A DNA stretch of 64,000 nt, taken from positions 124,001 to 188,000 of the forward strand of contig NZ_JAPYPC010000004.1 in assembly GCF_029937855.1 (NCBI RefSeq), read 5' to 3'. The DNA is from Christiangramia sp. GTDB lineage: Bacteria; Bacteroidota; Bacteroidia; Flavobacteriales; Flavobacteriaceae. Shown one piece after another: positions 1 through 64,000 of this stretch. A model generated the notes under the pieces. The model had not been told where the DNA came from and made no database searches. It was given only the letters and a program-made list of their open reading frames with translations. Position 1 is the stretch's first letter. Each line of letters begins with the position of its first letter. The translations under genes and the position numbers were made by a program.

Positions 1-975
1 ATCCCGCTGTGGTCCTGCAAACATTTCATAACCTACCATAAATTTCTTTACAGTTGCTGAACGCAATAACGGCGGATAAAAACTCATATGAAAATGCCAT
101 TCTGGATATTCCTTCCCGTCTGTAGGGCTCTGATGTATTCCTGAAGAATATGGGAACGATGTCTCAAAAAGATTGTCATATTTAACGGTAAGCCTTTTCA
201 GAATTTCAGCAAAGGCTTTTTCTTCGGCTTCGCTCAATTGGCCAATATGCTGAAGATGTCTTTTCGGAACAATCATCGCTTCAAATGGCCAAACCGCCCA
301 ATAAGGGATAAGGGCTACAAAATGCTCATTTTCTTCAAGTATCCTTTCTCCGGCTTCCAGTTCCTGTTTTATATAATCAGATAGCAGGCTTCGTTTATTT
401 TCTTTCCAGTATTCTTTTAATTTTACCGACTTTTTCAAAACTTCGGTAGGCACGGAGGATTGCGACCATATCTGCCCGTGTGGATGCGGATTACTGCATC
501 CCATGATAGCGCCTTTGTTTTCAAAAATCTGGACATAATTAATATCTTCACCAGAACCTAAATCCAGATATTCTTTTTTCCACATCCGGATCACTTTGGT
601 AATATCTTCTTCCTCCATAAGCGGCAGAGTTAGCGAATGATCTGGTGAGAAGCATACCACTTTACAGATACCTTTTTCACTTTCAGCCTTTAAAAGACCA
701 TTTTGAAAATTGATTTCCGGAGTATCCGGAAGCAGTGAAGAGAAATCGTTTACAAATGAATATGGCTCCTTATAATGGGGATTTGTATCTCCGCTAGCAC
801 GGGTATTTCCCGGGCATAAATAGCAGGAGGGATCATAGGTCTCTTTTTTTATAGATTTATTTTCTTCGGTCTTTCCCTGCCAGGGACGCTTGGTTCTGTG
901 TGGTGAGACCAGGATCCATTCTCCTGTTAAAATATTGTAGCGTCTATGTGGCTTATTATTTAGTTCATTATTCAT
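1..975 (-). CDS. galT: Galactose-1-phosphate uridylyltransferase (C-terminus cut by window edge)
   Basis: Second enzyme of the Leloir pathway: it exchanges UMP between UDP-glucose and galactose-1-phosphate in the cytoplasm. 325 residues are visible from ATG at 975. The frame is still open at base 1, ending in a GPQRD segment that is normally about 20 residues before the family C-terminus. The active-site motif NPHPHGQIW is visible (reverse complement near 465-505), as is the N-terminal zinc-site motif CxxC (SCYLCPG). The start lies 3 bases after the galK stop, so the two genes form an operon read leftward. Only the extreme C-terminus is missing. Confidence 0.95.
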   Translation of the reverse strand, partial: MNNELNNKPHRRYNILTGEWILVSPHRTKRPWQGKTEENKSIKKETYDPSCYLCPGNTRASGDTNPHYKEPYSFVNDFSSLLPDTPEINFQNGLLKAESEKGICKVVCFSPDHSLTLPLMEEEDITKVIRMWKKEYLDLGSGEDINYVQIFENKGAIMGCSNPHPHGQIWSQSSVPTEVLKKSVKLKEYWKENKRSLLSDYIKQELEAGERILEENEHFVALIPYWAVWPFEAMIVPKRHLQHIGQLSEAEEKAFAEILKRLTVKYDNLFETSFPYSSGIHQSPTDGKEYPEWHFHMSFYPPLLRSATVKKFMVGYEMFAGPQRD

Positions 976-978
976 TGT

Positions 979-2142
979 CTAAGTTTTGAAGATTTTAGTG
1001 CCTTCATCGGGATGTACACTAATGGCATCCAGCTTTATTTTAAATTTTTTGTAATATGCTGAAGTAACTTCACGAACATATTTATCAATTTTATCCTCTT
1101 CAATAAGATTAATGGTACAGCCTCCAAACCCGCCGCCCATCATTCGAGACCCGTAAATAAATTCATGGTCCCTGGAATAATCAACCAGAAAATCCAGTTC
1201 CGGGCAGCTCACTTCATAATTGTGTTGCAAACCTTCGTGGGAGGCATACATCAATTTTCCGAAGTCTTTAAGGTTTCTGGATTTTAATGTTTTAGCGGCT
1301 TTTAAAACCCTTTCATTTTCTTTTAAAACATACAGGCATCTCTCATACATTTTGCCCTGAAGTTTATTTTTAAATTTTTCCAGCATTTCAAAACTTACAT
1401 CCCTAAGTGATTGTACGTCTGGCTTCTCCTTCTGAATAATAGCAACCGCGGCTTCACATTCTTTCCGCCTGGAATTATAATCACTATCGGCCAGGTTATG
1501 TGACACATTGGTGTTGAGTAGTAGTAATTTGCAGTTTTTAAAATCGGCTTTAATAAATTCAGCTTCCAGACTTCTGCAGTCCAGCATAATTATTTTACCC
1601 TTGATACTCATTACAGAGGAGAATTGATCCATGATGCCACAATTAGAACCTACAAAATCATTTTCAGCTTTCTGGGATAATTTTACAATTTCCACATCTT
1701 TCAAGCCAAGTTCAAAAAGTTCATTTAATCCGCTAGCAATCCCGCATTCTAAAGCTGCGGAAGAACTAATGCCGGCACCCACAGGAAGTTGACTATGTAT
1801 GAGACAGTCAAACCCACTAAGTTCGGCACCCTTATCAAGAAGTTCCTTTACTACTCCTAAAATATAGTCTTCCCAACCCGAGGCTTTTTTTAATTCTTTA
1901 TCTAAATGGAATTCAAAACCTTTTTCAAAAGTTTCACTATAGATACGGCAAAAATTCTCAGTGTGATTCTTCTGGAACTTTAAGATTATTTTTTTATCGA
2001 TGGCCGTGGGCATCACAAACCCATTATTATAGTCGGTATGTTCTCCAATGAGGTTTATACGGCCTGGGGACTCTATGATTACCTCTGGTTTTAAATTTTC
2101 AAAGATGTGTGGCTTGGATCTAAAAGATCTGATATTGGTCAA
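979..2142 (-). CDS. galK: Galactokinase
   Basis: Phosphorylates alpha-galactose at C1 with ATP in the first committed step of the Leloir pathway. The 387 residues match the usual family length. All three GHMP-kinase motifs are present: the galactokinase signature GRINLIGEHTDYN (residues 27-39), the ATP-binding LPVGAGISSSAALE (118-131) and the C-terminal GGGFGGC (336-342). It is the first gene of galK-galT and diverges from a Nudix-type regulator. Its promoter (TATATTTG on the minus strand, 2167-2174) abuts a 17-bp inverted repeat, which suggests repression in the absence of sugar. Confidence 0.97.
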   Translation of the reverse strand: MTNIRSFRSKPHIFENLKPEVIIESPGRINLIGEHTDYNNGFVMPTAIDKKIILKFQKNHTENFCRIYSETFEKGFEFHLDKELKKASGWEDYILGVVKELLDKGAELSGFDCLIHSQLPVGAGISSSAALECGIASGLNELFELGLKDVEIVKLSQKAENDFVGSNCGIMDQFSSVMSIKGKIIMLDCRSLEAEFIKADFKNCKLLLLNTNVSHNLADSDYNSRRKECEAAVAIIQKEKPDVQSLRDVSFEMLEKFKNKLQGKMYERCLYVLKENERVLKAAKTLKSRNLKDFGKLMYASHEGLQHNYEVSCPELDFLVDYSRDHEFIYGSRMMGGGFGGCTINLIEEDKIDKYVREVTSAYYKKFKIKLDAISVHPDEGTKIFKT

Positions 2143-2166
2143 AACAAATTATTTTAGGATAACATT

Positions 2167-2174
2167 CAAATATA
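2167..2174 (-). promoter_or_regulatory. Predicted -7 promoter element of galK-galT
   Basis: On the minus strand this reads TATATTTG, an exact match to the Bacteroidetes -7 consensus TAnnTTTG. It lies 25 bases upstream of the galK ATG. The inverted repeat at 2178-2194 begins 4 bases upstream, within the -7/-33 spacer, so a bound protein would block RNA polymerase. No clear -33 TTTG was seen. Confidence 0.6.
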
Positions 2175-2177
2175 ATA

Positions 2178-2194
2178 AATGTAAAATATACATT
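2178..2194. promoter_or_regulatory. Operator-like inverted repeat between galK and the Nudix regulator
   Basis: AATGTA-aaata-TACATT, with 6-bp arms and a 5-bp spacer. A second copy (ACTGTA-atatg-TACATT) lies at 2988-3004 on the other side of the regulator gene. The 19 bases spanning the two sites agree at 15 positions. One site before galKT and one before the downstream sugar genes is what a local regulator's binding sites should look like. Assignment to the Nudix regulator is inferred from position. Confidence 0.65.
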
Positions 2195-2252
2195 CATTTT
2201 TTATTTCAATAAAATTTCAGATTATCTATCTTTATCAAAATTTACATCGAAT

Positions 2253-2957
2253 ATGAGCCAAAATACCAGTGATCTCTATCAAGTCAAAGAAAAGATGTAT
2301 GTGGCAACAGACTGTATTATTTTCGGATTTCAAGATGGAAAATTAAAATTATTAGTTTTTAGAAGGAAGCTAGCGCCGTTAGAAGGTGAGTGGTCTTTAA
2401 TAGGAAGTTTTGTTAGGTTAGACGAAGATCTGGAGATAGCAGGACAAAGGGTATTGAGAGAGGCTACAGGCCTGGAAAATGTTTTTATGCAACAATTGAA
2501 GAGCTATGGTAAAAAGGATCGTGATCCCGGCTATCGTTGTATCTCAGTAGCTCAGTATGCGTTAATAAGAATTGACCAGTATGATGAAAAATTAGTAGAA
2601 GAACATGGGGCTAAATGGTATGAAATAGATCATTTACCCTTATTAATTTTGGACCATAATGAAATGGTTCATGACGCATTATTACAGCTTAAACATAATG
2701 CCAGGTACAAACCTATTGGATTTGAGTTGTTACCAGAGAAATTTACCATTCCGCAATTACAGAGTCTTTATGAAGCTATTTATCAGCGGGAGCTCGATGC
2801 CAGAAATTTTAGAAAAAAGGTACTGTCTTTAAATGTTCTTGAAAAGCTGGATGAAAAAGATAAGACTGGTAGTAAAAGAGGGGCTTTTTTGTATAAATTC
2901 AATTACGAAAATTATCAGAAACTTTTAAAGTCAGGTTATATTTTTGAAATAGCATAG
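2253..2957 (+). CDS. Nudix-domain transcriptional regulator (NrtR/AraR-like)
   Basis: 234 residues: an N-terminal Nudix fold (about 10-140) and a C-terminal winged-helix region (about 150-234, FTIPQLQSLYEAIYQRELDA). The Nudix box is degenerate: where a hydrolase has REUxEExGU, this protein has RVLREATGL, losing two of the catalytic acids. This is typical of Nudix proteins that have become effector-sensing DNA-binding regulators in Bacteroidetes (AraR-type sugar regulators). It diverges from galKT and is followed by sugar genes, with matching inverted repeats on both sides, so galactose or a related sugar is the likely effector (inference). Enzymatic hydrolase activity is unlikely. Confidence 0.85.
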   Translation: MSQNTSDLYQVKEKMYVATDCIIFGFQDGKLKLLVFRRKLAPLEGEWSLIGSFVRLDEDLEIAGQRVLREATGLENVFMQQLKSYGKKDRDPGYRCISVAQYALIRIDQYDEKLVEEHGAKWYEIDHLPLLILDHNEMVHDALLQLKHNARYKPIGFELLPEKFTIPQLQSLYEAIYQRELDARNFRKKVLSLNVLEKLDEKDKTGSKRGAFLYKFNYENYQKLLKSGYIFEIA

Positions 2958-2987
2958 TTCAGCCTGATATTTTTTTTCTGATTAATA

Positions 2988-3004
2988 ACTGTAATATGTA
3001 CATT
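2988..3004. promoter_or_regulatory. Second operator-like inverted repeat downstream of the Nudix regulator
   Basis: ACTGTA-atatg-TACATT, ending 29 bases before the ATG at 3034. Same arms and spacing as the site at 2178-2194. Its right half (TACATTTA, 2999-3006) also resembles a -7 promoter element, so binding would again occlude the promoter. Confidence 0.6.
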
Positions 3005-3033
3005 TATTGTTATTTTTAAGAAATTTATTAATT

Positions 3034-3933
3034 ATGGCTGATAAACTAAATCGACGAATTATGCTTAAAAATCTGGGCCTGGGGGCGGGAATTTTAAGTA
3101 TTAGCAGCTTTTCCGGAGTGATCGCTTCAGAATTAAGCACCTCGCAAACATCTTCCGAACATTCTTCCCTTTCCGGAAAAATAAAGCATTCCGTGTGCCG
3201 GTGGTGCTATCAGGATATTCCCTTAGATAGATTTGCTAAAGCCTGTGCTAAAATGGGTATTGTGGCCATAGATCTTTTAAAGCCTTCAGAATGGGAAACC
3301 GTTGAAAAAGAAGGCCTGGTTTGTTCTATGGCGACTGATGATTTTGCCAGTATCACAGAAGGTTTTAACGATCCTTCAAACCATCAAAAACTACAGGAGC
3401 AGTATAAAGGACTTATTAAAAAAGCTTCAGAGCATAAGATTAAAAATGTTATTTGCTTTTCCGGGAACCGAAATGGGATGGATGAAGAAACCGGAATTAA
3501 AAATTGTGTTTCTGGCTTAAGTCCGCTTTTGGATTATGCTGAAAAGCACCAGGTGAATCTCGTCATGGAACTGCTTAATAGCAAGGTAGATCATCCAGAT
3601 TATATGTGCGATCATACAGCATGGGGTGTAAAGCTGGCAGAATCACTAAATAAATCTAATTTTAAACTTCTCTACGACATATACCATATGCAAATTATGG
3701 AAGGTGACGTAATAAGGACGATTCGTGAAAACCACCAATTTATTAACCATTATCACACCGGCGGCGTTCCCGGCCGGCACGAAATTAACGATTCCCAGGA
3801 GTTAAATTATCCTGCTATTATACAAGCCATTTATGATACAGGATTCAATGGCTATGTAGCCCAGGAATTTATTCCTACCTATGAAGATAAGCTGGCTGCC
3901 TTAAAAGAGGGAATTGAGATCTGTGATATTTAA
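3034..3933 (+). CDS. Exported TIM-barrel sugar isomerase-like protein (hydroxypyruvate isomerase family)
   Basis: 299 residues from ATG 3034. A TTG at 3007 in the same frame is rejected because it would lie against the operator-like site. The N-terminus has a twin-arginine-like export signal (DKLNRRIMLKNLGLGAGILS) followed by an AP-endonuclease-2-type TIM barrel (about 50-299). Hydroxypyruvate/xylose isomerase-like metal-site segments are visible: VMELLNS, LLYDIYHMQIMEGD, HYHTGGVPGRHEI and VAQEF. The substrate is unknown. It is followed by a secreted GH5-like hydrolase, so it probably acts on a sugar in the periplasm within the Nudix-controlled set. Confidence 0.8.
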   Translation: MADKLNRRIMLKNLGLGAGILSISSFSGVIASELSTSQTSSEHSSLSGKIKHSVCRWCYQDIPLDRFAKACAKMGIVAIDLLKPSEWETVEKEGLVCSMATDDFASITEGFNDPSNHQKLQEQYKGLIKKASEHKIKNVICFSGNRNGMDEETGIKNCVSGLSPLLDYAEKHQVNLVMELLNSKVDHPDYMCDHTAWGVKLAESLNKSNFKLLYDIYHMQIMEGDVIRTIRENHQFINHYHTGGVPGRHEINDSQELNYPAIIQAIYDTGFNGYVAQEFIPTYEDKLAALKEGIEICDI

Positions 3934-3951
3934 TTTTTTTAAAAATATTTA

Positions 3952-6537
3952 ATGATGAATTACCTAAAATTCAATTTTAGACTGATTTTTATTGCCTTTA
4001 CTTTTCTTTCCTCCGGAATGATCGCCCAAAATAATTCCAAGTCTGATGTTTATGTAGATAAAGAAGGGGTAATGCGATGGGGGGGATCCAATGAGGAAGT
4101 TCATGGTTTCGGGGTGAATTATTCTGCGCCTTTTGCCCATGCGTACAGATCTGCTGAGAAGAAAGGATTGGATATCAAAGCGGAAATAGATAAAGATATT
4201 TATCATTTCACCCGATTGGGTTTCGACCTTTACCGACTTCATGTTTGGGATACCGAGATTAGTGATGAAAAAGGAAATCTTATTGAAAATGAGCATTTAG
4301 AAACTTTTGATTATTTGCTTAGTGAATTAAAGAAACGAAACATCAATTTTGTGATCACTCCCATTGCTTACTGGGGAAATGGCTGGCCGGAACCTGATGA
4401 AGACACCCCGGGATTTTCTAATAAATATGGGAAAGAAGGAAGTTTAACCCATCCTCAAGCGATCAAAGCGCAGCAGAATTACTTATCACAATTTCTGGAT
4501 CATGTGAATCCATATACCGGGATTGCCTATAAAAATGAACCAAATTTAATCGCTTTTGAGGTTAGCAATGAACCACACCACCGGGGGACTCCTCAGGAAG
4601 TAAAAAGCTTTATCAATAAGATGGTTTCAGCAATGCGAAAAACGGGTACTGAAAAGCCAATTTTCTATAATGTGAGTCATAGTGTGCAACTGGCAGAGAC
4701 TTATTTTACTTCTAATATCCAGGGAGGAACTTTTCAATGGTATCCCACGGGTTTAGGATTTCAGAAGGAACTGGAAGGAAATCTTCTGCCGAATGTTAAT
4801 GATTATAATATCCCTTTTAACGAGGTTATTGAAGCAAATAATAAGGCTAAACTCGTGTATGAATTTGATGCGGCAGATGTGAACAAGTCTTATATGTATC
4901 CTGCCATGGCAGGGAGTTTCCGGGAAGCCGGAATCCAAATAGCTACCCATTTTGCTTATGATCCCACATTTTTGGCCTATGCAAATACCGAGTATAATAC
5001 ACATTATATGAACCTTAATTATACTCCGCATAAAGCTTTAGCACTCATGATTGCTTCAAAAGTATTTCATGAAGTGCCTATGAATAGTGATTTGGGAACT
5101 TATCCTGAAAACCTCGAGTTTGGTGATTTTAAGATCAGCTATAAGGGGGATATCGCTAGTTATAATTCAGGAGCGTCTTTTATTTATACAAATACCAACG
5201 ATATTGCTCCCAGAAATCTATCTGAATTAAAGCAAATTGCGGGACATGGGAATTCCAGACTCATAAAATATAATGGCAAGGGAGCTTATTTTCTCGATAA
5301 ACTGGAAGATGGTGTATGGAGACTGGAAGTAATGCCAGATCCTATTCTTATCCAAAATCCCTTCGGAAGCAATAGTCTGGATAAAACAGTTTCGGTAATT
5401 AGTTGGAAGGAGAATATCATGGAACTAAAACTAAATGATCTGGGAGAAGATTTTCAAATTTCAGGTTTGAATCAGGGTAATGATTTGAAGATGACTGCTG
5501 AAGGGAAAACTTTTAAAATTCCTCCCGGAACCTATATGGTGAAATCTGCAGGTAAAGATTTTAATATTTCTGAAGCTGAGAATCTTTTAAATTTTCCTTT
5601 TAATGGATTTGAAGCCAGGGAAAGTACAGTAGATAAAACCTATTTAATTCATGAGCCCGTTCAGGTCTCAACAACTACTGAAGATCTTAATATTGAAGCT
5701 ACCATAGTTTCAAATAAAGAGATTAAAAAAGTAGAGGCATGGTTTCAGAATGGTAATGTTTATGAATCTACAGAATTAAAGCCGACCAATAATTACGATT
5801 TTACGGCTAAAGTTCCTGAGAAACTTCTCAAAAACGGTTTTCTAAAATATCGAATCATTGTTTCCACAGCCGAAGATACTATTACGTTCCCCGGTAGAGC
5901 AAAGGGCAATCCTTCAGATTGGGATTTTCATTTAGAGGCTACCTATCAAACCAGAATTTTAAAGAAAGATGCTCCAATTTCGCTTTTTAATGCTGCTACA
6001 GATTCAGAAAATATGGTCATTGGCTGGTCTCCGGAAAATAACCTGGTTCCGTTGAATGAAAATGAAGCTGAATTCCAGGTGAAGATTGATAGTTTATTTA
6101 AAGAGGATGTCGAGAATACCAATGCAAAACCAGTTTACGATTATTCATTTAGATATAATTTTCAGAAAAAAACAGCTAACCGGGATCTTTCAGGAAAAGA
6201 TAAACTGATTTTTACCGGCAGGGCTCTCGGGGACGATCAGGAAAAATTGATGATCGCTTTGGTGATGAATAACGGAGCATCATTTGGAAAAATAATTGAA
6301 CTGAATAATGAAGTTGAGGAGATCGAGATCAAACTGGAAGATCTAAAACCAGTAAAGACGGTAACACTTCCAAGACCTTACCCAGGCTTTTTACCTTATT
6401 ATTTTGATCATTCTTATACCGGTGATTTAAAGATGGAAGATATAGAAAGCATTCAGTTTTCTATTGGACCTGGCATTGAAAATGAGAATCTCCAAAAACC
6501 TCATTCAGTTGGAATTCGAAGTATAAGATTGGAGTAA
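3952..6537 (+). CDS. Secreted GH5-like glycoside hydrolase (mannanase-like) with C-terminal accessory region
   Basis: 861 residues with a Sec signal peptide (about 1-26, ending GMIAQ). The N-terminal (beta/alpha)8 barrel (about 40-400) belongs to the GH5/clan A group. The acid/base candidate is E207 in FEVSNEPHH and the nucleophile candidate E304 in LVYEFDAAD. Residues about 550-861 look like beta-rich accessory or carbohydrate-binding modules; I do not recognise them. It starts 18 bases after the preceding gene, so the two are probably co-transcribed. The layout fits a beta-mannan or galactomannan-type substrate beside galactose catabolism, but substrate is inference. The start could equally be the next codon (3955). 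Confidence 0.82.
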   Translation: MMNYLKFNFRLIFIAFTFLSSGMIAQNNSKSDVYVDKEGVMRWGGSNEEVHGFGVNYSAPFAHAYRSAEKKGLDIKAEIDKDIYHFTRLGFDLYRLHVWDTEISDEKGNLIENEHLETFDYLLSELKKRNINFVITPIAYWGNGWPEPDEDTPGFSNKYGKEGSLTHPQAIKAQQNYLSQFLDHVNPYTGIAYKNEPNLIAFEVSNEPHHRGTPQEVKSFINKMVSAMRKTGTEKPIFYNVSHSVQLAETYFTSNIQGGTFQWYPTGLGFQKELEGNLLPNVNDYNIPFNEVIEANNKAKLVYEFDAADVNKSYMYPAMAGSFREAGIQIATHFAYDPTFLAYANTEYNTHYMNLNYTPHKALALMIASKVFHEVPMNSDLGTYPENLEFGDFKISYKGDIASYNSGASFIYTNTNDIAPRNLSELKQIAGHGNSRLIKYNGKGAYFLDKLEDGVWRLEVMPDPILIQNPFGSNSLDKTVSVISWKENIMELKLNDLGEDFQISGLNQGNDLKMTAEGKTFKIPPGTYMVKSAGKDFNISEAENLLNFPFNGFEARESTVDKTYLIHEPVQVSTTTEDLNIEATIVSNKEIKKVEAWFQNGNVYESTELKPTNNYDFTAKVPEKLLKNGFLKYRIIVSTAEDTITFPGRAKGNPSDWDFHLEATYQTRILKKDAPISLFNAATDSENMVIGWSPENNLVPLNENEAEFQVKIDSLFKEDVENTNAKPVYDYSFRYNFQKKTANRDLSGKDKLIFTGRALGDDQEKLMIALVMNNGASFGKIIELNNEVEEIEIKLEDLKPVKTVTLPRPYPGFLPYYFDHSYTGDLKMEDIESIQFSIGPGIENENLQKPHSVGIRSIRLE

Positions 6538-6679
6538 TATCAGTTATCAATAAATTATTATCAATAAAGATTTCTCACTTCGCTGCGCTACGTATCGAAA
6601 TGACAAAGTTGGAATGTCATTTGGAGGGACGAAGTAATTTAAATGATTTCTTATTTCACTTAAATAAACTTTCTTATTG

Positions 6680-7286
6680 TCATATCGACCAAAGGGAGAG
6701 ATCTCTTTTAAGTTAGTATTATTTAAAAGATTTCTCACTCCGTTGTGCTTTGTATCGAAAATGATCTTTGGAAGCCAATTGTTATTAGGAGTATTATGCA
6801 CTTGGATGTGGGTGTCACTGCGAGCGAAACGCAGTGTAGCGCGGCAGTCCCATATTTGCTATATCTTGTCCTAAGTTTGCTTCACTCCGATATCACTCCG
6901 CTCGCAAAGACATGTTTTTATATGTTTGAGCTAATAAAAGTCATCTCGACCAAAGGGAGAGATCTCTTTAAGTTGGTATTATTTAAAAGATTTCTCACTC
7001 CGTTGTGCTTCGTATCGAAAATGATCTTTGGAAGCCAATTGTTATTAGGAGTATTATGCACTTGGATGTGGGTGTCACTGCGAGCGAAACGCAGTGTAGC
7101 GCGGCAGTCCCATATTTGCTATATCTTGTCCTAAGTTTGCTTCACTCCGATATCACTCCGCTCGCAAAGACATGTTTTTATATGTTTGAGCTAATAAAAG
7201 TCATCTCGACCAAAGGGAGAGATCTCTTTAAGTTGGTATTTTTTAAAAGATTTCTCACTCCGTTACGTTGCGTATCGGAATGACAA
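6680..7286. repeat. Tandem array of a 260/261-bp unit, two full copies plus a partial third
   Basis: Copy 1 spans 6680-6940 (261 bp), copy 2 spans 6941-7200 (260 bp), and a partial copy 3 covers about 7201-7286. Each begins 'tca(t)(a/c)tcgaccaaagggagagatctc'. Copies 1 and 2 differ at about four places, including a one-base indel, all in the first 90 bases; the remainder is identical. Each unit contains a shorter hairpin-like element ('cactgcgagcgaaacgcagtg...ctccgctcgcaaagac') related to repeats in the arginine operon spacers. The near identity implies recent duplication. Confidence 0.9.
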
Positions 7287-7300
7287 GTTTCTTAGTAACA

Positions 7301-7330
7301 AAAAAGGCTTCCAAAATGGGAAGCCTTTTT
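7301..7330. terminator. Bidirectional intrinsic terminator after nrdJ
   Basis: GGCTTCC (7306-7312) pairs with GGAAGCC (7319-7325). The stem is flanked by five A and five T, so it works in both directions. It lies 18 bases beyond the nrdJ stop on the minus strand. Confidence 0.85.
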
Positions 7331-7347
7331 ACAATTAACACAGAATA

Positions 7348-9903
7348 TTAACCACATTTCGAAGAACCACAGTCCTTACAGGTCAAGCATCCTTCCTGGT
7401 AAATTAAATTGGAAGAATTACAGTTTGCACATTTTTCCTTTTTGGCCACAGTTCCGTCGGCGATGTAGCGTTTAAGCGCTCTTACCACACCATTTTTCCA
7501 GGTATTGATAGATTCACTGTTCAACTGTAAACTGTTAATGAGGTCTACCACATTATCTATAGACATTCCATGCCTTAGCGTACTGGAAATCAATTTTGCG
7601 TAATTCCAGAATTCAGGATTGAATTTATGCGAAAGCCCTTCAATGGTAGTTTTGTAGCCTCTTTTATTTTGATACTGAAAATCGTAGCGTGAGGTTCCGT
7701 CTTCATTTCTGTTTTTAATGATTAGGCCTTCATTTACCCAACGCGGAATTAAAATTCCTTCTTCATCATCTGCAAAACCTGTAAAGATCTCATAAGGACG
7801 ACCATCCACCAGTCCGATAAAAGCGATCCATTTATCCTTATTATTCTGGAAGCGTACCACATCAGCGGTTAAGGTTTGAGGACGTTTTAGCGGGAATCCT
7901 CCTGAATTCTCCTCTGTTTCCTCTTCTTTTTTCTCTTCATTAGAGATTAGTACACCAGATCTTGAACCGTCACGATAAACAGTAACTCCTTTACATCCGG
8001 CTTCCCATGCTTCCAGGTAAAGTTTCCCTACCAGGTCTTCATCTACATTATTCGGCAGGTTGATGGTTACACTTATAGAATGATCTATCCACTTTTGTAC
8101 GGCTCCCTGCATTTTCACTTTACTTAGCCAATCCACGTCGTTAGAAGTAGCCTGATAATAAGGAGATAACTTCACCAGTTTGTCAAGTTCTTCCTGAGAG
8201 TAATTCTTATTGATATCATGCCCATTAGCCGTCATCCACTCTTTGAATCGATGGTGAAAAACTACATATTCTTCCCAGGAATCCCCAACTTCGTCTACAA
8301 AATCTACCCGTGAATTTTTATCGTTAGGATTTACTTTTCTTCGTCTTTTATAAACAGGAAGAAAAACCGGCTCAATTCCAGAAGTAGTCTGCGTCATTAA
8401 ACTGGTAGTACCGGTAGGAGCAATGGTAAGAAGGGCAATATTTCTTCTCCCGTATTCCAGCATATCATAATAAAGCTTTTCATCAGCTTCCTTCAGTCTT
8501 AAAATAAAGGGATTCTCTTTTTCCCTTTCAGAATCGAAGATTGAAAAAGCGCCTCGTTCCTTGGCGGTATCTACGGAAGCACGGTAAGCGGCAAGTGCGA
8601 TCTTTTTATGAATATCTACTGAAAAATCGATTCCTTCCTTACTACCATATTTAATTCCAAGGCCAGCAAGCATATCTCCTTCCGCAGTGATACCAATTCC
8701 GGTTCTTCTGCCTTCATAGGCTTTTTTACGAATGTTCAGCCAGAGATTTTTTTCTACTGCTTTGATTTCCTCATTTTCGGGATCGGCATCAATTTTAGAC
8801 AAAATATTGTCGATCTTTTCCAGTTCCAGATCAATAATATCATCCATGATCCTTTGTGCAGCACCCACGTGTTTTTTAAATAAATCGAAGTTGAAATGCG
8901 CTTTATCTGTAAACGGCTCTTCTACATAAGAAAACAGGTTAATTGCCAGTAAACGGCAGGAGTCGTATGGACACAAAGGGATTTCACCACATGGGTTTGT
9001 AGATACTGTTTTATACCCTAGATCTGCATAGCAATCTGGCACTGATTCATTAATCACGGTATCCCAGAATAAAATCCCCGGTTCAGCCGATTTCCATGCG
9101 TTATGAACAATTTTCTTCCAAAGCTTTTCAGCTTCAATATCTTTTGAGAATTTTGGCTCTTTGCTGAAAACAGGATACTTCTGCGTATAATTTCCGTTGT
9201 TTTTAACCGCTTTCATAAAGTCATCATCAATCCTTACAGAAACATTGGCGCCTGTGACTTTTCCCTGTTCCATTTTAGCATCGATAAAATCTTCCGCATC
9301 TGGATGATTTATAGAAACAGATAGCATAAGTGCTCCACGACGACCGTCCTGAGCTACTTCCCTGGTCGAATTAGAGTAACGCTCCATAAACGGAACAATA
9401 CCAGTAGATGTAAGGGCTGAGTTCTTAACCGCCGATCCTTTTGGGCGTATATGGGAAAGGTCATGCCCAACTCCACCGCGGCGTTTCATCAATTGTACCT
9501 GCTCCTGGTCAATTTTCATAATACCACCATAAGAATCTGAAACACCATCATTCCCTATTACAAAACAGTTGGAAAGCGAACCAACCTGGTAAGGATTCCC
9601 AATTCCTGCCATAGGGCTTCCCTGTGGTACGATATATTTGAAATTTTTAATTAGATCGAAAACTTCATCCTCACTCATCGGGTTGGGATACTTCTTTTCA
9701 ACGCGCGCAATTTCTTTTGCGATACGCCTGTGCATATCATCAGGGGTAAGTTCATAAATGTTTCCTTCAGAATCTTTAAGGGCATATTTGTTAACCCAAA
9801 CCCTGGCAGCCAGGTCATCTCCTTTGAAGTATTCCAGAGATGCTTCATAAGCCTGTTCCTGTGTATATGTATTTGGAACGACTGGTTTTTCTTGTACAGG
9901 CAT
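7348..9903 (-). CDS. nrdJ: Adenosylcobalamin-dependent ribonucleoside-diphosphate reductase (class II)
   Basis: Reduces ribonucleotides to deoxyribonucleotides with a cobalamin-generated radical, independent of oxygen. 851 residues. Reductase hallmarks are visible: the first redox cysteine in SLSNCFV (C113), the catalytic NPCGEIPL (304-311, with N304, C306 and E308), a LxxAPTGTTS-type loop (TIAPTGTTSLMT), and a C-terminal zinc ribbon with CxxC pairs (about 825-851, CANC...CLTCKDC...KCG). Single-gene unit with its own terminator. No class I genes and no cobalamin riboswitch were seen in the window. Confidence 0.95.
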   Translation of the reverse strand: MPVQEKPVVPNTYTQEQAYEASLEYFKGDDLAARVWVNKYALKDSEGNIYELTPDDMHRRIAKEIARVEKKYPNPMSEDEVFDLIKNFKYIVPQGSPMAGIGNPYQVGSLSNCFVIGNDGVSDSYGGIMKIDQEQVQLMKRRGGVGHDLSHIRPKGSAVKNSALTSTGIVPFMERYSNSTREVAQDGRRGALMLSVSINHPDAEDFIDAKMEQGKVTGANVSVRIDDDFMKAVKNNGNYTQKYPVFSKEPKFSKDIEAEKLWKKIVHNAWKSAEPGILFWDTVINESVPDCYADLGYKTVSTNPCGEIPLCPYDSCRLLAINLFSYVEEPFTDKAHFNFDLFKKHVGAAQRIMDDIIDLELEKIDNILSKIDADPENEEIKAVEKNLWLNIRKKAYEGRRTGIGITAEGDMLAGLGIKYGSKEGIDFSVDIHKKIALAAYRASVDTAKERGAFSIFDSEREKENPFILRLKEADEKLYYDMLEYGRRNIALLTIAPTGTTSLMTQTTSGIEPVFLPVYKRRRKVNPNDKNSRVDFVDEVGDSWEEYVVFHHRFKEWMTANGHDINKNYSQEELDKLVKLSPYYQATSNDVDWLSKVKMQGAVQKWIDHSISVTINLPNNVDEDLVGKLYLEAWEAGCKGVTVYRDGSRSGVLISNEEKKEEETEENSGGFPLKRPQTLTADVVRFQNNKDKWIAFIGLVDGRPYEIFTGFADDEEGILIPRWVNEGLIIKNRNEDGTSRYDFQYQNKRGYKTTIEGLSHKFNPEFWNYAKLISSTLRHGMSIDNVVDLINSLQLNSESINTWKNGVVRALKRYIADGTVAKKEKCANCNSSNLIYQEGCLTCKDCGSSKCG

Positions 9904-10267
9904 ATAAATGAGATTTTTAAGTTAGAATTTCGTTATTCGAGTGGTATAAAACTAAACAAAGAATTCATATAATTTACAAGTGGTCCAAAAAAAGTTATCA
10001 AGAAAAATATGTTAGTAGGCTGAAAATCAATTAATTGAAAATTTACTAACAATAAAAAGTTGACAAATAATGAAAATAATTATTTAGAGGTTTGAATTTT
10101 TGTCCTTTCTAATTATTGTGGATAAGAATTGAAATTCCAAACGAAAACTTCGAAAATTTATATGGATAATTATAGGGAAGATAGGAATATTCCAAAAAAA
10201 AGAAGCCCCGTCAGTTACGACGGGGCCTTCATTGAATTAACACCTATGAAAATTCAAAATAAAAGGT
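9904..10267. other. Spacer upstream of nrdJ and downstream of the amylase
   Basis: 364 bases without a gene. It holds the amylase terminator (10194-10230) and an inverted repeat: TGTTAGTA at 10010-10017 pairs with TACTAACA at 10044-10051, with the palindrome TCAATTAATTGA (10027-10038) in the loop. This dyad lies about 105 bases upstream of the nrdJ ATG and could be a regulatory site; no known box was recognised. No cobalamin-riboswitch core was found. Confidence 0.5.
10194..10230 (-). terminator. Intrinsic terminator of the SusC-D-E-amylase arm
   Basis: On the minus strand a GC-rich stem (GCCCCGTC at 10205-10212 with GACGGGGC at 10219-10226, 6-base loop) is followed by a T-rich tail. It begins 38 bases after the amylase stop. 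Confidence 0.9.
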
Positions 10268-11710
10268 TTATTCAGTGATTGAATAAATGGCATATCCATT
10301 TGCCGGTACTTCAATCTGAACCATCCCATTTTCATCGGAGGTAGGGTTGTATGTTGTGTTACCACTGTAATCCATGAGGGTAACATTATTCCAATTAGAA
10401 CTTACTGTTCGTCTTTTTGTATTATTATTGAGGCTAATATACAGAATTAATCCAGGATTTGAACCCGTACCGCTTCTTTTCATTATATACTCGTCTTTAT
10501 CTGAATAAAGAATTTCTGTATCTCCGGTGGCGATACTGTTATGAATGATGATCATTCTTTTTATTTCTTCCTGAAAATCAGCATTTTCATAATCTAGATA
10601 AAAAATAGTTGGATAACCTGGATGCGTTAGAATATATGCATAGGCTTTTAATTTATTTTCTGAAGCAATATAATTATCTACATTTTCATCTTTCTCTGTA
10701 TCGTGATTTGCGGTAAAAGTCACAGCTTTTTCAGGATGTGTCTTCCATAACATATCCTTTTCCAGATTGGAAAGGTCTTCAAAACGATCCAGGCTTTCTT
10801 CTAATTTGTAAAAAGTTGAAAAATCGAATGCCGGAGAACCTGAAGCTTCTATCCAATCCCTAAGAACATCCGGGTTTCCGTCAAAATTCTCACCTACTGA
10901 AAATCCTCCAACTTCATCCAGCCATTCTGTTACTACCCATGGTTCAAAACCTTTTACATAATCAAAACGCCAGCCATCAAAGCCCATGGTATTTTTGTAA
11001 TATTTCGCGACAGAATTATCCTTCTCCCAGAACCATTCCTGAACATAAGGTACATCATGATCTACATCCTGCTCTGAAAAGAAAAGGTTACCTGGATCAC
11101 TTTGGCTAATATCGTTAGGATGAAAATGATTAAAATTTCTATTGAACATTCCCGAAGCATTTCCATGTTCTTCATCAAATAAGGTATAAGTTTCCTTATC
11201 GCGGAAAGGATTGTACTGAAGTCCGCCACCAGAATTATGATTAAGCACGATATCTGCAATCACCTCAAGTTTGTTATCGTGTGCGACAGAAATAAGATTT
11301 TCTAATTCCTCACGGGAACCAAACCTGGTTTCTACCGTACCATGTTGTTCAAAATTACCAAAGTCGAAATAATCTGAAGGGTCATATCCCATGGAATATC
11401 CACCGGACTGGCCTTTGGACGCAGGGGGGAGCCATATGCGATCTACACCGGCATCTGCCCAACCAGGAACTTTATCAGAAAGATTGTTCCACCATTCAAA
11501 ACGTGGTTCCACATCCCAGTAAAATGCCTGCATCATCACTCTGCTGCCATTGTCATAAGCAGAAAGGTCTATAGCTTTAGGTTCCGGGTTCTCCGGAATT
11601 TCGGTAACATCATCTGTAGGATCAACTACCTGGTTATCATCATCTTCAGAACAGGAAGATAAGATAACTGAGAAGATGAGTACTAAAACCGATTTATATA
11701 TAGTTTTCAT
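10268..11710 (-). CDS. Exported GH13 alpha-amylase lipoprotein (SusG-like role)
   Basis: 480 residues with a lipoprotein signal (LSSC, lipidated C20) followed by acidic residues SEDDD, a pattern often seen on surface-exposed lipoproteins in this phylum. GH13 catalytic machinery is complete: nucleophile D250 in GWRFDYVKG, acid/base E274 in GENFD, and transition-state D337 in ANHDTE. It probably cuts starch or glycogen at the cell surface to feed SusCD. Last gene of the leftward arm, separated from the SusE-like gene by a hairpin terminator (11728-11757), which may lower its expression. Product size and substrate preference cannot be told from sequence. Confidence 0.92.
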   Translation of the reverse strand: MKTIYKSVLVLIFSVILSSCSEDDDNQVVDPTDDVTEIPENPEPKAIDLSAYDNGSRVMMQAFYWDVEPRFEWWNNLSDKVPGWADAGVDRIWLPPASKGQSGGYSMGYDPSDYFDFGNFEQHGTVETRFGSREELENLISVAHDNKLEVIADIVLNHNSGGGLQYNPFRDKETYTLFDEEHGNASGMFNRNFNHFHPNDISQSDPGNLFFSEQDVDHDVPYVQEWFWEKDNSVAKYYKNTMGFDGWRFDYVKGFEPWVVTEWLDEVGGFSVGENFDGNPDVLRDWIEASGSPAFDFSTFYKLEESLDRFEDLSNLEKDMLWKTHPEKAVTFTANHDTEKDENVDNYIASENKLKAYAYILTHPGYPTIFYLDYENADFQEEIKRMIIIHNSIATGDTEILYSDKDEYIMKRSGTGSNPGLILYISLNNNTKRRTVSSNWNNVTLMDYSGNTTYNPTSDENGMVQIEVPANGYAIYSITE

Positions 11711-11727
11711 AAGTTGTATTTTTTAAT

Positions 11728-11757
11728 AAAAAGGCTGCACTTCAGGCAGCCTTTTTA
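11728..11757. terminator. Hairpin terminator between SusE-like gene and amylase
   Basis: GGCTGC (11733-11738) pairs with GCAGCC (11746-11751), flanked by five A and five T. On the minus strand it lies between two genes of the same arm, so it may be a partial terminator tuning the amylase, unless the amylase has its own promoter. Confidence 0.75.
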
Positions 11758-11768
11758 TTTTTCTGGTT

Positions 11769-12914
11769 TTATTCCTCTCCAACAGGAATAAGAATATACC
11801 TGCCATCAAGATCATTGAACCAAATCTCATAAGTTCCTTCACTTACTGGAATATTAGGACCATTCATTGTGCTTTTTCCACTTATTTCGGTGTCGCCACC
11901 CCAATTTACATCCCAGGCATCATTTGCCCTGAACTTCATTTCTCCGTCAAATAATTGCATTTCTGTGCTATACCAGATATGCGGATTAAAAGAGGATTGA
12001 GTAAGGTCCATATCAGCGTTCCATCCTTCATCGGTGCCGGTAGTTGCCGTACCAATTACACCAATACTTCCATAAGTATCAGCACTGCTTGCGTCAATAG
12101 ATTCCTTAGTGAAGGTCATGTCATCTGTATTAAAAGTATAACTGTAATATCCTTCAGAATCAATGGCAAAAACTCCCGGATCTGTTCCATCTCCAGGGTT
12201 TACGGCCAGAGTTGTTCCATCATCGGTTCCCCATTGTGGCTGCCACATTCCTCTTATTTCCAGTAATTTAAATTCACCCGCAGTAAAATTACCCTGGAAA
12301 TAATATAGATTATCATTTTCTGAATCTCTGAAAAGCGGTGTATTGTTATTATTATTATCCCAACCTGCGGCGGTAGCACTACCTACCAGGAACAATTCTG
12401 TTTTGGTTTCCTCTTCTTCTTCCCCAATTTCAGGCAATGTAACACTAAGCGATTTTACCTGCGAGGTTTCTACCAATCCATTGCTGCCATCTGTGCCGGC
12501 ATAGGCTCGAACCCTGAAGAATATTTGTCCTGAATTTGGCAATTCTGCGGTAGTAGGATCATTGTCAAGACCAGCATCTTCGGCAAGATCCATCATTTGG
12601 CCTACGGTAACGCCCATGTTAGTTTCAGAAGTAGTACCTATAACTACAAGATCACTAAAATCTGAAGTCGTAGAAGCCTGTAATTCATAGGTTACTGTAG
12701 TTGGTGCATCAAAATTCACTTCGTTCCATACAAACCTTTCTGCCAGGTTGTTAGACGCTGCAGAAATTAACGTATAATTTTCTGCAAAAGAATTAGTAAA
12801 CGCCACGCCTTCCGGATCTGGTTGTGCTACAAAAACAACATCGTCATCATGCTCACAGGAGGTAAATCCTCCAAAGGCAATTATTGTTAGAAATAAAATT
12901 AAAAACTTTTTCAT
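11769..12914 (-). CDS. susE: SusE/SusF-family outer-membrane starch-binding lipoprotein
   Basis: 381 residues with a lipoprotein signal (FTSC, lipidated C20) then EHDDD. The N-terminal half resembles the SusE N-terminal Ig-like domain, with two repeated C-terminal binding modules (LFLVGSATAAGWDNNN..., and IGVIGTATTGTDEGWNADMD...) as in SusE/SusF, where such modules bind starch on the cell surface. It has no catalytic motifs. It follows SusD by 18 bases. The gene symbol is by role and position; SusE and SusF cannot be separated by eye. Confidence 0.85.
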   Translation of the reverse strand: MKKFLILFLTIIAFGGFTSCEHDDDVVFVAQPDPEGVAFTNSFAENYTLISAASNNLAERFVWNEVNFDAPTTVTYELQASTTSDFSDLVVIGTTSETNMGVTVGQMMDLAEDAGLDNDPTTAELPNSGQIFFRVRAYAGTDGSNGLVETSQVKSLSVTLPEIGEEEEETKTELFLVGSATAAGWDNNNNNTPLFRDSENDNLYYFQGNFTAGEFKLLEIRGMWQPQWGTDDGTTLAVNPGDGTDPGVFAIDSEGYYSYTFNTDDMTFTKESIDASSADTYGSIGVIGTATTGTDEGWNADMDLTQSSFNPHIWYSTEMQLFDGEMKFRANDAWDVNWGGDTEISGKSTMNGPNIPVSEGTYEIWFNDLDGRYILIPVGEE

Positions 12915-12932
12915 TTTGAATCTTTTATAATA

Positions 12933-14564
12933 TTAATATCCTGGATTTTGTACTAAGTTGGTGTTTACCCCTAAATCTGAAGCCGGTATTGGCATGAGGT
13001 CCCTAAAAGCTTCTGTAGTGGCACCTTGTGGCACTCCGCCTTTATATGGCCAGATACCTCTTTCAGAGAATAGGTTAAAACGTATTAAATCTGTTCTGCG
13101 ATGTGCTTCCCAGTAGAGTTCCCGGGCTCTTTCATCAATGATAAAATCAAGATCAAGGTCAGTAGCGCTTATATTGTTATCATCTCCAAGAGCACGTTGC
13201 CTCAATTGGTTTATATAGCCAATAGCAGTCTGCTGACTACCGCCACCACCTCTTAACACAGCTTCTGCGTACATTAAATAGGCATCTGCAAGACGGAACA
13301 TTGGAAAATCGGTATCCGGAAAGTCTCCTGTAGGATCTGATCCTGGATTTCCATTAACATCTACATTTTTAAATTTTGTTACAGCATAACCATCTGTGAA
13401 ACTGGAAATGTCTTCAATTTCTTTTGTTTGGCCTTCAGTAAAGAAAAGTGCACGTTCGTCCTCAACCTCTTCAATAGGATTATCATTATCATCCAAAAAT
13501 TTGTTTACCAGTGCAGAAGTGGTTCTAAGTCCAGCCCATCCGCCATTGATTCCAAAATCATCAGGATTCATTTCCCCACCAACCGAGGCATGGATAACGA
13601 AAGTTAAACCGCCGTAGGCCTGAGTATTAAGACCGTCAAAAGTAATAGGGAATATAACTTCCTCTTGCGCACCGTTCGTATTATTATCAGCAAGAAATAA
13701 CTTCTGGTAATCGTCTACCAGGCCATAACCGGCATTGATAACTTTTTCTGTATAGGTAATTACATCAGCATATCGTGTTTCGCCAGAATATTTTTCAGCA
13801 TTAAGATAAAGCTTAGATAAAAGCATCCAGGCCGCGGCCTTGTCTGCACGTCCATATTCATGTTGCCTGGCTGCTACCAAAGTGCTTTCTATTGCCAGTA
13901 ATTCACTTTCTATATAATCGAAAAGTTCAGCACTTTGAATTTGCTCTGGTAAAAAAGCACCCACAGGACTTTCTTCAGTCACAAAAGGTGGATTACCAAA
14001 AAGATCCAGTGCGTGCCAGTAACTCAAAGCTCTAAGAAACCTGGCTTCAGCTCTATAAATATCTATTTCTTGCCTCAAATTATCGTCTACCCCTCTGGAA
14101 TCGAGTGCTCCGGGTTCAGTTTGTCTCAGGAATTCATTGCTTTGAGCAATTTGGTACATGATCCTGGAGTACATAGTTCTAATGAATTCGTTTCCAGAAG
14201 TCCAGGTTTGTGAGTGGAGATCTTTTATGGTTCCATCATTCCATCCAATTACTGCCTCATCTGTTGTTAATTCCTGCATTTTCCAGTACAAACGCATATA
14301 CTGAGAAAATCCTTCATCTAATCCTGAAAGGTCAGGGTCTCCAGCGGGTCCATCCTGACCGCTAACAGCAAAGCCAGCATAGAGTTTTGCTAAAAACTGC
14401 CTATAAGCTTCAGGGTCTTCAAAAGCTGAAGCCGCAGTTTGCCTGTTATCTTCCGGCTTAAGATCTAATTCACTCTCGCAAGACCATAATATGGCCAAAC
14501 CAAAGAAAACCAGTAGCGTGTATTTAAATTTATTACCCATTGTTTTATATATTTTTCTGTTCAT
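12933..14564 (-). CDS. susD: SusD-family outer-membrane glycan-binding lipoprotein
   Basis: 543 residues from the first ATG, with a lipoprotein signal ending in WSC (C29). An alternative start 24 bases further in (MGNKFKYTL) would give a more standard signal peptide with C21. Typical RagB/SusD features are visible: the N-terminal LDLKPEDNRQTAASAFEDPEAY segment, TPR-like helices (YRAEARFLRALSYWHALDLFGN), and the C-terminal FIIDERARELYWEAHRRTDLIRF. It caps the SusC barrel and binds malto-oligosaccharide. Its start is 2 bases after the SusC stop, so translation is probably coupled. Confidence 0.94.
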   Translation of the reverse strand: MNRKIYKTMGNKFKYTLLVFFGLAILWSCESELDLKPEDNRQTAASAFEDPEAYRQFLAKLYAGFAVSGQDGPAGDPDLSGLDEGFSQYMRLYWKMQELTTDEAVIGWNDGTIKDLHSQTWTSGNEFIRTMYSRIMYQIAQSNEFLRQTEPGALDSRGVDDNLRQEIDIYRAEARFLRALSYWHALDLFGNPPFVTEESPVGAFLPEQIQSAELFDYIESELLAIESTLVAARQHEYGRADKAAAWMLLSKLYLNAEKYSGETRYADVITYTEKVINAGYGLVDDYQKLFLADNNTNGAQEEVIFPITFDGLNTQAYGGLTFVIHASVGGEMNPDDFGINGGWAGLRTTSALVNKFLDDNDNPIEEVEDERALFFTEGQTKEIEDISSFTDGYAVTKFKNVDVNGNPGSDPTGDFPDTDFPMFRLADAYLMYAEAVLRGGGGSQQTAIGYINQLRQRALGDDNNISATDLDLDFIIDERARELYWEAHRRTDLIRFNLFSERGIWPYKGGVPQGATTEAFRDLMPIPASDLGVNTNLVQNPGY

Positions 14565-14566
14565 TC

Positions 14567-17494
14567 TTAAAAAGTAATACTTAATCCAAGTACATATCTT
14601 CTTGATCTTGGATAGAAATTATTGTCTATCCCTCCAAATACTTCAGGATCCAATCCTTCATAGTTAGTTATGGTCAACACATTAGAAGCTGTAACTGAAG
14701 CTCTAAAATCTACCTCTTCTCCTGCTACGGTATATCCAATACTTAGGTTATCTAATTTTACAAAATCTGCACTTCTTATATAATAGTCTGAAAAAAACTG
14801 ACTATTCTCAAAGCCTGTTTCCAATACATTTGCATTCAGATTAGAATAATAATCGGAAGGAGTATTAGTCCCTGCTTCAATAAATCCATTGGCAGACTGA
14901 GTATTATTATAGATATAATTTCCAAAATTTCCCCTGAAGGTAAAATTCAGGTCGAAATTTTTATAATTCATAGTATTGGTAAGTCCCATAAAATAATCTG
15001 GCGTGGCTTTTTTATAAGCCTGTCTGTCAGCTTCAGTAATTTGGTTGTCGCCATTTACATCTACGTAAGCGCCTTCGATTGGGTTTCCTTCTTGATCATA
15101 AACCTGACGGAATACGAAAAATGTCGTAGGGTCAAAACCTTCTTTCCATAATTGGACAGTATTACCAACTCCACCGCTTATACCTCCTTGTGGGATAAAG
15201 AAGTTTGGGTTTTCTCCCAGACTCAGTTCCGTAATTTCACGTTCCTGAAAGGTGATATTGTAGTTGAGGGTCCAGTTAAAGTTTTCACTACGGGCGATAT
15301 CCCCAGTAAGGCCTATTTCAATCCCTTTACTCACCGTAGCTCCCACATTAGTTAATAATTGATCTGAAAGGTTTGCACCAGCAGGAACGGGAACAGTAGC
15401 AATTAGATCTTTAGTTTCCCGATAATATCCATCTATAGATCCACTCAACCTATTGTCAAAAAATCCAAAATCTATACCAGCATTATAATTAATCAATGTT
15501 TCCCATCTCAAATTTTCATCGAATTCTTCTGGTCTTAAAGTTGGTACAAATTCATTGCCAAATTGGTACCTCGCTCCACCTATACTTGGAGTGTAAAGAC
15601 CTAGGTATCCATAATTTCTTCCAATTTCATAATTTCCTGTTTCTCCATATCCGGCCCTTAATTTAAGTTGTGTTAAAAAATTAGAATTCTCCAGAAATGC
15701 TTCGTTATGAACTTTCCAGCCTACAGAAGCGGCAGGGAAATATCCCCACCTGTTTTGTGGTGCCACCCTTGAAGAACCATCTGCACGGAAGCTTCCTGAA
15801 ATTAAATATCGATTATTAATATCAAAACTTGCCCTCGCGAAGTAAGATTCCAGCGCATTACGGTTAATGCTTTCTGGAAAATCTATGATCTGATCCTGTT
15901 CAGTTCCAACACTGTTAGAATAACTGTAAAATTCCTGGAAAGAATGTCCTGCAGTAAGATCTATATCAGTGTCAAAGAAGTCTATCTGTTTCTTATAATT
16001 TAAGTAGGTATCCAATAAAAGGTTACGGTTTATATTATCGTAATTACTAAACTGTTCTATATTGGTTGTATTTGCTGCGGAAGTTAAAGGAGTAAAAGTA
16101 CTTCCGTCTGCTTCGGCATAATCAAATCCTGCATTTACCACTGCCTTTAGTTCTGGCAGAAAATGAAATCTATATTCTGTATTTAAATTGGTAATAGATC
16201 TTCTTACCTGGTTAGAGTCATCTGTTAGCTGCAGAAGGGCAAGAGGGTTTTTCGTCGCCAGGTTTTGTTGAGTGATTCCATCATCGGTTTGTCTGGTAAA
16301 TTCAAAATAGCCGCCAAAAGGACTGCCCGGGTCAAATATTGGCTGGGTAGGGTCAAAAGCTACCGCAGCTCCAATTGCTCCCCGATTGGCAAATCTATTT
16401 TGATCAAGACTGTTTTTCGAAGTTAGAGTGAACTTAAGTTTATTGTCAAATAAATCCTGATTCAGAGCTATATTTAGTGCATTCCTTTCATAATAATCCC
16501 TTTTGAGTACTCCTTTTTCCTCTGTATGGTTAAAATTGACACGATAATAAAAATTACCGAATCCCTGAGAAGCAGTGAGGTTATGTATCACACCTTCTGC
16601 AGTTTGATAGATTTGGTCTTGCCAATCTGTACTGGTATCTCCTAATAAATCAGGATTGGTACCTGGTGTGTTTTGGATAAGCTCTCTAAATTGATCAGCA
16701 TTTAGCACATCTACCTTATCCATAATTTTTCCTGCGGAAATTTTCACGTCATAGGTAAATTGAAACGGGGAATCTTTTTTTCCTGTCTTGGTAGTGATAA
16801 GGATTACCCCATTAGAAGCCCTGGAACCGTAAATGGAAGTGGCGGCTGCATCCTTTAAAATCACAAAGTTTTCGATTTCATTAGGATTAATGGAGTTGAG
16901 TGCATTCCTTGATCCCTGTACTCCTCGTTGATCTAATGGAACACCGTCTACAACAATTAATGGATCATTGGAAGCTGAAAGTGATGCACCTCCACGAATA
17001 CGAATAGTTCCACCTTCGCCTGGCGCACCACCACTTGGAGTAATTTGAACCCCGGCAGATTTACCTGCGATAAGCTCCTGAGGGGATACCACGGCTCCCT
17101 GGTTGAATGATTCCGGTGAAATTTTATCTACGGCACCGGTTGCATCCTGTTCGGTAGTTGCACCATAACCTATTAATACAACTTCATCAAGGGAAGCTGC
17201 ATCTTCGTCTAGCGAAACGTCTAAAGTAGCCTGTCCCTCATAAGGAATCTCCTGAGTAGCAAAGCCTAAAAAGGAGAAGGTAAGAATATCGTCATTGGCA
17301 ACATTTTCAATCGTATAATTACCGTCAAAATCTGTTGTAGTACCATTTGAAGTACCCTGAACAATTACATTTACACCTGGAATTGGTAAACCTGTGGCGC
17401 TTTCTATCACAGTACCGCTAACGGTGTTTTGGGCAAAAAAGCTCATTGGTAGCAGAAACAGCATAAACAATGCACTTTTAATTAAAGTTTTCAT
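14567..17494 (-). CDS. susC: SusC-family TonB-dependent outer-membrane transporter
   Basis: 975 residues: signal peptide (about 1-21, MSFFAQ), a carboxypeptidase-regulatory-like domain (about 24-97, VSGTVIESATGLPIPGVNV), a TonB box (DEVVLIGYG, 103-111), a plug domain with the SusC signature (LIAGKSAGVQI, IRIRGGASLSASNDPLIVVDGVPL), and a beta-barrel ending in an aromatic-terminated strand (RRYVLGLSITF). Imports malto-oligosaccharides with SusD. It is the first gene of the leftward arm, with a predicted promoter at 17549-17573 and a LacI-type palindrome about 60 bases further upstream. Confidence 0.95.
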   Translation of the reverse strand: MKTLIKSALFMLFLLPMSFFAQNTVSGTVIESATGLPIPGVNVIVQGTSNGTTTDFDGNYTIENVANDDILTFSFLGFATQEIPYEGQATLDVSLDEDAASLDEVVLIGYGATTEQDATGAVDKISPESFNQGAVVSPQELIAGKSAGVQITPSGGAPGEGGTIRIRGGASLSASNDPLIVVDGVPLDQRGVQGSRNALNSINPNEIENFVILKDAAATSIYGSRASNGVILITTKTGKKDSPFQFTYDVKISAGKIMDKVDVLNADQFRELIQNTPGTNPDLLGDTSTDWQDQIYQTAEGVIHNLTASQGFGNFYYRVNFNHTEEKGVLKRDYYERNALNIALNQDLFDNKLKFTLTSKNSLDQNRFANRGAIGAAVAFDPTQPIFDPGSPFGGYFEFTRQTDDGITQQNLATKNPLALLQLTDDSNQVRRSITNLNTEYRFHFLPELKAVVNAGFDYAEADGSTFTPLTSAANTTNIEQFSNYDNINRNLLLDTYLNYKKQIDFFDTDIDLTAGHSFQEFYSYSNSVGTEQDQIIDFPESINRNALESYFARASFDINNRYLISGSFRADGSSRVAPQNRWGYFPAASVGWKVHNEAFLENSNFLTQLKLRAGYGETGNYEIGRNYGYLGLYTPSIGGARYQFGNEFVPTLRPEEFDENLRWETLINYNAGIDFGFFDNRLSGSIDGYYRETKDLIATVPVPAGANLSDQLLTNVGATVSKGIEIGLTGDIARSENFNWTLNYNITFQEREITELSLGENPNFFIPQGGISGGVGNTVQLWKEGFDPTTFFVFRQVYDQEGNPIEGAYVDVNGDNQITEADRQAYKKATPDYFMGLTNTMNYKNFDLNFTFRGNFGNYIYNNTQSANGFIEAGTNTPSDYYSNLNANVLETGFENSQFFSDYYIRSADFVKLDNLSIGYTVAGEEVDFRASVTASNVLTITNYEGLDPEVFGGIDNNFYPRSRRYVLGLSITF

Positions 17495-17548
17495 AAATTT
17501 TCTATTGGTTTTACTAAAAATTAACCTTATATCTTTACTTCCTGAGGT

Positions 17549-17573
17549 TAAATGTATGTAAATTCTTTACCAA
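17549..17573 (-). promoter_or_regulatory. Predicted promoter of the susCDE arm
   Basis: On the minus strand: -33-like TTGG (17570-17573) and, after a typical gap, TACATTTA (17549-17556), one mismatch from TAnnTTTG. The operator palindrome (17602-17617) lies upstream of the -33 element, which fits activation better than simple blocking. Confidence 0.5.
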
Positions 17574-17601
17574 TACTCGGTGAGATAGCGTTATTACTGC
17601 G

Positions 17602-17617
17602 ACGAAAACGTTTTCGT
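17602..17617. promoter_or_regulatory. LacI-type operator palindrome between susC and the LacI regulator
   Basis: A perfect 16-bp palindrome, ACGAAAACGTTTTCGT, with the central CG typical of LacI-family operators. It sits in the divergent spacer between susC and the LacI-family gene. A close copy (CCGAAAACGTTTTAG) is found at 26797-26811 upstream of pfkA. Confidence 0.85.
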
Positions 17618-17716
17618 GTTGAAAACTTTTTGTTCTTAAGACTTTGCCAATTAAAATATGGTTAATTTGCTGACTCGAAAATTTAAGCCTTACATTTTTA
17701 AGAATATACAACCTAA

Positions 17717-18745
17717 ATGAAGCCAAAACTTACCCTTAAAAAAATTGCGAAAGAATTAGAAGTATCAATTTCTACCGTTTCAAAAGCCCTTAGGGATAGT
17801 CCTGAAATTGGGGAAGAAACCCGGGAGAAGATAAAGGCTTTTGCAAAACACTATAATTATAAGCCCAATAATATAGCTTTAAGTCTTAAAAATCGAAAGA
17901 CCAAAACTATAGGAATAATCATTCCGGAGATTGTACACCATTTCTTCACTACAGTTATTAGTGGAGTAGAAAAGGTTGCCAATGAAATGGGATATAACGT
18001 TTTTGTTTGTCTTTCAGATAATTCATTTGATAAGGAAGTCCTGAATATGGAAATGCTTGCCAATGGAAGCACCGATGGTTTTATTCTTTCCCTTGCCAAG
18101 GAAACCATGCAAAAAGGAGATTATCACCACCTAAAGGAGGCGATTAACCAGGGAATGCCATTGGTGTTATTTGACAGGGTGGTAGACGATATAGCCTGTG
18201 ATAAGGTAATTATAGATGATGTTACCGGCGGAAAAAAAGCCGTTCAGTATCTAATAGACTGTGGATGTAAAAACATTGCTTTAATATCTACGGTAGATTA
18301 TGTGAGTGTGGGAAAACTGCGTACTCACGGGTATAAACAGGCTTTGGTTGAAAATAATATCGAAATAAATGAAGATTTAATCCTGAAGATTGAGGAAATG
18401 GAGAATAGTGAGGCTGAAATTGAGGAATTTCTGAAGAATAAAAAAGTAGATGGCGTTTTTGCTGTCAACGAACATTTTGCTATTTCTGCCATAAAGACAA
18501 TTCAGGAACAGGGAAAAAAGGTGCCCGAAGATGTTTCAGTTATTGGTTTCACCGATGGTGAATTATCAAAGAGGTTTATTCCGAGCTTAACAACGGTAAG
18601 TCAGCATGGGATGAAGATGGGAGAAGAATCTGCCCGACTTTTGATCGAGAAATTAGAACGTACGCCAAGCGAAGATGATTACTATAAAACCATTATTGTG
18701 GAGACCGAACTTGTAACGCGAAATTCAACAAAATCGAAGAAATAA
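17717..18745 (+). CDS. LacI-family transcriptional regulator of the malto-oligosaccharide locus
   Basis: 342 residues: an N-terminal LacI helix-turn-helix and hinge (about 5-60, LKKIAKELEVSISTVSKALRDSPEIGEETREKI split across helix and turn) and a periplasmic-binding-protein-like effector domain (about 62-335, KTIGIIIPEIVHHFFTTVISGVE; DVSVIGFTDGELSKRFIPSLTTV). It diverges from susC and precedes the maltose transporter and maltose phosphorylase. Its probable target is the palindrome at 17602-17617. Because that site and its copy before pfkA both lie upstream of the promoters, it may act as an activator (inference). The effector is likely maltose or a derivative. Confidence 0.93.
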   Translation: MKPKLTLKKIAKELEVSISTVSKALRDSPEIGEETREKIKAFAKHYNYKPNNIALSLKNRKTKTIGIIIPEIVHHFFTTVISGVEKVANEMGYNVFVCLSDNSFDKEVLNMEMLANGSTDGFILSLAKETMQKGDYHHLKEAINQGMPLVLFDRVVDDIACDKVIIDDVTGGKKAVQYLIDCGCKNIALISTVDYVSVGKLRTHGYKQALVENNIEINEDLILKIEEMENSEAEIEEFLKNKKVDGVFAVNEHFAISAIKTIQEQGKKVPEDVSVIGFTDGELSKRFIPSLTTVSQHGMKMGEESARLLIEKLERTPSEDDYYKTIIVETELVTRNSTKSKK

Positions 18746-18767
18746 GGCGTTCGTTTTAAAAAATACA

Positions 18768-18775
18768 TATATTTG
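18768..18775 (+). promoter_or_regulatory. Predicted -7 promoter element of the transporter-pgmB-malP operon
   Basis: TATATTTG, an exact match to TAnnTTTG. The predicted start leaves a 5' leader of about 90 bases that contains the long inverted repeat at 18789-18836. No copy of the LacI-type palindrome was found here. Confidence 0.5.
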
Positions 18776-18788
18776 CCCTCGTTGAAAT

Positions 18789-18836
18789 TTATCAAAACTT
18801 ATATTTTTACTTCCTACCTTTATTAAGTTTTGATAA
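18789..18836 (+). promoter_or_regulatory. Long inverted repeat in the transporter leader
   Basis: TTATCAAAACTTA (18789-18801) and TAAGTTTTGATAA (18824-18836) are perfect 13-bp arms separated by 22 bases. No T-tract follows, so it is not a standard terminator. It is either an mRNA hairpin 36 bases before the ATG or a DNA operator. Confidence 0.6.
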
Positions 18837-18872
18837 GTCTTAGTGCTTATCGTAGACGATAAAAAATACGAT

Positions 18873-20393
18873 ATGCGTAAACGTACCTTAAGCTTCTGGG
18901 AGATCTGGAATATGAGTTTCGGATTTCTGGGAATTCAATTCGGTTTTGCCTTACAAAATGCCAACACTTCAAGGATTTTTGAAACTCTTGGAGCAAGCGT
19001 AGAGGATATTCCAATCCTCTGGATTGCAGCACCTGTGACCGGTCTTGTAGTTCAGCCAATCATTGGGTATTTCAGTGATAAAACGTGGACGAGATTGGGA
19101 AGACGAAGACCTTATTTTCTCATTGGCGCAATTCTTTCTTCAATAGCCTTATTTATAATGCCGAATTCCCCAACTCTTTGGGTTGCGGCCGGAACATTAT
19201 GGATGATGGATGCTTCCATTAATATTTCGATGGAACCTTTCAGGGCATTTGTTGGGGATAATTTACCCGATAGGCAGAGAACACTGGGCTTTGCCATGCA
19301 AAGCTTTTTTATTGGAGTAGGAGCCGTAGTTGGGTCAATGCTTCCTTATATGTTCACCAACTGGTTCGGGATAAGCAATACAGCTCCTGAAGGTATTATA
19401 CCAGATTCGGTTAAATGGTCTTTTTATGTTGGAGGGGTAGTTTTCTTCCTGGCCGTTATCTGGACGGTGATCAAATCTAAAGAATATTCTCCTGAAGAAT
19501 TAGAAGCATTTGAGAAGGAAAAGCTTAAAGATAAACCGGCACGTGTTGAGGTAGTAGATAAATCTAAGAATATTCGTAACCAGTTCATTACCGGTTTGGT
19601 AATGACAATTATTGGGGTGGTCATTTCATTTCTTATTTTTCAGAATGGGCTCACCAAAGAGCTATATATTCTATTCATAGGTTTAATCATCGCGGGTTTA
19701 CTCTTTATGGTAGTTTCCAGCTTACGAAAAAATAAGGTTCGTAATGGCTTCACCATCATTATTACCGATATGTTGAATATGCCTCCGGCCATGAAGCAAT
19801 TGGCGTGGGTGCAGTTCTTTTCCTGGTTCGCTTTATTTTCCATGTGGATCTATACCACTCCCGCAGTAACAGGCCACGTTTTTGGAACTACAGATACCAC
19901 TTCAGAATCATATAATGATGCTGCTGATTGGGTGACAGTGATGTTCACCGTATACAATGGGGTAGCGGCGGCGGTAGCATTTTTGTTGCCGGTCTTAGCC
20001 AGGAGAACAAGTAATAAAATAACCCATCTACTTGCCCTGACCATGGGAGGTCTTGGTCTAATTTCAGTTTATTTTTTAGGTGATAAAGTTGGGTTATTAT
20101 TAGCAATGGTAGGAGTTGGTGTGGCCTGGGCCAGTATTTTATCTATTCCTTACGCGATGTTATCTGGTGCTTTACCATCTTCAAAAATGGGTTATTATAT
20201 GGGAGTTTTCAACTTCTTTATTGTGATCCCTCAAATTGTAGCGGCGACCATTCTTGGTTTCCTTGTTAAAGAATTATTTAATGGAGAACCTATCTACGCT
20301 TTAATGGTGGGAGGTGGTTCCATGATCTTATCGGGGCTTTTAACCCTCAGAGTTCAAACAAATAAAAGAATAAATATAGATGAGCAATCATAA
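18873..20393 (+). CDS. MFS sugar transporter (SLC45/maltose-type)
   Basis: 506 residues from ATG 18873; a GTG at 18843 would add ten non-conserved residues and is less likely. About 12 membrane segments are seen, with a long charged loop in the middle (about 225-245, EELEAFEKEKLKDKPARVEVVDKSK in part). The N-terminus (LSFWEIWNMSFGFLGIQFGFALQ) and the GYFSDKTWTRLGRRRPYF loop match the glycoside/maltose major-facilitator group. It carries maltose or short malto-oligosaccharides across the inner membrane to MalP. It overlaps pgmB by 14 bases, so the genes are co-transcribed. Confidence 0.9.
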   Translation: MRKRTLSFWEIWNMSFGFLGIQFGFALQNANTSRIFETLGASVEDIPILWIAAPVTGLVVQPIIGYFSDKTWTRLGRRRPYFLIGAILSSIALFIMPNSPTLWVAAGTLWMMDASINISMEPFRAFVGDNLPDRQRTLGFAMQSFFIGVGAVVGSMLPYMFTNWFGISNTAPEGIIPDSVKWSFYVGGVVFFLAVIWTVIKSKEYSPEELEAFEKEKLKDKPARVEVVDKSKNIRNQFITGLVMTIIGVVISFLIFQNGLTKELYILFIGLIIAGLLFMVVSSLRKNKVRNGFTIIITDMLNMPPAMKQLAWVQFFSWFALFSMWIYTTPAVTGHVFGTTDTTSESYNDAADWVTVMFTVYNGVAAAVAFLLPVLARRTSNKITHLLALTMGGLGLISVYFLGDKVGLLLAMVGVGVAWASILSIPYAMLSGALPSSKMGYYMGVFNFFIVIPQIVAATILGFLVKELFNGEPIYALMVGGGSMILSGLLTLRVQTNKRINIDEQS

Positions 20394-21045
20394 AGCATTC
20401 ATATTCGATCTGGATGGAGTGATAGTAGATACCGCCAAATTTCATTTTTTGGCGTGGAGAAAACTGGCTAATGATCTCGGTTTCGATTTTACCGAAGCAC
20501 AGAATGAGCAGTTAAAAGGAGTAAGCCGAATAGAATCCTTAAAGAAAATTCTTAAATGGGGAGAGATGGAACTCTCTGAAGAAGACTTCCATAGGCAGAT
20601 GGCTCTTAAAAATGAAAATTATCTCTCTTATGTGGATGAAATGGATAAGTCTGAAATTCTACCAGGAGTTCCTAAGATTTTAAGTTATCTAATGGAACAT
20701 AAGATTCCTTTTGCGCTTGGTTCTGCCAGTAAGAACGCCAGAACTATCTTGAAAAAGATTGATCTCTATGATAAATTTGATGCTATCGTGGATGGTACAG
20801 ATGTAACTAAAGCAAAACCAGATCCCGAAGTATTTCTTATCGCAGCTGAAAAATTAAATACAACTGCACAAAACTGTGTGGTCTTTGAAGATTCGGTTGC
20901 AGGAGTACATGCCGCCAATATCGGGAAGATGAAAAGTATTGGAATTGGCAATGAAAAAGTGCTTCATGAAGCAGATTATGTTTTCGCCGATTTCACTGAA
21001 ATTGAAATAGAATTTATTGAAAAATTATTGAGAAACGAGAAGTAA
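20380..21045 (+). CDS. pgmB: Beta-phosphoglucomutase
   Basis: Converts beta-glucose-1-phosphate, made by maltose phosphorylase, to glucose-6-phosphate. 221 residues, HAD superfamily: nucleophile motif FDLDGVIVDT (about 9-18), cap domain with KGVSRIESL, motif II GSAS, motif III lysine in KAKPDPEVF, and motif IV FEDSVAGVHAA. These closely match characterised beta-phosphoglucomutases. It is sandwiched between the transporter and malP with overlapping starts and stops at both ends. Confidence 0.95.
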   Translation: MSNHKAFIFDLDGVIVDTAKFHFLAWRKLANDLGFDFTEAQNEQLKGVSRIESLKKILKWGEMELSEEDFHRQMALKNENYLSYVDEMDKSEILPGVPKILSYLMEHKIPFALGSASKNARTILKKIDLYDKFDAIVDGTDVTKAKPDPEVFLIAAEKLNTTAQNCVVFEDSVAGVHAANIGKMKSIGIGNEKVLHEADYVFADFTEIEIEFIEKLLRNEK

Positions 21046-23351
21046 TGAATCAGGATTATATAAAACCGGACGAGTGGTCCATTATTGAAGAAGAATTCGA
21101 TGCAGGAAGAGTAAAATCTTCAGAGAGCTTATTCAGCATTGGCAATGGGGCGATGGGCCAAAGGGCCAATTTTGAAGAACAATATTCAGGACCCAGTTTT
21201 CAGGGAAGTTATATTGGAGGTGTTTATTATCCAGATAAGACTAAAGTAGGCTGGTGGAAAAATGGTTACCCGGAATATTTTGCAAAGGTATTAAATGCTC
21301 CAAACTGGATTGGGATCAATGTTTTTGTGAATGATGAAGCCTTAGATCTTTATACCTGTAAGAATGTAAAGAATTTCCGCAGGGAATTAAATATGAAAGA
21401 AGGTTATCTGGCTCGGACTTTTGAAGCAACGCTACCTAACGGAGTGGAAATAGAGGTAAAAGCAATTCGTTTTCTTTCTATTGTAGAAGATGAATTAGGC
21501 GTTATAAAATTTGAAGTAACTCCTTTAAATATGGATGCTGAAGTCCGTTTTGACCCCTATTTAGATGGAAGTATCACCAATACCGATGCTAACTGGGAAG
21601 AACGTTTCTGGGAAACTCTGGAAGTAAAGCATGAAGAGGAGCGCGGATTTATAGTATCTAAAACCCTGAAGACTGAATTTCATGTAGGCACCTATATGCA
21701 ATCTGAAATTCTTCTGAATGGAGAAAAAGAAACTCAAATTCCTGAAGTGAGAACAGGGGAAGACAGACTTTCTTTTTCTTATTCGGTAGCTGCAAATAAA
21801 GGTGAAACAGCCGGGATCATAAAATATGCCGGTTATGTTACCGATATGAACCATAAAAAAGCTGATTTAATTTCGGCTGCGGCATTAGTTTTAGAGGAAG
21901 CTTTGGATAAGAATTTTGATCAGCTAAAGAATGAACAAAAAGAAGCCTGGGTAGCGATCTGGGAAATGGCAGATATTACCATTTCTGGAGATGTAAAAGC
22001 GCAACAGGGAATCCGTTTCAATATTTTTCAGCTGAATCAGACTTATTTAGGTAAAGATGAAAGACTGAATATTGGTCCAAAAGGTTTTACCGGGGAGAAA
22101 TATGGTGGTAGTACCTATTGGGATACCGAAGCATATTGTATCCCGTTTTATATGGCGACAAAAGATCAGGAAGTTGCCAGAAAACTACTTACCTACAGAC
22201 ATCATCATTTAGAAAAAGCAAAGGAAAATGCCAGTAAACTTGGTTTTATAAACGGTGCTGCTTTATACCCTATGGTGACTATGAATGGGGAGGAAAGTCA
22301 TAATGAATGGGAGATCACGTTTGAGGAAATTCATCGTAACGGTGCCATGGTTTTTGCCATTTATAACTATGTTCGTTTTACCGGCGACTTCAGTTATATT
22401 CCTGAAAAAGGACTGGAAGTTATGATCGCTATTGCCAGGTTCTGGCATCAAAGGGCAAACTTCAGCAAACAAAAGAACAAGTATGTGATTCTTGGTGTTA
22501 CCGGTCCTAATGAATATGAAAACAACGTTCATAATAACTGGTATACCAATTATATAGCTAAATGGTGTATTGAATACTGTCTGTTAATGATAGACAAAGT
22601 AAAGGATGGGTATGAAGATGATTACAAGCGTGTAATGGGGTTAACAGCCCTTAATGAAGGAGAATTATCTAAGTGGAAAGAAGTAGCCGAAGAAATGTAT
22701 TTTCCATATTCCGAGGAATATGAAGTGTATCTTCAGCAGGATGGATTTCTGGACAAGGAGATCATTCCCGTGGCCGAATTGGATAAAAAACAGCGCCCCA
22801 TCAACCAGAAATGGAGCTGGGATAGAATTTTGAGATCCTGCTATATCAAGCAGGCAGATGTGTTACAGGGATTCTATTTCTTTGAAGATCATTTCAGCAA
22901 AGAAGAACTTGAAAAGCATTTTGATTTCTATGAGCCGTTAACCGTTCATGAATCTTCGTTGTCTCCCTGTGTACATAGTATTCAGGCGGCGGTTCTTGGT
23001 AGGATGGAACAGGCTTACGATTTTTATGTAAGAACTTCAAGGCTGGATCTGGATGATTATAACAAGGAAGTGGAGCAAGGTTGCCACATCACCAGTATGG
23101 CTGGAACATGGATGAGCATTGTAGAAGGTTTTGGTGGAATGCGGGTAGAGAACGATCAACTTTCTTTTAAACCTCAAATTCCGGAACAATGGAAAGCCTA
23201 TTCTTTCAAAGTGAATTTTAGAGATCGAATCCTGAAGGTGGATGTGTCTGCAGATAAGACAGAATTTACCCTGGAAGGAAATGATTCTTTGGATATTCTT
23301 GTAAATGGAGAGCCGGTTGCGGTAATGCCAAATACACCGGTGAGTGCTTAA
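21045..23351 (+). CDS. malP: Maltose phosphorylase (GH65)
   Basis: Phosphorolyses maltose to glucose and beta-glucose-1-phosphate. 768 residues, the usual GH65 length: N-terminal beta-sandwich (FSIGNGAMGQRANFEE near residue 30), a helical (alpha/alpha)6 barrel, and a C-terminal beta-sheet cap. The general-acid glutamate is E490 in TGPNEYENN; the HESSLSPCVHSI segment forms part of the phosphate/substrate pocket. A neighbouring pgmB supports maltose or a related alpha-glucoside as substrate over a hydrolase role; trehalose or kojibiose specificity cannot be excluded. Its ATG overlaps the pgmB stop (TAATG), and a terminator follows at 23361. Confidence 0.93.
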   Translation: MNQDYIKPDEWSIIEEEFDAGRVKSSESLFSIGNGAMGQRANFEEQYSGPSFQGSYIGGVYYPDKTKVGWWKNGYPEYFAKVLNAPNWIGINVFVNDEALDLYTCKNVKNFRRELNMKEGYLARTFEATLPNGVEIEVKAIRFLSIVEDELGVIKFEVTPLNMDAEVRFDPYLDGSITNTDANWEERFWETLEVKHEEERGFIVSKTLKTEFHVGTYMQSEILLNGEKETQIPEVRTGEDRLSFSYSVAANKGETAGIIKYAGYVTDMNHKKADLISAAALVLEEALDKNFDQLKNEQKEAWVAIWEMADITISGDVKAQQGIRFNIFQLNQTYLGKDERLNIGPKGFTGEKYGGSTYWDTEAYCIPFYMATKDQEVARKLLTYRHHHLEKAKENASKLGFINGAALYPMVTMNGEESHNEWEITFEEIHRNGAMVFAIYNYVRFTGDFSYIPEKGLEVMIAIARFWHQRANFSKQKNKYVILGVTGPNEYENNVHNNWYTNYIAKWCIEYCLLMIDKVKDGYEDDYKRVMGLTALNEGELSKWKEVAEEMYFPYSEEYEVYLQQDGFLDKEIIPVAELDKKQRPINQKWSWDRILRSCYIKQADVLQGFYFFEDHFSKEELEKHFDFYEPLTVHESSLSPCVHSIQAAVLGRMEQAYDFYVRTSRLDLDDYNKEVEQGCHITSMAGTWMSIVEGFGGMRVENDQLSFKPQIPEQWKAYSFKVNFRDRILKVDVSADKTEFTLEGNDSLDILVNGEPVAVMPNTPVSA

Positions 23352-23360
23352 AATTTTAGA

Positions 23361-23390
23361 GGCTTCCTGAGTACTGAGGAAGCCTTTTTC
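23361..23390 (+). terminator. Intrinsic terminator after malP
   Basis: AGGCTTCCT (23361-23369) pairs with AGGAAGCCT (23378-23386), followed by TTTT. It lies only 14 bases before the next gene, so it probably attenuates rather than stops expression of the two downstream GH13 genes. Confidence 0.85.
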
Positions 23391-23403
23391 AAATATTTAT
23401 GAT

Positions 23404-25266
23404 ATGAAAAATTTATTTTTAATTGCTTTTCTAGTAACAGGATTTAATGCCCTGGCTCAAATTGAAAGAGTAGAGCCACCAAACTGGTGGCTTGGATTTG
23501 AAGATGCTGAACTTCAGCTAATGGTCTATGGTGAAAATATTGGAAAAGCGACCCTCGAATTAGATTATCCGGGAGTGAGCCTGGAACAGGTCCATCGTGC
23601 CGATAGTCCGAATTACCTCTTTTTGGATCTTAAAATTTCAGAAACAGCTAAACCGGGAAATTTCGACCTCATTTTCAAAATGCCTGATGGAAAGAATGAA
23701 ACTTATAATTATCAACTAAAATCCCGTACAAAACCTGCGGAAGATTATGTGGGTTTTGATAATACCGATGCGGTATATCTAATCACTCCAGATCGTTTCG
23801 CAAATGGAGATCCTTCCAACGATATCGATAAAACTTTAAATGAAAAAAGCATAGATCGAAGTGATGATTATGCCCGTCATGGTGGTGATATTCGTGGAAT
23901 TATAGAGCACCTGGATTATATAGATGAAATGGGTTTTACGGCGCTTTGGTCTTCTCCGCTACTTATTAATGATATGAAATCTGGTTCTTATCACGGGTAT
24001 GCCATGACCGATTTCTATAAAGTAGATCCGCGTTTTGGAACACTGGAGGAGTATAAAGAACTGGCTCAGAAAGCAGATGAAAGAGGAATAAAGCTAATCA
24101 TGGACCAGGTAGCGAACCACGCCGGCGTAGAACACTGGTGGATGGACGATCTTCCGTTTAACAACTGGATTAATTATCAGGAGTTATATGAAAACGGAGA
24201 AAAAATGATTCATTCTAACCATAAGAGAACTGCCAATATGGATTTGTATGCTTCAGAAGTTGATAAAAAGAAATTAAGTGAAGGCTGGTTTGTAGATACC
24301 ATGCCAGATCTAAATCAGCGAAATCCTTTTATGGCTAAATATCTAATTCAGAATAGCATCTGGTGGATAGAAACTTTAGGCCTTGGTGGCATTCGCCAGG
24401 ACACCTATCCTTATCCCGATAAAGCTTTTATGAGCGACTGGGCCGGAGCGATCATGACCGAATACCCTAACTTTAATATTGTTGGCGAGGAGTGGAGCAA
24501 TAATCCGCTTCTAATAAGATACTGGCAGGATGGCGTAGATAATGGCTATGATTCCAATCTGCCAAGTACCATGGACTTTGCCATGCAATCTAAGATCGTT
24601 GAAGGCCTCAATGAAGATCAGGGCTGGGAACGCGGGCTGGATAAATTGTATACCGGACTGGCTAACGATTTTGCCTATGAGTCTCCCGAAAATATTATGA
24701 TATTTCCGGACAACCATGATATGAGTAGAATTTTTACTCAGCTTAAAGAAGATATTCCGAATACGAAAATGGCTTTAAGTTATATTTTGATGCTTCCCAG
24801 AATTCCTCAAATTTATTACGGAACTGAAATTTTAATGGACGATTCTGAAAATCCGGGCGATCATGGCTTGATACGAACAGAATTTCCGGGGGGTTGGGAA
24901 GACAGCGAAGTCAATGCTTTTACGGGGGAAGGCTTAACTGAAGATCAGGAAGATATGCAGTCTTTTTTGAAAACTATTCTTAATTACCGTAAGGATAGTA
25001 AAGCGATTCAGAATGGGCAAACTATTCATTTCGCTCCGGAAAATGGAGTTTATCTGATTTCGAGAATTTCAGATGATGAGAAAGTGATATTGATCTTAAA
25101 CCGAAATGAAGATTCGGTAAACCTGGATTTAAAAAGATTTGAAGAACTGGGATTTGACGGACTTGAGTTTAAAAATTTGATTTCAGGAGAAAAGATGCAA
25201 TGGAATAATACTCTTACACTTCCTAAGCGCGGAGCCTATTTTTTTACCACTAAATTCAACGACTAA
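23404..25266 (+). CDS. Periplasmic GH13 cyclomaltodextrinase/neopullulanase-like enzyme (SusA-like)
   Basis: 620 residues with a cleavable signal peptide (about 1-18, NALAQ) and no lipobox, so probably periplasmic. An N-terminal Ig-like domain (about 20-110, IERVEPPNWWLGFEDAELQLMVYGENIG) matches the cyclomaltodextrinase N-terminal family. The GH13 barrel follows, with D333 (GIRQDTYPY), acid/base E362 (VGEEW) and the third Asp in FPDNHDMSR; a C-terminal beta domain ends the protein. It would trim imported malto-oligosaccharides or cyclodextrins to maltose and glucose. The malP terminator precedes it. Confidence 0.9.
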   Translation: MKNLFLIAFLVTGFNALAQIERVEPPNWWLGFEDAELQLMVYGENIGKATLELDYPGVSLEQVHRADSPNYLFLDLKISETAKPGNFDLIFKMPDGKNETYNYQLKSRTKPAEDYVGFDNTDAVYLITPDRFANGDPSNDIDKTLNEKSIDRSDDYARHGGDIRGIIEHLDYIDEMGFTALWSSPLLINDMKSGSYHGYAMTDFYKVDPRFGTLEEYKELAQKADERGIKLIMDQVANHAGVEHWWMDDLPFNNWINYQELYENGEKMIHSNHKRTANMDLYASEVDKKKLSEGWFVDTMPDLNQRNPFMAKYLIQNSIWWIETLGLGGIRQDTYPYPDKAFMSDWAGAIMTEYPNFNIVGEEWSNNPLLIRYWQDGVDNGYDSNLPSTMDFAMQSKIVEGLNEDQGWERGLDKLYTGLANDFAYESPENIMIFPDNHDMSRIFTQLKEDIPNTKMALSYILMLPRIPQIYYGTEILMDDSENPGDHGLIRTEFPGGWEDSEVNAFTGEGLTEDQEDMQSFLKTILNYRKDSKAIQNGQTIHFAPENGVYLISRISDDEKVILILNRNEDSVNLDLKRFEELGFDGLEFKNLISGEKMQWNNTLTLPKRGAYFFTTKFND

Positions 25267-25289
25267 TTCAATCGATAAAATTGTATAAA

Positions 25290-26735
25290 ATGAAAAAACT
25301 AATATTGCTTTTAATGGTAGTCAGTTTTCTGATATCATGCAAAAATGAATCTAATCAGGAAAATTCTTCTGTAGAAGAAACAAAAAAAGACAGCCTTGCG
25401 CCAGTTAGTGATGAGATGATGGAAACTGCGGTGATCTATGAGGCAAATATTCGGCAATATTCTCCGGAAGGTACTTTTGATGCTTTCACCAAAGATATTC
25501 CACAGTTAAAAGAATTAGGAGTGAAAGTGATCTGGCTAATGCCGATGTATCCAATTTCTGAAAAGAATAGAAAAGCGACCGGAGGTAAAGATGTGGAGGA
25601 TATAGAAGATCCTGAAGAGCGTAAGAAATATTTAGGCAGTTATTATTCAATTTCAGATTATTCCGCCGTAAACCCGGAACATGGAAATATGCAGGATTTT
25701 GATGAGCTGGTGCAAACTGCTCATGATAATGGCATGTATGTTATCCTGGATTGGGTAGCCAATCATACAGGTTGGGATCATGCCTGGATTACCGAGCATC
25801 CAGAATATTATACAAAAGGAAAAGATGGCGAGATTACAGATCCTATAAATGATGCCACCGGTGAACCCTGGGGCTGGACAGATGTCGCAGATCTGAACTT
25901 TGATAATGAGGAGTTGCGTCAGAAAATGATTGAAGAGATGTTGTTTTGGGTAAAAGAGCATGATATTGATGGTTTTCGAGCAGATGCGGCACACTCGGTT
26001 CCTACAGATTTCTGGGAGTCGGCAGCCAAAACCTTAAATGAGGAAAAACCATTAATTATGCTGGCAGAAGCCCAGGATCCTAAAGAACTTTTCCATAATG
26101 CTTTTGAAATGGGCTATAACTGGGAAGGCCATCATTTAATGAACGAGATCGCCCAGGGTAAGAAAAATGCCAAAGACTGGGATAATTATATGAAAAAGAT
26201 CGATACCACTTTTCAGGAAGACGATTTTCTAATGAATTTTGTGACCAATCATGATGAGAACTCCTGGGCGGGAACGGTAAGAGAGCGCATGGGAGATGCA
26301 TCAGAAGCAATGCTGGCCATGACTTATACCATTCCCGGTATGCCGTTGATCTATAGCGGACAGGAATATGATATGGATAAAAGGTTATTGTTTTTTGAAA
26401 AAGATACCATCCCGAAAACCAAAGGTAAAATATACCCAATTCTTGAAAAACTTGGAGAGCTAAAAAATACAAATCCCGCATTGAATGGTGGAAAGAATAA
26501 AGCTTCCTATACGGCAGTAAAGAATTCAGCGGAAGAAAAAGTACTGCTTTTCAAAAGAGAAAAAGAGGGAGAGACTTTGTATTTTATTGCGAATATGAGC
26601 AAAGAGCCTGTTTCATTCACAACCGAAATGCAAGGTAATTTTAAAGACTATATGGGTGGAACTGAATTCTCTGTTTCGAAAGAGCAGGAACTAAAATTTA
26701 ACCCCTGGGAGTACAAAATTTTGATAAATAAGTAG
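25290..26735 (+). CDS. GH13 alpha-amylase-family lipoprotein
   Basis: 481 residues from ATG 25290 (the in-frame TTG at 25281 is unnecessary). A lipoprotein signal ends in LISC (C17). The GH13 catalytic motifs are FRADAAHSV (nucleophile D), LAEAQDP (acid/base E) and VTNHDENSW (Asp). The C-terminal beta domain is short. It starts 23 bases after the preceding GH13 gene. It may debranch or trim malto-oligosaccharides at the periplasmic face or at the cell surface; its exact specificity is unclear. A strong terminator follows at 26755. Confidence 0.9.
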   Translation: MKKLILLLMVVSFLISCKNESNQENSSVEETKKDSLAPVSDEMMETAVIYEANIRQYSPEGTFDAFTKDIPQLKELGVKVIWLMPMYPISEKNRKATGGKDVEDIEDPEERKKYLGSYYSISDYSAVNPEHGNMQDFDELVQTAHDNGMYVILDWVANHTGWDHAWITEHPEYYTKGKDGEITDPINDATGEPWGWTDVADLNFDNEELRQKMIEEMLFWVKEHDIDGFRADAAHSVPTDFWESAAKTLNEEKPLIMLAEAQDPKELFHNAFEMGYNWEGHHLMNEIAQGKKNAKDWDNYMKKIDTTFQEDDFLMNFVTNHDENSWAGTVRERMGDASEAMLAMTYTIPGMPLIYSGQEYDMDKRLLFFEKDTIPKTKGKIYPILEKLGELKNTNPALNGGKNKASYTAVKNSAEEKVLLFKREKEGETLYFIANMSKEPVSFTTEMQGNFKDYMGGTEFSVSKEQELKFNPWEYKILINK

Positions 26736-26754
26736 TTAAAGTCATAAATATTTG

Positions 26755-26784
26755 AAAAAAGCCGCTTAACTGCGGCTTTTTTTT
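26755..26784 (+). terminator. Intrinsic terminator of the rightward malto-oligosaccharide arm
   Basis: GCCGC (26761-26765) pairs with GCGGC (26772-26776), followed by eight T. It separates the locus from pfkA. Confidence 0.9.
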
Positions 26785-26796
26785 ATTAGTTATTAA

Positions 26797-26811
26797 CCGA
26801 AAACGTTTTAG
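26797..26811. promoter_or_regulatory. LacI-type operator copy upstream of pfkA
   Basis: CCGAAAACGTTTTAG matches the susC/LacI palindrome in the core CGAAAACGTTTT. It lies about 50 bases upstream of the predicted pfkA -7 element, in the same relative position as the site before susC. Confidence 0.7.
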
Positions 26812-26847
26812 TTTTTTCCGAAATTAGGTTATCGGTTTGAAAGAGAT

Positions 26848-26855
26848 TAGCTTTG
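26848..26855 (+). promoter_or_regulatory. Predicted -7 promoter element of pfkA-gapA
   Basis: TAGCTTTG, an exact TAnnTTTG match, 6 bases before the pfkA ATG. This predicts a very short 5' leader. The -33 region is not well matched, as often happens for activator-dependent promoters. Confidence 0.5.
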
Positions 26856-26861
26856 GACTAA

Positions 26862-27848
26862 ATGGTTGAAAATATTAGAAACATCGCAGTTCTAACCTCC
26901 GGAGGTGATGCTCCTGGAATGAACGCTGCCATTCGAGCAGTGGTTCGTGCCTGTTCATTCTATAAACTTGAATGCACTGGCGTTTTTAGAGGTTACCAGG
27001 GACTTATAGAAGCCGATTTTGAGCCATTGGATGCTCGCTCGGTTAGAAATATCATTAATAAAGGAGGAACATTTTTAAAGTCTACCCGCTCCAAAGAATT
27101 TCAAACTAAAGAAGGAAGGAAAAAAGCTTTTGAAAACCTTCAAACTAATAAAGTGGATGCCTTAATAGTGATTGGGGGAGACGGAACCTTTACGGGAGCC
27201 CAGCTTTTCAGCAATGAATTTGGTTTTCCTACCGTGGGTATTCCTGCTACCATAGATAATGACATCAATGGAACAGATTTTACGCTGGGATATGACACTG
27301 CGTTGAACACGGTGGTGGAAGCCATCGATAAGATTCGCGATACGGCAAGTTCCCATAACAGGCTTTTTCTTATAGAGGTAATGGGGCGTGATGCCGGTGA
27401 TATTGCTTTAAATAGTGGAATTGGTGCCGGAGCTGAAGAAATCCTTATACCGGAAGAGAATTTAGGTGTTGAACGGCTTATTGATTCCCTGCGGAAAAGT
27501 AAGAAATCTGGAAAGACTTCCAGTATTATCGTTGTTGCCGAGGGGGAAAAAAGTGGAAAGAACATCTTTGAGCTGGCTTCATATATTGAAGAGAACATGG
27601 ACGAATATGAAATAAGGGTTTCAGTTCTGGGGCATATACAACGCGGCGGTTCGCCAAGCTGTTTTGACCGCGTGTTGGCCAGTAAAATGGGTGTTGGAGC
27701 AGTAGAAGCTCTTATGAAAGGTAAATCTGAAATTATGATTGGAATACATCATCAAAAAGTAGTTCATGTAGACCTGTTAACTGCAATTAAAGGTGATGCA
27801 AAAATAGATAAAGAATTACGGAGGGTGGCAGACATCACTTCGGTATAA
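26862..27848 (+). CDS. pfkA: ATP-dependent 6-phosphofructokinase
   Basis: Phosphorylates fructose-6-phosphate in glycolysis. 328 residues, the usual bacterial PfkA length. Motifs: GGDAPGMNAAIR (ATP site), GGDGTFTGAQ with the glycine-rich loop (ATP-type rather than pyrophosphate-type), PATIDNDINGTDFTLGYDTA (catalytic Asp) and MGRDAGDIAL. It is followed after 16 bases by gapA. A copy of the LacI-type operator upstream suggests that glycolytic flux is raised together with malto-oligosaccharide uptake. Confidence 0.97.
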   Translation: MVENIRNIAVLTSGGDAPGMNAAIRAVVRACSFYKLECTGVFRGYQGLIEADFEPLDARSVRNIINKGGTFLKSTRSKEFQTKEGRKKAFENLQTNKVDALIVIGGDGTFTGAQLFSNEFGFPTVGIPATIDNDINGTDFTLGYDTALNTVVEAIDKIRDTASSHNRLFLIEVMGRDAGDIALNSGIGAGAEEILIPEENLGVERLIDSLRKSKKSGKTSSIIVVAEGEKSGKNIFELASYIEENMDEYEIRVSVLGHIQRGGSPSCFDRVLASKMGVGAVEALMKGKSEIMIGIHHQKVVHVDLLTAIKGDAKIDKELRRVADITSV

Positions 27849-27852
27849 TTAA

Positions 27853-28863
<1,011 letters not shown>

Positions 28864-28876
28864 AACATTTTTAACC

Positions 28877-28935
28877 AGGAAAAAATAGAGCTTAGGATTA
28901 TAAAATTTAATTTTTTATCCTCTCTATTTTTTCCT
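28877..28935 (+). terminator. Long inverted repeat after gapA
   Basis: AGGAAAAAATAGAG (28877-28890) and CTCTATTTTTTCCT (28922-28935) form a perfect 14-bp stem around a 31-base loop that itself contains AGGAT/ATCCT. The T-run lies inside the 3' arm instead of after it. It is a probable gapA transcript end or 3' stabiliser. Confidence 0.55.
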
Positions 28936-28961
28936 GATGTTTATTTTAATCATATAAGAAG

Positions 28962-29822
28962 ATGATATTAATTGCTGATGGTGGGTCTACGAAGTGTGAC
29001 TGGATACTTTTGAACAATGAAGGGGGACAGGTTTTTAAAACCCGTAGTAAAGGTCTGAACCCGGCTGTTTTTAAGGAAGCCATATTAGAGGAAAGATTGG
29101 CTGAGAATCCTGAGCTTGCCGAAGTAAGGGACACTATAGAAAAAGTACATTTTTACGGTGCCGGTTGTGGTACTCCAACGCCAAGAGAATTATTAAAAAG
29201 TATCATAGCCAATTATTTTACGAATGCAGATGAAGTGCTGGTGATGGAAGATACGGTAGCAGCGGTACATGCTGCTACTACTGAACCCGGGATCGTTTGT
29301 ATTTTAGGAACCGGCTCCAATTCTTGCTATTTTGATGGTGAAAAGATTCATCAGGCAGTAGATTCCCTGGGCTATATCCTTATGGATGAGGCGAGCGGTA
29401 ATTACTTCGGAAAAAGGCTTATAAGAGATTATTATTATAAAAGAATGCCCCCGGAAATCGCTGAAAAATTCAAAAAGGATTTCGACCTGAATTCAGATAC
29501 CATAAAGGCCAATTTGTACCGCAAGGAAAATCCAAACACTTATCTGGCCCATTTTGCAGAATTTATCTTTAAGAATGAACGAAACGGGTATTTTTATAAG
29601 CTTCTTCATGAAGGTCTTACAGACTTTGTGCACTCCAGGGTTATGAGTTATCCACAGGTAAATTCAGTTCCTGTCCATTTTATTGGGACTATAGCATTTT
29701 TCAGTGAAGATATAATTCGTGCGGTCTTACAACCCTATGGAATTGAGCTAGGCAATATTGTGAGAAGACCTATAGATGCTCTAATAGAGCATTATAGAAA
29801 AAACGTGCTTAAAAAGTCTTAA
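28962..29822 (+). CDS. BadF/BadG-type N-acetylglucosamine/sugar kinase
   Basis: 286 residues of the BadF/BadG/BcrA/BcrD ATPase family, which in Bacteroidetes includes N-acetylglucosamine kinases. The phosphate-1 loop is at the N-terminus (IADGGSTKCDW), and the sugar/ATP elements VMEDTVAAVHAATTEPGIVCILGTGSNSC follow in sequence; the adenosine region is VPVHFIGTIAFF. It could phosphorylate GlcNAc or the free glucose released by maltose phosphorylase; the sequence does not decide this. It stands between two hairpins as its own transcription unit. Confidence 0.82.
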   Translation: MILIADGGSTKCDWILLNNEGGQVFKTRSKGLNPAVFKEAILEERLAENPELAEVRDTIEKVHFYGAGCGTPTPRELLKSIIANYFTNADEVLVMEDTVAAVHAATTEPGIVCILGTGSNSCYFDGEKIHQAVDSLGYILMDEASGNYFGKRLIRDYYYKRMPPEIAEKFKKDFDLNSDTIKANLYRKENPNTYLAHFAEFIFKNERNGYFYKLLHEGLTDFVHSRVMSYPQVNSVPVHFIGTIAFFSEDIIRAVLQPYGIELGNIVRRPIDALIEHYRKNVLKKS

Positions 29823-29846
29823 ATAATTTTTTTTAACCCATATGCT

Positions 29847-29873
29847 AAACCTGTCATGGAAAGTGACAGGTTT
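29847..29873 (+). terminator. Intrinsic terminator after the sugar kinase
   Basis: ACCTGTCA (29849-29856) pairs with TGACAGGT (29864-29871), with a 7-base loop and a run of seven T (29871-29877) beginning in the 3' arm. Confidence 0.88.
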
Positions 29874-29959
29874 TTTTATTTTTTAACTTAAATTTGGCAA
29901 ATCTGGTTTTCGTATTATAAATCAGGGATTTATATGTTTAAAAGGGGGGCATCAAGAAA

Positions 29960-31102
29960 ATGACACGGGCATCTGAAATTTTAAAAAAGAATAGTTCCAG
30001 GATTATCGAAATCTGGGAAAGACGGGTAAAAAAGGAAATCCCGGCCGCAAAAAGCTCAAGCAATCTTGCTTTAAGAAATCAATTACCAAATGTACTGGAA
30101 GATATTGCACATATTATCGATCGATATGATGATTTGAGTGAAATTGAAAAATTTGAGCAGTTTGAGGAAATTATACAAAATAGCCTGGAACATGGAAGAC
30201 ACCGGGCAACCTCCTCTCATTATACTGTAAAACAAATATTACAGGAATATATTATTTTTCACAGGGTACTTACTGAAACATTGATAGACGAAGAGGCTTA
30301 CACGGAGGATGTGGGAATTGTACTTAAATATACTCTGGAAACTGCAATGTTGAATTCTGCTAGCTCGTTTAGTGATTCACTACAGGAAATGCGGGAAAAA
30401 CTTATCGGGACCTTAGCCCATGACATTAGAAACCCAATTTCCACCGCCTATTTTGCTTTTGATATTTTAAAGGTAACCAGTGATAAAGACCGCCAGGAAA
30501 AACTTGTCGCGATGGGGATGAGGAGTTTAAAAAAGTCATTGGAACTGGTTGAAGGTTTGCTGGATGCGATCAGCGTGAAAGCTGGTGAAGGCATCATGTT
30601 GAATTTTGCTGATACAGATATTGTAAAGGAAATTAAGTGGGTAGCCGATGAAGCTTCAGAAATTTATACAAAAGAGATTTCCTTTAACACCGAGGCAAAC
30701 AGTATGAAGGGAATTTTTGATGGTACCGCTATTAGGCGGGTGGTTGAAAATTTGGTAACGAATGCCGTTAAATACGGAGCTCCAGATACCACAATCAAAA
30801 TTCAACTTGAAGAAGTGGAGAATTCTGTAGTTATTAAAGTGCATAATTATGGTAAGGCCATTGATAAGGCAAATCAATCAGAAATTTTTGATTTTCTAAA
30901 TCGAGGAAATGGTTCTCATGATTCCGGATTGGAAAGTTGGGGAATGGGGCTAACTTTAGTGAAAAGTGTCGCTAATGCTCATGGAGGTAGTGTGGACCTG
31001 CACAGTACCGATGAAGAGGGTACTACATTTTCTATAACTTTACAAAAAGATTTTAACGAACCAGGTAAGGTGCGTACAGAATTAAATTACTCGGAAAACT
31101 GA
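29960..31102 (+). CDS. Soluble sensor histidine kinase with RsbR-type N-terminal domain
   Basis: 380 residues, with no membrane segment. The N-terminal 1-140 is helical and resembles the RsbRD-type globin-like domain of RsbT co-antagonist family proteins. A HisKA dimerisation domain follows with phospho-acceptor H154 in TLAHDIRNPI, then a HATPase domain with the N box (VVENLVTNAVKYG), a D-box-like segment and G box (WGMGLTLVKSVANAHGG). No response regulator is adjacent, so it is an orphan kinase. The start has a purine-rich upstream aggggggc. Confidence 0.87.
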   Translation: MTRASEILKKNSSRIIEIWERRVKKEIPAAKSSSNLALRNQLPNVLEDIAHIIDRYDDLSEIEKFEQFEEIIQNSLEHGRHRATSSHYTVKQILQEYIIFHRVLTETLIDEEAYTEDVGIVLKYTLETAMLNSASSFSDSLQEMREKLIGTLAHDIRNPISTAYFAFDILKVTSDKDRQEKLVAMGMRSLKKSLELVEGLLDAISVKAGEGIMLNFADTDIVKEIKWVADEASEIYTKEISFNTEANSMKGIFDGTAIRRVVENLVTNAVKYGAPDTTIKIQLEEVENSVVIKVHNYGKAIDKANQSEIFDFLNRGNGSHDSGLESWGMGLTLVKSVANAHGGSVDLHSTDEEGTTFSITLQKDFNEPGKVRTELNYSEN

Positions 31103-31347
31103 ATTCTGTAATAAGTTTATAAATTCACCGGCCAAACTGGTTTTTTGCAGTTGCGGTTGAAGGGGAATAAAAAAAATCGATTTTTCGCCGGCGAGCCTCA
31201 AAATGCTACCGATACTATTAACACACTGAAATACCTGTTAAGATTACAAGAGGGATAGACGGTTTTAATAATTTTTTTATTGTTTTAAAATACTTACCTT
31301 CAACAGCATACTTCCAAATCCCTACTTTTGGAGAATTTTAAAAATAT
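31103..31347. other. Spacer upstream of comM
   Basis: 245 bases without a gene. A segment at about 31156-31190 (gttgaagg..aataaaaaaaat..gatttttcgccg) resembles one in the spacer after comM at about 32988-33022. A TAnnTTTG match (TACTTTTG, 31323-31330) is a good candidate comM promoter, 18 bases before the ATG. Confidence 0.45.
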
Positions 31348-32886
31348 ATGCTGGTAAAAGTATATGGGAGCGCTGTATTTGGCGTGGAGGCAACAACTAT
31401 TACCGTAGAGGTTAATATAGCTTCGGGGATTGGGTATCATCTGGTAGGACTTCCAGATAATGCTGTAAAAGAATCCAGTTACAGGATTGCTGCAGCACTT
31501 CAGAACAATAATTATAAACTGCCGGGTAAAAAGATCATTATCAATATGGCTCCGGCCGACCTTAGAAAAGAAGGTTCTGCCTATGATCTAACTTTCGCGC
31601 TGGGAATCCTCGCAGCTTCCAATCAGATAAAAGCAGGGAATATTGCTGAATATCTTATTATGGGGGAATTATCCCTGGATGGTAGTCTTCAGCCTATTAA
31701 GGGAGCTTTACCTATTGCTATTCAGGCTAAGAAAGAAGGCTTTAAGGGCTTTATTCTTCCGGAGCAAAATGCCCGTGAAGCAGCAATTGTATCGGGTTTG
31801 GAAGTTTATGGTATTAACAATATTAAACAGGTTATAGATTTTTTTAATGCTGAACTTGAACTGGAAAGGACAGTGGTGAATACCCGTGAAATATTTTTTG
31901 AGAATTTAAATAATTTTGAGACCGATTTCGCCGATGTAAAAGGGCAGGAATCAATTAAAAGATGTATGGAGATCGCTGCGGCCGGTGGCCATAATATTAT
32001 TCTTATAGGTCCGCCTGGAGCCGGGAAAACCATGCTGGCCAAAAGGCTGCCAAGTATCCTGCCACCGATGACCTTGCAGGAAGCGCTGGAAACTACTAAA
32101 ATTCATAGCGTAGCGGGAAGAATAAAGGATAATGTGGGTCTAATGGCCCAGAGGCCGTTTAGGAGTCCGCATCATACTATTTCAGATGTTGCACTTGTTG
32201 GCGGGGGAACTTATCCTCAACCGGGTGAAATATCACTTTCTCATAATGGAGTGTTGTTTTTGGATGAGCTTCCTGAGTTTAAACGCGGAGTTTTGGAAGT
32301 GATGAGGCAACCTTTGGAAGATAGGGAAGTGACCATTTCGCGCGCCAGGTTTACCGTAACCTATCCTTCGAGTTTTATGCTGGTGGCCAGCATGAATCCA
32401 AGTCCGTCAGGCTATTTTAACGATCCCGGAGCGCCGGTTACTTCTTCTCCATTAGAAATGCAGCGATATTTAGGTAAGATCAGTGGCCCTTTGTTAGATC
32501 GTATCGATATTCATATTGAAGTGACACCCGTTCCCTTTGATAAATTAAGTGAAGAACGAAAGGGGGAATCCAGTATTGCTATTAGAGAAAGGGTAACGCG
32601 GGCGAGGGAAATACAACATGAGCGGTTTAAGGAAATTGAAAATATTCATTATAATGCCCAAATGGGCCCCCGGCAAATTAGGGAATTTTGCGGATTGGAA
32701 GATTCTTCAAAGCAGCTTCTTAAAGCTGCCATGGAAAAACTTAATCTTTCAGCAAGGGCTTATGACCGTATCTTGAAAGTTTCCCGAACCATAGCAGACC
32801 TTGGAAAAAGCAATTCGATCAAGGCAGATCATTTAAGTGAAGCAATTCAGTACAGAAGTCTGGATAGAGAAGGATGGTTAGGCTAA
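31348..32886 (+). CDS. comM: YifB/ComM-family Mg-chelatase-like AAA+ ATPase
   Basis: 512 residues. An N-terminal ChlI-type Lon-protease-like fold (about 1-170, with GLPDNAVKESSYRI) is followed by the AAA+ module with Walker A GPPGAGKT (221-228), Walker B LFLDELPEF, and the C-terminal Mg-chelatase subunit-like helical region. In naturally transformable bacteria ComM is a branch-migration helicase for integrating imported DNA; many non-competent bacteria also carry it. Single-gene unit; no competence genes are nearby. Confidence 0.93.
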   Translation: MLVKVYGSAVFGVEATTITVEVNIASGIGYHLVGLPDNAVKESSYRIAAALQNNNYKLPGKKIIINMAPADLRKEGSAYDLTFALGILAASNQIKAGNIAEYLIMGELSLDGSLQPIKGALPIAIQAKKEGFKGFILPEQNAREAAIVSGLEVYGINNIKQVIDFFNAELELERTVVNTREIFFENLNNFETDFADVKGQESIKRCMEIAAAGGHNIILIGPPGAGKTMLAKRLPSILPPMTLQEALETTKIHSVAGRIKDNVGLMAQRPFRSPHHTISDVALVGGGTYPQPGEISLSHNGVLFLDELPEFKRGVLEVMRQPLEDREVTISRARFTVTYPSSFMLVASMNPSPSGYFNDPGAPVTSSPLEMQRYLGKISGPLLDRIDIHIEVTPVPFDKLSEERKGESSIAIRERVTRAREIQHERFKEIENIHYNAQMGPRQIREFCGLEDSSKQLLKAAMEKLNLSARAYDRILKVSRTIADLGKSNSIKADHLSEAIQYRSLDREGWLG

Positions 32887-33213
32887 ATATTTTGAGCTTT
32901 AACCTTACAAATTCCACGATGGCTCTGCCTCGGGGTTTTCGCTTCACCTCTCCCTTGGAGAGGTCAGAACAGCTAAAAAGAAGTTCCGGGTGAAGGAAAA
33001 TAAAAAAAATAGGGTTTAGCCGCAGCGATCAATGATACAGATAACTATCGGTACTGCGAACTAGACCTACGGCTTGCCGCCGGAATAGCCGATTTCAAGA
33101 TTTTTTTTTATTTAACTAAACCTACGTTGGTTTTTTATATTTTTGGAAAGACCGTAAAAAGCCAATCTACAATTTCTGAAATTACCATATTCAGGAATTA
33201 ATAACCTAAACCA
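32887..33213. other. Structured spacer between comM and the DUF2891 gene
   Basis: 327 bases without a gene. It contains a strong hairpin (ACCTCTCC at 32946-32953 with GGAGAGGT at 32957-32964), the segment related to the comM upstream spacer (about 32988-33022), and a distant complementary pair, TAGGGTTTAG (about 33010-33019) with CTAAACCTA (about 33116-33124), that encloses about 100 bases and a T-run. It could be a small RNA or a dispersed repeat; no known family was recognised. Confidence 0.4.
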
Positions 33214-34377
33214 ATGAAAAGAATTTTTCTAATTTTTTTGTGCTTCGGGATATTTTCCTGTAAAGGAGATCGATCTCCGGATAATAATTCCAAAAAAACT
33301 TCCACCGACAGTCTAAATACAGAAGATTTAATTCCTGATGCCCTTACAAATAGTACCCCGGTGGTGTTAAACCTGCAGGAAGCGAATAAATTGGCGGAGC
33401 TGCCACTAAATTGTATAGATACTGAGTATCCTAATAAACTAGGCCAAACCTTAGAAAATAAAGAAGCTATGGGAGAGCCTCATGAACTGCATCCGGCTTT
33501 TTATGGTTGTTTTGATTGGCATTCTTCCGTTCATGCCCATTGGTCCCTTGTGAGTTTGCTAAAGCGATTTCCAGATCTTGAAAAAAAGGAAGCGATACGG
33601 GAAAGTTTAAAAAGATCATTAAGTTCAGAAAATATTCAGGCAGAAATAGATTATTTTAAAAGGGAAGAAAGTGGTTCTTACGAACGTACGTATGGATGGG
33701 CCTGGCTCTTAAAACTTGCTGAAGAATTAAAAACCTGGGAAGACCCATTAGGAGAGGAACTATCTCAAAATCTCCAGCCACTCACAGATTTGATCGTAAA
33801 TAAATATATAGAGTTTCTGCCAAAACTCAATTATCCTATCAGAGTAGGGGAACATACCAATACTGCATTTGGACTAGCCTTTGCTTATGATTATGCCGAG
33901 GCCACCAAAAATGAAAAGCTTATGGAGGTAGTGAAAAAACGTGCCCAGGATTTTTATTTAGAAGATGATGACTGTCCTGTTTCCTGGGAACCCAGTGGCT
34001 ATGATTTCCTTTCTCCCTGTCTTTCTGAAATTGATATTATGAGAAGGGTGCTTCCGAAGAATGCCTTTAGCCTTTGGGTTGACGATTTTATGCCGCAACT
34101 TAAAAATGAAGATTTTGAAATGGAAGTTGGAGAAGTTTCAGATAGAACAGATGGGAAACTGGTTCACCTGGACGGTCTTAATTTTAGCCGCGCCTGGGTT
34201 TTCTATGCCCTTGCAAATCAATATCCGGAAACTTTCGGACACCTAAAATCGCTCGCAAATGAGCATGTTTCTTATTCTTTTCCAAATGTGGTAGGTGATA
34301 GTTATGAAGGTGGTCACTGGTTGGGTACTTTTGCCATTTATGCGCTAAAAGAATCAGGGAATAGACCTAAAGCTTGA
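33214..34377 (+). CDS. DUF2891-family lipoprotein
   Basis: 387 residues with a lipoprotein signal (IFSC, lipidated C16). The mature part matches the DUF2891 family, which has the conserved segment HPAFYGCFDWHSSVHAHW and an all-helical glycosidase-like look (repeated W, H and D-rich helices; WEPSGYDFLSPCLSE; EGGHWLGTFA). Function is unknown. Its stop overlaps the TTG start of the Nramp-family gene (TTGA), which places it at the head of the pxpABC operon. A periplasmic role linked to pyroglutamate or peptide use is a guess from context. Confidence 0.82.
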   Translation: MKRIFLIFLCFGIFSCKGDRSPDNNSKKTSTDSLNTEDLIPDALTNSTPVVLNLQEANKLAELPLNCIDTEYPNKLGQTLENKEAMGEPHELHPAFYGCFDWHSSVHAHWSLVSLLKRFPDLEKKEAIRESLKRSLSSENIQAEIDYFKREESGSYERTYGWAWLLKLAEELKTWEDPLGEELSQNLQPLTDLIVNKYIEFLPKLNYPIRVGEHTNTAFGLAFAYDYAEATKNEKLMEVVKKRAQDFYLEDDDCPVSWEPSGYDFLSPCLSEIDIMRRVLPKNAFSLWVDDFMPQLKNEDFEMEVGEVSDRTDGKLVHLDGLNFSRAWVFYALANQYPETFGHLKSLANEHVSYSFPNVVGDSYEGGHWLGTFAIYALKESGNRPKA

Positions 34378-35594
34378 GAAATTTCTTTAAAAATCTTGGT
34401 CCCGGAATATTAGTTTCGGCAGCTTTTATTGGTCCCGGTACGGTAACCGTTTGCAGTCTAGCCGGAGTGAATTTTGGATATTCTTTACTCTGGGCTTTGC
34501 TTATTTCTATTTTTGCCTGCATTGTTTTACAGGAAATGTCTGCCCGGCTCGGGCTTATTTCAGGAAAAGGTCTTAGTGATTGTATTCGGGAAGAGATGAA
34601 ACATCCTGTTATAAGGGTATTTACACTTTTCCTGATCTTTTCAGCCATAGTTATCGGGAATGCAGCCTATGAAGCAGGAAATATTTCAGGAGCTGTATTG
34701 GGAATGGAAGCTGTGTTTACTTCAATGAGTTATAATCTGGGAGCATTCAGTATCAATTTATGGAGTTTACTAATAGGCGGGATCGCCTTTTTCCTGCTAT
34801 TCCTGGGTAGTTACAAAAAGCTTGAAAAAATTTTTATAGCCCTGGTGTTGCTTATGAGTGTTGCGTTTATACTTACCGCATTCCTGACCAAACCCGATAT
34901 TACCGAAATTTTTAAAGGATTTATTCCCGGCTCTTTTGATGCCGGGCTTCTTACTATTATTGCCCTGGTGGGAACCACGGTGGTTCCTTACAACCTCTTC
35001 TTACATGCCTCTCTGGTTAGTGAAAAGTGGAACGGACCAAAATATCTTGGAGCAGTGAGAAAGGAACTGGTTTTTTCCATTGTTTTGGGAGGCCTGGTTT
35101 CTATGGCGATCGTTATTTGTGCGGCTGCTTCTAATATTACTAATATAGAAAGCGCAGGAGACCTTGCAGTAGGTCTGGAACCACTCTTTGGGAATTCAGC
35201 TACGGTATTCCTCGCTATAGGGTTACTGGCGGCCGGGATCACCTCTTCAATAACGGCACCGCTGGCGGCTGCTTATGTGGTGAAGGGATGTATGGGATGG
35301 AAAGGCGGAATGCAGTCTACAAAGTTTAAAATGGTCTGGATGGGGATCATTATTCTTGGTGTTTTCTTTTCTTCTTTGGGAATAAAACCGGTGGAAATAA
35401 TACAATTTGCCCAAATTGCTAACGGACTGGTGCTGCCAATCATCGCAATTTTCTTATTTTGGATAGTGAACCAACATGCTGTTCTTGGAGAATATAAGAA
35501 TAATATTCTTCAGAATATCATTGGTTTTATAGTGATTGCGCTTGCAGTGTTTTTGGGAGCAAAGTCCATTTTTAGTGTAATTCAGAATATATAG
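34374..35594 (+). CDS. Nramp-family transporter lacking the metal-binding residues (YcsG-like)
   Basis: 406 residues, about 11 membrane helices, with the Nramp fold. Start is a TTG overlapping the upstream stop. The helix-1 metal motif DPGN is replaced by GPGT (FIGPGTVTV), and the helix-6 MPH motif by VPY (GTTVVPYNLFLHASLV), so the Asp, Asn and Met ligands of manganese/iron transporters are all gone. A similar Nramp relative (YcsG) sits in the ycsF-kipI-kipA operon of Bacillus subtilis. The operon position before pxpABC suggests transport linked to 5-oxoproline metabolism; this is inference. Confidence 0.88.
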   Translation: MRNFFKNLGPGILVSAAFIGPGTVTVCSLAGVNFGYSLLWALLISIFACIVLQEMSARLGLISGKGLSDCIREEMKHPVIRVFTLFLIFSAIVIGNAAYEAGNISGAVLGMEAVFTSMSYNLGAFSINLWSLLIGGIAFFLLFLGSYKKLEKIFIALVLLMSVAFILTAFLTKPDITEIFKGFIPGSFDAGLLTIIALVGTTVVPYNLFLHASLVSEKWNGPKYLGAVRKELVFSIVLGGLVSMAIVICAAASNITNIESAGDLAVGLEPLFGNSATVFLAIGLLAAGITSSITAPLAAAYVVKGCMGWKGGMQSTKFKMVWMGIIILGVFFSSLGIKPVEIIQFAQIANGLVLPIIAIFLFWIVNQHAVLGEYKNNILQNIIGFIVIALAVFLGAKSIFSVIQNI

Positions 35595-36335
35595 ATGAAA
35601 AAGACCATACATATAAATTGCGATCTGGGGGAAGGTGGAAAGTTTGATGAAGAGCTAATGCCGTTAATATCTGCCTGTAATATTGCCTGCGGAGGCCATG
35701 CAGGAAATTTAGAAACGATGCACCGAACGGTTAGGCTCGCTATGGAACACGGCGTTGAAATTGGAGCGCATCCTTCTTATCCCGATAGGCAAAACTTCGG
35801 AAGGAATCATATAGAAATGTCTGAAGAAGATCTAAAATTATCTATAGAGGGACAGGTATTGAGCCTGAAACAAATCGCCGAATCTGAAGGTGGGAAACTT
35901 ACCCATGTAAAGCTTCACGGTGCCCTTTATAATGATGCCGCAAAAGATGAAAATATTGCCAGGATTATTCTTGAATGCCTTGAAGATCTGGATGCACATT
36001 TCAACCTATATGTACCGGTAAATTCAAAAATTTCGAAACTTGGAATGGGGAAATTCGATCTGTTTTTTGAAGCATTTGGAGACCGGAATTATAACAAAAA
36101 TTACAGTCTTGTTTCCCGCTCCAAAAGCAACGCGTTAATCACTCAAAAAGAAGAGGTTTTTAAGCTTGTTTTTTCAGTATTCCAGGAGCATGAAATTCTA
36201 ACAATCTCAGGGGATAAAATATCGGCTGATGCAGATACTTTTTGTTTGCATAGTGACACTCCTTCTTCAGTAGAAATTATCGAATTTTTACATAAAAAAT
36301 TTGCCGAAAAAGGAATAGGAGTAAAGAATACTTAA
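35595..36335 (+). CDS. pxpA: 5-oxoprolinase subunit A (LamB/YcsF family)
   Basis: 246 residues, the family length. Hallmarks at the N-terminus are INCDLGEGG and CNIACGGHAGN, with GAHPSYPDRQNFGR, KLHGALYN and SRSKSNALI further on. PxpA with PxpB and PxpC forms the ATP-dependent prokaryotic 5-oxoprolinase that opens 5-oxoproline (pyroglutamate) to glutamate. It starts immediately after the transporter stop and ends on the pxpB start. Confidence 0.94.
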   Translation: MKKTIHINCDLGEGGKFDEELMPLISACNIACGGHAGNLETMHRTVRLAMEHGVEIGAHPSYPDRQNFGRNHIEMSEEDLKLSIEGQVLSLKQIAESEGGKLTHVKLHGALYNDAAKDENIARIILECLEDLDAHFNLYVPVNSKISKLGMGKFDLFFEAFGDRNYNKNYSLVSRSKSNALITQKEEVFKLVFSVFQEHEILTISGDKISADADTFCLHSDTPSSVEIIEFLHKKFAEKGIGVKNT

Positions 36336-37066
36336 TGGCAGATTATCCTCAAATATTACCCCTGGGAGATCGCTCCATTTTGATAAATTTTAAAAAAGAA
36401 ATTAGTCTTGAAACACTTGACAAGGTCCTTTTCTTTAAGAAAAGAATAGAAAATTTTAAATTTAAAGAAAAGGTTGAGGTAACAAATACATATAACTCGT
36501 TATTAGTAAGTTACATGTTCACTATAGAAGATGTCTATAGTGAGGTTTTAAGGTTAAAAAGCCTTTTAAGTGAGGCTAATATACCAAAAATATCGAACTA
36601 CAAAATTTTTCAGATTCCCGTATGTTACGATAGAAAATTTGGATTGGATCTGGAGTATATTTCTAAAGAGAAGGATCTGGAAATTGATGAAATAATTCAA
36701 TGGCATACGGCGCCATTATACCAGGTTTATTTTATAGGTTTCCTGCCCGGGTTTTTATACCTGGGAGGGCTTGATGAAAGGCTTTATATTTCCAGAAAAA
36801 AAACACCTCGCAGAGCAGTCGAAAAAGGCGCTGTTGGAATAGGTGAAAAACAAACTGGAATTTACCCGAAATCCAGCCCCGGTGGATGGCAGATTTTAGG
36901 CAAAACTCCGGTAGATCTTTTCGATAAAAACCGGAAGCCTCCCTGTCCTTTTTCTGCCGGAGATAAAATTAAATTCAATGCTGTTTCCAAAACTGAATTT
37001 CTCGAAATTGAAAAGGAAATTACAGATGGAAACTACACCTTGAAATTTGAAAATCATGAAAGCTGA
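36335..37066 (+). CDS. pxpB: 5-oxoprolinase subunit B (KipI family)
   Basis: 243 residues of the allophanate-hydrolase subunit 1/KipI family: N-terminal ILPLGDRSILINF, cyclophilin-like C-terminal half with the PVCYD, FLPGFLYLGGLDERL and RAVEKGAVGIGEKQTGIYP segments. Provides the catalytic partner of PxpC. Its ATG overlaps the pxpA stop and its end overlaps pxpC. Confidence 0.93.
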   Translation: MADYPQILPLGDRSILINFKKEISLETLDKVLFFKKRIENFKFKEKVEVTNTYNSLLVSYMFTIEDVYSEVLRLKSLLSEANIPKISNYKIFQIPVCYDRKFGLDLEYISKEKDLEIDEIIQWHTAPLYQVYFIGFLPGFLYLGGLDERLYISRKKTPRRAVEKGAVGIGEKQTGIYPKSSPGGWQILGKTPVDLFDKNRKPPCPFSAGDKIKFNAVSKTEFLEIEKEITDGNYTLKFENHES

Positions 37067-37925
37067 AATTGAAGTTTTACAACCTGGGTTATTTTCATCT
37101 ATTCAGGACCTGGGTAGGTTTGGATTTCAAAAATATGGTGTTCCGCAAAGTGGAGTGATGGATAGATATGCCATGCGAATTTGCAACATGGTGTTAGGAA
37201 ACTATGAAAATGCATCGGTCTTGGAAATAACCATGCAGGGACCACATTTCAAATTCTATAAAACAACCTCGATTGCAATTAGTGGCGCAGATTTTTCGGC
37301 AAAAATAAACGGGAAGACAATACCGCTTAATGAGAGGATAAAGGTAAGTGCCGGGGATGAATTGAAATTTGGCTCGCCAGCATCAGGTTTTCGCGCCTAT
37401 CTGGGAATTCATGACGGATTTATTTCTGAAGAGCTAATGGATAGTAAAAGCTGGTATGAAGGTTTGACTGAATATTCCAAATTAAAAAAAGGAATGACTT
37501 TGTACTATTCTCCAGAGAAATCAAAGGAAAGAGATACCTTTTCTTCTCTTAAAATTGATTCTGATTATATAAGGTCAAAAAAAATAGAAGTTTTTCCGGG
37601 TCCGGAATTTGACAAATTACCTGAAGAACTGCAAAAAACACTCTTTGATTCTGATTTCACTATCGAGGAAACCAGTAACCGGATGGCCGTTCAGTTTCGC
37701 GAGGATTTTGAAAATGATCTCGAGGCTATTATCACAGGTCCGGTAATGCCAGGAACGGTTCAATTAACGCCTTCAGGAAAAATGATCTTGCTAATGAGGG
37801 ATTGCCAGACTACCGGTGGTTATCCCAGGATACTGCAGCTTTCAGAATACGGGATACAGGTATTGGCTCAAAAAATTCCAGGAGAAAAGGTTTATCTTGA
37901 TAAGAAGGAATATCCAGATTTCTAG
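37056..37925 (+). CDS. pxpC: 5-oxoprolinase subunit C (KipA family, carboxyltransferase-like)
   Basis: 289 residues from ATG 37056; an in-frame TTG at 37047 is less likely. Typical of the allophanate-hydrolase subunit 2/KipA family: GLFSSIQDLGRFGFQKYGVPQSGVMD at the N-terminus (read in two parts), ISGADFSAKING, SNRMAVQF, and TPSGKMILLMRDCQTTGGYPRI near the C-terminus. It overlaps pxpB by 11 bases, so it is translationally coupled. Last gene of the five-gene operon beginning at 33214. Confidence 0.93.
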   Translation: MKAEIEVLQPGLFSSIQDLGRFGFQKYGVPQSGVMDRYAMRICNMVLGNYENASVLEITMQGPHFKFYKTTSIAISGADFSAKINGKTIPLNERIKVSAGDELKFGSPASGFRAYLGIHDGFISEELMDSKSWYEGLTEYSKLKKGMTLYYSPEKSKERDTFSSLKIDSDYIRSKKIEVFPGPEFDKLPEELQKTLFDSDFTIEETSNRMAVQFREDFENDLEAIITGPVMPGTVQLTPSGKMILLMRDCQTTGGYPRILQLSEYGIQVLAQKIPGEKVYLDKKEYPDF

Positions 37926-37938
37926 ACTGTATATAAAT

Positions 37939-38016
37939 AAAAAAGTGCCACCGTAGTTTAGCGCTATAGAAAAGACCCTACTCAGAACTATAACAAACCT
38001 TGGTTAGCACTTTTTT
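37939..38016 (+). terminator. Terminator-like long hairpin after pxpC
   Basis: AAAAAAGTGC (37939-37948) pairs with GCACTTTTTT (38007-38016) around a 58-base interior. The T-tract is in the 3' arm, which would stop pxpC transcripts in either direction. The large loop is unusual for a simple terminator and could hide a small RNA. Confidence 0.55.
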
Positions 38017-38081
38017 GCCCCAAAACACTTTAGCTTTACTAAAATGACTTCAACAAATATAGGTTAGAACTTCATTGGTGA

Positions 38082-38101
38082 AAAGGGGAATTTTCCCCTT
38101 T
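38082..38101 (+). other. Compact hairpin upstream of the small unknown gene
   Basis: AAAGGGGAA and TTCCCCTTT form a near-perfect stem-loop 83 bases before the ATG at 38185. It is either a second terminator of the pxp operon or an element in the leader of the next gene. Confidence 0.5.
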
Positions 38102-38184
38102 ATTAAATATGAAAGCAGATTTAAGTCTAAATAATTCTATTTTTAACTCTGAACTAACCAATTTTTTAATTAAATCTGAAAATT

Positions 38185-38583
38185 ATGGGAAAAAGAATTC
38201 CACAATCTGATGCAGAAAAACTTTGTCAAAACTGGACAGGTTCTAATCAGCCGAATAATGCTAAAAGTCCCGGAAAAGCAATTAAGGGAGCCGGCTTTAA
38301 AGACACTTACGAAACCTGGTTTAGTGTTGAAGAACTGGAGACGTATCTGGAATATGTGAAGCAAAATATTTCTGACAATCCGGGGATCCGCATATATTTT
38401 GGTAACTACGGTAAGAATGTAGGCCCGGGGAATAACGCCAGTACCATTTTCCTGGCTCCAACCAGTGGAGGAGGTGGTAGTACGGAATTTGATGGTTCCG
38501 AAATTGAAAATGATTACAATACTGAACCATATAATTCAGGTGGGAACAAAATCCCTCCAATGGCTTACGACCCAAATCCTTAA
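38185..38583 (+). CDS. Small protein of unknown function
   Basis: 132 residues; no family recognised. The first about 80 residues are mixed charge with a helix-rich middle (SVEELETYLEYVKQN) and an IRIYFGNYGKN strand. The C-terminal 45 residues are low complexity, with GGGGS, Asn, Pro and acidic residues. There is no signal peptide or membrane segment, so it is cytoplasmic or exported by an unrecognised route. It is flanked by hairpins on both sides, so it is a one-gene unit. Length, start codon and codon use look like a real gene. Confidence 0.7.
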   Translation: MGKRIPQSDAEKLCQNWTGSNQPNNAKSPGKAIKGAGFKDTYETWFSVEELETYLEYVKQNISDNPGIRIYFGNYGKNVGPGNNASTIFLAPTSGGGGSTEFDGSEIENDYNTEPYNSGGNKIPPMAYDPNP

Positions 38584-38603
38584 AATTTTATTTTTTTATT
38601 ATT

Positions 38604-38640
38604 GCCTCTGAAGTTCTATTTCAGAGGCTACTTTTTTTTC
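38604..38640 (+). terminator. Intrinsic terminator after the small unknown gene
   Basis: GCCTCTGAA (38604-38612) pairs with TTCAGAGGC (38620-38628), followed by TACTTTTTTTT. It lies within the 60-base gap to the next gene, whose ATG follows at 38644. Confidence 0.9.
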
Positions 38641-38643
38641 TAC

Positions 38644-39384
38644 ATGGCAGAATGGTTTAATTATCTTTTAGAAAGCAAAATTTATATCAATTATCTAATG
38701 GAGTTAGTTGCTGCGTTGGCAGGCAGTATATATCTTCTTAGGTCAAATTCAAATCAAAAAGATTTGAAACTTTTTGTAAAATTCCTTTGGTCTGTTTTAA
38801 TAATTGATTTGATAGGTAATTATGCAGGGCTGGCATATTTCAGTAATTATGAGATCTTACCATTTATTGAAGGATCACCAATTGCTCGTAACTTTTGGTA
38901 TTATAATATTATGGAGGTGTATTTTATTTGTTTTTACACCAATTTATTCCGTAGACAATTAGCAAATACGAAGATGAAAAGAATTTTAAAATGGCTTATA
39001 TTCTTTTACATCTTTTTTGCTGTGTCTAATATGATACTTAGTGGCGAATTTTTTGAAGGAGATCTTATTATCAATGATATGATGGGAGCCTTTATGATCA
39101 TTTTATCCATATTTGCTTACTTTTTTGAGATGATGATGAGTGATAAGGTATTATACTTTTACAAGAGCCTGTTTTTTTATATGGCAATTGGCATTTCTAT
39201 TTCTTATTTGACAATTATCCCAATTAACATTTACGACGCTTTCATTACAATTCAGAATACAGAATTTCTTGAGGTATTTTATGCGGTGATCAGGTACGCA
39301 AATATCTTCATGTATTCTATGTTTGCTTTAGGATTTTTTATGGAATATAGAAGCCGCCAAAGCCTAATACTGCAAAGATCCTGA
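38644..39384 (+). CDS. Seven-helix membrane protein of unknown function (paralogue 1)
   Basis: 246 residues from ATG 38644; an in-frame TTG at 38602 would start inside the upstream terminator and is rejected. About seven membrane helices, with charged loops between. It shares order and spacing of features with the next gene: N-terminal (M)xxYLLESKIYI versus FLLDTKLYV, IxRNxWYYNI versus FRRNVWWGNI in the first loop, GEFF in the middle, and a C-terminal RYANIFMYSMFALGFFMEYR versus RYANIFLYSVFTIGFYMDYR. No known family was recognised. Confidence 0.8.
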   Translation: MAEWFNYLLESKIYINYLMELVAALAGSIYLLRSNSNQKDLKLFVKFLWSVLIIDLIGNYAGLAYFSNYEILPFIEGSPIARNFWYYNIMEVYFICFYTNLFRRQLANTKMKRILKWLIFFYIFFAVSNMILSGEFFEGDLIINDMMGAFMIILSIFAYFFEMMMSDKVLYFYKSLFFYMAIGISISYLTIIPINIYDAFITIQNTEFLEVFYAVIRYANIFMYSMFALGFFMEYRSRQSLILQRS

Positions 39385-39419
39385 TATCTTTATGCTGAAC
39401 CGTTAAATCATGACCTTAC

Positions 39420-40172
39420 TTGAAGCTTGTAGAATTTCTTCTGGATACAAAATTATATGTCGGGAATATTTTCGAGATCATCGCGGCGATAGCGGGAATT
39501 TGGTATTTAAGGAAATCTCGTAATGTAGCTTCCGAAATCAAATATTTTGTATACTACCTTGTCCTTATTATATTTCTAGAGATTTATGCCTATTTACCCA
39601 TCTGGGCCTATCTTGAAGATTACGAAAAATTATCATTTTATAAGAATTCACCTTTCCGAAGAAATGTCTGGTGGGGCAATATCCTCAAAATTATTACTAC
39701 GCTATGTGTTTCCTGGATATTTATTAAAGCGTTGAGAAACCCTCAAATAAAAAGGAAACTTATTTACCTGATAGTCATCTACCCCATATTAAGTATTATT
39801 AGTTTTTTTACCATTGGAGAATTTTTTAATGCATATGATCCCTATGTAAATATTATTGGAACCTTACTTATGCTTACAAGTGTGGGCATTTTTTATATAG
39901 AAACTTTGAGGTCAGATCGAATTCTTACTTTTTATGGTGATATAAGATTCTATATATCTCTAGGAATGGTTATCTGGAACTTGTGTATGGTTCCTCTTAG
40001 TATTTATAGTAGCTTTTTCAGTTTACAAAATCCATTATATATGGAGCTGGATACTTTGGTTCACCGCTATGCCAACATTTTTTTATATTCCGTATTCACG
40101 ATTGGGTTTTATATGGATTATAGAATGAATGGGAAAAAGGAAGGTAAAACTGCAAATTATAACAAATTCTGA
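39420..40172 (+). CDS. Seven-helix membrane protein of unknown function (paralogue 2)
   Basis: 250 residues from a TTG start; an in-frame stop at 39411 leaves no upstream alternative. Clear paralogue of the preceding gene along the whole length (see its shared segments). Helix count about seven. It precedes, by 56 bases, a histidine kinase with only one membrane helix and no input domain, so this pair may supply or sense the signal for that two-component system (inference from position). Confidence 0.78.
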   Translation: MKLVEFLLDTKLYVGNIFEIIAAIAGIWYLRKSRNVASEIKYFVYYLVLIIFLEIYAYLPIWAYLEDYEKLSFYKNSPFRRNVWWGNILKIITTLCVSWIFIKALRNPQIKRKLIYLIVIYPILSIISFFTIGEFFNAYDPYVNIIGTLLMLTSVGIFYIETLRSDRILTFYGDIRFYISLGMVIWNLCMVPLSIYSSFFSLQNPLYMELDTLVHRYANIFLYSVFTIGFYMDYRMNGKKEGKTANYNKF

Positions 40173-40228
40173 CTTTTCTCTCTTTTTAGTTATTTTGTGT
40201 ATACTTGCTAAGCTAATCAACCACGAAA

Positions 40229-41017
40229 ATGCTGCGTAAAGAAGAGATCCTTTTAATTATCTACTTTATCCTGGTCATCTTATTTCTGGCAGGATTTACA
40301 GTCCTGTTTTTTATTACTTATCAGAGACGTAAGAATAAGATACTTCAGGAGAAGTTTCAGGCAGAACAGAATTTTAAGACAGAACTTGCCAATGCCAGGT
40401 TAGAAATCCAGGAAACTACCTTAAAAAATGTTAGTTGGGAACTTCATGATAATATTGGACAATTGCTGGCTGTGGCTAAAATGCAGCTTAATGTTTTAAA
40501 CCAAAAAGTTTCAATAGAGAACCAAAAATCATTTCATGAGGTGAAAGATCTGGTGGCGAATTCGCTTACAGAAATAAGAGCCTTGTCCAGATCTCTAAAT
40601 AATGAGGTGATAGAGTATGTAGGTCTGGAAGCTTCAGTAAAAAATGAAATAGAACGATTTAACCGATTGGAAGTGGTAGATGCCAATTTGAAAATAGCAG
40701 GTGAAGCCTATACTATTCCCCAGGAACATAGTATAATTCTATTCCGGATCCTTCAGGAATACTTTTCAAATGTCATAAAATACGCTGCGGCTACAAAGCT
40801 ATGTGTGAAATTTGAATATGCTAAAAATGAAATCATTATTGAGGCAAACGAAGATGGGCGTGGGTTCAATATGGAAGAAAACAAATCTGGGTCAGGCCTT
40901 CTAAATATGCGTAGCCGTGCAGAAATGATAAATTCCAGTTTTGCTCTCAATTCTGAGATTGGTAAAGGAACTTCCTTATCTTTACGTTATCCAACCAAGA
41001 ATTCTAACCATGAATAA
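40229..41017 (+). CDS. NarX/DesK-type sensor histidine kinase
   Basis: 262 residues. One membrane helix at the N-terminus (about 8-30), a short linker (31-62), a HisKA_3 dimerisation domain with phospho-acceptor H73 in WELHDNIGQLL, and a HATPase domain (RILQEYFSNVIKYA; EDGRGFNMEENKSGSGLLNMRSRAEMI). No extracellular or PAS input domain. Overlaps the response-regulator gene by 8 bases. It probably forms a functional unit with that regulator and perhaps with the upstream membrane proteins. Confidence 0.92.
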   Translation: MLRKEEILLIIYFILVILFLAGFTVLFFITYQRRKNKILQEKFQAEQNFKTELANARLEIQETTLKNVSWELHDNIGQLLAVAKMQLNVLNQKVSIENQKSFHEVKDLVANSLTEIRALSRSLNNEVIEYVGLEASVKNEIERFNRLEVVDANLKIAGEAYTIPQEHSIILFRILQEYFSNVIKYAAATKLCVKFEYAKNEIIIEANEDGRGFNMEENKSGSGLLNMRSRAEMINSSFALNSEIGKGTSLSLRYPTKNSNHE

Positions 41018-41642
41018 AACGATCATAATCGTTGATGATCATAAACTTTTTGCTCAATCCCTTCAAATCCTGGTCAATTCTTTTGAAGGATTTGAGGTAA
41101 CGCATGTGTTTAAGAACGGTAGGGAACTTGTTGATCATTATGAGAATGGCAAGGCCTCGCCAGATATTATTCTTTTAGATATGCGTATGCCGGTAATGGA
41201 TGGGATGGAAACCATGAAGTGGTTAAAGAAGTATAACCCAGAGCAAAAAGTGCTTACACTAACCGTAGACCAGGAAGATGAGACGATCATTAAAATGCTT
41301 AGGTTTGGGTGTAGGGGCTATCTATTAAAAGACATAGATCCTGAAGAATTTGAATATGCCTTGAACGCAATAGACCGTACCGGTTATTATTCCAATAAAA
41401 CGATTTCAGAAGCATTAAGTCGGGATGGAAAAAAACTCAAATATGAAGAACTTACCAAAAGAGAACTTGAATTCCTTAATCATGCCTGCAGCGAATTAAC
41501 CTATAAAGCGATTGCCGGGGAAATGAACCTTAGTCCCAAAACTATAGATAACTACCGGGAAAGTTTATTTAGTAAATTACACGTAAAAAGTAGGGTCGGG
41601 CTGGTTATTTTCGCCCTTAGGGAAGGCATCTGTGAAGTTTAA
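41010..41642 (+). CDS. NarL/LuxR-type response regulator
   Basis: 210 residues from ATG 41010, which overlaps the kinase stop. Receiver domain with the acidic pair DD (9-10), phospho-acceptor D57 (ILLDMRMP) and the conserved Lys in LLKDIDP; C-terminal LuxR-type helix-turn-helix (LTKREREF-like, here LTKRELEFLNHACSELTYKAIAGEM, then LSPKTIDNYRESLFSKL). Partner of the upstream kinase. The target genes are not evident; no divergent promoter in the immediate neighbourhood shows a repeat pair. Confidence 0.93.
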   Translation: MNKTIIIVDDHKLFAQSLQILVNSFEGFEVTHVFKNGRELVDHYENGKASPDIILLDMRMPVMDGMETMKWLKKYNPEQKVLTLTVDQEDETIIKMLRFGCRGYLLKDIDPEEFEYALNAIDRTGYYSNKTISEALSRDGKKLKYEELTKRELEFLNHACSELTYKAIAGEMNLSPKTIDNYRESLFSKLHVKSRVGLVIFALREGICEV

Positions 41643-41697
41643 AAATTTCAAAACATCTTGTTCTCAAATAAAACTAGCGATTATATAATACTGCTTT

Positions 41698-42531
41698 CTA
41701 TTTTTTAATGATTCTTGATTTATCAGTTAAGCCTATTATTTTCACCTCTGGCTTACCGTACAGAAAAACTTTACTTTTGCCTTCGGCATTAATCTCAATA
41801 CTTTTAGTGGCATGCACATAAATATCACTAGAGTTTTTGCTATTCAAGACAGCATTTTTTGTTTTTAATTTTTTTGCATCTAAATTAGAACTACATTCCA
41901 AAGTGTATATGCTGTTATTTGCTTCGCCATTTATTTTTAATCCTGCAGATTTTTCCAGAGTGACTTTTAATTCTTTACAATCCAAATCCCCTTTAAGATC
42001 AGTTCTGTCTTTCATATTGATAAGAATATTATCTGCTTTCAAATCAAGTTTTCCGCCGGAATTATTAAAAAAGGAAAAATCAGCATTCTGTTCTATTTCC
42101 AGATCCAGATCTACCTTGCTAGAATTATGAAGGCTAATCCTGATTTCATTTGCCTGAAACTTTCCAGTATTTTTAAGGATAGCGTCATCATTTAGAATGA
42201 GTGAATTTATATTTTCAAGCCTTAAGTATAAATCGAGTTTTTTCCTGTTTGTAATCTTATTTTTAGTGAAAATTTTTAAGGTGTTATTTTTCACTATTAT
42301 TTCAACTTCCTCAATTAAATTTTGATCTGCTGTTAAAATGTAAGAATTCTTTGGGCCATTCTGGATTTCCACACTAATATTATCTGAAATTTCAATATTT
42401 TCAAATGGTTCCTTAATTTCCCCGGAGGTGCTGATAACTTCCCGGTCGCCTTTAATTTTTGTCTTTTTCTGGGCTTCTATTGAAGTTGGATGACCTATAA
42501 AAAATAGTAAAAGAATGAGAATCGTTTTCAT
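41698..42531 (-). CDS. DUF2807 (head-GIN domain) exported protein
   Basis: 277 residues with a signal peptide (about 1-20, SIEAQ). The remainder is a repetitive beta-solenoid of the DUF2807 family (FENIEISDNISVEIQ opening; recurring short strands with alternating I/L/V and N/S/K). Members are secreted or surface-anchored proteins of unknown role. Convergent with the response regulator; single-gene unit. Unusually Lys/Asn-rich. Confidence 0.82.
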   Translation of the reverse strand: MKTILILLLFFIGHPTSIEAQKKTKIKGDREVISTSGEIKEPFENIEISDNISVEIQNGPKNSYILTADQNLIEEVEIIVKNNTLKIFTKNKITNRKKLDLYLRLENINSLILNDDAILKNTGKFQANEIRISLHNSSKVDLDLEIEQNADFSFFNNSGGKLDLKADNILINMKDRTDLKGDLDCKELKVTLEKSAGLKINGEANNSIYTLECSSNLDAKKLKTKNAVLNSKNSSDIYVHATKSIEINAEGKSKVFLYGKPEVKIIGLTDKSRIIKK

Positions 42532-42806
42532 GACTACACATTTAGTGGCCAGGGGGATTTTTCAATCTATCCACTTAAGTTACGATTAAAACTTATAAGA
42601 TTAAGATTTTTGCTTTTAAAAGTTAAGCTGAGGTTTTTATATGCTGTCCACTTTTTTATTTCAGGTAATAAACCTGAGATTTAGGATACTATTCTCTGTG
42701 GATATTTCACGGGTATTCTAAAATATTTTATTTCAATTATTCTTTACCAAATTCTAATTTTGCTAATTCTGCAGTATCTTCGCATATTCTAAAAAAATTA
42801 ATTGCT

Positions 42807-44330
42807 GTGATAGATTCTGCAAAAATTGAACTAAGAAATTTAAGGGTCAAAGATTACGAAGAGTTAAAGATCTCCATGGTAAAAAGTTACCAGGCGATGC
42901 CAGATGAGTACTGGAGTAAAGGAGAGATCAGGACGCTGGTGAACAAATTTCCCGAAGGTCAGCTTTGTATTGTAATTGATAATCGTATTGCAGGATGTGC
43001 GCTTTCAATAATTGTAGATTATGACAAGTTCGATGACACCCATAATTACGAGGAGATCATTGGAGGTGAGAATTTTTCAACGCATACAAAAAATGGGAAT
43101 ATACTATACGGAATAGATGTTTTTATCCATCCTGAATTCCGCGGAATGCGTTTGGGAAGAAGACTCTATGAAGCCAGAAAAGAACTTTGTGAGCATTTAA
43201 ATTTGAAGGCGATCATTTTTGGGGGGCGTATTCCTAATTATTCAAAATATGCCGAAGAACTTACTCCCAAGAAATATATAGACAAGGTGAAGCTCCAGGA
43301 AATTCATGATCCTGTGCTTTCCTTTCAGCTGAACAATGATTTTCATGTTAAAAAAGTGATCAAGGGATATCTTCCCGGAGATCATGAAAGTAAGGAGTTT
43401 GCCACCTTAATGGAGTGGAATAATATTTATTATACCAAACCTCAAAAGCTGGTAAACACCACCAAAACAGTTGTTAGACTGGGACTGGTACAATGGCAGA
43501 TGCGACTTTTTAAGGATTATGATGCCCTGGTTTCCCAGATAGAATTCTTTGTAGATGCGGTAAGTAATTATCAAAGTGATTTTATTCTTTTTCCGGAATT
43601 GTTTAATGCGCCGCTTATGGCACAATTCAACCATTTATCTGAACCTGAAGCTATACGCGGACTTTCGGATTATACGGAAAGATTGCTGGAAACATTTAGG
43701 GAATTCGCCATCAATTACAATATTAACATTATTACCGGGAGTATGCCGCTGCCAGTGGGTGAGCATATGTATAATGTAGGTTATTTATGCCGAAGGGATG
43801 GTAGCTACGAGCGTTATGAAAAACTACATATCACTCCGGCTGAAGAAACAGCCTGGGGAATGAAGGGCGGAAATAAACTGGAAACTTTTGATACCGATTG
43901 TGGGAAAATTGGAGTATTGATCTGCTATGATGTAGAATTTCCTGAAGTTTCAAGAATCCTGGCGGAAGAAGGTATGAATATCTTGTTTGTACCTTTTATG
44001 ACAGATACCCAGAATGGTTATTCTAGAGTGAAGATTTGCGCCCAGGCCAGGGCCGTGGAAAATGAATGTTACGTGGCTATTGCCGGTTCAGTTGGAAACC
44101 TTCCTAAAGTAGATAATATGGATATTCAGTATTCACAAAGTGCCGTACTTACACCATCAGATTTTGCCTTTCCGGTAAATGGAATAAAAGCGGAAGCGAC
44201 CCCGAATACTGAAAGTACATTACTGGTAGATGTTGACCTGGATCTTTTAAAAGAGCTGCATAATTTCGGAAGTGTTCGTAATATGAAAGACCGAAGAAAA
44301 GATCTTTATTCCCTGAAGAAGAAAAAATAG
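42807..44330 (+). CDS. GNAT acetyltransferase fused to nitrilase-family amidohydrolase
   Basis: 507 residues from a GTG start. Residues about 5-180 form a GNAT domain (acetyl-CoA loop in HPEFRGMRLGRRLYEA). Residues about 224-500 form a carbon-nitrogen hydrolase with the complete catalytic triad: E264 (FPELFNAP), K339 (YEKLHI) and C373 (LICYDVEFP). The same two-domain order is known from Bacillus subtilis YhcX. The substrate is unknown; an amide of an amino-acid or amine is plausible. Monocistronic. Confidence 0.9.
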   Translation: MIDSAKIELRNLRVKDYEELKISMVKSYQAMPDEYWSKGEIRTLVNKFPEGQLCIVIDNRIAGCALSIIVDYDKFDDTHNYEEIIGGENFSTHTKNGNILYGIDVFIHPEFRGMRLGRRLYEARKELCEHLNLKAIIFGGRIPNYSKYAEELTPKKYIDKVKLQEIHDPVLSFQLNNDFHVKKVIKGYLPGDHESKEFATLMEWNNIYYTKPQKLVNTTKTVVRLGLVQWQMRLFKDYDALVSQIEFFVDAVSNYQSDFILFPELFNAPLMAQFNHLSEPEAIRGLSDYTERLLETFREFAINYNINIITGSMPLPVGEHMYNVGYLCRRDGSYERYEKLHITPAEETAWGMKGGNKLETFDTDCGKIGVLICYDVEFPEVSRILAEEGMNILFVPFMTDTQNGYSRVKICAQARAVENECYVAIAGSVGNLPKVDNMDIQYSQSAVLTPSDFAFPVNGIKAEATPNTESTLLVDVDLDLLKELHNFGSVRNMKDRRKDLYSLKKKK

Positions 44331-44863
44331 ATCGTAAAATGTCATTTCGACCGCAGGGAGAAATCTGTTTGAGCAGGGTAAGTCTTTCTTTATTATTCTT
44401 ACTTCCTCTTTCTTTTGTCATTTCAACTGTAGCCTATTATGTTATTTATTGAGCACTGAGCTTGTGGAAGTGCAATTTTCTTTATCGTCCAATCGACCAG
44501 CGGGAGAAATCTCATTTGATGCCGCTAAAAAGAGTTCAGCCTTTTTCATTGATTAAGAAAAATAGTATTTAGTGATAATTCACTAAATAGCTTCTCTAAT
44601 TATGATAATCTTATTTAATCTTGGTAATCCTTATATTTCAGAAAAAACATTCCTATTTCAAACAGTCTTATTAAACAATTAATATTTCGTAGAATATCCT
44701 CTGCAAAATTTTCAGCTATCGTAATCAAAAAATACATAAAATACTGATAATCAGGTAATTGTATATAATGTGGTAAAATTGAAAGTAATTTAAGATTTCT
44801 TCGCTATACATCACTGCTGCTCCAAGACATTAATTTTAATAATTAGTTAAGGAGAAAACAGCA
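44331..44863. other. Leader and promoter region upstream of ilvD
   Basis: 533 bases without a supported gene. The first 190 contain two dispersed-repeat fragments ('gtcatttcgaccgcagggagaaatct' at about 44340 and 'caatcgaccagcgggagaaatct' at about 44490, quoted by parts). A perfect inverted repeat lies at 44567-44588. No TAnnTTTG promoter match was found. A clear Shine-Dalgarno-like AAGGAG lies at about 44849-44854, unusual for this phylum, 9 bases before the ilvD ATG. Confidence 0.6.
44567..44588. promoter_or_regulatory. 22-bp palindrome in the ilv leader
   Basis: ATTTAGTGA-TAAT-TCACTAAAT: perfect 9-bp arms, 4-bp spacer, about 275 bases upstream of ilvD. It has the size of a dimeric regulator's operator and no T-tract follows. 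Possible site for a branched-chain amino-acid regulator. Confidence 0.6.
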
Positions 44864-46537
44864 ATGAACAACAAATATAGTAGTACAATAACCCAAAGTG
44901 ATTCCCAACCTGCCTCCCAGGCGATGCTTCATGCCATAGGACTAACCAAAGAAGATCTTAAAAAGCCATTTGTAGGAATAGGAAGTACAGGCTATGAAGG
45001 AAATCCCTGTAATATGCATCTGAATGACCTGGCTAAAGAGGTTAAAAAAGGAACTCAGAATGCAGGATTAATCGGACTCATTTTCAATACAATTGGTGTA
45101 AGTGACGGGATCTCTATGGGGACTCCGGGAATGCGTTTTTCGCTTCCTTCCAGAGATCTTATTGCAGATTCTATGGAAACAGTTGTAGGAGGAATGTCTT
45201 ACGACGGACTTGTAACTGTGGTAGGTTGCGATAAAAATATGCCTGGCGCTTTAATGGCTATGTTACGATTGAACAGGCCTTCCATATTAGTATATGGCGG
45301 CACCATCGCTTCAGGTTGCCATAATGGTAAAAAACTGGACGTGGTATCTGCTTTTGAAGCCTGGGGTTCTAAAGTTTCAGGCGAAATGCAGGAAGAAGAA
45401 TATCAGCAGGTCATAGAAAAAGCCTGCCCCGGTGCAGGTGCCTGTGGTGGAATGTATACTGCAAATACGATGGCTTCAGCAATAGAAGCTCTTGGAATGA
45501 GTCTTCCTTTTAACAGTTCTAATCCTGCTACAGGATCTGAAAAAACTAAGGAAAGTGTAAAAGCAGGAGAGGCAATGAAGCTTTTGCTGGAAAAGGATTT
45601 GAAGCCAAAAGATATAGTAACAGCAAAATCATTCGAAAATGCGGTTAGGCTTTTAACGGTACTTGGGGGATCTACAAATGCTGTACTCCACTTTTTAGCG
45701 ATCGCGAAAGCTGCTGATATTAGTTTTGGGTTAAAAGATTTTGAAAGGATATGTGATGAGACACCTTTCCTGGCAGATTTAAAGCCCAGCGGGAAATATT
45801 TAATGGAAGATATTCACAGGATAGGAGGAATCCCGGCTGTGATGAAATATATGCTGGAAAAGGGAATGCTTCATGGCGAATGCATGACTGTTACCGGAAA
45901 AACAATTGCTGAAAATCTTGAAGATGTAGAATCTATGCCTTTCGATCAGGATATAATTCATCCTGTGGAAAAGCCTATCAAAGCTACCGGACACATCAGA
46001 ATATTATACGGGAATCTGGCTTCCGAAGGTTCCGTTGCTAAAATAACGGGAAAAGAAGGTTTGAAATTTACAGGAAAAGCGAGAGTTTTTAATGGCGAAT
46101 ATGAAGCTAACGAAGGTATTTCCTCCGGAAAGGTTAAGAAAGGTGATGTTGTTGTGATTCGCTATGAAGGTCCTAAAGGTGGTCCTGGAATGCCTGAAAT
46201 GCTAAAACCTACTTCGGCTATTATGGGCGCCGGCCTAGGAAAAGAAGTTGCTTTGATTACCGATGGACGGTTTTCAGGAGGAACCCACGGATTCGTGGTT
46301 GGGCATATCACGCCTGAAGCTCAGACAGGTGGGCTTATTGGTTTACTCAAAGATGGAGACGAAATAAGTATCAATGCTGAAAAGAATACGATTGAAGCAC
46401 ATATTTCAGAAGAAGAAATCAAGAAAAGAAAAGAGCAGTGGGAAGCTCCAAAAATAAAAGTTCCGGGCGGTGTGCTTTACAAATATGCAAAAACAGTAGC
46501 ATCAGCATCAGAAGGTTGTGTTACAGATGAATTTTAA
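44864..46537 (+). CDS. ilvD: Dihydroxy-acid dehydratase
   Basis: Third enzyme of valine/isoleucine synthesis; dehydrates dihydroxy acids with an iron-sulfur cluster. 557 residues. Cluster and active-site cysteines are in [28 protein letters not shown] and [18 protein letters not shown]-terminal [20 protein letters not shown]. First gene of ilvDBNCA, preceded by a strong ribosome-binding site; 11 bases separate it from ilvB. Confidence 0.97.
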
Positions 46538-46548
46538 TATGGTGAATT

Positions 46549-48282
46549 ATGGAAGTAAAAACAGCGAGTTTTGAAAAGGTAAGCACTAAGGAAACATCAA
46601 CGGTTTCAGGAGCTGAAGCGGTAATTAAATGTTTGCTTGAGGAGGGTGTAGATACAATTTACGGGTATCCAGGAGGAGCGATTATGCCGGTCTATGACGA
46701 ATTGTATAAATATCAAAAAGAAATTCACCACGTCCTTACCAGGCATGAACAGGGGGCCACTCATGCTGCCCAGGGATATGCCAGGGTTTCAGGAAAAGTG
46801 GGAGTTGCCATTGCAACATCTGGTCCTGGCGCTACAAATCTGGTTACTGGGATTGCTGATGCACAGATAGATTCTACTCCAATGGTTTGTATCACGGGCC
46901 AGGTAGGATCACATTTATTAGGAAGCGATGCCTTTCAGGAAACCGATATTGTAGGTATTTCCACTCCTATCACCAAATGGAATTACCAGGTTACCAAAGC
47001 AGAAGAGATTCCGGAAGTAATAGCCAAAGCCTTTTATATCGCAAAATCAGGAAGGCCTGGTCCCGTATTAGTGGATATTACCAAAGATGCTCAATTTGCT
47101 TCCCTGGAATTCAGTTATAAAAAATGCTCCGGGATACGAAGTTATAAGCCTATTCCTGAACTAAATCTTTTGGAAGTTGAAAGAGCTGCAGAAGTAATCA
47201 ACAAAGCTAAAAAGCCGATGATCGTCTGGGGCCAGGGTGTTATCCTGGGTGGGGCAGAAGAGCTTTTAAAATCTGTCGTAGAAAAAGCCGGTATTCCTTC
47301 CGCATGGACCATTTTAGGCCTTTCGGCATTACCAACAGACCATCCGCTAAATGTTGGTATGGTTGGGATGCATGGCAACTATGGCCCCAATATGCTTACC
47401 AATGAATGCGATGTGTTAATTGCTATCGGGATGCGTTTCGATGACCGCGTAACCGGAAATCTTGAGAAATACGCGAAGCAGGCCAAAGTGATCCATTTTG
47501 AAATAGACCCTGCGGAAATCAATAAAAATGTAAAAGCAGATTATCCTGTCTTAGGAGATGTAAAAGAAAGCCTGAAAGCATTACTTGAATTATTAGATCC
47601 AAATTCTCATAAAGATTGGCACCAGAAATTCAGGGATATGTACAAGACGGAATATGAAAAGGTAATAAAAGGAAACCTTGATGTAACGAAAAAGGATCTT
47701 GGAATGGCTGAGGTTATTCAGGAGATCAATATACAATCTAAAGGGGATGCGATCATAGTTTCAGACGTTGGTCAGCATCAAATGGCGGCTTGCCGATATG
47801 CTAAATTCAATGGTACCAGGAGTAATGTTACTTCCGGTGGATTAGGAACCATGGGTTTTGCGCTTCCGGCGGCTATCGGAGCAAAAATGGCCAAACCAGA
47901 TAGAGAAGTTGTAGCTGTAATTGGTGACGGCGGCTACCAGATGACCATTCAGGAATTAGGGACTATTTTTCAGACTAAAGTGCCGGTGAAAATTGTGCTT
48001 TTGAACAACGGCTTTTTGGGAATGGTAAGACAGTGGCAGCAATTATTTTTTGACAAAAGATATGCATCTACCACCATGATAAACCCTGATTTTATAACAA
48101 TTGCTAAAGGATATCATATCAAAGCAAAACAGGTGACAGAGAGGAGTCAGTTAGAAGAAGCGGTTAAGGAAATGATGGAAAGCGATGAGGCTTATTTCCT
48201 GGAAGTAAAAGTTGAACAGGAAGAGAATGTGTTCCCAATGATCCCAACGGGAGCAGCAGTTTCAGAAATATTATTAGAGTAA
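46549..48282 (+). CDS. ilvB: Acetolactate synthase, large (catalytic) subunit
   Basis: Thiamine-diphosphate enzyme that makes acetolactate or acetohydroxybutyrate. 577 residues: N-terminal pyrimidine domain with the catalytic Glu (HVLTRHEQGATHAAQGYA), central FAD-binding-type domain, C-terminal ThDP domain with GDGGYQMTIQEL...LLNNGFLGMVRQWQ. Stop and ilvN start share an A (TAATG). Confidence 0.96.
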   Translation: MEVKTASFEKVSTKETSTVSGAEAVIKCLLEEGVDTIYGYPGGAIMPVYDELYKYQKEIHHVLTRHEQGATHAAQGYARVSGKVGVAIATSGPGATNLVTGIADAQIDSTPMVCITGQVGSHLLGSDAFQETDIVGISTPITKWNYQVTKAEEIPEVIAKAFYIAKSGRPGPVLVDITKDAQFASLEFSYKKCSGIRSYKPIPELNLLEVERAAEVINKAKKPMIVWGQGVILGGAEELLKSVVEKAGIPSAWTILGLSALPTDHPLNVGMVGMHGNYGPNMLTNECDVLIAIGMRFDDRVTGNLEKYAKQAKVIHFEIDPAEINKNVKADYPVLGDVKESLKALLELLDPNSHKDWHQKFRDMYKTEYEKVIKGNLDVTKKDLGMAEVIQEINIQSKGDAIIVSDVGQHQMAACRYAKFNGTRSNVTSGGLGTMGFALPAAIGAKMAKPDREVVAVIGDGGYQMTIQELGTIFQTKVPVKIVLLNNGFLGMVRQWQQLFFDKRYASTTMINPDFITIAKGYHIKAKQVTERSQLEEAVKEMMESDEAYFLEVKVEQEENVFPMIPTGAAVSEILLE

Positions 48283-48821
48283 TGGAAAAGAAAAATTATA
48301 CAGTTTCAATTTATACCGAAAATAATCTGGGATTGCTTTCCAGGATTGCCGCTATATTCTTGAAAAGACATATCAATATTGAAAGTATTACCGCTTCACC
48401 CAGTGAAGTAAATGAGGTGATGCGGTTTATCATTGTTGTAAATGTTACCGAAGAACAGATAAAAAAGATCGTGGGCCAGATAGAGAAACAGATCGAAGTG
48501 ATCAAGGCGTTTTATCATACCGACGCTGAAACTATCTATCAGGAAACAGCCCTTTATAAAATCAAATCTGAAGATTTTCTGGACGATCATAACATACAGG
48601 ATTTTATAAAAGAAACCAATGCCCGTATTGTAACTGTAACCAAGAAATTCTTTGTGATAGAAAAAACAGGAAAACGTACAGAGGTAGATGCGCTCTACGA
48701 AAAACTAAAACCTTACGGATTAATGCAATTCGTGAGATCTGGAACTATTGCAGTGACCAAAAATGAAATGCCAATATCAGGAATATTAGAAAAATTTAAT
48801 ACTACAAACTCATTATCATGA
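48282..48821 (+). CDS. ilvN: Acetolactate synthase, small (regulatory) subunit
   Basis: 179 residues: N-terminal ACT domain (about 5-78, [21 protein letters not shown]) and a C-terminal extension. It confers feedback control by branched-chain amino acids on IlvB. Overlaps ilvC by 4 bases (ATGA). Confidence 0.95.
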
Positions 48822-50293
48822 CCAATTATTTTAACAGCCTTTCTAAAGCTGAAAAACTAAATCAATTAGGCACCTGTAGATTTATGGAGCTGGAAGAATT
48901 CAGTAACGAAGCAGATGCACTGACAGATAAAAAGATAGTCATCGTGGGCTGCGGTGCTCAGGGTCTCAACCAGGGACTTAATATGCGCGATAGCGGGCTC
49001 GATATTTCCTATGCTTTAAGAGAAGGAGCGATCAAGGAGAAAAGACAATCCTGGAAAAATGCAACAGAAAACGATTTTAACGTAGGCACCTACGAAGAAT
49101 TGATCCCGAAAGCAGACCTGGTGATAAACCTTACCCCGGATAAGCAACATACTTCGGTGATCCGGGCCATACAGCCATATCTTAAAAAAGGCGCTGCACT
49201 TTCTTATTCTCATGGTTTTAATATCGTGGAAGAAGGCATGAAGATCCGTGAAGATATTACGGTTATTATGGTGGCTCCAAAATGTCCTGGTTCAGAAGTA
49301 AGGGAAGAATATAAACGAGGTTTCGGCGTACCAACCCTTATCGCCGTGCATCCTGAAAACGATCCTAACGGAATTGGCCTGGAATGGGCTAAAGCTTACG
49401 CTTATGCAACCGGCGGACACAAAGCGGGAGTTTTGGAATCATCTTTTGTAGCCGAAGTAAAGTCTGATCTTATGGGAGAGCAGACCATTCTTTGTGGGGT
49501 GCTCCAAACAGGTTCTATTCTCACTTTTGATAAGATGGTTGCTGAAGGGGTAGATTCTAATTATGCCGCGAAGCTAATACAGTATGGTTGGGAAACCATT
49601 ACTGAAGCATTGAAGCACGGAGGTATTACCCAAATGATGGGCAGGCTTTCAGATCCTGCGAAATTAAGGGCCTATGAGATTTCTGAAGAATTAAAAGCTA
49701 AGATGCGTCCGCTTTTCCAGAAGCATATGGACGATATCATTTCAGGTGAATTCAGTAGTCGAATGATGAAAGATTGGGCCAATGACGACAAGGAATTACA
49801 TACCTGGAGAGCTGAAACCGAGAATACTGCTTTTGAAAAGACTGAAGCTACTTCTGAAGAGATCACGGAACAGGAATATTTTGATAAAGGAGTTTTACTG
49901 GTTGCTTTTGTAAAATCTGGAGTTGAACTGGCTTTTGAAACTATGGTAGATGCCGGAATTATTGAAGAATCGGCTTATTATGAGTCACTGCATGAAACAC
50001 CGCTAATCGCGAATACCATTGCCAGGAAGAAATTATATGAAATGAACCGGGTGATCTCAGATACTGCGGAATATGGCTGTTACTTGTTCGATCATGCCGC
50101 CAAACCATTGATCAAGGAGTATGTGAAATCCCTGGAGCCGGAAGTAGCCGGAAGAAAATTCGCTTCGGAAGATATTGGGGTGGATAATCAGAAATTATCA
50201 AAAGTGAATGATGAGATAAGAAATCATCCTGTAGAAGAGATTGGAGCGAAATTACGATCTGCGATGACCGCAATGAAGAAAATATACGCCTAA
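48818..50293 (+). CDS. ilvC: Ketol-acid reductoisomerase (class II, long form)
   Basis: 491 residues, the long class II form with a duplicated C-terminal knotted domain. N-terminal Rossmann motif [27 protein letters not shown]-specificity loop [14 protein letters not shown]; metal-binding acids in [14 protein letters not shown] and [10 protein letters not shown]. Part of ilvDBNCA, overlapping ilvN and ilvA at both ends. Confidence 0.96.
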
Positions 50294-51567
50294 TGGATAT
50301 GTTGCTGGAAAAAGATAAAATATATAGACCAAGTCTGGAAGCTGTTAAACTGGCTTCTGAAAGAATCTCTAAAGTGGTTTTAAAAACTCCTTTGGCTGAA
50401 TCATTTACTTATAGCAAACGTTTCCAGGCCAATGTGATGCTGAAACGTGAAGACCTGCAACAAGTTAGATCTTATAAGATTCGTGGCGCCTATAATAAGA
50501 TTTCCAGCCTTACTCAGGAGCAGCTTGAAAAAGGTGTGATTTGTGCCAGCGCGGGGAACCACGCTCAGGGAGTTGCGTTTGCCTGTAATAAATTAAAGGT
50601 AAAAGGAGTGATCTATATGCCCGGGACCACCCCAGGACAAAAAGTAGAACAAACTCAAATGTTTGGAGGTGAATGGGTGGAAGTTGTGCTAAAAGGTGAT
50701 ACCTACGATGATTCCTTTAAAAGTGCCATGAAACACATGGCTGAAAAAGGCATGGTTTTTATTCATCCTTTCGATGACGAAAAAGTAATCGAAGGCCAGG
50801 CGACCATCGCTTTGGAAATTCTGGAGCAGGCAGAGCACCCTATAGATTATATTTTCGCTCCCCTTGGTGGTGGCGGACTGCTGGCAGGTGTTTCTTCCAT
50901 GTTTAAAAAATTATCTCCAAATACTAAAATTATCGGTATCGAGCCACAAGGTGCACCATCTATGAAAACCTCATTGAAAGAAGGGAGAGTGGTAGAGCTG
51001 GATAATATTGAGCGGTTCGTAGACGGCGCTTCAGTTCAAAAAGTCGGAACCCGTAATTTTGCGATCTGTAAAGAGAATCTTGATGAAATGATCACGGTTC
51101 CTGAAGGCAAGATCTGCCAGACCATTCTTGACCTTTATAATCAGGATGCGATGGTGGTTGAACCGGCGGGTGCTATGGCAATTTCGGCTTTAGATCTTTA
51201 TGCTGAAAAGATCAAAGGAAAAAATGTGGTCTGTATCGTTAGCGGAAGTAATAATGATATCATCAGGATGGCTGAGATCAAGGAAAGGGCTTTGCTTTAT
51301 TCTGGATTAAAACATTACTTCGTGGTTGTTTTTCCGCAGAGAGCAGGAGCCTTAAAAGAGTTTGTTGCTAAAGTCCTTGGGCCCAATGACGACATCACTC
51401 ATTTTGAATACTCAAAAAAACACAATAGAGCAAACGGACCAGCGGTTGTTGGGATCGAATTAAAGAATCCAAATGACTTTAAACCACTGGTGGAGAGGAT
51501 GAAAAAGAAGAGTTTTTACGGCGAATATTTAAATAACAACCCAAATTTATTTCAATTTTTGATCTAG
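50293..51567 (+). CDS. ilvA: Threonine dehydratase (biosynthetic type, IlvA)
   Basis: Deaminates threonine to 2-oxobutyrate, first step to isoleucine. 424 residues: PLP lysine in REDLQQVRSYKIRGAYNK, serine-type phosphate loop GGGGLLAG, C-terminal half with an ACT-like regulatory region (about 335-420, YFVVVFPQRAGALKEFV). Biosynthetic by operon context and by the regulatory domain. ATG overlaps the ilvC stop; the ilv operon ends here, 39 bases before the leader-peptide start of the arginine operon. Confidence 0.95.
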   Translation: MDMLLEKDKIYRPSLEAVKLASERISKVVLKTPLAESFTYSKRFQANVMLKREDLQQVRSYKIRGAYNKISSLTQEQLEKGVICASAGNHAQGVAFACNKLKVKGVIYMPGTTPGQKVEQTQMFGGEWVEVVLKGDTYDDSFKSAMKHMAEKGMVFIHPFDDEKVIEGQATIALEILEQAEHPIDYIFAPLGGGGLLAGVSSMFKKLSPNTKIIGIEPQGAPSMKTSLKEGRVVELDNIERFVDGASVQKVGTRNFAICKENLDEMITVPEGKICQTILDLYNQDAMVVEPAGAMAISALDLYAEKIKGKNVVCIVSGSNNDIIRMAEIKERALLYSGLKHYFVVVFPQRAGALKEFVAKVLGPNDDITHFEYSKKHNRANGPAVVGIELKNPNDFKPLVERMKKKSFYGEYLNNNPNLFQFLI

Positions 51568-51594
51568 TAAAGTGCTGTCAATTAAAAATTTATA

Positions 51595-51602
51595 TACATT
51601 TG
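51595..51602 (+). promoter_or_regulatory. Predicted -7 promoter element of the arginine operon
   Basis: TACATTTG, an exact TAnnTTTG match. The leader-peptide ATG follows after only 4 bases, so transcription would begin at or next to that ATG and the leader would be essentially leaderless. The -33 region (ctgtca) is weak. Confidence 0.55.
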
Positions 51603-51606
51603 CATT

Positions 51607-51669
51607 ATGATTTCGATCAAACAAATAATATTAGTCCGTTTCAATTTCAGGCCCCGCCGCCGCTTCTAG
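51607..51669 (+). CDS. Arginine-rich leader peptide 1 (arginine operon attenuator)
   Basis: A 20-codon open frame beginning MISIKQIILV and ending RFNFRPRRRF, then TAG. Arginine is at positions 11, 15, 17, 18 and 19, three of them consecutive CGC codons. The coding segment is built into a hairpin: CAAATAATATTA (51622-51633) pairs with TAATATTATTTG (51696-51707), and CGTTTCAA (51637-51644) with TTGAAACG (51679-51686). The gene encodes no function of its own; translation speed through the arginine codons should decide whether the downstream terminator forms. Confidence 0.8.
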   Translation: MISIKQIILVRFNFRPRRRF

Positions 51670-51715
51670 GCAGTGACCTTGAAACGAATTCCTATTAATA
51701 TTATTTGATTTTTTT
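51622..51715 (+). terminator. Attenuator terminator overlapping leader peptide 1
   Basis: A two-part stem (12 bp and 8 bp, perfect arms) encloses the arginine codons and is followed by GATTTTTTT (51707-51715). A ribosome stalled early on the arginine codons would cover the 5' arms (51622-51644) and keep the terminator open; a ribosome that finishes and leaves would let it form. Confidence 0.75.
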
Positions 51716-51754
51716 CCATTTTGAATTACTTAAACAGCATAGAACATAAACTTA

Positions 51755-51776
51755 ATATCAGAACATTTTCTGATAT
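51755..51776 (+). other. Short hairpin before leader peptide 2
   Basis: ATATCAGA (51755-51762) pairs with TCTGATAT (51769-51776), 6-base loop, followed by CTTTCC. It lies 7 bases before the second leader ATG; may pause polymerase or restrict the second initiation. Confidence 0.5.
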
Positions 51777-51783
51777 CTTTCCT

Positions 51784-51813
51784 ATGCGCCGCCGTTTCCC
51801 CCGTCGCACGTAA
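51784..51813 (+). CDS. Arginine-rich leader peptide 2
   Basis: A 9-codon open frame, MRRRFPRRT, then TAA; five of nine residues are arginine (CGC, CGC, CGT, CGT, CGC). A small hairpin, CGCAC-GTAA-GTGCG (51805-51818), overlaps its end and would be melted by a ribosome at the last codons. A -7-like TATCTTTC (51774-51781) lies 2 bases upstream. No T-tract follows the hairpin, so this second unit may act on translation or in series with the first. It is the second arginine-rich frame within 120 bases of the first. Confidence 0.7.
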   Translation: MRRRFPRRT

Positions 51814-51905
51814 GTGCGTCTATATATCTATGGAACTTAGGTGAGTCCGGTTCTACCCTCGAAACCCCATATCAAAACATATTTTTCAACATAAATCTTT
51901 AGCAG

Positions 51906-52535
51906 ATGAAAATTCTCATTGCTAATAAATCTCATGCTACTTACGCTGAGGTCATTTGTAAAACTATCGAAGAATCGGCGAAGGTACGAGGTACCGGTAT
52001 TGCACGCAGAACTCCTGAATATATTATTAATAAGATGGAAAAGGGGAATGCTGTGATCGCTTTGAATGGCGTAAAGTTTGCCGGTTTCTGTTATATAGAA
52101 ACCTGGAGCCACGATAAGTATGTAGCTAATTCCGGGCTTATTGTTCATCCCGAATTTAGAAATCAGGGGCTGGCCAAGGAGATCAAGAATGTCATTTTTG
52201 ATCATTCCAGGACTAAATATCCTGAAGCGAAGATCTTTGGGATCACCACTGGATTGGCAGTGATGAAGATCAATTACGAACTGGGATATCAACCGGTTAC
52301 TTTCTCTGAGCTCACCGATGATGAAACTTTCTGGAAAGGCTGCCAGACCTGCAAGAATTATGATGTTTTGACAAGGACCGAACATAAAATGTGTCTATGT
52401 ACAGGAATGTTGTATGATCCGGAGAAAAAGAAAGAACCTAAAAAGGTGGAGAAGCCTATAAGCAAATTCAACGAGAAGGCTTTTCAAAGGTTAAAACATA
52501 TTAAACAAACGCTTTTCTACAAAAAAGAAAAGTGA
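51906..52535 (+). CDS. GNAT acyltransferase heading the arginine operon; candidate N-succinyl/acetylglutamate synthase
   Basis: 209 residues. GNAT domain (about 5-140): acyl-CoA-binding loop in IVHPEFRNQGLAKEIKNVIFDH. The C-terminal 70 residues hold a Cys cluster (WKGCQTCKNYDVL, EHKMCLCTGMLYD) and a basic tail. No argA-type kinase-fold or ArgJ gene is in the operon, so this protein is the best candidate for the first step, acylating glutamate. Because Bacteroidetes use a succinyl-ornithine pathway, it may use succinyl-CoA (inference). First full gene after the two leader peptides. Confidence 0.75.
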   Translation: MKILIANKSHATYAEVICKTIEESAKVRGTGIARRTPEYIINKMEKGNAVIALNGVKFAGFCYIETWSHDKYVANSGLIVHPEFRNQGLAKEIKNVIFDHSRTKYPEAKIFGITTGLAVMKINYELGYQPVTFSELTDDETFWKGCQTCKNYDVLTRTEHKMCLCTGMLYDPEKKKEPKKVEKPISKFNEKAFQRLKHIKQTLFYKKEK

Positions 52536-52562
52536 TCACCCCTATCGGACTTTGTCAAACGT

Positions 52563-52584
52563 CCCCTCCTTTGGGAAGGAGGGG
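52563..52584. repeat. GC-rich hairpin between the GNAT gene and argG
   Basis: CCCCTCCTT (52563-52571) and AAGGAGGGG (52576-52584) with a 4-base loop. Resembles dispersed repeat elements of this genome group (a similar hairpin lies at 32946-32964). No T-tract, so it may protect or process the mRNA rather than terminate. Confidence 0.65.
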
Positions 52585-52632
52585 CGCAAAAGAAAATAGT
52601 AGTGCATTCGTGGCAAAAAAATAAAAAAAAAC

Positions 52633-53820
52633 ATGAAAAAAGTAGTATTAGCATATAGCGGAGGATTAGACACTTCGTACTGCGCGAAATATTTATCTGA
52701 AGAAAAAGGTTTTGAGGTACATGCAGTGAGTGTGAACACCGGAGGATTTTCAGAAGAAGAGATCAAAAATATCGGTGATAATGCCAAAAAAATTGGAGCC
52801 AGTAGTTATAAGAACATCGACGCTATTTCATCTTTCTATCAAAAGGTCGTAAAATATCTAATTTTCGGAAATGTCTTGAAAAATGACACCTATCCATTAT
52901 CGGTAAGTGCCGAAAGGATCATCCAGGCGATGGAAATCGTAAATTATGCGAAAAAAGTCGGTGCGACCTATATAGCACATGGAAGCACGGGAGCCGGAAA
53001 TGATCAGGTAAGGTTTGATATGATCTTTCAAATTATTGCGCCGAAAATTAAAATTATCACGCCCATAAGAGATAAACAATTAAGCAGGCAGGAAGAGATA
53101 GAATATCTTAAAAGTAAAGGTGTTGAAATGAACTGGGAAAAGGCGAAATATTCTATTAATAAAGGACTCTGGGGAACCAGTGTTGGTGGAGCTGAGACTT
53201 TAACTTCAGAAAAAGCACTTCCAGAAGAAGCTTATCCATCTCAATTAGTGGAGACAGAACCAAAACAGGTAAAATTGAGTTTTACCAAGGGAGAACTAAC
53301 CGCCATCGATGGCGAGCAGAATTCTTCTGAAAAGAACATAGAGATACTGGAAGAAATTGCTTCAAAATATGCTATTGGCAGGGATATTCATGTCGGTGAT
53401 ACGATCATTGGAATTAAAGGGCGAGTCGGTTTTGAAGCGGCTGCAGCTTTGCTCATTATTAAAGCACATCACTTACTGGAAAAACATACATTGAGTAAAT
53501 GGCAGCTTCAACATAAAGATTACACCAGCAATTGGTATGGAATGCATTTACATGAAGGTTTGTATTTAGATCCCGTAATGCGCGATTTTGAAGCTCAACT
53601 TGAAAGTTCGCAGTCTAAGGTAACCGGAAAGGTGTTTATAACTCTAAAACCTTATCAATTCTCGCTGGATGGAATTAGTTCTCCAAATGATCTTATGAAT
53701 AGCAGTTTTGGAAATTATGGAGAAGAAAATAAGGCCTGGACAGCAGATGACGCTAAAGGCTTTATCAAGATCCTTTCCAATTCAGGGAAGATTTATCAAC
53801 ATGTAAATCAGGATTCATGA
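52633..53820 (+). CDS. argG: Argininosuccinate synthase
   Basis: Joins citrulline and aspartate with ATP. 395 residues: N-terminal PP-loop LAYSGGLDTSYC, the citrulline/aspartate site GSTGAGNDQVRFD, and C-terminal WYGMHLHEGLYLDPVMRD. Its stop overlaps the argC ATG by 4 bases. Second structural gene of the operon. Confidence 0.97.
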   Translation: MKKVVLAYSGGLDTSYCAKYLSEEKGFEVHAVSVNTGGFSEEEIKNIGDNAKKIGASSYKNIDAISSFYQKVVKYLIFGNVLKNDTYPLSVSAERIIQAMEIVNYAKKVGATYIAHGSTGAGNDQVRFDMIFQIIAPKIKIITPIRDKQLSRQEEIEYLKSKGVEMNWEKAKYSINKGLWGTSVGGAETLTSEKALPEEAYPSQLVETEPKQVKLSFTKGELTAIDGEQNSSEKNIEILEEIASKYAIGRDIHVGDTIIGIKGRVGFEAAAALLIIKAHHLLEKHTLSKWQLQHKDYTSNWYGMHLHEGLYLDPVMRDFEAQLESSQSKVTGKVFITLKPYQFSLDGISSPNDLMNSSFGNYGEENKAWTADDAKGFIKILSNSGKIYQHVNQDS

Positions 53821-54782
53821 TAGAGGCAGGTATTATAGGAGGAGCAGGTTATACTGCCGGAGAATTAATCAGAATTTTATTGAATCATCCTGATGCAAAT
53901 CTAAATTTTGTCTACAGTACTTCTCAACCCGGAAAACCATTGCATAGTATCCATCAGGATCTTATTGGAGAAACTGAACTTCAGTTTACCAACATGATCA
54001 ATAAGGATGCAGACGTGGTTTTTTTATGCCTGGGTCACGGAAATTCAAAAAAGTTCCTTGACGAAAATCAATTCTCACAAAACACTAAAATTGTGGATCT
54101 GAGCACGGATTTCAGAATGAAGTCAGATAAGCACAATTTTATATATGGTCTTCCGGAATTGAACAAAAAGAAAATTGAGTCTGCTAATTTTATCGCTAAT
54201 CCGGGATGCTTCGCTACTGCAATCACCCTGGCGATACTTCCGCTAGCTGAAAAAGAATTATTGAAAGATGATGTTCATGTGAATGCGGTAACGGGTGCGA
54301 CAGGCGCTGGGACTTCGCTTTCAGGTACTACACATTTTACCTGGAGGGATAATAATTTTTCTGCATATAAATCTTTTGAGCATCAACATTTGAATGAAAT
54401 AGGACAGACTGTAAATCAGTTACAATCAGGAGAGGGGGGAAACATCTTCTTTATTCCGAATAGAGGAAATTTTTCCAGAGGAATTCATGCTACAGCCTAT
54501 ACTAAATTTTCAGGAAATCTTGAAGATGCTAGAAAGATCTATAAGGATTATTATAAAAATGCGGCTTTTACTTTTTTGACTGATGGGGAATTGCACTTAA
54601 AACAGGTGGTAAATACGAATAAATGTTTGTTAAGATTGCAAAAATTCGGTGATAATTTATTGATCACCAGTGTGATTGATAATTTACTGAAAGGTGCTTC
54701 AGGACAGGCGGTTCATAATATGAATCTGATGTTTGGTTTAGAGGAGAAGATGGGATTGAACTTAAAAGCGAGTTATTTTTAA
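53817..54782 (+). CDS. argC: N-acyl-gamma-glutamyl-phosphate reductase
   Basis: Reduces N-acetyl (or succinyl) glutamyl phosphate to the semialdehyde with NADPH. 321 residues: N-terminal GIIGGAGYTAGELIRIL, catalytic C131 in NPGCFATA, and the C-terminal KGASGQAVHNMNLMFG. Followed by a 254-base spacer with dispersed repeats before proC. Confidence 0.96.
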   Translation: MIEAGIIGGAGYTAGELIRILLNHPDANLNFVYSTSQPGKPLHSIHQDLIGETELQFTNMINKDADVVFLCLGHGNSKKFLDENQFSQNTKIVDLSTDFRMKSDKHNFIYGLPELNKKKIESANFIANPGCFATAITLAILPLAEKELLKDDVHVNAVTGATGAGTSLSGTTHFTWRDNNFSAYKSFEHQHLNEIGQTVNQLQSGEGGNIFFIPNRGNFSRGIHATAYTKFSGNLEDARKIYKDYYKNAAFTFLTDGELHLKQVVNTNKCLLRLQKFGDNLLITSVIDNLLKGASGQAVHNMNLMFGLEEKMGLNLKASYF

Positions 54783-55036
54783 GGGTGAAGAGTGAAGAGT
54801 AAAGAGTGAAAAGTGAGAAGTGAGAAGTGGATTATTGTCTCTGCGAGTGCAACGTAGTGGAGCGAAGCAGTCTCTCGTGAAATTGCCCTTATAAGATTGC
54901 GTCACTACGTTTACTCCGCTCGCAATGACTATTAAAGTATAATTCGTCAAGCTGTCCCGGAGTTATCGGAATAGATTCAGCTTCTAAGCAAATCTAGAAT
55001 AGAATTCAGGATGACGAAACTTAAAATTAAAGGAAT
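54783..55036. repeat. Dispersed repeat elements between argC and proC
   Basis: No gene. Begins with a direct repeat of 7-8-base units (gtgaaga/agtgaaaagtgagaagtgagaagt, read in parts, 54785-54828). Then an inverted element 'ctctgcgagtgcaacgtagt...gtcactacgtttactccgctcgca' (about 54838-54924), whose arms are roughly complementary, and a second element at about 54947-55018 ('gtcaagctgtcccggagtt...ttcaggatgacg'). Related elements recur at 58008-58245 and 60150-60360. Confidence 0.8.
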
Positions 55037-55831
55037 ATGAAAATAGCAATTATCGGTGCAGGGAATCTGGGTATTTCCATAGCGAAAGGCCTGATTTTTA
55101 GTAATGCCTTTACTACGCTTTATCTAAGCAAAAGAAAAGTGGAAGATATTCAGGATTTTTCAGAATATTCGAAAGTGAATATAACCTCAGATAACCTGGA
55201 AGCAGTAAGGAATTCAGACATTCTGATCTTCGCGGTTCAGCCCACCCAATTTGAAAGAATTCTGGAAGAAATCAAAGATGAACTTAACGATAAGCATGTT
55301 TTAATATCTACAGTTACAGGGTTTAAAATTCCGAGAATAGAAAAGATTGTGGGGGTTGAGCAGTTTATAATCAGATCGATGCCCAACACCGCCATCGCAG
55401 TAGGAAAATCGATGACCTGTTTGTGCAGTAATGAACGAGGACAAAAAAGAATACAAATAGCCGAAGCAATTTTTAACAGGTTGGGGACAAGTATTATCAT
55501 CCCGGAAAATAAGATGCAGGCCGCTACCGTGATTTGCGCTAGTGGAGTAGCTTTTTGGATGCGTTTGATACGGGCAACGACTCAGGGAGCAGTACAATTA
55601 GGTTTTGACGCGAAAGATGCTCAGGAGCTTTCCATGCAGACCTGTTTAGGTGCGGCGAGTTTGCTAATAGAATCTGGGAAACATCCCGAAGAAGAGATTG
55701 ATAAAGTGACCACACCAAGAGGTTGTACTATAGAAGGCTTGAACGAAATGGAACACAACGGACTTAGTTCGTCGCTAATTAAAGGAATTCAGGCTTCTTT
55801 CAAAAAAATTAATAATATTTCAGATCAGTAA
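55037..55831 (+). CDS. proC: Pyrroline-5-carboxylate reductase
   Basis: Makes proline from pyrroline-5-carboxylate with NAD(P)H. 264 residues: N-terminal Rossmann IIGAGNLGISIAKGL; FAVQPTQ; RSMPNTAIAVGKSMT; C-terminal TTPRGCTIEGLNEME, the family signature. Located inside the arginine operon, 3 bases before argD, so proline and arginine synthesis are linked in expression. Confidence 0.95.
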   Translation: MKIAIIGAGNLGISIAKGLIFSNAFTTLYLSKRKVEDIQDFSEYSKVNITSDNLEAVRNSDILIFAVQPTQFERILEEIKDELNDKHVLISTVTGFKIPRIEKIVGVEQFIIRSMPNTAIAVGKSMTCLCSNERGQKRIQIAEAIFNRLGTSIIIPENKMQAATVICASGVAFWMRLIRATTQGAVQLGFDAKDAQELSMQTCLGAASLLIESGKHPEEEIDKVTTPRGCTIEGLNEMEHNGLSSSLIKGIQASFKKINNISDQ

Positions 55832-55833
55832 TT

Positions 55834-56964
55834 ATGGAATTATTTGATGTTTATCCACTTTATGATATTACTCCGGTAAAAGGCGAAGGCAGCTATGTTT
55901 TTGATGAATCTGGCAAAAAGTACCTGGATCTTTATGGCGGGCATGCCGTGATTTCAGTAGGACATGCGCATCCAAAGTATGTGAATGCGATAAAAGATCA
56001 GGTTTCAAGGCTTGGGTTTTATTCAAATTCGATTAAAAACCCTTTACAGAAGAAGTTAGCCGATAAACTTGAAGAGATTTCCGGTGTGGAGGATTATAGT
56101 TTGTTTCTGTGTAGTTCAGGAGCTGAAGCGAACGAAAATGCTCTAAAAGTTGCGTCCTTCCATACAGGAAAAGACCGGGTGATCTATTTTGAAAATGCTT
56201 TCCACGGAAGAACTTCCGGAGTGGTGGCCATAACTGATAATGATGCTATTAAAGCTCCTTTTAACCTGGGACATAAATCAACAAAACTCACTTTTGACGA
56301 TACTGAATCTCTCAAAAAGGAGATTGAGAAGGGAGATGTGGCTGCAGTGATCTTTGAAGTGATCCAGGGTGTTGGTGGACTTGACGAAGCCAGTTCAGGA
56401 TTCTATAAAACTGCTGCGGATTTGTGCAAGGAAAATAATGTTATGCTGATCACAGATGAGGTTCAATCCGGATATGGAAGAACCGGTGACTTCTTTGCTT
56501 TTCAAAAACATGGAATTAGGCCGGATATTATTACGATGGCCAAAGGTATGGGGAATGGTTTCCCAATCGGGGGAATTCTTATAGACAATACTATTCAACC
56601 AAAATATGGGATGCTGGGAACTACCTTTGGCGGGAATCACCTTGCTTGTGCCGCATCAATTTCAGTCTTAGAAGTTATTAAGGAGGAAAATTTAATGAAT
56701 AATGTAGTTGAAGTTTCAGACTTTGTGAAAGAGGAAGCCACTAAAATTCCAGAGATAAAGAAGATTAAAGGGCGTGGTTTAATGATCGGACTGGAATTCG
56801 ATTTTGAGATCGCTGCTTTACGTAAAGAACTCCTTTTTAATCATCATATATTTACGGGTGCTGCTTCAAATAAAAAGTTATTGAGGATTTTGCCTCCACT
56901 TAATATTAAAAAGGAAGAATTTAAAATTTTCTTTGAGGCATTGAAAAAGGTTTTAAAAGATTAA
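55834..56964 (+). CDS. argD: Acyl-ornithine aminotransferase (class III PLP aminotransferase)
   Basis: Transfers an amino group to N-acyl-glutamate semialdehyde. 376 residues: YDITPVKGEGSYVFDESGKKYLDLYGGHAV (read in two parts) at the N-terminus; PLP-site LCSSGAEANENALK; ITDEVQSGYGRTG; PLP lysine in MAKGMGNGFPIGG. Operon context assigns it to arginine synthesis. Whether the substrate is succinyl- or acetyl-ornithine is not settled by sequence. Confidence 0.93.
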   Translation: MELFDVYPLYDITPVKGEGSYVFDESGKKYLDLYGGHAVISVGHAHPKYVNAIKDQVSRLGFYSNSIKNPLQKKLADKLEEISGVEDYSLFLCSSGAEANENALKVASFHTGKDRVIYFENAFHGRTSGVVAITDNDAIKAPFNLGHKSTKLTFDDTESLKKEIEKGDVAAVIFEVIQGVGGLDEASSGFYKTAADLCKENNVMLITDEVQSGYGRTGDFFAFQKHGIRPDIITMAKGMGNGFPIGGILIDNTIQPKYGMLGTTFGGNHLACAASISVLEVIKEENLMNNVVEVSDFVKEEATKIPEIKKIKGRGLMIGLEFDFEIAALRKELLFNHHIFTGAASNKKLLRILPPLNIKKEEFKIFFEALKKVLKD

Positions 56965-56974
56965 CATGTTTTGA

Positions 56975-57038
56975 AGTCATCCTGAACTTGATTCAGGATC
57001 TCAAGAGAAGCTGAAACGAGTTCAGCTTGACGAATATT
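56975..57038. repeat. Dispersed repeat between argD and argF'
   Basis: 'catcctgaacttgattcagg' and 'ctgaaacgagttcagcttga' elements, forming two small inverted repeats (CCTGAACT..ATTCAGG; GAGTTCAGC). Same family as the elements at 58008 and 60300. Confidence 0.7.
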
Positions 57039-57051
57039 AGAAAAATTATTA

Positions 57052-57999
57052 ATGAAGAACTATACCACATTAGCAGACATCGAAGACCTTGAATCTCTAA
57101 TTAGAGAGGCCAGAGGTTTAAAATCTAAAAATACCGAATCAGAACTTGGAAAAGGTAAAACCCTGGGGATGCTTTTTTTTAATCCAAGTTTACGTACCCG
57201 ACTAAGTACTGAAAAAGCAGCAAAGCTTTTAGGGATGGATGTTATGGTAATGAACGCCGATAAGGATGGTTGGGCACTGGAATTTGAAGATGGCGCTGTG
57301 ATGAATTCTGATAAAGCCGAGCATATTAAAGAAGCAGCCGCTGTTCTTTCTCAGTATTGCGATATTATAGCGGTGAGAGCTTTTCCTGGTTTAAAAGACC
57401 GGGAAAAGGATGAATCTGAACAGGTGATGAATAGTTTTAAAAAATACGCTTCTGTTCCGGTTGTTAACCTTGAAAGCGCAACTGGCCATCCTTTGCAGGC
57501 CTTAACCGATGCTATTACAATTCAGGAAATCAATAAAAAGGAGAGACCTAAAGTTGTATTAACCTGGGCACCGCATCCTAAAGCACTGCCTCAGTCGGTT
57601 CCAAATTCTTTTACAGAAATGATGCAGAATCTTGATGTGGAGTTTATGATCACAAATCCTCGGGGTTATGATCTAAATGCAAATATTCGGAAAAATGTAA
57701 GAGTAGAACATGATCAGGAACAAGCTTTTAGAGATGCCGATTTTGTATATGTAAAAAACTGGAGCAGTTACGATGAATATGGAAAGGTGCTAGATGTTGA
57801 AAGGGATTGGACGGTAGATCAGGAGAAATTACAGCAGACAGATAATGCAAAAGTAATGCATTGTCTTCCGGTACGGCGAAATATGGTGATTGCTGATGAT
57901 GTTCTGGATTCTGAAAGTTCCATCGTTATACAGCAGGCTAATAATCGAACTTTTGCAGCCCAGGCGGTGTTGAAAAGAATATTGGAGTGTTTGAAATAA
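57052..57999 (+). CDS. argF': N-succinyl/N-acetylornithine carbamoyltransferase
   Basis: Carbamoylates an acylated ornithine. 315 residues. Carbamoyl-phosphate site NPSLRTRLSTE and the C-terminal HCLPVRRN, characteristic of the acyl-ornithine enzymes of Bacteroidetes and Xanthomonas rather than ordinary ornithine carbamoyltransferase. The substrate-choice loop reads MNSDKAEH (84-91). Presence of this enzyme makes the whole operon an acyl-ornithine variant of the arginine pathway. Confidence 0.9.
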   Translation: MKNYTTLADIEDLESLIREARGLKSKNTESELGKGKTLGMLFFNPSLRTRLSTEKAAKLLGMDVMVMNADKDGWALEFEDGAVMNSDKAEHIKEAAAVLSQYCDIIAVRAFPGLKDREKDESEQVMNSFKKYASVPVVNLESATGHPLQALTDAITIQEINKKERPKVVLTWAPHPKALPQSVPNSFTEMMQNLDVEFMITNPRGYDLNANIRKNVRVEHDQEQAFRDADFVYVKNWSSYDEYGKVLDVERDWTVDQEKLQQTDNAKVMHCLPVRRNMVIADDVLDSESSIVIQQANNRTFAAQAVLKRILECLK

Positions 58000-58007
58000 T
58001 TTAATAA

Positions 58008-58245
58008 GCGGTCATTCCGAACTTGTTTCAGGATCTTATGAGAAGCTGATTCACTCCCGATAGTTATTAGAATAGCTAGACGATAACGTTGGTAATGTAA
58101 TTTCGACCGAAGTGAGAAATCTCAGGTTATGAGATTCCTTTTTTAGAAGGTCTCTGCGAGCGTAACCTAGTGGAGCGAAGCAGTCTCAAAATAAGGAAAT
58201 CCCATTATGAGATTATGTCGCTTTCATTTCACTTCGCAATGATCA
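58008..58245. repeat. Composite dispersed-repeat block between argF' and argB
   Basis: Three elements in series: 'gcggtcattccgaacttgtttc' (58008, quoted in part), 'aatttcgaccgaagtgagaaatctc' (about 58100, quoted in part), and 'ctctgcgagcgtaacctagtgg' followed by a reverse partner 'cactt cgcaatgatcag' to 58245. They match the arms seen at 6565-7286 and 54838. No gene. Confidence 0.75.
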
Positions 58246-58303
58246 GCTGAAATGTACTGGTGAAAAAAATGTGGGAACAACCGTGTCTGAAAAAATTAGG
58301 AGT

Positions 58304-59080
58304 ATGAAACAATTACTGAAAATCATAAAAATAGGAGGGAAGCTTATCGAAAATGAAGCTTTGCTGAATTCTTTTATGGACGATTTTGTGCAATTGGAAG
58401 GGCCAAAGATCCTGGTTCATGGTGGAGGGAATAAGGCCACAGAAGTAGCCGGAAAACTTGGTTTTAAGACTAAAATGATCGACGGAAGGAGAATTACCGA
58501 TAAAAATTCCATGGAAGTGATTACGATGGTTTATGGAGGACTATTAAATAAAAGCATCGTGGCTAAACTGCAAGCCAAAAAACAGAATGCAATTGGTCTT
58601 TGCGGAGCAGATGGGCAGGTTTTAATCTCAAGAAGAAGAGAAGTAAAAGAGATCAATTATGGTTTTGTTGGAGATGTGGAAAGTGTAAATACCGAATTTA
58701 TCGATTCCATACTTGAACAAAATATGATCCCTGTTTTTTCAGCAATATCATGTACCAAAGAGGGAATTTTATTGAATACCAATGGAGATTCGGTAGCTTC
58801 AGAAATTGCGATTGCAATGAGCAGGGATTATGAAACTCAGCTTTTTTTCTGCTCTGAGAAAAAAGGAGTTTTAACCGATATTGAAGATGAAAATTCTGTA
58901 ATTCCTGAATTGAATTCAGATAATTATAATAAACTGGTTCAATCTAAAATAATCACCGATGGAATGCTCCCAAAGCTTCACAATTGTTTTGAGGCTATAG
59001 AGCGTGGGGTTTCTGCAATAGTTCTTGGTGATGCTAAATTACTTAAGAAGAATTCAATCCATACCAAAATTGTAAAATAA
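58304..59080 (+). CDS. argB: Acetylglutamate/succinylglutamate kinase
   Basis: Phosphorylates N-acyl-glutamate. 258 residues from ATG 58304, which has the upstream TTAGGAG; a GTG at 58271 would add 11 unconserved residues. Amino-acid-kinase fold: KIGGKLIENEALL, LVHGGGNKATEVAGKLG, the glycine loop GLCGADGQ and C-terminal TDGMLPKL. Overlaps argE's ATG. Confidence 0.95.
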   Translation: MKQLLKIIKIGGKLIENEALLNSFMDDFVQLEGPKILVHGGGNKATEVAGKLGFKTKMIDGRRITDKNSMEVITMVYGGLLNKSIVAKLQAKKQNAIGLCGADGQVLISRRREVKEINYGFVGDVESVNTEFIDSILEQNMIPVFSAISCTKEGILLNTNGDSVASEIAIAMSRDYETQLFFCSEKKGVLTDIEDENSVIPELNSDNYNKLVQSKIITDGMLPKLHNCFEAIERGVSAIVLGDAKLLKKNSIHTKIVK

Positions 59081-60147
59081 TGCAGTTAAAACAACTTCAG
59101 AAAGAAGCAATAGATTTGTTGAAAAAATTGATCCAAACTCAGTCATTTTCCGGGGAGGAGGATAAAACAGCTGATTTGTTGGAGAACTGGTTCAGGGAAT
59201 ATCAAATTCCACATCAGCGTTTTTTAAATAATGTATGGGCGGTAAATAAAAATTTTGATGAGTCTAAACCTACCTTATTGCTTAACTCCCATCATGATAC
59301 GGTAAAGCCGAATTCAGCTTATAGCAGAGATCCATTTAAAGCGGAAATTCAGGATGGGAAATTATTCGGTTTAGGGAGTAATGATGCAGGTGGTTGTCTG
59401 GTTTCGCTTTTAGCGACTTTCACCTATTTATATTTTGAAGAAAATCTAACCCATAATATTCTTTTTGCCGGAACTGCGGAAGAAGAGATCAATGGTAAAA
59501 ACGGTATTGCGGCATTACTTTCAGAAATTCCGAAAATTGACGTGGCGATCGTAGGTGAACCAACGCTTATGGATCTTGCGGTCGCTGAAAAGGGACTTGT
59601 AGTTTTTGATGCGATAGTGAAGGGAACACCTTCTCACGCTGCCCATCCAAATACTGATAGTGCAATCTATAAAACTGCCAAAGTTTTACAATGGTTCGAA
59701 AGTTTTAAATTAGAGAAGATTTCGAAAAATCTGGAAGAAGTAAAAGTTACGGTGACCCAGATTCAGGCTGGAAGTCAGCATAATGTTGTGCCGGCAAGGG
59801 TTCATCTGGTGATCGATGTCCGGGTAAATGACCTGTACAGTAATGAAAAGATTGAAAGTATCCTAACAGAAAAAGCTCCGGTAGATGAGATCAGTGCGCG
59901 AAGTTTAAGGTTAAATTCATCTTCAATTCCTTTAGATCATGAGCTGGTTAAGGCGGGGACTGAACTGGGAATGAAAACTTATGGTTCACCAACGCTTTCA
60001 GACCAGGCGATGTTGAGTTGTCCTTCTTTAAAATTAGGACCCGGAGATTCAACCAGGTCACATTCAGCAGATGAATTTATTTATGTGTATGAAGTCGAGG
60101 AAGGAATAGAAAAATATATTAAACTGCTTGAAAGAGCGCTTAGATAA
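59080..60147 (+). CDS. argE: Acyl-ornithine deacylase (M20 metallopeptidase)
   Basis: Removes the acyl group from acyl-citrulline or acyl-ornithine. 355 residues. Two-metal-site motifs of the M20 family: LLLNSHHDTVKP (His, Asp), GSNDAGGCLVS (Asp), TAEEEINGKNGI (Glu pair), VGEPTLMDLAVAEKG (Glu) and the C-terminal GDSTRSHSADEF (His). Compared with classic ArgE this is a shorter single-domain-dimerisation form; a desuccinylase role fits the pathway type. Confidence 0.9.
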   Translation: MQLKQLQKEAIDLLKKLIQTQSFSGEEDKTADLLENWFREYQIPHQRFLNNVWAVNKNFDESKPTLLLNSHHDTVKPNSAYSRDPFKAEIQDGKLFGLGSNDAGGCLVSLLATFTYLYFEENLTHNILFAGTAEEEINGKNGIAALLSEIPKIDVAIVGEPTLMDLAVAEKGLVVFDAIVKGTPSHAAHPNTDSAIYKTAKVLQWFESFKLEKISKNLEEVKVTVTQIQAGSQHNVVPARVHLVIDVRVNDLYSNEKIESILTEKAPVDEISARSLRLNSSSIPLDHELVKAGTELGMKTYGSPTLSDQAMLSCPSLKLGPGDSTRSHSADEFIYVYEVEEGIEKYIKLLERALR

Positions 60148-60377
60148 ATAAGTCACACTTCGACAAGCTCAGTGTGTCAACATGAGACTGCGTCGTTGCA
60201 CTCGCAGTGACGATGACTTTTAAAATTGTTCATTTCGAACGTAGTGAGAAATCTTAGATTTCTCAATCGCAAACTCCTTCGGAATGATAAAAAGCTAATA
60301 AGTCAAGCTGAATTAAATTCAGCTTCTTTTGAGATTCTGAAACGAGTTCAGGATGACGATTTCTAAATAAAATAACT
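60148..60377. repeat. Dispersed-repeat spacer between argE and argH
   Basis: No gene. Elements: 'cacttcgacaagctcagtgtgtc', 'gactgcgtcgttgcactcgcag' (60184-60211, quoted in part), 'catttcgaacgtagtgagaaatct', and 'gtcaagctgaattaaattcagc...gagttcaggatgacg' to about 60358. Same repeat family as the other arginine-operon spacers; inverted halves are visible. Confidence 0.75.
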
Positions 60378-61655
60378 ATGAAACTCTGGGATAAAGGTAT
60401 TTCAATAGACAAAAAGATTGAGAAATTCACAGTGGGCAATGACAGGGAATTGGATATGCACCTGGCAGAATATGATATTCAGGCTTCTAAAGCCCATGCA
60501 AAAATGTTAGGGAAAGTTGGGATTTTGAATAAAGAAGAAGTGCAATCTTTGCTTTCTGAGCTGGATCATTTAAAAGATCAATTGGAAAAAGGTGAGTTTC
60601 AGATCGAGGAAGATTTCGAAGATGTACATTCCAAGATTGAATATGAGCTAACAAAGAAACTAGGTGATACTGGAAAGAAGATCCACACAGCTCGTTCCCG
60701 AAATGATCAGGTTTTAGTGGCCCAGCAATTATATTTCAAAGAAAACCTTCAGCAGATATCGGGTAAAAGTAAAACACTGATCGACGTACTACTTGAGCTT
60801 GCAGAAGAACATAAGGAAAAATTTTTACCAGGCTATACACATCTTCAGGTAGCTATGCCTTCTTCTTTCGGATTGTGGTTTTCAGCATATGCTGAATTGC
60901 TTATTGATGATCTTTATCTGCTGGAAGCAGGTTTGAAAATTGTAGATCAAAATCCTTTAGGTTCCGCAGCAGGATATGGTTCATCTTTTCCCATAGACAG
61001 GGAATTCACCACTCAGGAATTGGGATTTTCAACTCAGAAATATAATGTGGTTGCTGCTCAAATGAGTAGAGGGAAGTGTGAGCGAACCGTAACTTCCAAT
61101 ATCGCTTCACTGGCAAATACCCTTTCAAGATTTGCGATGGATATTTGCCTTTATATGAGTCAGAATTTTGGTTTTATTTCTTTCCCGGATGAATTAACCA
61201 CCGGTTCCAGCATTATGCCCCATAAAAAGAATCCGGATGTTTTTGAACTTGTGAGAGGAAAATGCAATAAACTACAGGCGATTTCCAACGAAATGATCCT
61301 GATCACTAATAACTTACCAAGTGGCTATCACAGGGATTTTCAACTCATCAAAGAGAATAGTATTTACGCTGTAGAAAATATAAAAGAGATTTTAGATGTA
61401 TTTACACATTCCATCGCTCAGATTATAGTGAAAGAGGTAGATATGAAGGATGAGAAGTATAAATATTTGTTTACCGTAGATAGCATCAACGAACTGGTGA
61501 TGAATGGGAAGTCTTTTAGAGATGCGTATAAAATAATAGGCGAGGAGGTGCAGAATGGCAACTATCAGGCGTCAAAGGGAATGCAGCACTCACTTACGGG
61601 GAGCAAGAATAATCTTTCGCTGAATATGATAAAAAATAAACTGCAACAGCTTTAG
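60378..61655 (+). CDS. argH: Argininosuccinate lyase
   Basis: Splits argininosuccinate to arginine and fumarate. 425 residues, slightly shorter than the usual 450-460. Fumarase-superfamily motifs: TARSRNDQVLVAQQLY, GYTHLQVAMPSSFGLW, and the signature GSSIMPHKKNPDVFELVRG. Last gene of the arginine operon; convergent with leuB. Confidence 0.97.
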   Translation: MKLWDKGISIDKKIEKFTVGNDRELDMHLAEYDIQASKAHAKMLGKVGILNKEEVQSLLSELDHLKDQLEKGEFQIEEDFEDVHSKIEYELTKKLGDTGKKIHTARSRNDQVLVAQQLYFKENLQQISGKSKTLIDVLLELAEEHKEKFLPGYTHLQVAMPSSFGLWFSAYAELLIDDLYLLEAGLKIVDQNPLGSAAGYGSSFPIDREFTTQELGFSTQKYNVVAAQMSRGKCERTVTSNIASLANTLSRFAMDICLYMSQNFGFISFPDELTTGSSIMPHKKNPDVFELVRGKCNKLQAISNEMILITNNLPSGYHRDFQLIKENSIYAVENIKEILDVFTHSIAQIIVKEVDMKDEKYKYLFTVDSINELVMNGKSFRDAYKIIGEEVQNGNYQASKGMQHSLTGSKNNLSLNMIKNKLQQL

Positions 61656-61689
61656 GCTTAGAATTGCTTGTTAGAAAAACAAATTAAAT

Positions 61690-61780
61690 TTTGAATGTCT
61701 TTCCGACGACAGGAAGAATTTCTTGGAGAATGCTGAGATTCTTCACTTCTATAAGGCTTCGTTAAGGATGACAAGAAACT
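61690..61780. repeat. Dispersed repeat after argH
   Basis: 'tgtctttccgacgacaggaagaa' and 'gattcttcacttc...aaggatgacaagaaac': the same repeat class (terminal gatgac/gtc..tccga), in the convergent spacer with leuB. Confidence 0.6.
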
Positions 61781-61799
61781 TTTATATATATTTCTTAAT

Positions 61800-61842
61800 A
61801 AACAAACCTCCTGAAGATTGAATTTGAATCTTACAGGAGGCC
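61800..61842 (-). terminator. Hairpin terminator in the argH/leuB convergent spacer
   Basis: CCTCCTG plus AAGATT (61807-61819) pair with AATCTT plus CAGGAGG (61827-61840, one bulged A). A T-rich tail is present on the minus strand beyond it, as expected for the end of the leu genes. It may also stop argH read-through. Confidence 0.8.
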
Positions 61843-61871
61843 GTTCTCTCTAAACAAACATGAACTATTCT

Positions 61872-62987
61872 TTATATGATCGTCATTTGACCTAAATTGA
61901 GGTTTTCATTATTCACAATATGACCTTCGGTATCGCTGATCACACTTTCAAGAAAATCCCCGACTCTTTCTGTAGAGTAATGGTTATCGGTGTTTATATC
62001 TATGGTGCATACATTCAACTTAATACTTAATTCTACAGCCATTCGCACCGTTTCCGCCTCTTTTTTAAGGCCTAAATGTTCAAGTAACATCGCTGCGGAA
62101 AGTACCGAAGCCACTGGATTTGCAATTCCCTGACCTGTCGCTTGTGGATATGATCCATGAATAGGTTCAAAAAGTGCATTTTCAATCCCTACAGAAGCAG
62201 ATTCGAGTAGGCCGATACTTCCACCAATCACACTGGCTTCATCCGAAATTATATCTCCAAACATATTCTCGGTAAGGATGACATCAAACTGTTTTGGATT
62301 CAGGATCATCTGCATGGCCGCATTGTCCACGAACAGATAATCCACTTCTACTTCAGGATATTCCTTTGCCAGTTCGGTTACTGTTTTACGCCATAAACGG
62401 GAAGTTTCCAGAACATTTGCTTTGTCTACAAGTGTCAATTTTTTTCTTCTGCCTTCGGCAGCCTTAAAAGCAAGATGCGCCACACGTTCAATTTCTTCTA
62501 CGGAATAGGTACAAAGATCTGAAGCGCTTTTTCCATCTTCTGAAGTACTTTTTTCTCCAAAATAAATTCCACCGGTGAGTTCACGGTAGATAACCATATC
62601 TGTTCCTTGAATATTTTCAGGTTTCAGAGGAGATTTATGAATAAGACTATTGTAAGTCCTTACAGGTCTGATATTGGCAAACAGGCCAAGTTCTTTTCTA
62701 AGCTTTAGTAGGCCCTGTTCCGGTCTTACTTTCGCGGAAGGATCGTTATCGTACTTAGGATCTCCAATTGCCCCAAATAGCACAGCGTCAGATTTTTTAC
62801 ATAGTTCCAGTGTAGCGTCTGGCAAAGGATTCCCCAATAAATCGATTGCATTGGCCCCCACTGCGGCTTCTTCAAAAGTGAACTCATGATCAAATCTATC
62901 TGCAACAGCCTTCAGCACTTTAACTGACTGCTGTGTTATTTCAGGACCAATCCCGTCTCCAGGAAGTAAGGCTATATTAAAATTCAT
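61872..62987 (-). CDS. leuB: 3-isopropylmalate dehydrogenase
   Basis: Oxidises and decarboxylates isopropylmalate in leucine synthesis. 371 residues: LLPGDGIGPEI at the N-terminus; substrate arginines in RPEQGLLKLRKELGLFANIRP; YRELTGGIYFGEK; KANVLETSRLWRKTV; metal Asp cluster in TENMFGDIISDEASVIGGS. Starts 9 bases after leuD stop on the minus strand. Confidence 0.96.
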   Translation of the reverse strand: MNFNIALLPGDGIGPEITQQSVKVLKAVADRFDHEFTFEEAAVGANAIDLLGNPLPDATLELCKKSDAVLFGAIGDPKYDNDPSAKVRPEQGLLKLRKELGLFANIRPVRTYNSLIHKSPLKPENIQGTDMVIYRELTGGIYFGEKSTSEDGKSASDLCTYSVEEIERVAHLAFKAAEGRRKKLTLVDKANVLETSRLWRKTVTELAKEYPEVEVDYLFVDNAAMQMILNPKQFDVILTENMFGDIISDEASVIGGSIGLLESASVGIENALFEPIHGSYPQATGQGIANPVASVLSAAMLLEHLGLKKEAETVRMAVELSIKLNVCTIDINTDNHYSTERVGDFLESVISDTEGHIVNNENLNLGQMTII

Positions 62988-62996
62988 ATTCTTTTT

Positions 62997-63614
62997 TTAT
63001 AATGTTTCCTGCGGAACTGCCTGTTTACCGCTTCTTTTTTGTTCATAATTTTTAATGGCTTCAAGTTTACTCGTTAGAAAATCGATATCATCATAACCAT
63101 TAATCAGGCAGGTTTTTTTATATGGATCAATATCAAAATGTTCTGCATCACCAGAACTTTCAATCCTAATCATTTGTTTTTCAAGATCTATACTGAACTT
63201 TTCATTCGAATCTATTTCTACAGAAGTGAATAATTTATGCAGAAACTTAGGACTTACCTGTACTGGTAAAACTCCATTATTTAAAGCGTTTCCTTTAAAG
63301 ATATCGGCAAAATAACTGGATACTACAGCTTTAAATCCGTAAGCTTTAATCGCCCATGCCGCATGTTCCCGGCTGGAGCCGCAACCAAAATTATTCCCTG
63401 CTAGAAGAATAGACCCGGAGTATTTATTTTGATTTAAAACAAAATCCTCATTTGGTTTACCATTTTTATCAAATCGCCAGTCTCTAAAAAGGTTTTCTCC
63501 AAAACCTTCTTTATCTGTGGCCTTTAAAAAACGAGCTGGAATAATCTGATCTGTATCTACGTTCTCAGCATCCAAAGGCACTACGGTATCTGTAAGTTGT
63601 ATAAATTTTTCCAT
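62997..63614 (-). CDS. leuD: 3-isopropylmalate dehydratase small subunit
   Basis: Swivelling domain of isopropylmalate isomerase. 205 residues. Motifs [46 protein letters not shown]. Works as a heterodimer with LeuC. Its ATG overlaps the leuC stop by one base. Confidence 0.96.
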
Positions 63615-64000
63615 TAATTCAGGTTTTGGGTGTAATCTGAAATTTTACCAGAGATCGCTGTTGCCGCAGCAGTTAATGGGCTTGCCAGAATAGTCCTGGA
63701 ACCCGGTCCCTGTCTTCCTTCAAAATTTCGGTTACTGGTAGAAACACAATATTCCCCTTCAGGAATTTTGTCATCGTTCATAGCCAGGCATGCGGAACAT
63801 CCCGGCTGTCTTAAGGTAAATCCTGCTTCTTCAAAAACCTTATCCAGACCTTCTTCTTTGATTTGTGTTGCAACCTGTTGACTTCCCGGAACAATCAAAG
63901 CATTTACATTTTCAGCTTTCTTTTTTCCTTTGATATAGGAGGCAGCAACCCTAAAATCTTCAATTCTGGAGTTGGTACAGCTGCCTATAAAAATATAATT
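63614..64000 (-). CDS. leuC: 3-isopropylmalate dehydratase large subunit (N-terminus outside window)
   Basis: 128 C-terminal residues, open to the right edge. Iron-sulfur cysteines are visible in [15 protein letters not shown] and in [16 protein letters not shown]; the end segment [28 protein letters not shown] is the aconitase-family C-terminal core (read in parts). First of leuC-leuD-leuB as seen here; genes further upstream are outside the window. Confidence 0.95.

Follow-up and report, generated by a model that had tools for sequence, protein, structure and literature searches.

A predicted tandem arginine leader ahead of the GNAT-argG genes in Christiangramia and other Flavobacteriaceae

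Results

Two arginine-rich frames precede the arginine genes

The window, a stretch of 64,000 nucleotides from a contig of Christiangramia sp., contains a set of arginine-pathway genes that opens with a GNAT acetyltransferase gene and argG (Table 1). The Pfam domains encoded downstream were GNAT, argininosuccinate synthase, semialdehyde dehydrogenase (argC-like), P5C reductase, class-III aminotransferase, carbamoyltransferase, amino-acid kinase, M20 peptidase, and an argininosuccinate-lyase-type lyase. Ahead of the GNAT gene lie two arginine-rich frames with their hairpins, ORF1 (element 1) and ORF2 (element 2).

Table 1. Coordinates of the leader features and of the first two genes in the window.
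Feature	Position	Strand	Basis
Sigma-A-type -7 box (TAnnTTTG), TACATTTG; 4 nt 5' of the ORF1 ATG	51595..51602	+	read directly
ORF1, peptide MISIKQIILVRFNFRPRRRF, 5 Arg, predicted leaderless	51607..51669	+	direct reading, cross-locus frame scan, genus comparison
Terminator hairpin, outer 5' arm, CAAATAATATTA, inside ORF1	51622..51633	+	direct reading, folding, genus alignment
Inner 5' arm, CGTTTCAA, inside ORF1	51637..51644	+	direct reading, folding
Inner 3' arm, TTGAAACG	51679..51686	+	direct reading, folding
Terminator hairpin, outer 3' arm, TAATATTATTTG	51696..51707	+	direct reading, folding, genus alignment
T7 run, predicted termination point	51709..51715	+	direct reading
ORF2, TTG start 51721, ends MRRRFPRRT	51721..51813	+	open frame and Arg richness in 151/151 loci; start by position
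Hairpin H0 within ORF2, ATATCAGAA/TTCTGATAT	51755..51776	+	folding
Hairpin A, CGCAC-GTAA-GTGCG, spans last Arg codon and stop of ORF2	51805..51818	+	covariance model, RNAalifold
Hairpin B, GGAAC-TTA-GG-TGAGT-CC-G-GTTCT	51832..51854	+	covariance model, RNAalifold, loop survey
GNAT acetyltransferase, first gene past the leader	51906..52535	+	Pfam
argG, argininosuccinate synthase	52633..53820	+	Pfam

On direct reading, ORF1 runs from ATG (51607-51609) to TAG (51667-51669) and has five arginines among its 20 codons, with CGC CGC CGC as codons 17-19 (51655-51663). Codons 6-13 supply the 5' arms of a hairpin whose outer arms form 12 bp and whose inner arms form 8 bp, followed by seven T. An earlier sequence-only reading of this DNA had described the same frame and hairpin and had placed the arginine pathway next downstream; both sequence features proved exact, and the Pfam domains confirmed the genes. 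Folding also backs the hairpin: the region 51607-51716 reached -25.9 kcal/mol in a structure that forms the 12-bp helix, lengthened to 14 bp, and the greater part of the inner one, against a mean of -14.6 for 200 dinucleotide shuffles (z = -3.93, 0/200 as low). A simple terminator scan of the window, restricted to loops of 3-8 nt, called no terminator here. Element 1 combines a short frame rich in codons for the end product of the operon with the features of an intrinsic terminator, namely a stable hairpin and a T-run ahead of structural genes.

The sequence-only reading also held that a ribosome waiting for charged arginine tRNA would block the terminator. The position of the 5' arms inside ORF1 agrees with this, but a ribosome stalled on the CGC run would cover the inner arm only partly and would leave the 12-bp arm behind it. 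Judging by footprint size, a ribosome would have to stop at codon 11 (51637-51639), the first for Arg, to cover both 5' arms. No mutually exclusive antiterminator hairpin was recognised in element 1; we propose instead that the ribosome simply occludes the 5' arm.

That reading had described a single arginine leader with a terminator ahead of the arg operon. Such a leader is present, but the account was incomplete, as it overlooked a second and more widespread arginine-rich frame with hairpins at 51721-51854. ORF2 has 30 codons and a TAA stop at 51811-51813, and the ATG at 51784 is an alternative start. Element 2 has a leader frame with cognate codons; in the sequences examined, neither hairpin A nor hairpin B is followed by a U-run, so element 2 was not classed as a classical attenuator. 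Folded alone, element 2 of the window gave a z of -1.29 (20/200 shuffles as low) and a minimum-energy fold without hairpin B, the apex of which reads A-GG-TGAGT-CC in the window.

Element 2 marks arginine loci across the Flavobacteriaceae

The GNAT gene was found in 39 of 59 related genomes; 30 of these yielded loci, all 30 with GGTGAGTCC upstream. Two covariance models of hairpins A and B, R1 and R2, were then used for wider searches. R1 matched 25 of 296 genomes of the order (Flavobacteriales), and 22 of the matches precede GNAT and argG, whereas L053, L055, and L056 (E 0.02 to 0.07) have no homologue of either gene. R2 matched 122 of 199 family genomes, each from a different genus, with one match per genome. 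At the level of the phylum it matched 18 of 395 genomes, 16 of them in the family and two weakly elsewhere (L075, L076), the latter again without a GNAT or argG homologue. Covariance searches of more than 40 genomes use stricter filters, and misses are possible.

The five matches without either homologue (L053, L055, L056, L075, L076) were excluded from the locus counts. The final set held 151 unique loci, 30 obtained via GNAT and 121 via the model, and includes all 122 family matches. A GNAT and/or argG homologue follows in 150 of them (both, 146; GNAT only, 3; argG only, 1), and neither follows in L112. By eye, the protein that follows in L112 is similar to the GNAT-like protein that L181 and L182 carry ahead of argG; in these three loci a GNAT-like protein clearly different from the usual one stands behind the leader, which suggests that the first enzyme was exchanged while its control stayed the same.

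Among the 77 family genomes without a match, 20 were inspected. An argG match was absent in 12, weak in five (E 2.5e-5 to 9.9e-4), and real in three; in those three, inspection by eye showed a frame with Arg codons, hairpin A, and a hairpin B whose stem is kept but whose loop differs. Rfam gave no family at the curated threshold in the window, and raising E up to 5 added two eukaryotic families far below threshold. The arginine repressor domain ArgR_C (PF02863) was detected in 0 of 296 Flavobacteriales genomes, that of the window included, compared with 8 of 14 control genomes, among them Bacteroides ihuae.

Other sequences were seen in the vicinity of these genes. The large family genus g33, which we take to be Flavobacterium, yielded neither an R1 nor an R2 match in the genomes listed; 11 of its 14 genomes with a GNAT match use another leader, TSPEVRML or TSPEVRTL, with 2-4 Arg codons. 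This different leader, upstream of GNAT in L057-L067, encodes peptides such as MNKISLHITSLSRTNSPGTSPEVRML with only 2-4 Arg and carries a conserved ACTTC-TCCC-GAAGT hairpin, then an ATTCAT stretch, and then T-rich sequence complementary to the start region. Short Arg-bearing frames, for example VIKIIAHTNSTSTEYSTRRCAMILYRRRPVRV and MNKTTKHINTLAPRFFRRPLWVLN, also lie 5' of GNAT in L189, L190, L191, L195, and L196 from other families of the order; by eye, L193 has a weaker one, and none was recognised upstream of GNAT in L192 and L194. Between GNAT and argG, the window (52541-52590) contains a palindromic CCCCTCCTTTGGGAAGGAGGGG-type repeat, with varied forms in L009, L019, and L021.

ORF1 is conserved and predicted to be leaderless

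Arg-rich upstream frames resembling ORF1 were found in 93 of the 151 loci, compared with 9 in reverse complements and 12 in shuffled sequences, and a nested hairpin was obtained by folding for 61 of the 93 (reverse complement, 4; shuffled, 1). Eleven of the 93 were discarded by eye as likely chance, which left 82 accepted loci; L015 appears tandem by eye but fell below the ORF1 threshold.

The start codon lies 4 nt past a TAnnTTTn box in 51 of the 82 accepted loci and 5 nt past it in 11; the spacing differs in 10, and the box was not found in 10. The box pattern also matches T-rich tails. In F. psychrophilum a box of this type is placed at -12 to -5 (PMC9723704). With the box at these positions, a spacing of 4 would make the AUG the first bases of the RNA, with +1 at the A of the ORF1 ATG. 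The spacing of 4-5 nt from the sigma-A-type box in 62 of 82 loci thus leads us to predict that ORF1 is leaderless.

Within the genus, ORF1 and its nested terminator-like hairpin occur in all 23 aligned sequences, the window included, with synonymous exchanges (CGT/CGC, TTC/TTT, TCG/TCT). In the 21 sequences tabulated (L022 and L023 omitted) the start is ATG in 16 and GTG in 5, and one CGC codon has been lost in frame in 5. Over the 23 sequences, 97.8% of the cells of the terminator stem are paired. Two of its 12 pairs show compensatory change, a number that 210 of 500 shuffles attain, whereas no shuffle attains the covariation score. Three of the 23 sequences (L003, L005, L020) lack the T-run, and four more (L013, L017, L019, L023) have at most four T. 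Between genera, a locus's own arms paired at -9.0 kcal/mol, against -7.4 for shuffled and -7.0 for foreign arms, a significant but modest difference that holds only on average: own arms did better than at least 90% of foreign arms in just 17 of 61 loci.

The sequence-only reading had looked to relatives for a conserved Arg-rich short frame and for compensatory changes in the arms. The frame is indeed kept in 23/23 genus sequences and accepted in 82/151 loci, and the lack of conservation that would have refuted that reading was not observed; the compensatory changes within the genus turned out thin. The conservation argues against chance as the origin of ORF1 and its hairpin.

We also considered whether the first hairpin could be a mere terminator of the upstream ilv operon, with ORF1 accidental. 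The hairpin does lie on the same strand, about 55-150 nt past the stop codon of a threonine-deaminase-like gene. A promoter-type box lies in between, however, at a fixed distance to ORF1, and ORF1 recurs in more than half of the loci. In L011 and L016, moreover, the sequence 5' of the promoter is unlike that of the other congeners while ORF1 and the hairpin are intact, which indicates that the leader moves together with the arg genes rather than with ilv. We regard the ilv explanation as extremely improbable. No leader frame was evident by eye in the 533-nt gap upstream of the ilv operon of the window (44331-44863).

Element 2 combines a coding signal with covarying hairpins

The ORF2 frame is open over at least 20 codons in all 151 loci, compared with 54 and 40 loci for the other two frames. 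In the 12 codons that end at hairpin A, arginine accounts for 618 of 1812 codons (34%) in the ORF2 frame and for 76 (4%) and 40 (2%) in the others. Removal of the hairpin A codons left 336 of 1510, against 74 and 39; part of the enrichment could come from RNA structure. For the 82 tandem loci (start codons: TTG 51, GTG 19, ATG 12), a start lies 27-29 codons before hairpin A in 77, a spacing that is partly a matter of choice because the script picked whichever start was closest in the range of 26-40 codons. The remaining 69 of the 151 loci have element 2 without an accepted ORF1; in 37 of these loci ORF2 stands behind a TAnnTTTR box, and 32 were left unsorted. On these sequence comparisons, element 2 appears as the common core and the more widespread part of the leader.

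Many ORF2 peptides end in RRP-stop, as might be expected if the leader peptides were arginine-sensing arrest peptides, in which free arginine acting on the nascent chain, rather than a shortage of Arg-tRNA, sets the position of the ribosome. The residues upstream vary widely among genera, however, the Arg positions shift, and RRP can arise from the CGCCC of hairpin A. We consider the arrest reading most unlikely.

Structural alignment of hairpins A and B over 50 loci (46 distinct) showed 13 pairs formed in 96.6% of cells and seven pairs with compensatory change, a number reached by 0 of 500 shuffles; this alignment was fitted to the model and is therefore biased in its favour. An initial alignment of 30 loci, made without such fitting, gave similar values (96.7% paired cells, five compensatory pairs). 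Without a given structure, RNAalifold redrew both hairpins on 27 single-leader loci, with compensatory change in 2 of 12 pairs. By the criterion that at most 2 of 40 shuffles fold as low, H0 stood out in 66/151 loci, compared with 8/150 and 6/151 in two flanking regions; the same criterion selected the hairpin A region in 80/151 loci and the hairpin B region in 46/151. The hairpin B loop reads TGAGT in 111 loci, TGTGT in 26, TGCGT in 9, and otherwise in 5, and is closed by GG/CC in 145/151 and by GA/TC in 4/151.

This nearly invariant apex, G(G/A)-TGHGT-(C/T)C with few exceptions in the 151 loci, would suit a structured RNA in its own right, with hairpins A and B as the binding site of a protein, of arginine, or of some other factor, and with Arg codons that merely tune access. 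The single model match per genome and the lack of a terminator in element 2 point the same way. Such an RNA would hardly explain an open frame of at least 20 codons with Arg clusters in every locus, and by eye L181-L183 retain the stem but not the loop, so that we consider this explanation unlikely.

Several further readings were tried and rejected. Hairpin B is unlikely to mimic a Shine-Dalgarno sequence (AGGTGA), since the third loop base may be A, T, or C and the exchange of GG/CC for GA/TC preserves the pairing but not the Shine-Dalgarno sequence. A pseudoknot with the loop was dismissed, as the complements ACTCA and ACACA do not track the loop type. A mini-ORF that stops at the TGA of GGTGAGTCC, reading MELR in the window, was set aside because relatives, compared by eye, keep neither its start nor its frame. 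Nor is this a hairpin found generally in flavobacteria: the genome has a single TAGGTGAGTCC, the same number as for the reversed control, and R2 finds one match per genome.

G is scarce between hairpin B and the start of GNAT (6.3%, 147 loci); ahead of other starts in the window it makes up 15.0% (24 starts) and 14.0% (7 starts). The C content of the interval (16.2%) is not raised. The G-poor composition is compatible with loading of Rho or with a merely unstructured start region. Element 2 might accordingly govern Rho-dependent termination or GNAT translation instead of acting as an RNA switch, the ORF2 ribosome covering or uncovering a loading region past hairpin B. Rho and Arg codons act jointly in the speF leader of Salmonella (PMC6386406). 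Given that C is not raised, we hold this possibility to be rather doubtful, albeit the least so of the alternatives considered here.

Discussion

The leader is real and conserved, and, judged from sequence comparison, arginine attenuation is its most likely function. We propose that the leader (about 51600-51905) is probably a tandem, ribosome-read arginine sensor that stands in for the missing ArgR. Given that ArgR_C was found in none of the order genomes, Arg-codon leaders would be a natural substitute for this repressor. Several observations count against the proposal: the short or absent T-run in seven genus sequences, the thin covariation of the terminator within the genus, the modest arm difference between genera, the unexceptional fold of element 2 in the window, the share of the Arg enrichment that RNA structure could account for, and the leader with 2-4 Arg codons in 11 Flavobacterium-like loci.

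In element 1, transcription would begin at or beside the ORF1 ATG, and a ribosome would load at the 5' end of the RNA. With enough Arg-tRNA, the ribosome would complete ORF1 and depart, the long hairpin would close, and RNA polymerase would halt at the T7 run. With too little, the ribosome would wait on the Arg codons and sequester the inner 5' arm, and transcription would continue; a ribosome waiting at codon 11 would sequester the outer 5' arm too. Polymerases that pass the T7 run would then make ORF2, the Arg run of which is built into hairpin A. Because the Arg codons of ORF2 are part of this hairpin, a waiting ribosome would have to keep it open. A second ribosome would thus report Arg-tRNA again, by preventing hairpin A from closing or by allowing it to form next to hairpin B, and this read-out would precede expression of GNAT and argG.

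Ribosome-mediated transcription attenuation is an established mode of control in amino-acid operons of the trp, his, leu, and ilv type. Element 1 shares with these a short frame, a run of codons for the end product, and an overlap with an intrinsic-terminator-like hairpin. It differs in belonging to an arginine operon, in its predicted leaderless ORF1, in having a 5' arm made of leader codons with no antiterminator hairpin identified, and in being followed by a second leader without a U-run terminator.

The sequence-only reading knew of no described arginine example in Bacteroidetes. Our searches found no bacterial leader attenuator of arginine biosynthesis in the open full-text literature covered, and the accessible portions of PMC8632094, PMC4833913, PMC7366714, and PMC2864571 contain no such arginine leader. 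The idea as such is not new for the group, however: leader-peptide attenuation has already been proposed for flavobacterial amino-acid operons, with structured 5' elements upstream of, for example, pheA and hisG (PMC9723704). Those leaders represent the same family and idea, and the main text, as far as available, names no arginine leader.

Related arrangements are known elsewhere. Consecutive Arg codons of the Salmonella speF leader frame orf34 report arginine supply, a feature in common with the leader of the window; orf34 controls putrescine synthesis via Rho, mRNA structure, and RNase G, is gamma-proteobacterial, and is unrelated in sequence (PMC6386406). The trpL attenuator frame of Sinorhizobium meliloti has its ATG at the 5' end of the RNA, as predicted for ORF1, but concerns tryptophan, is a single leader, and belongs to another phylum (PMC7298713). 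The Bacteroid-trp RNA motif (RF01692), a predicted cis-regulatory RNA of Bacteroidetes named for trp (PMC2864571), was not matched in the window at the Rfam threshold. What is new here is the tandem arrangement, the predicted leaderless ORF1, and the undescribed hairpin motif, whereas the attenuation itself is of a known kind.

More tentatively, and with somewhat less than an even chance in our estimation, element 2 may be a structured regulatory RNA of a novel class that is restricted to the Flavobacteriaceae. The Arg-codon frame, hairpin A, and the UGHGU-capped hairpin B would then form one switch that couples ribosome position to a factor and attenuates without an intrinsic terminator. Many genera would have stacked a leaderless classical attenuator in front of it, giving a two-stage arginine read-out where ArgR is missing.

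The tandem leader suggests how a bacterial family without a detected ArgR could control arginine synthesis, and it offers a predicted leader attenuator of arginine biosynthesis, for which we found no case in the open literature searched. In bacteria that seldom rely on Shine-Dalgarno sequences, it would pair a leaderless attenuator with a second leader that lacks a U-run and is capped by a conserved hairpin. Its specificity makes the motif a practical target for searches, for naming, and for tests in culturable species.
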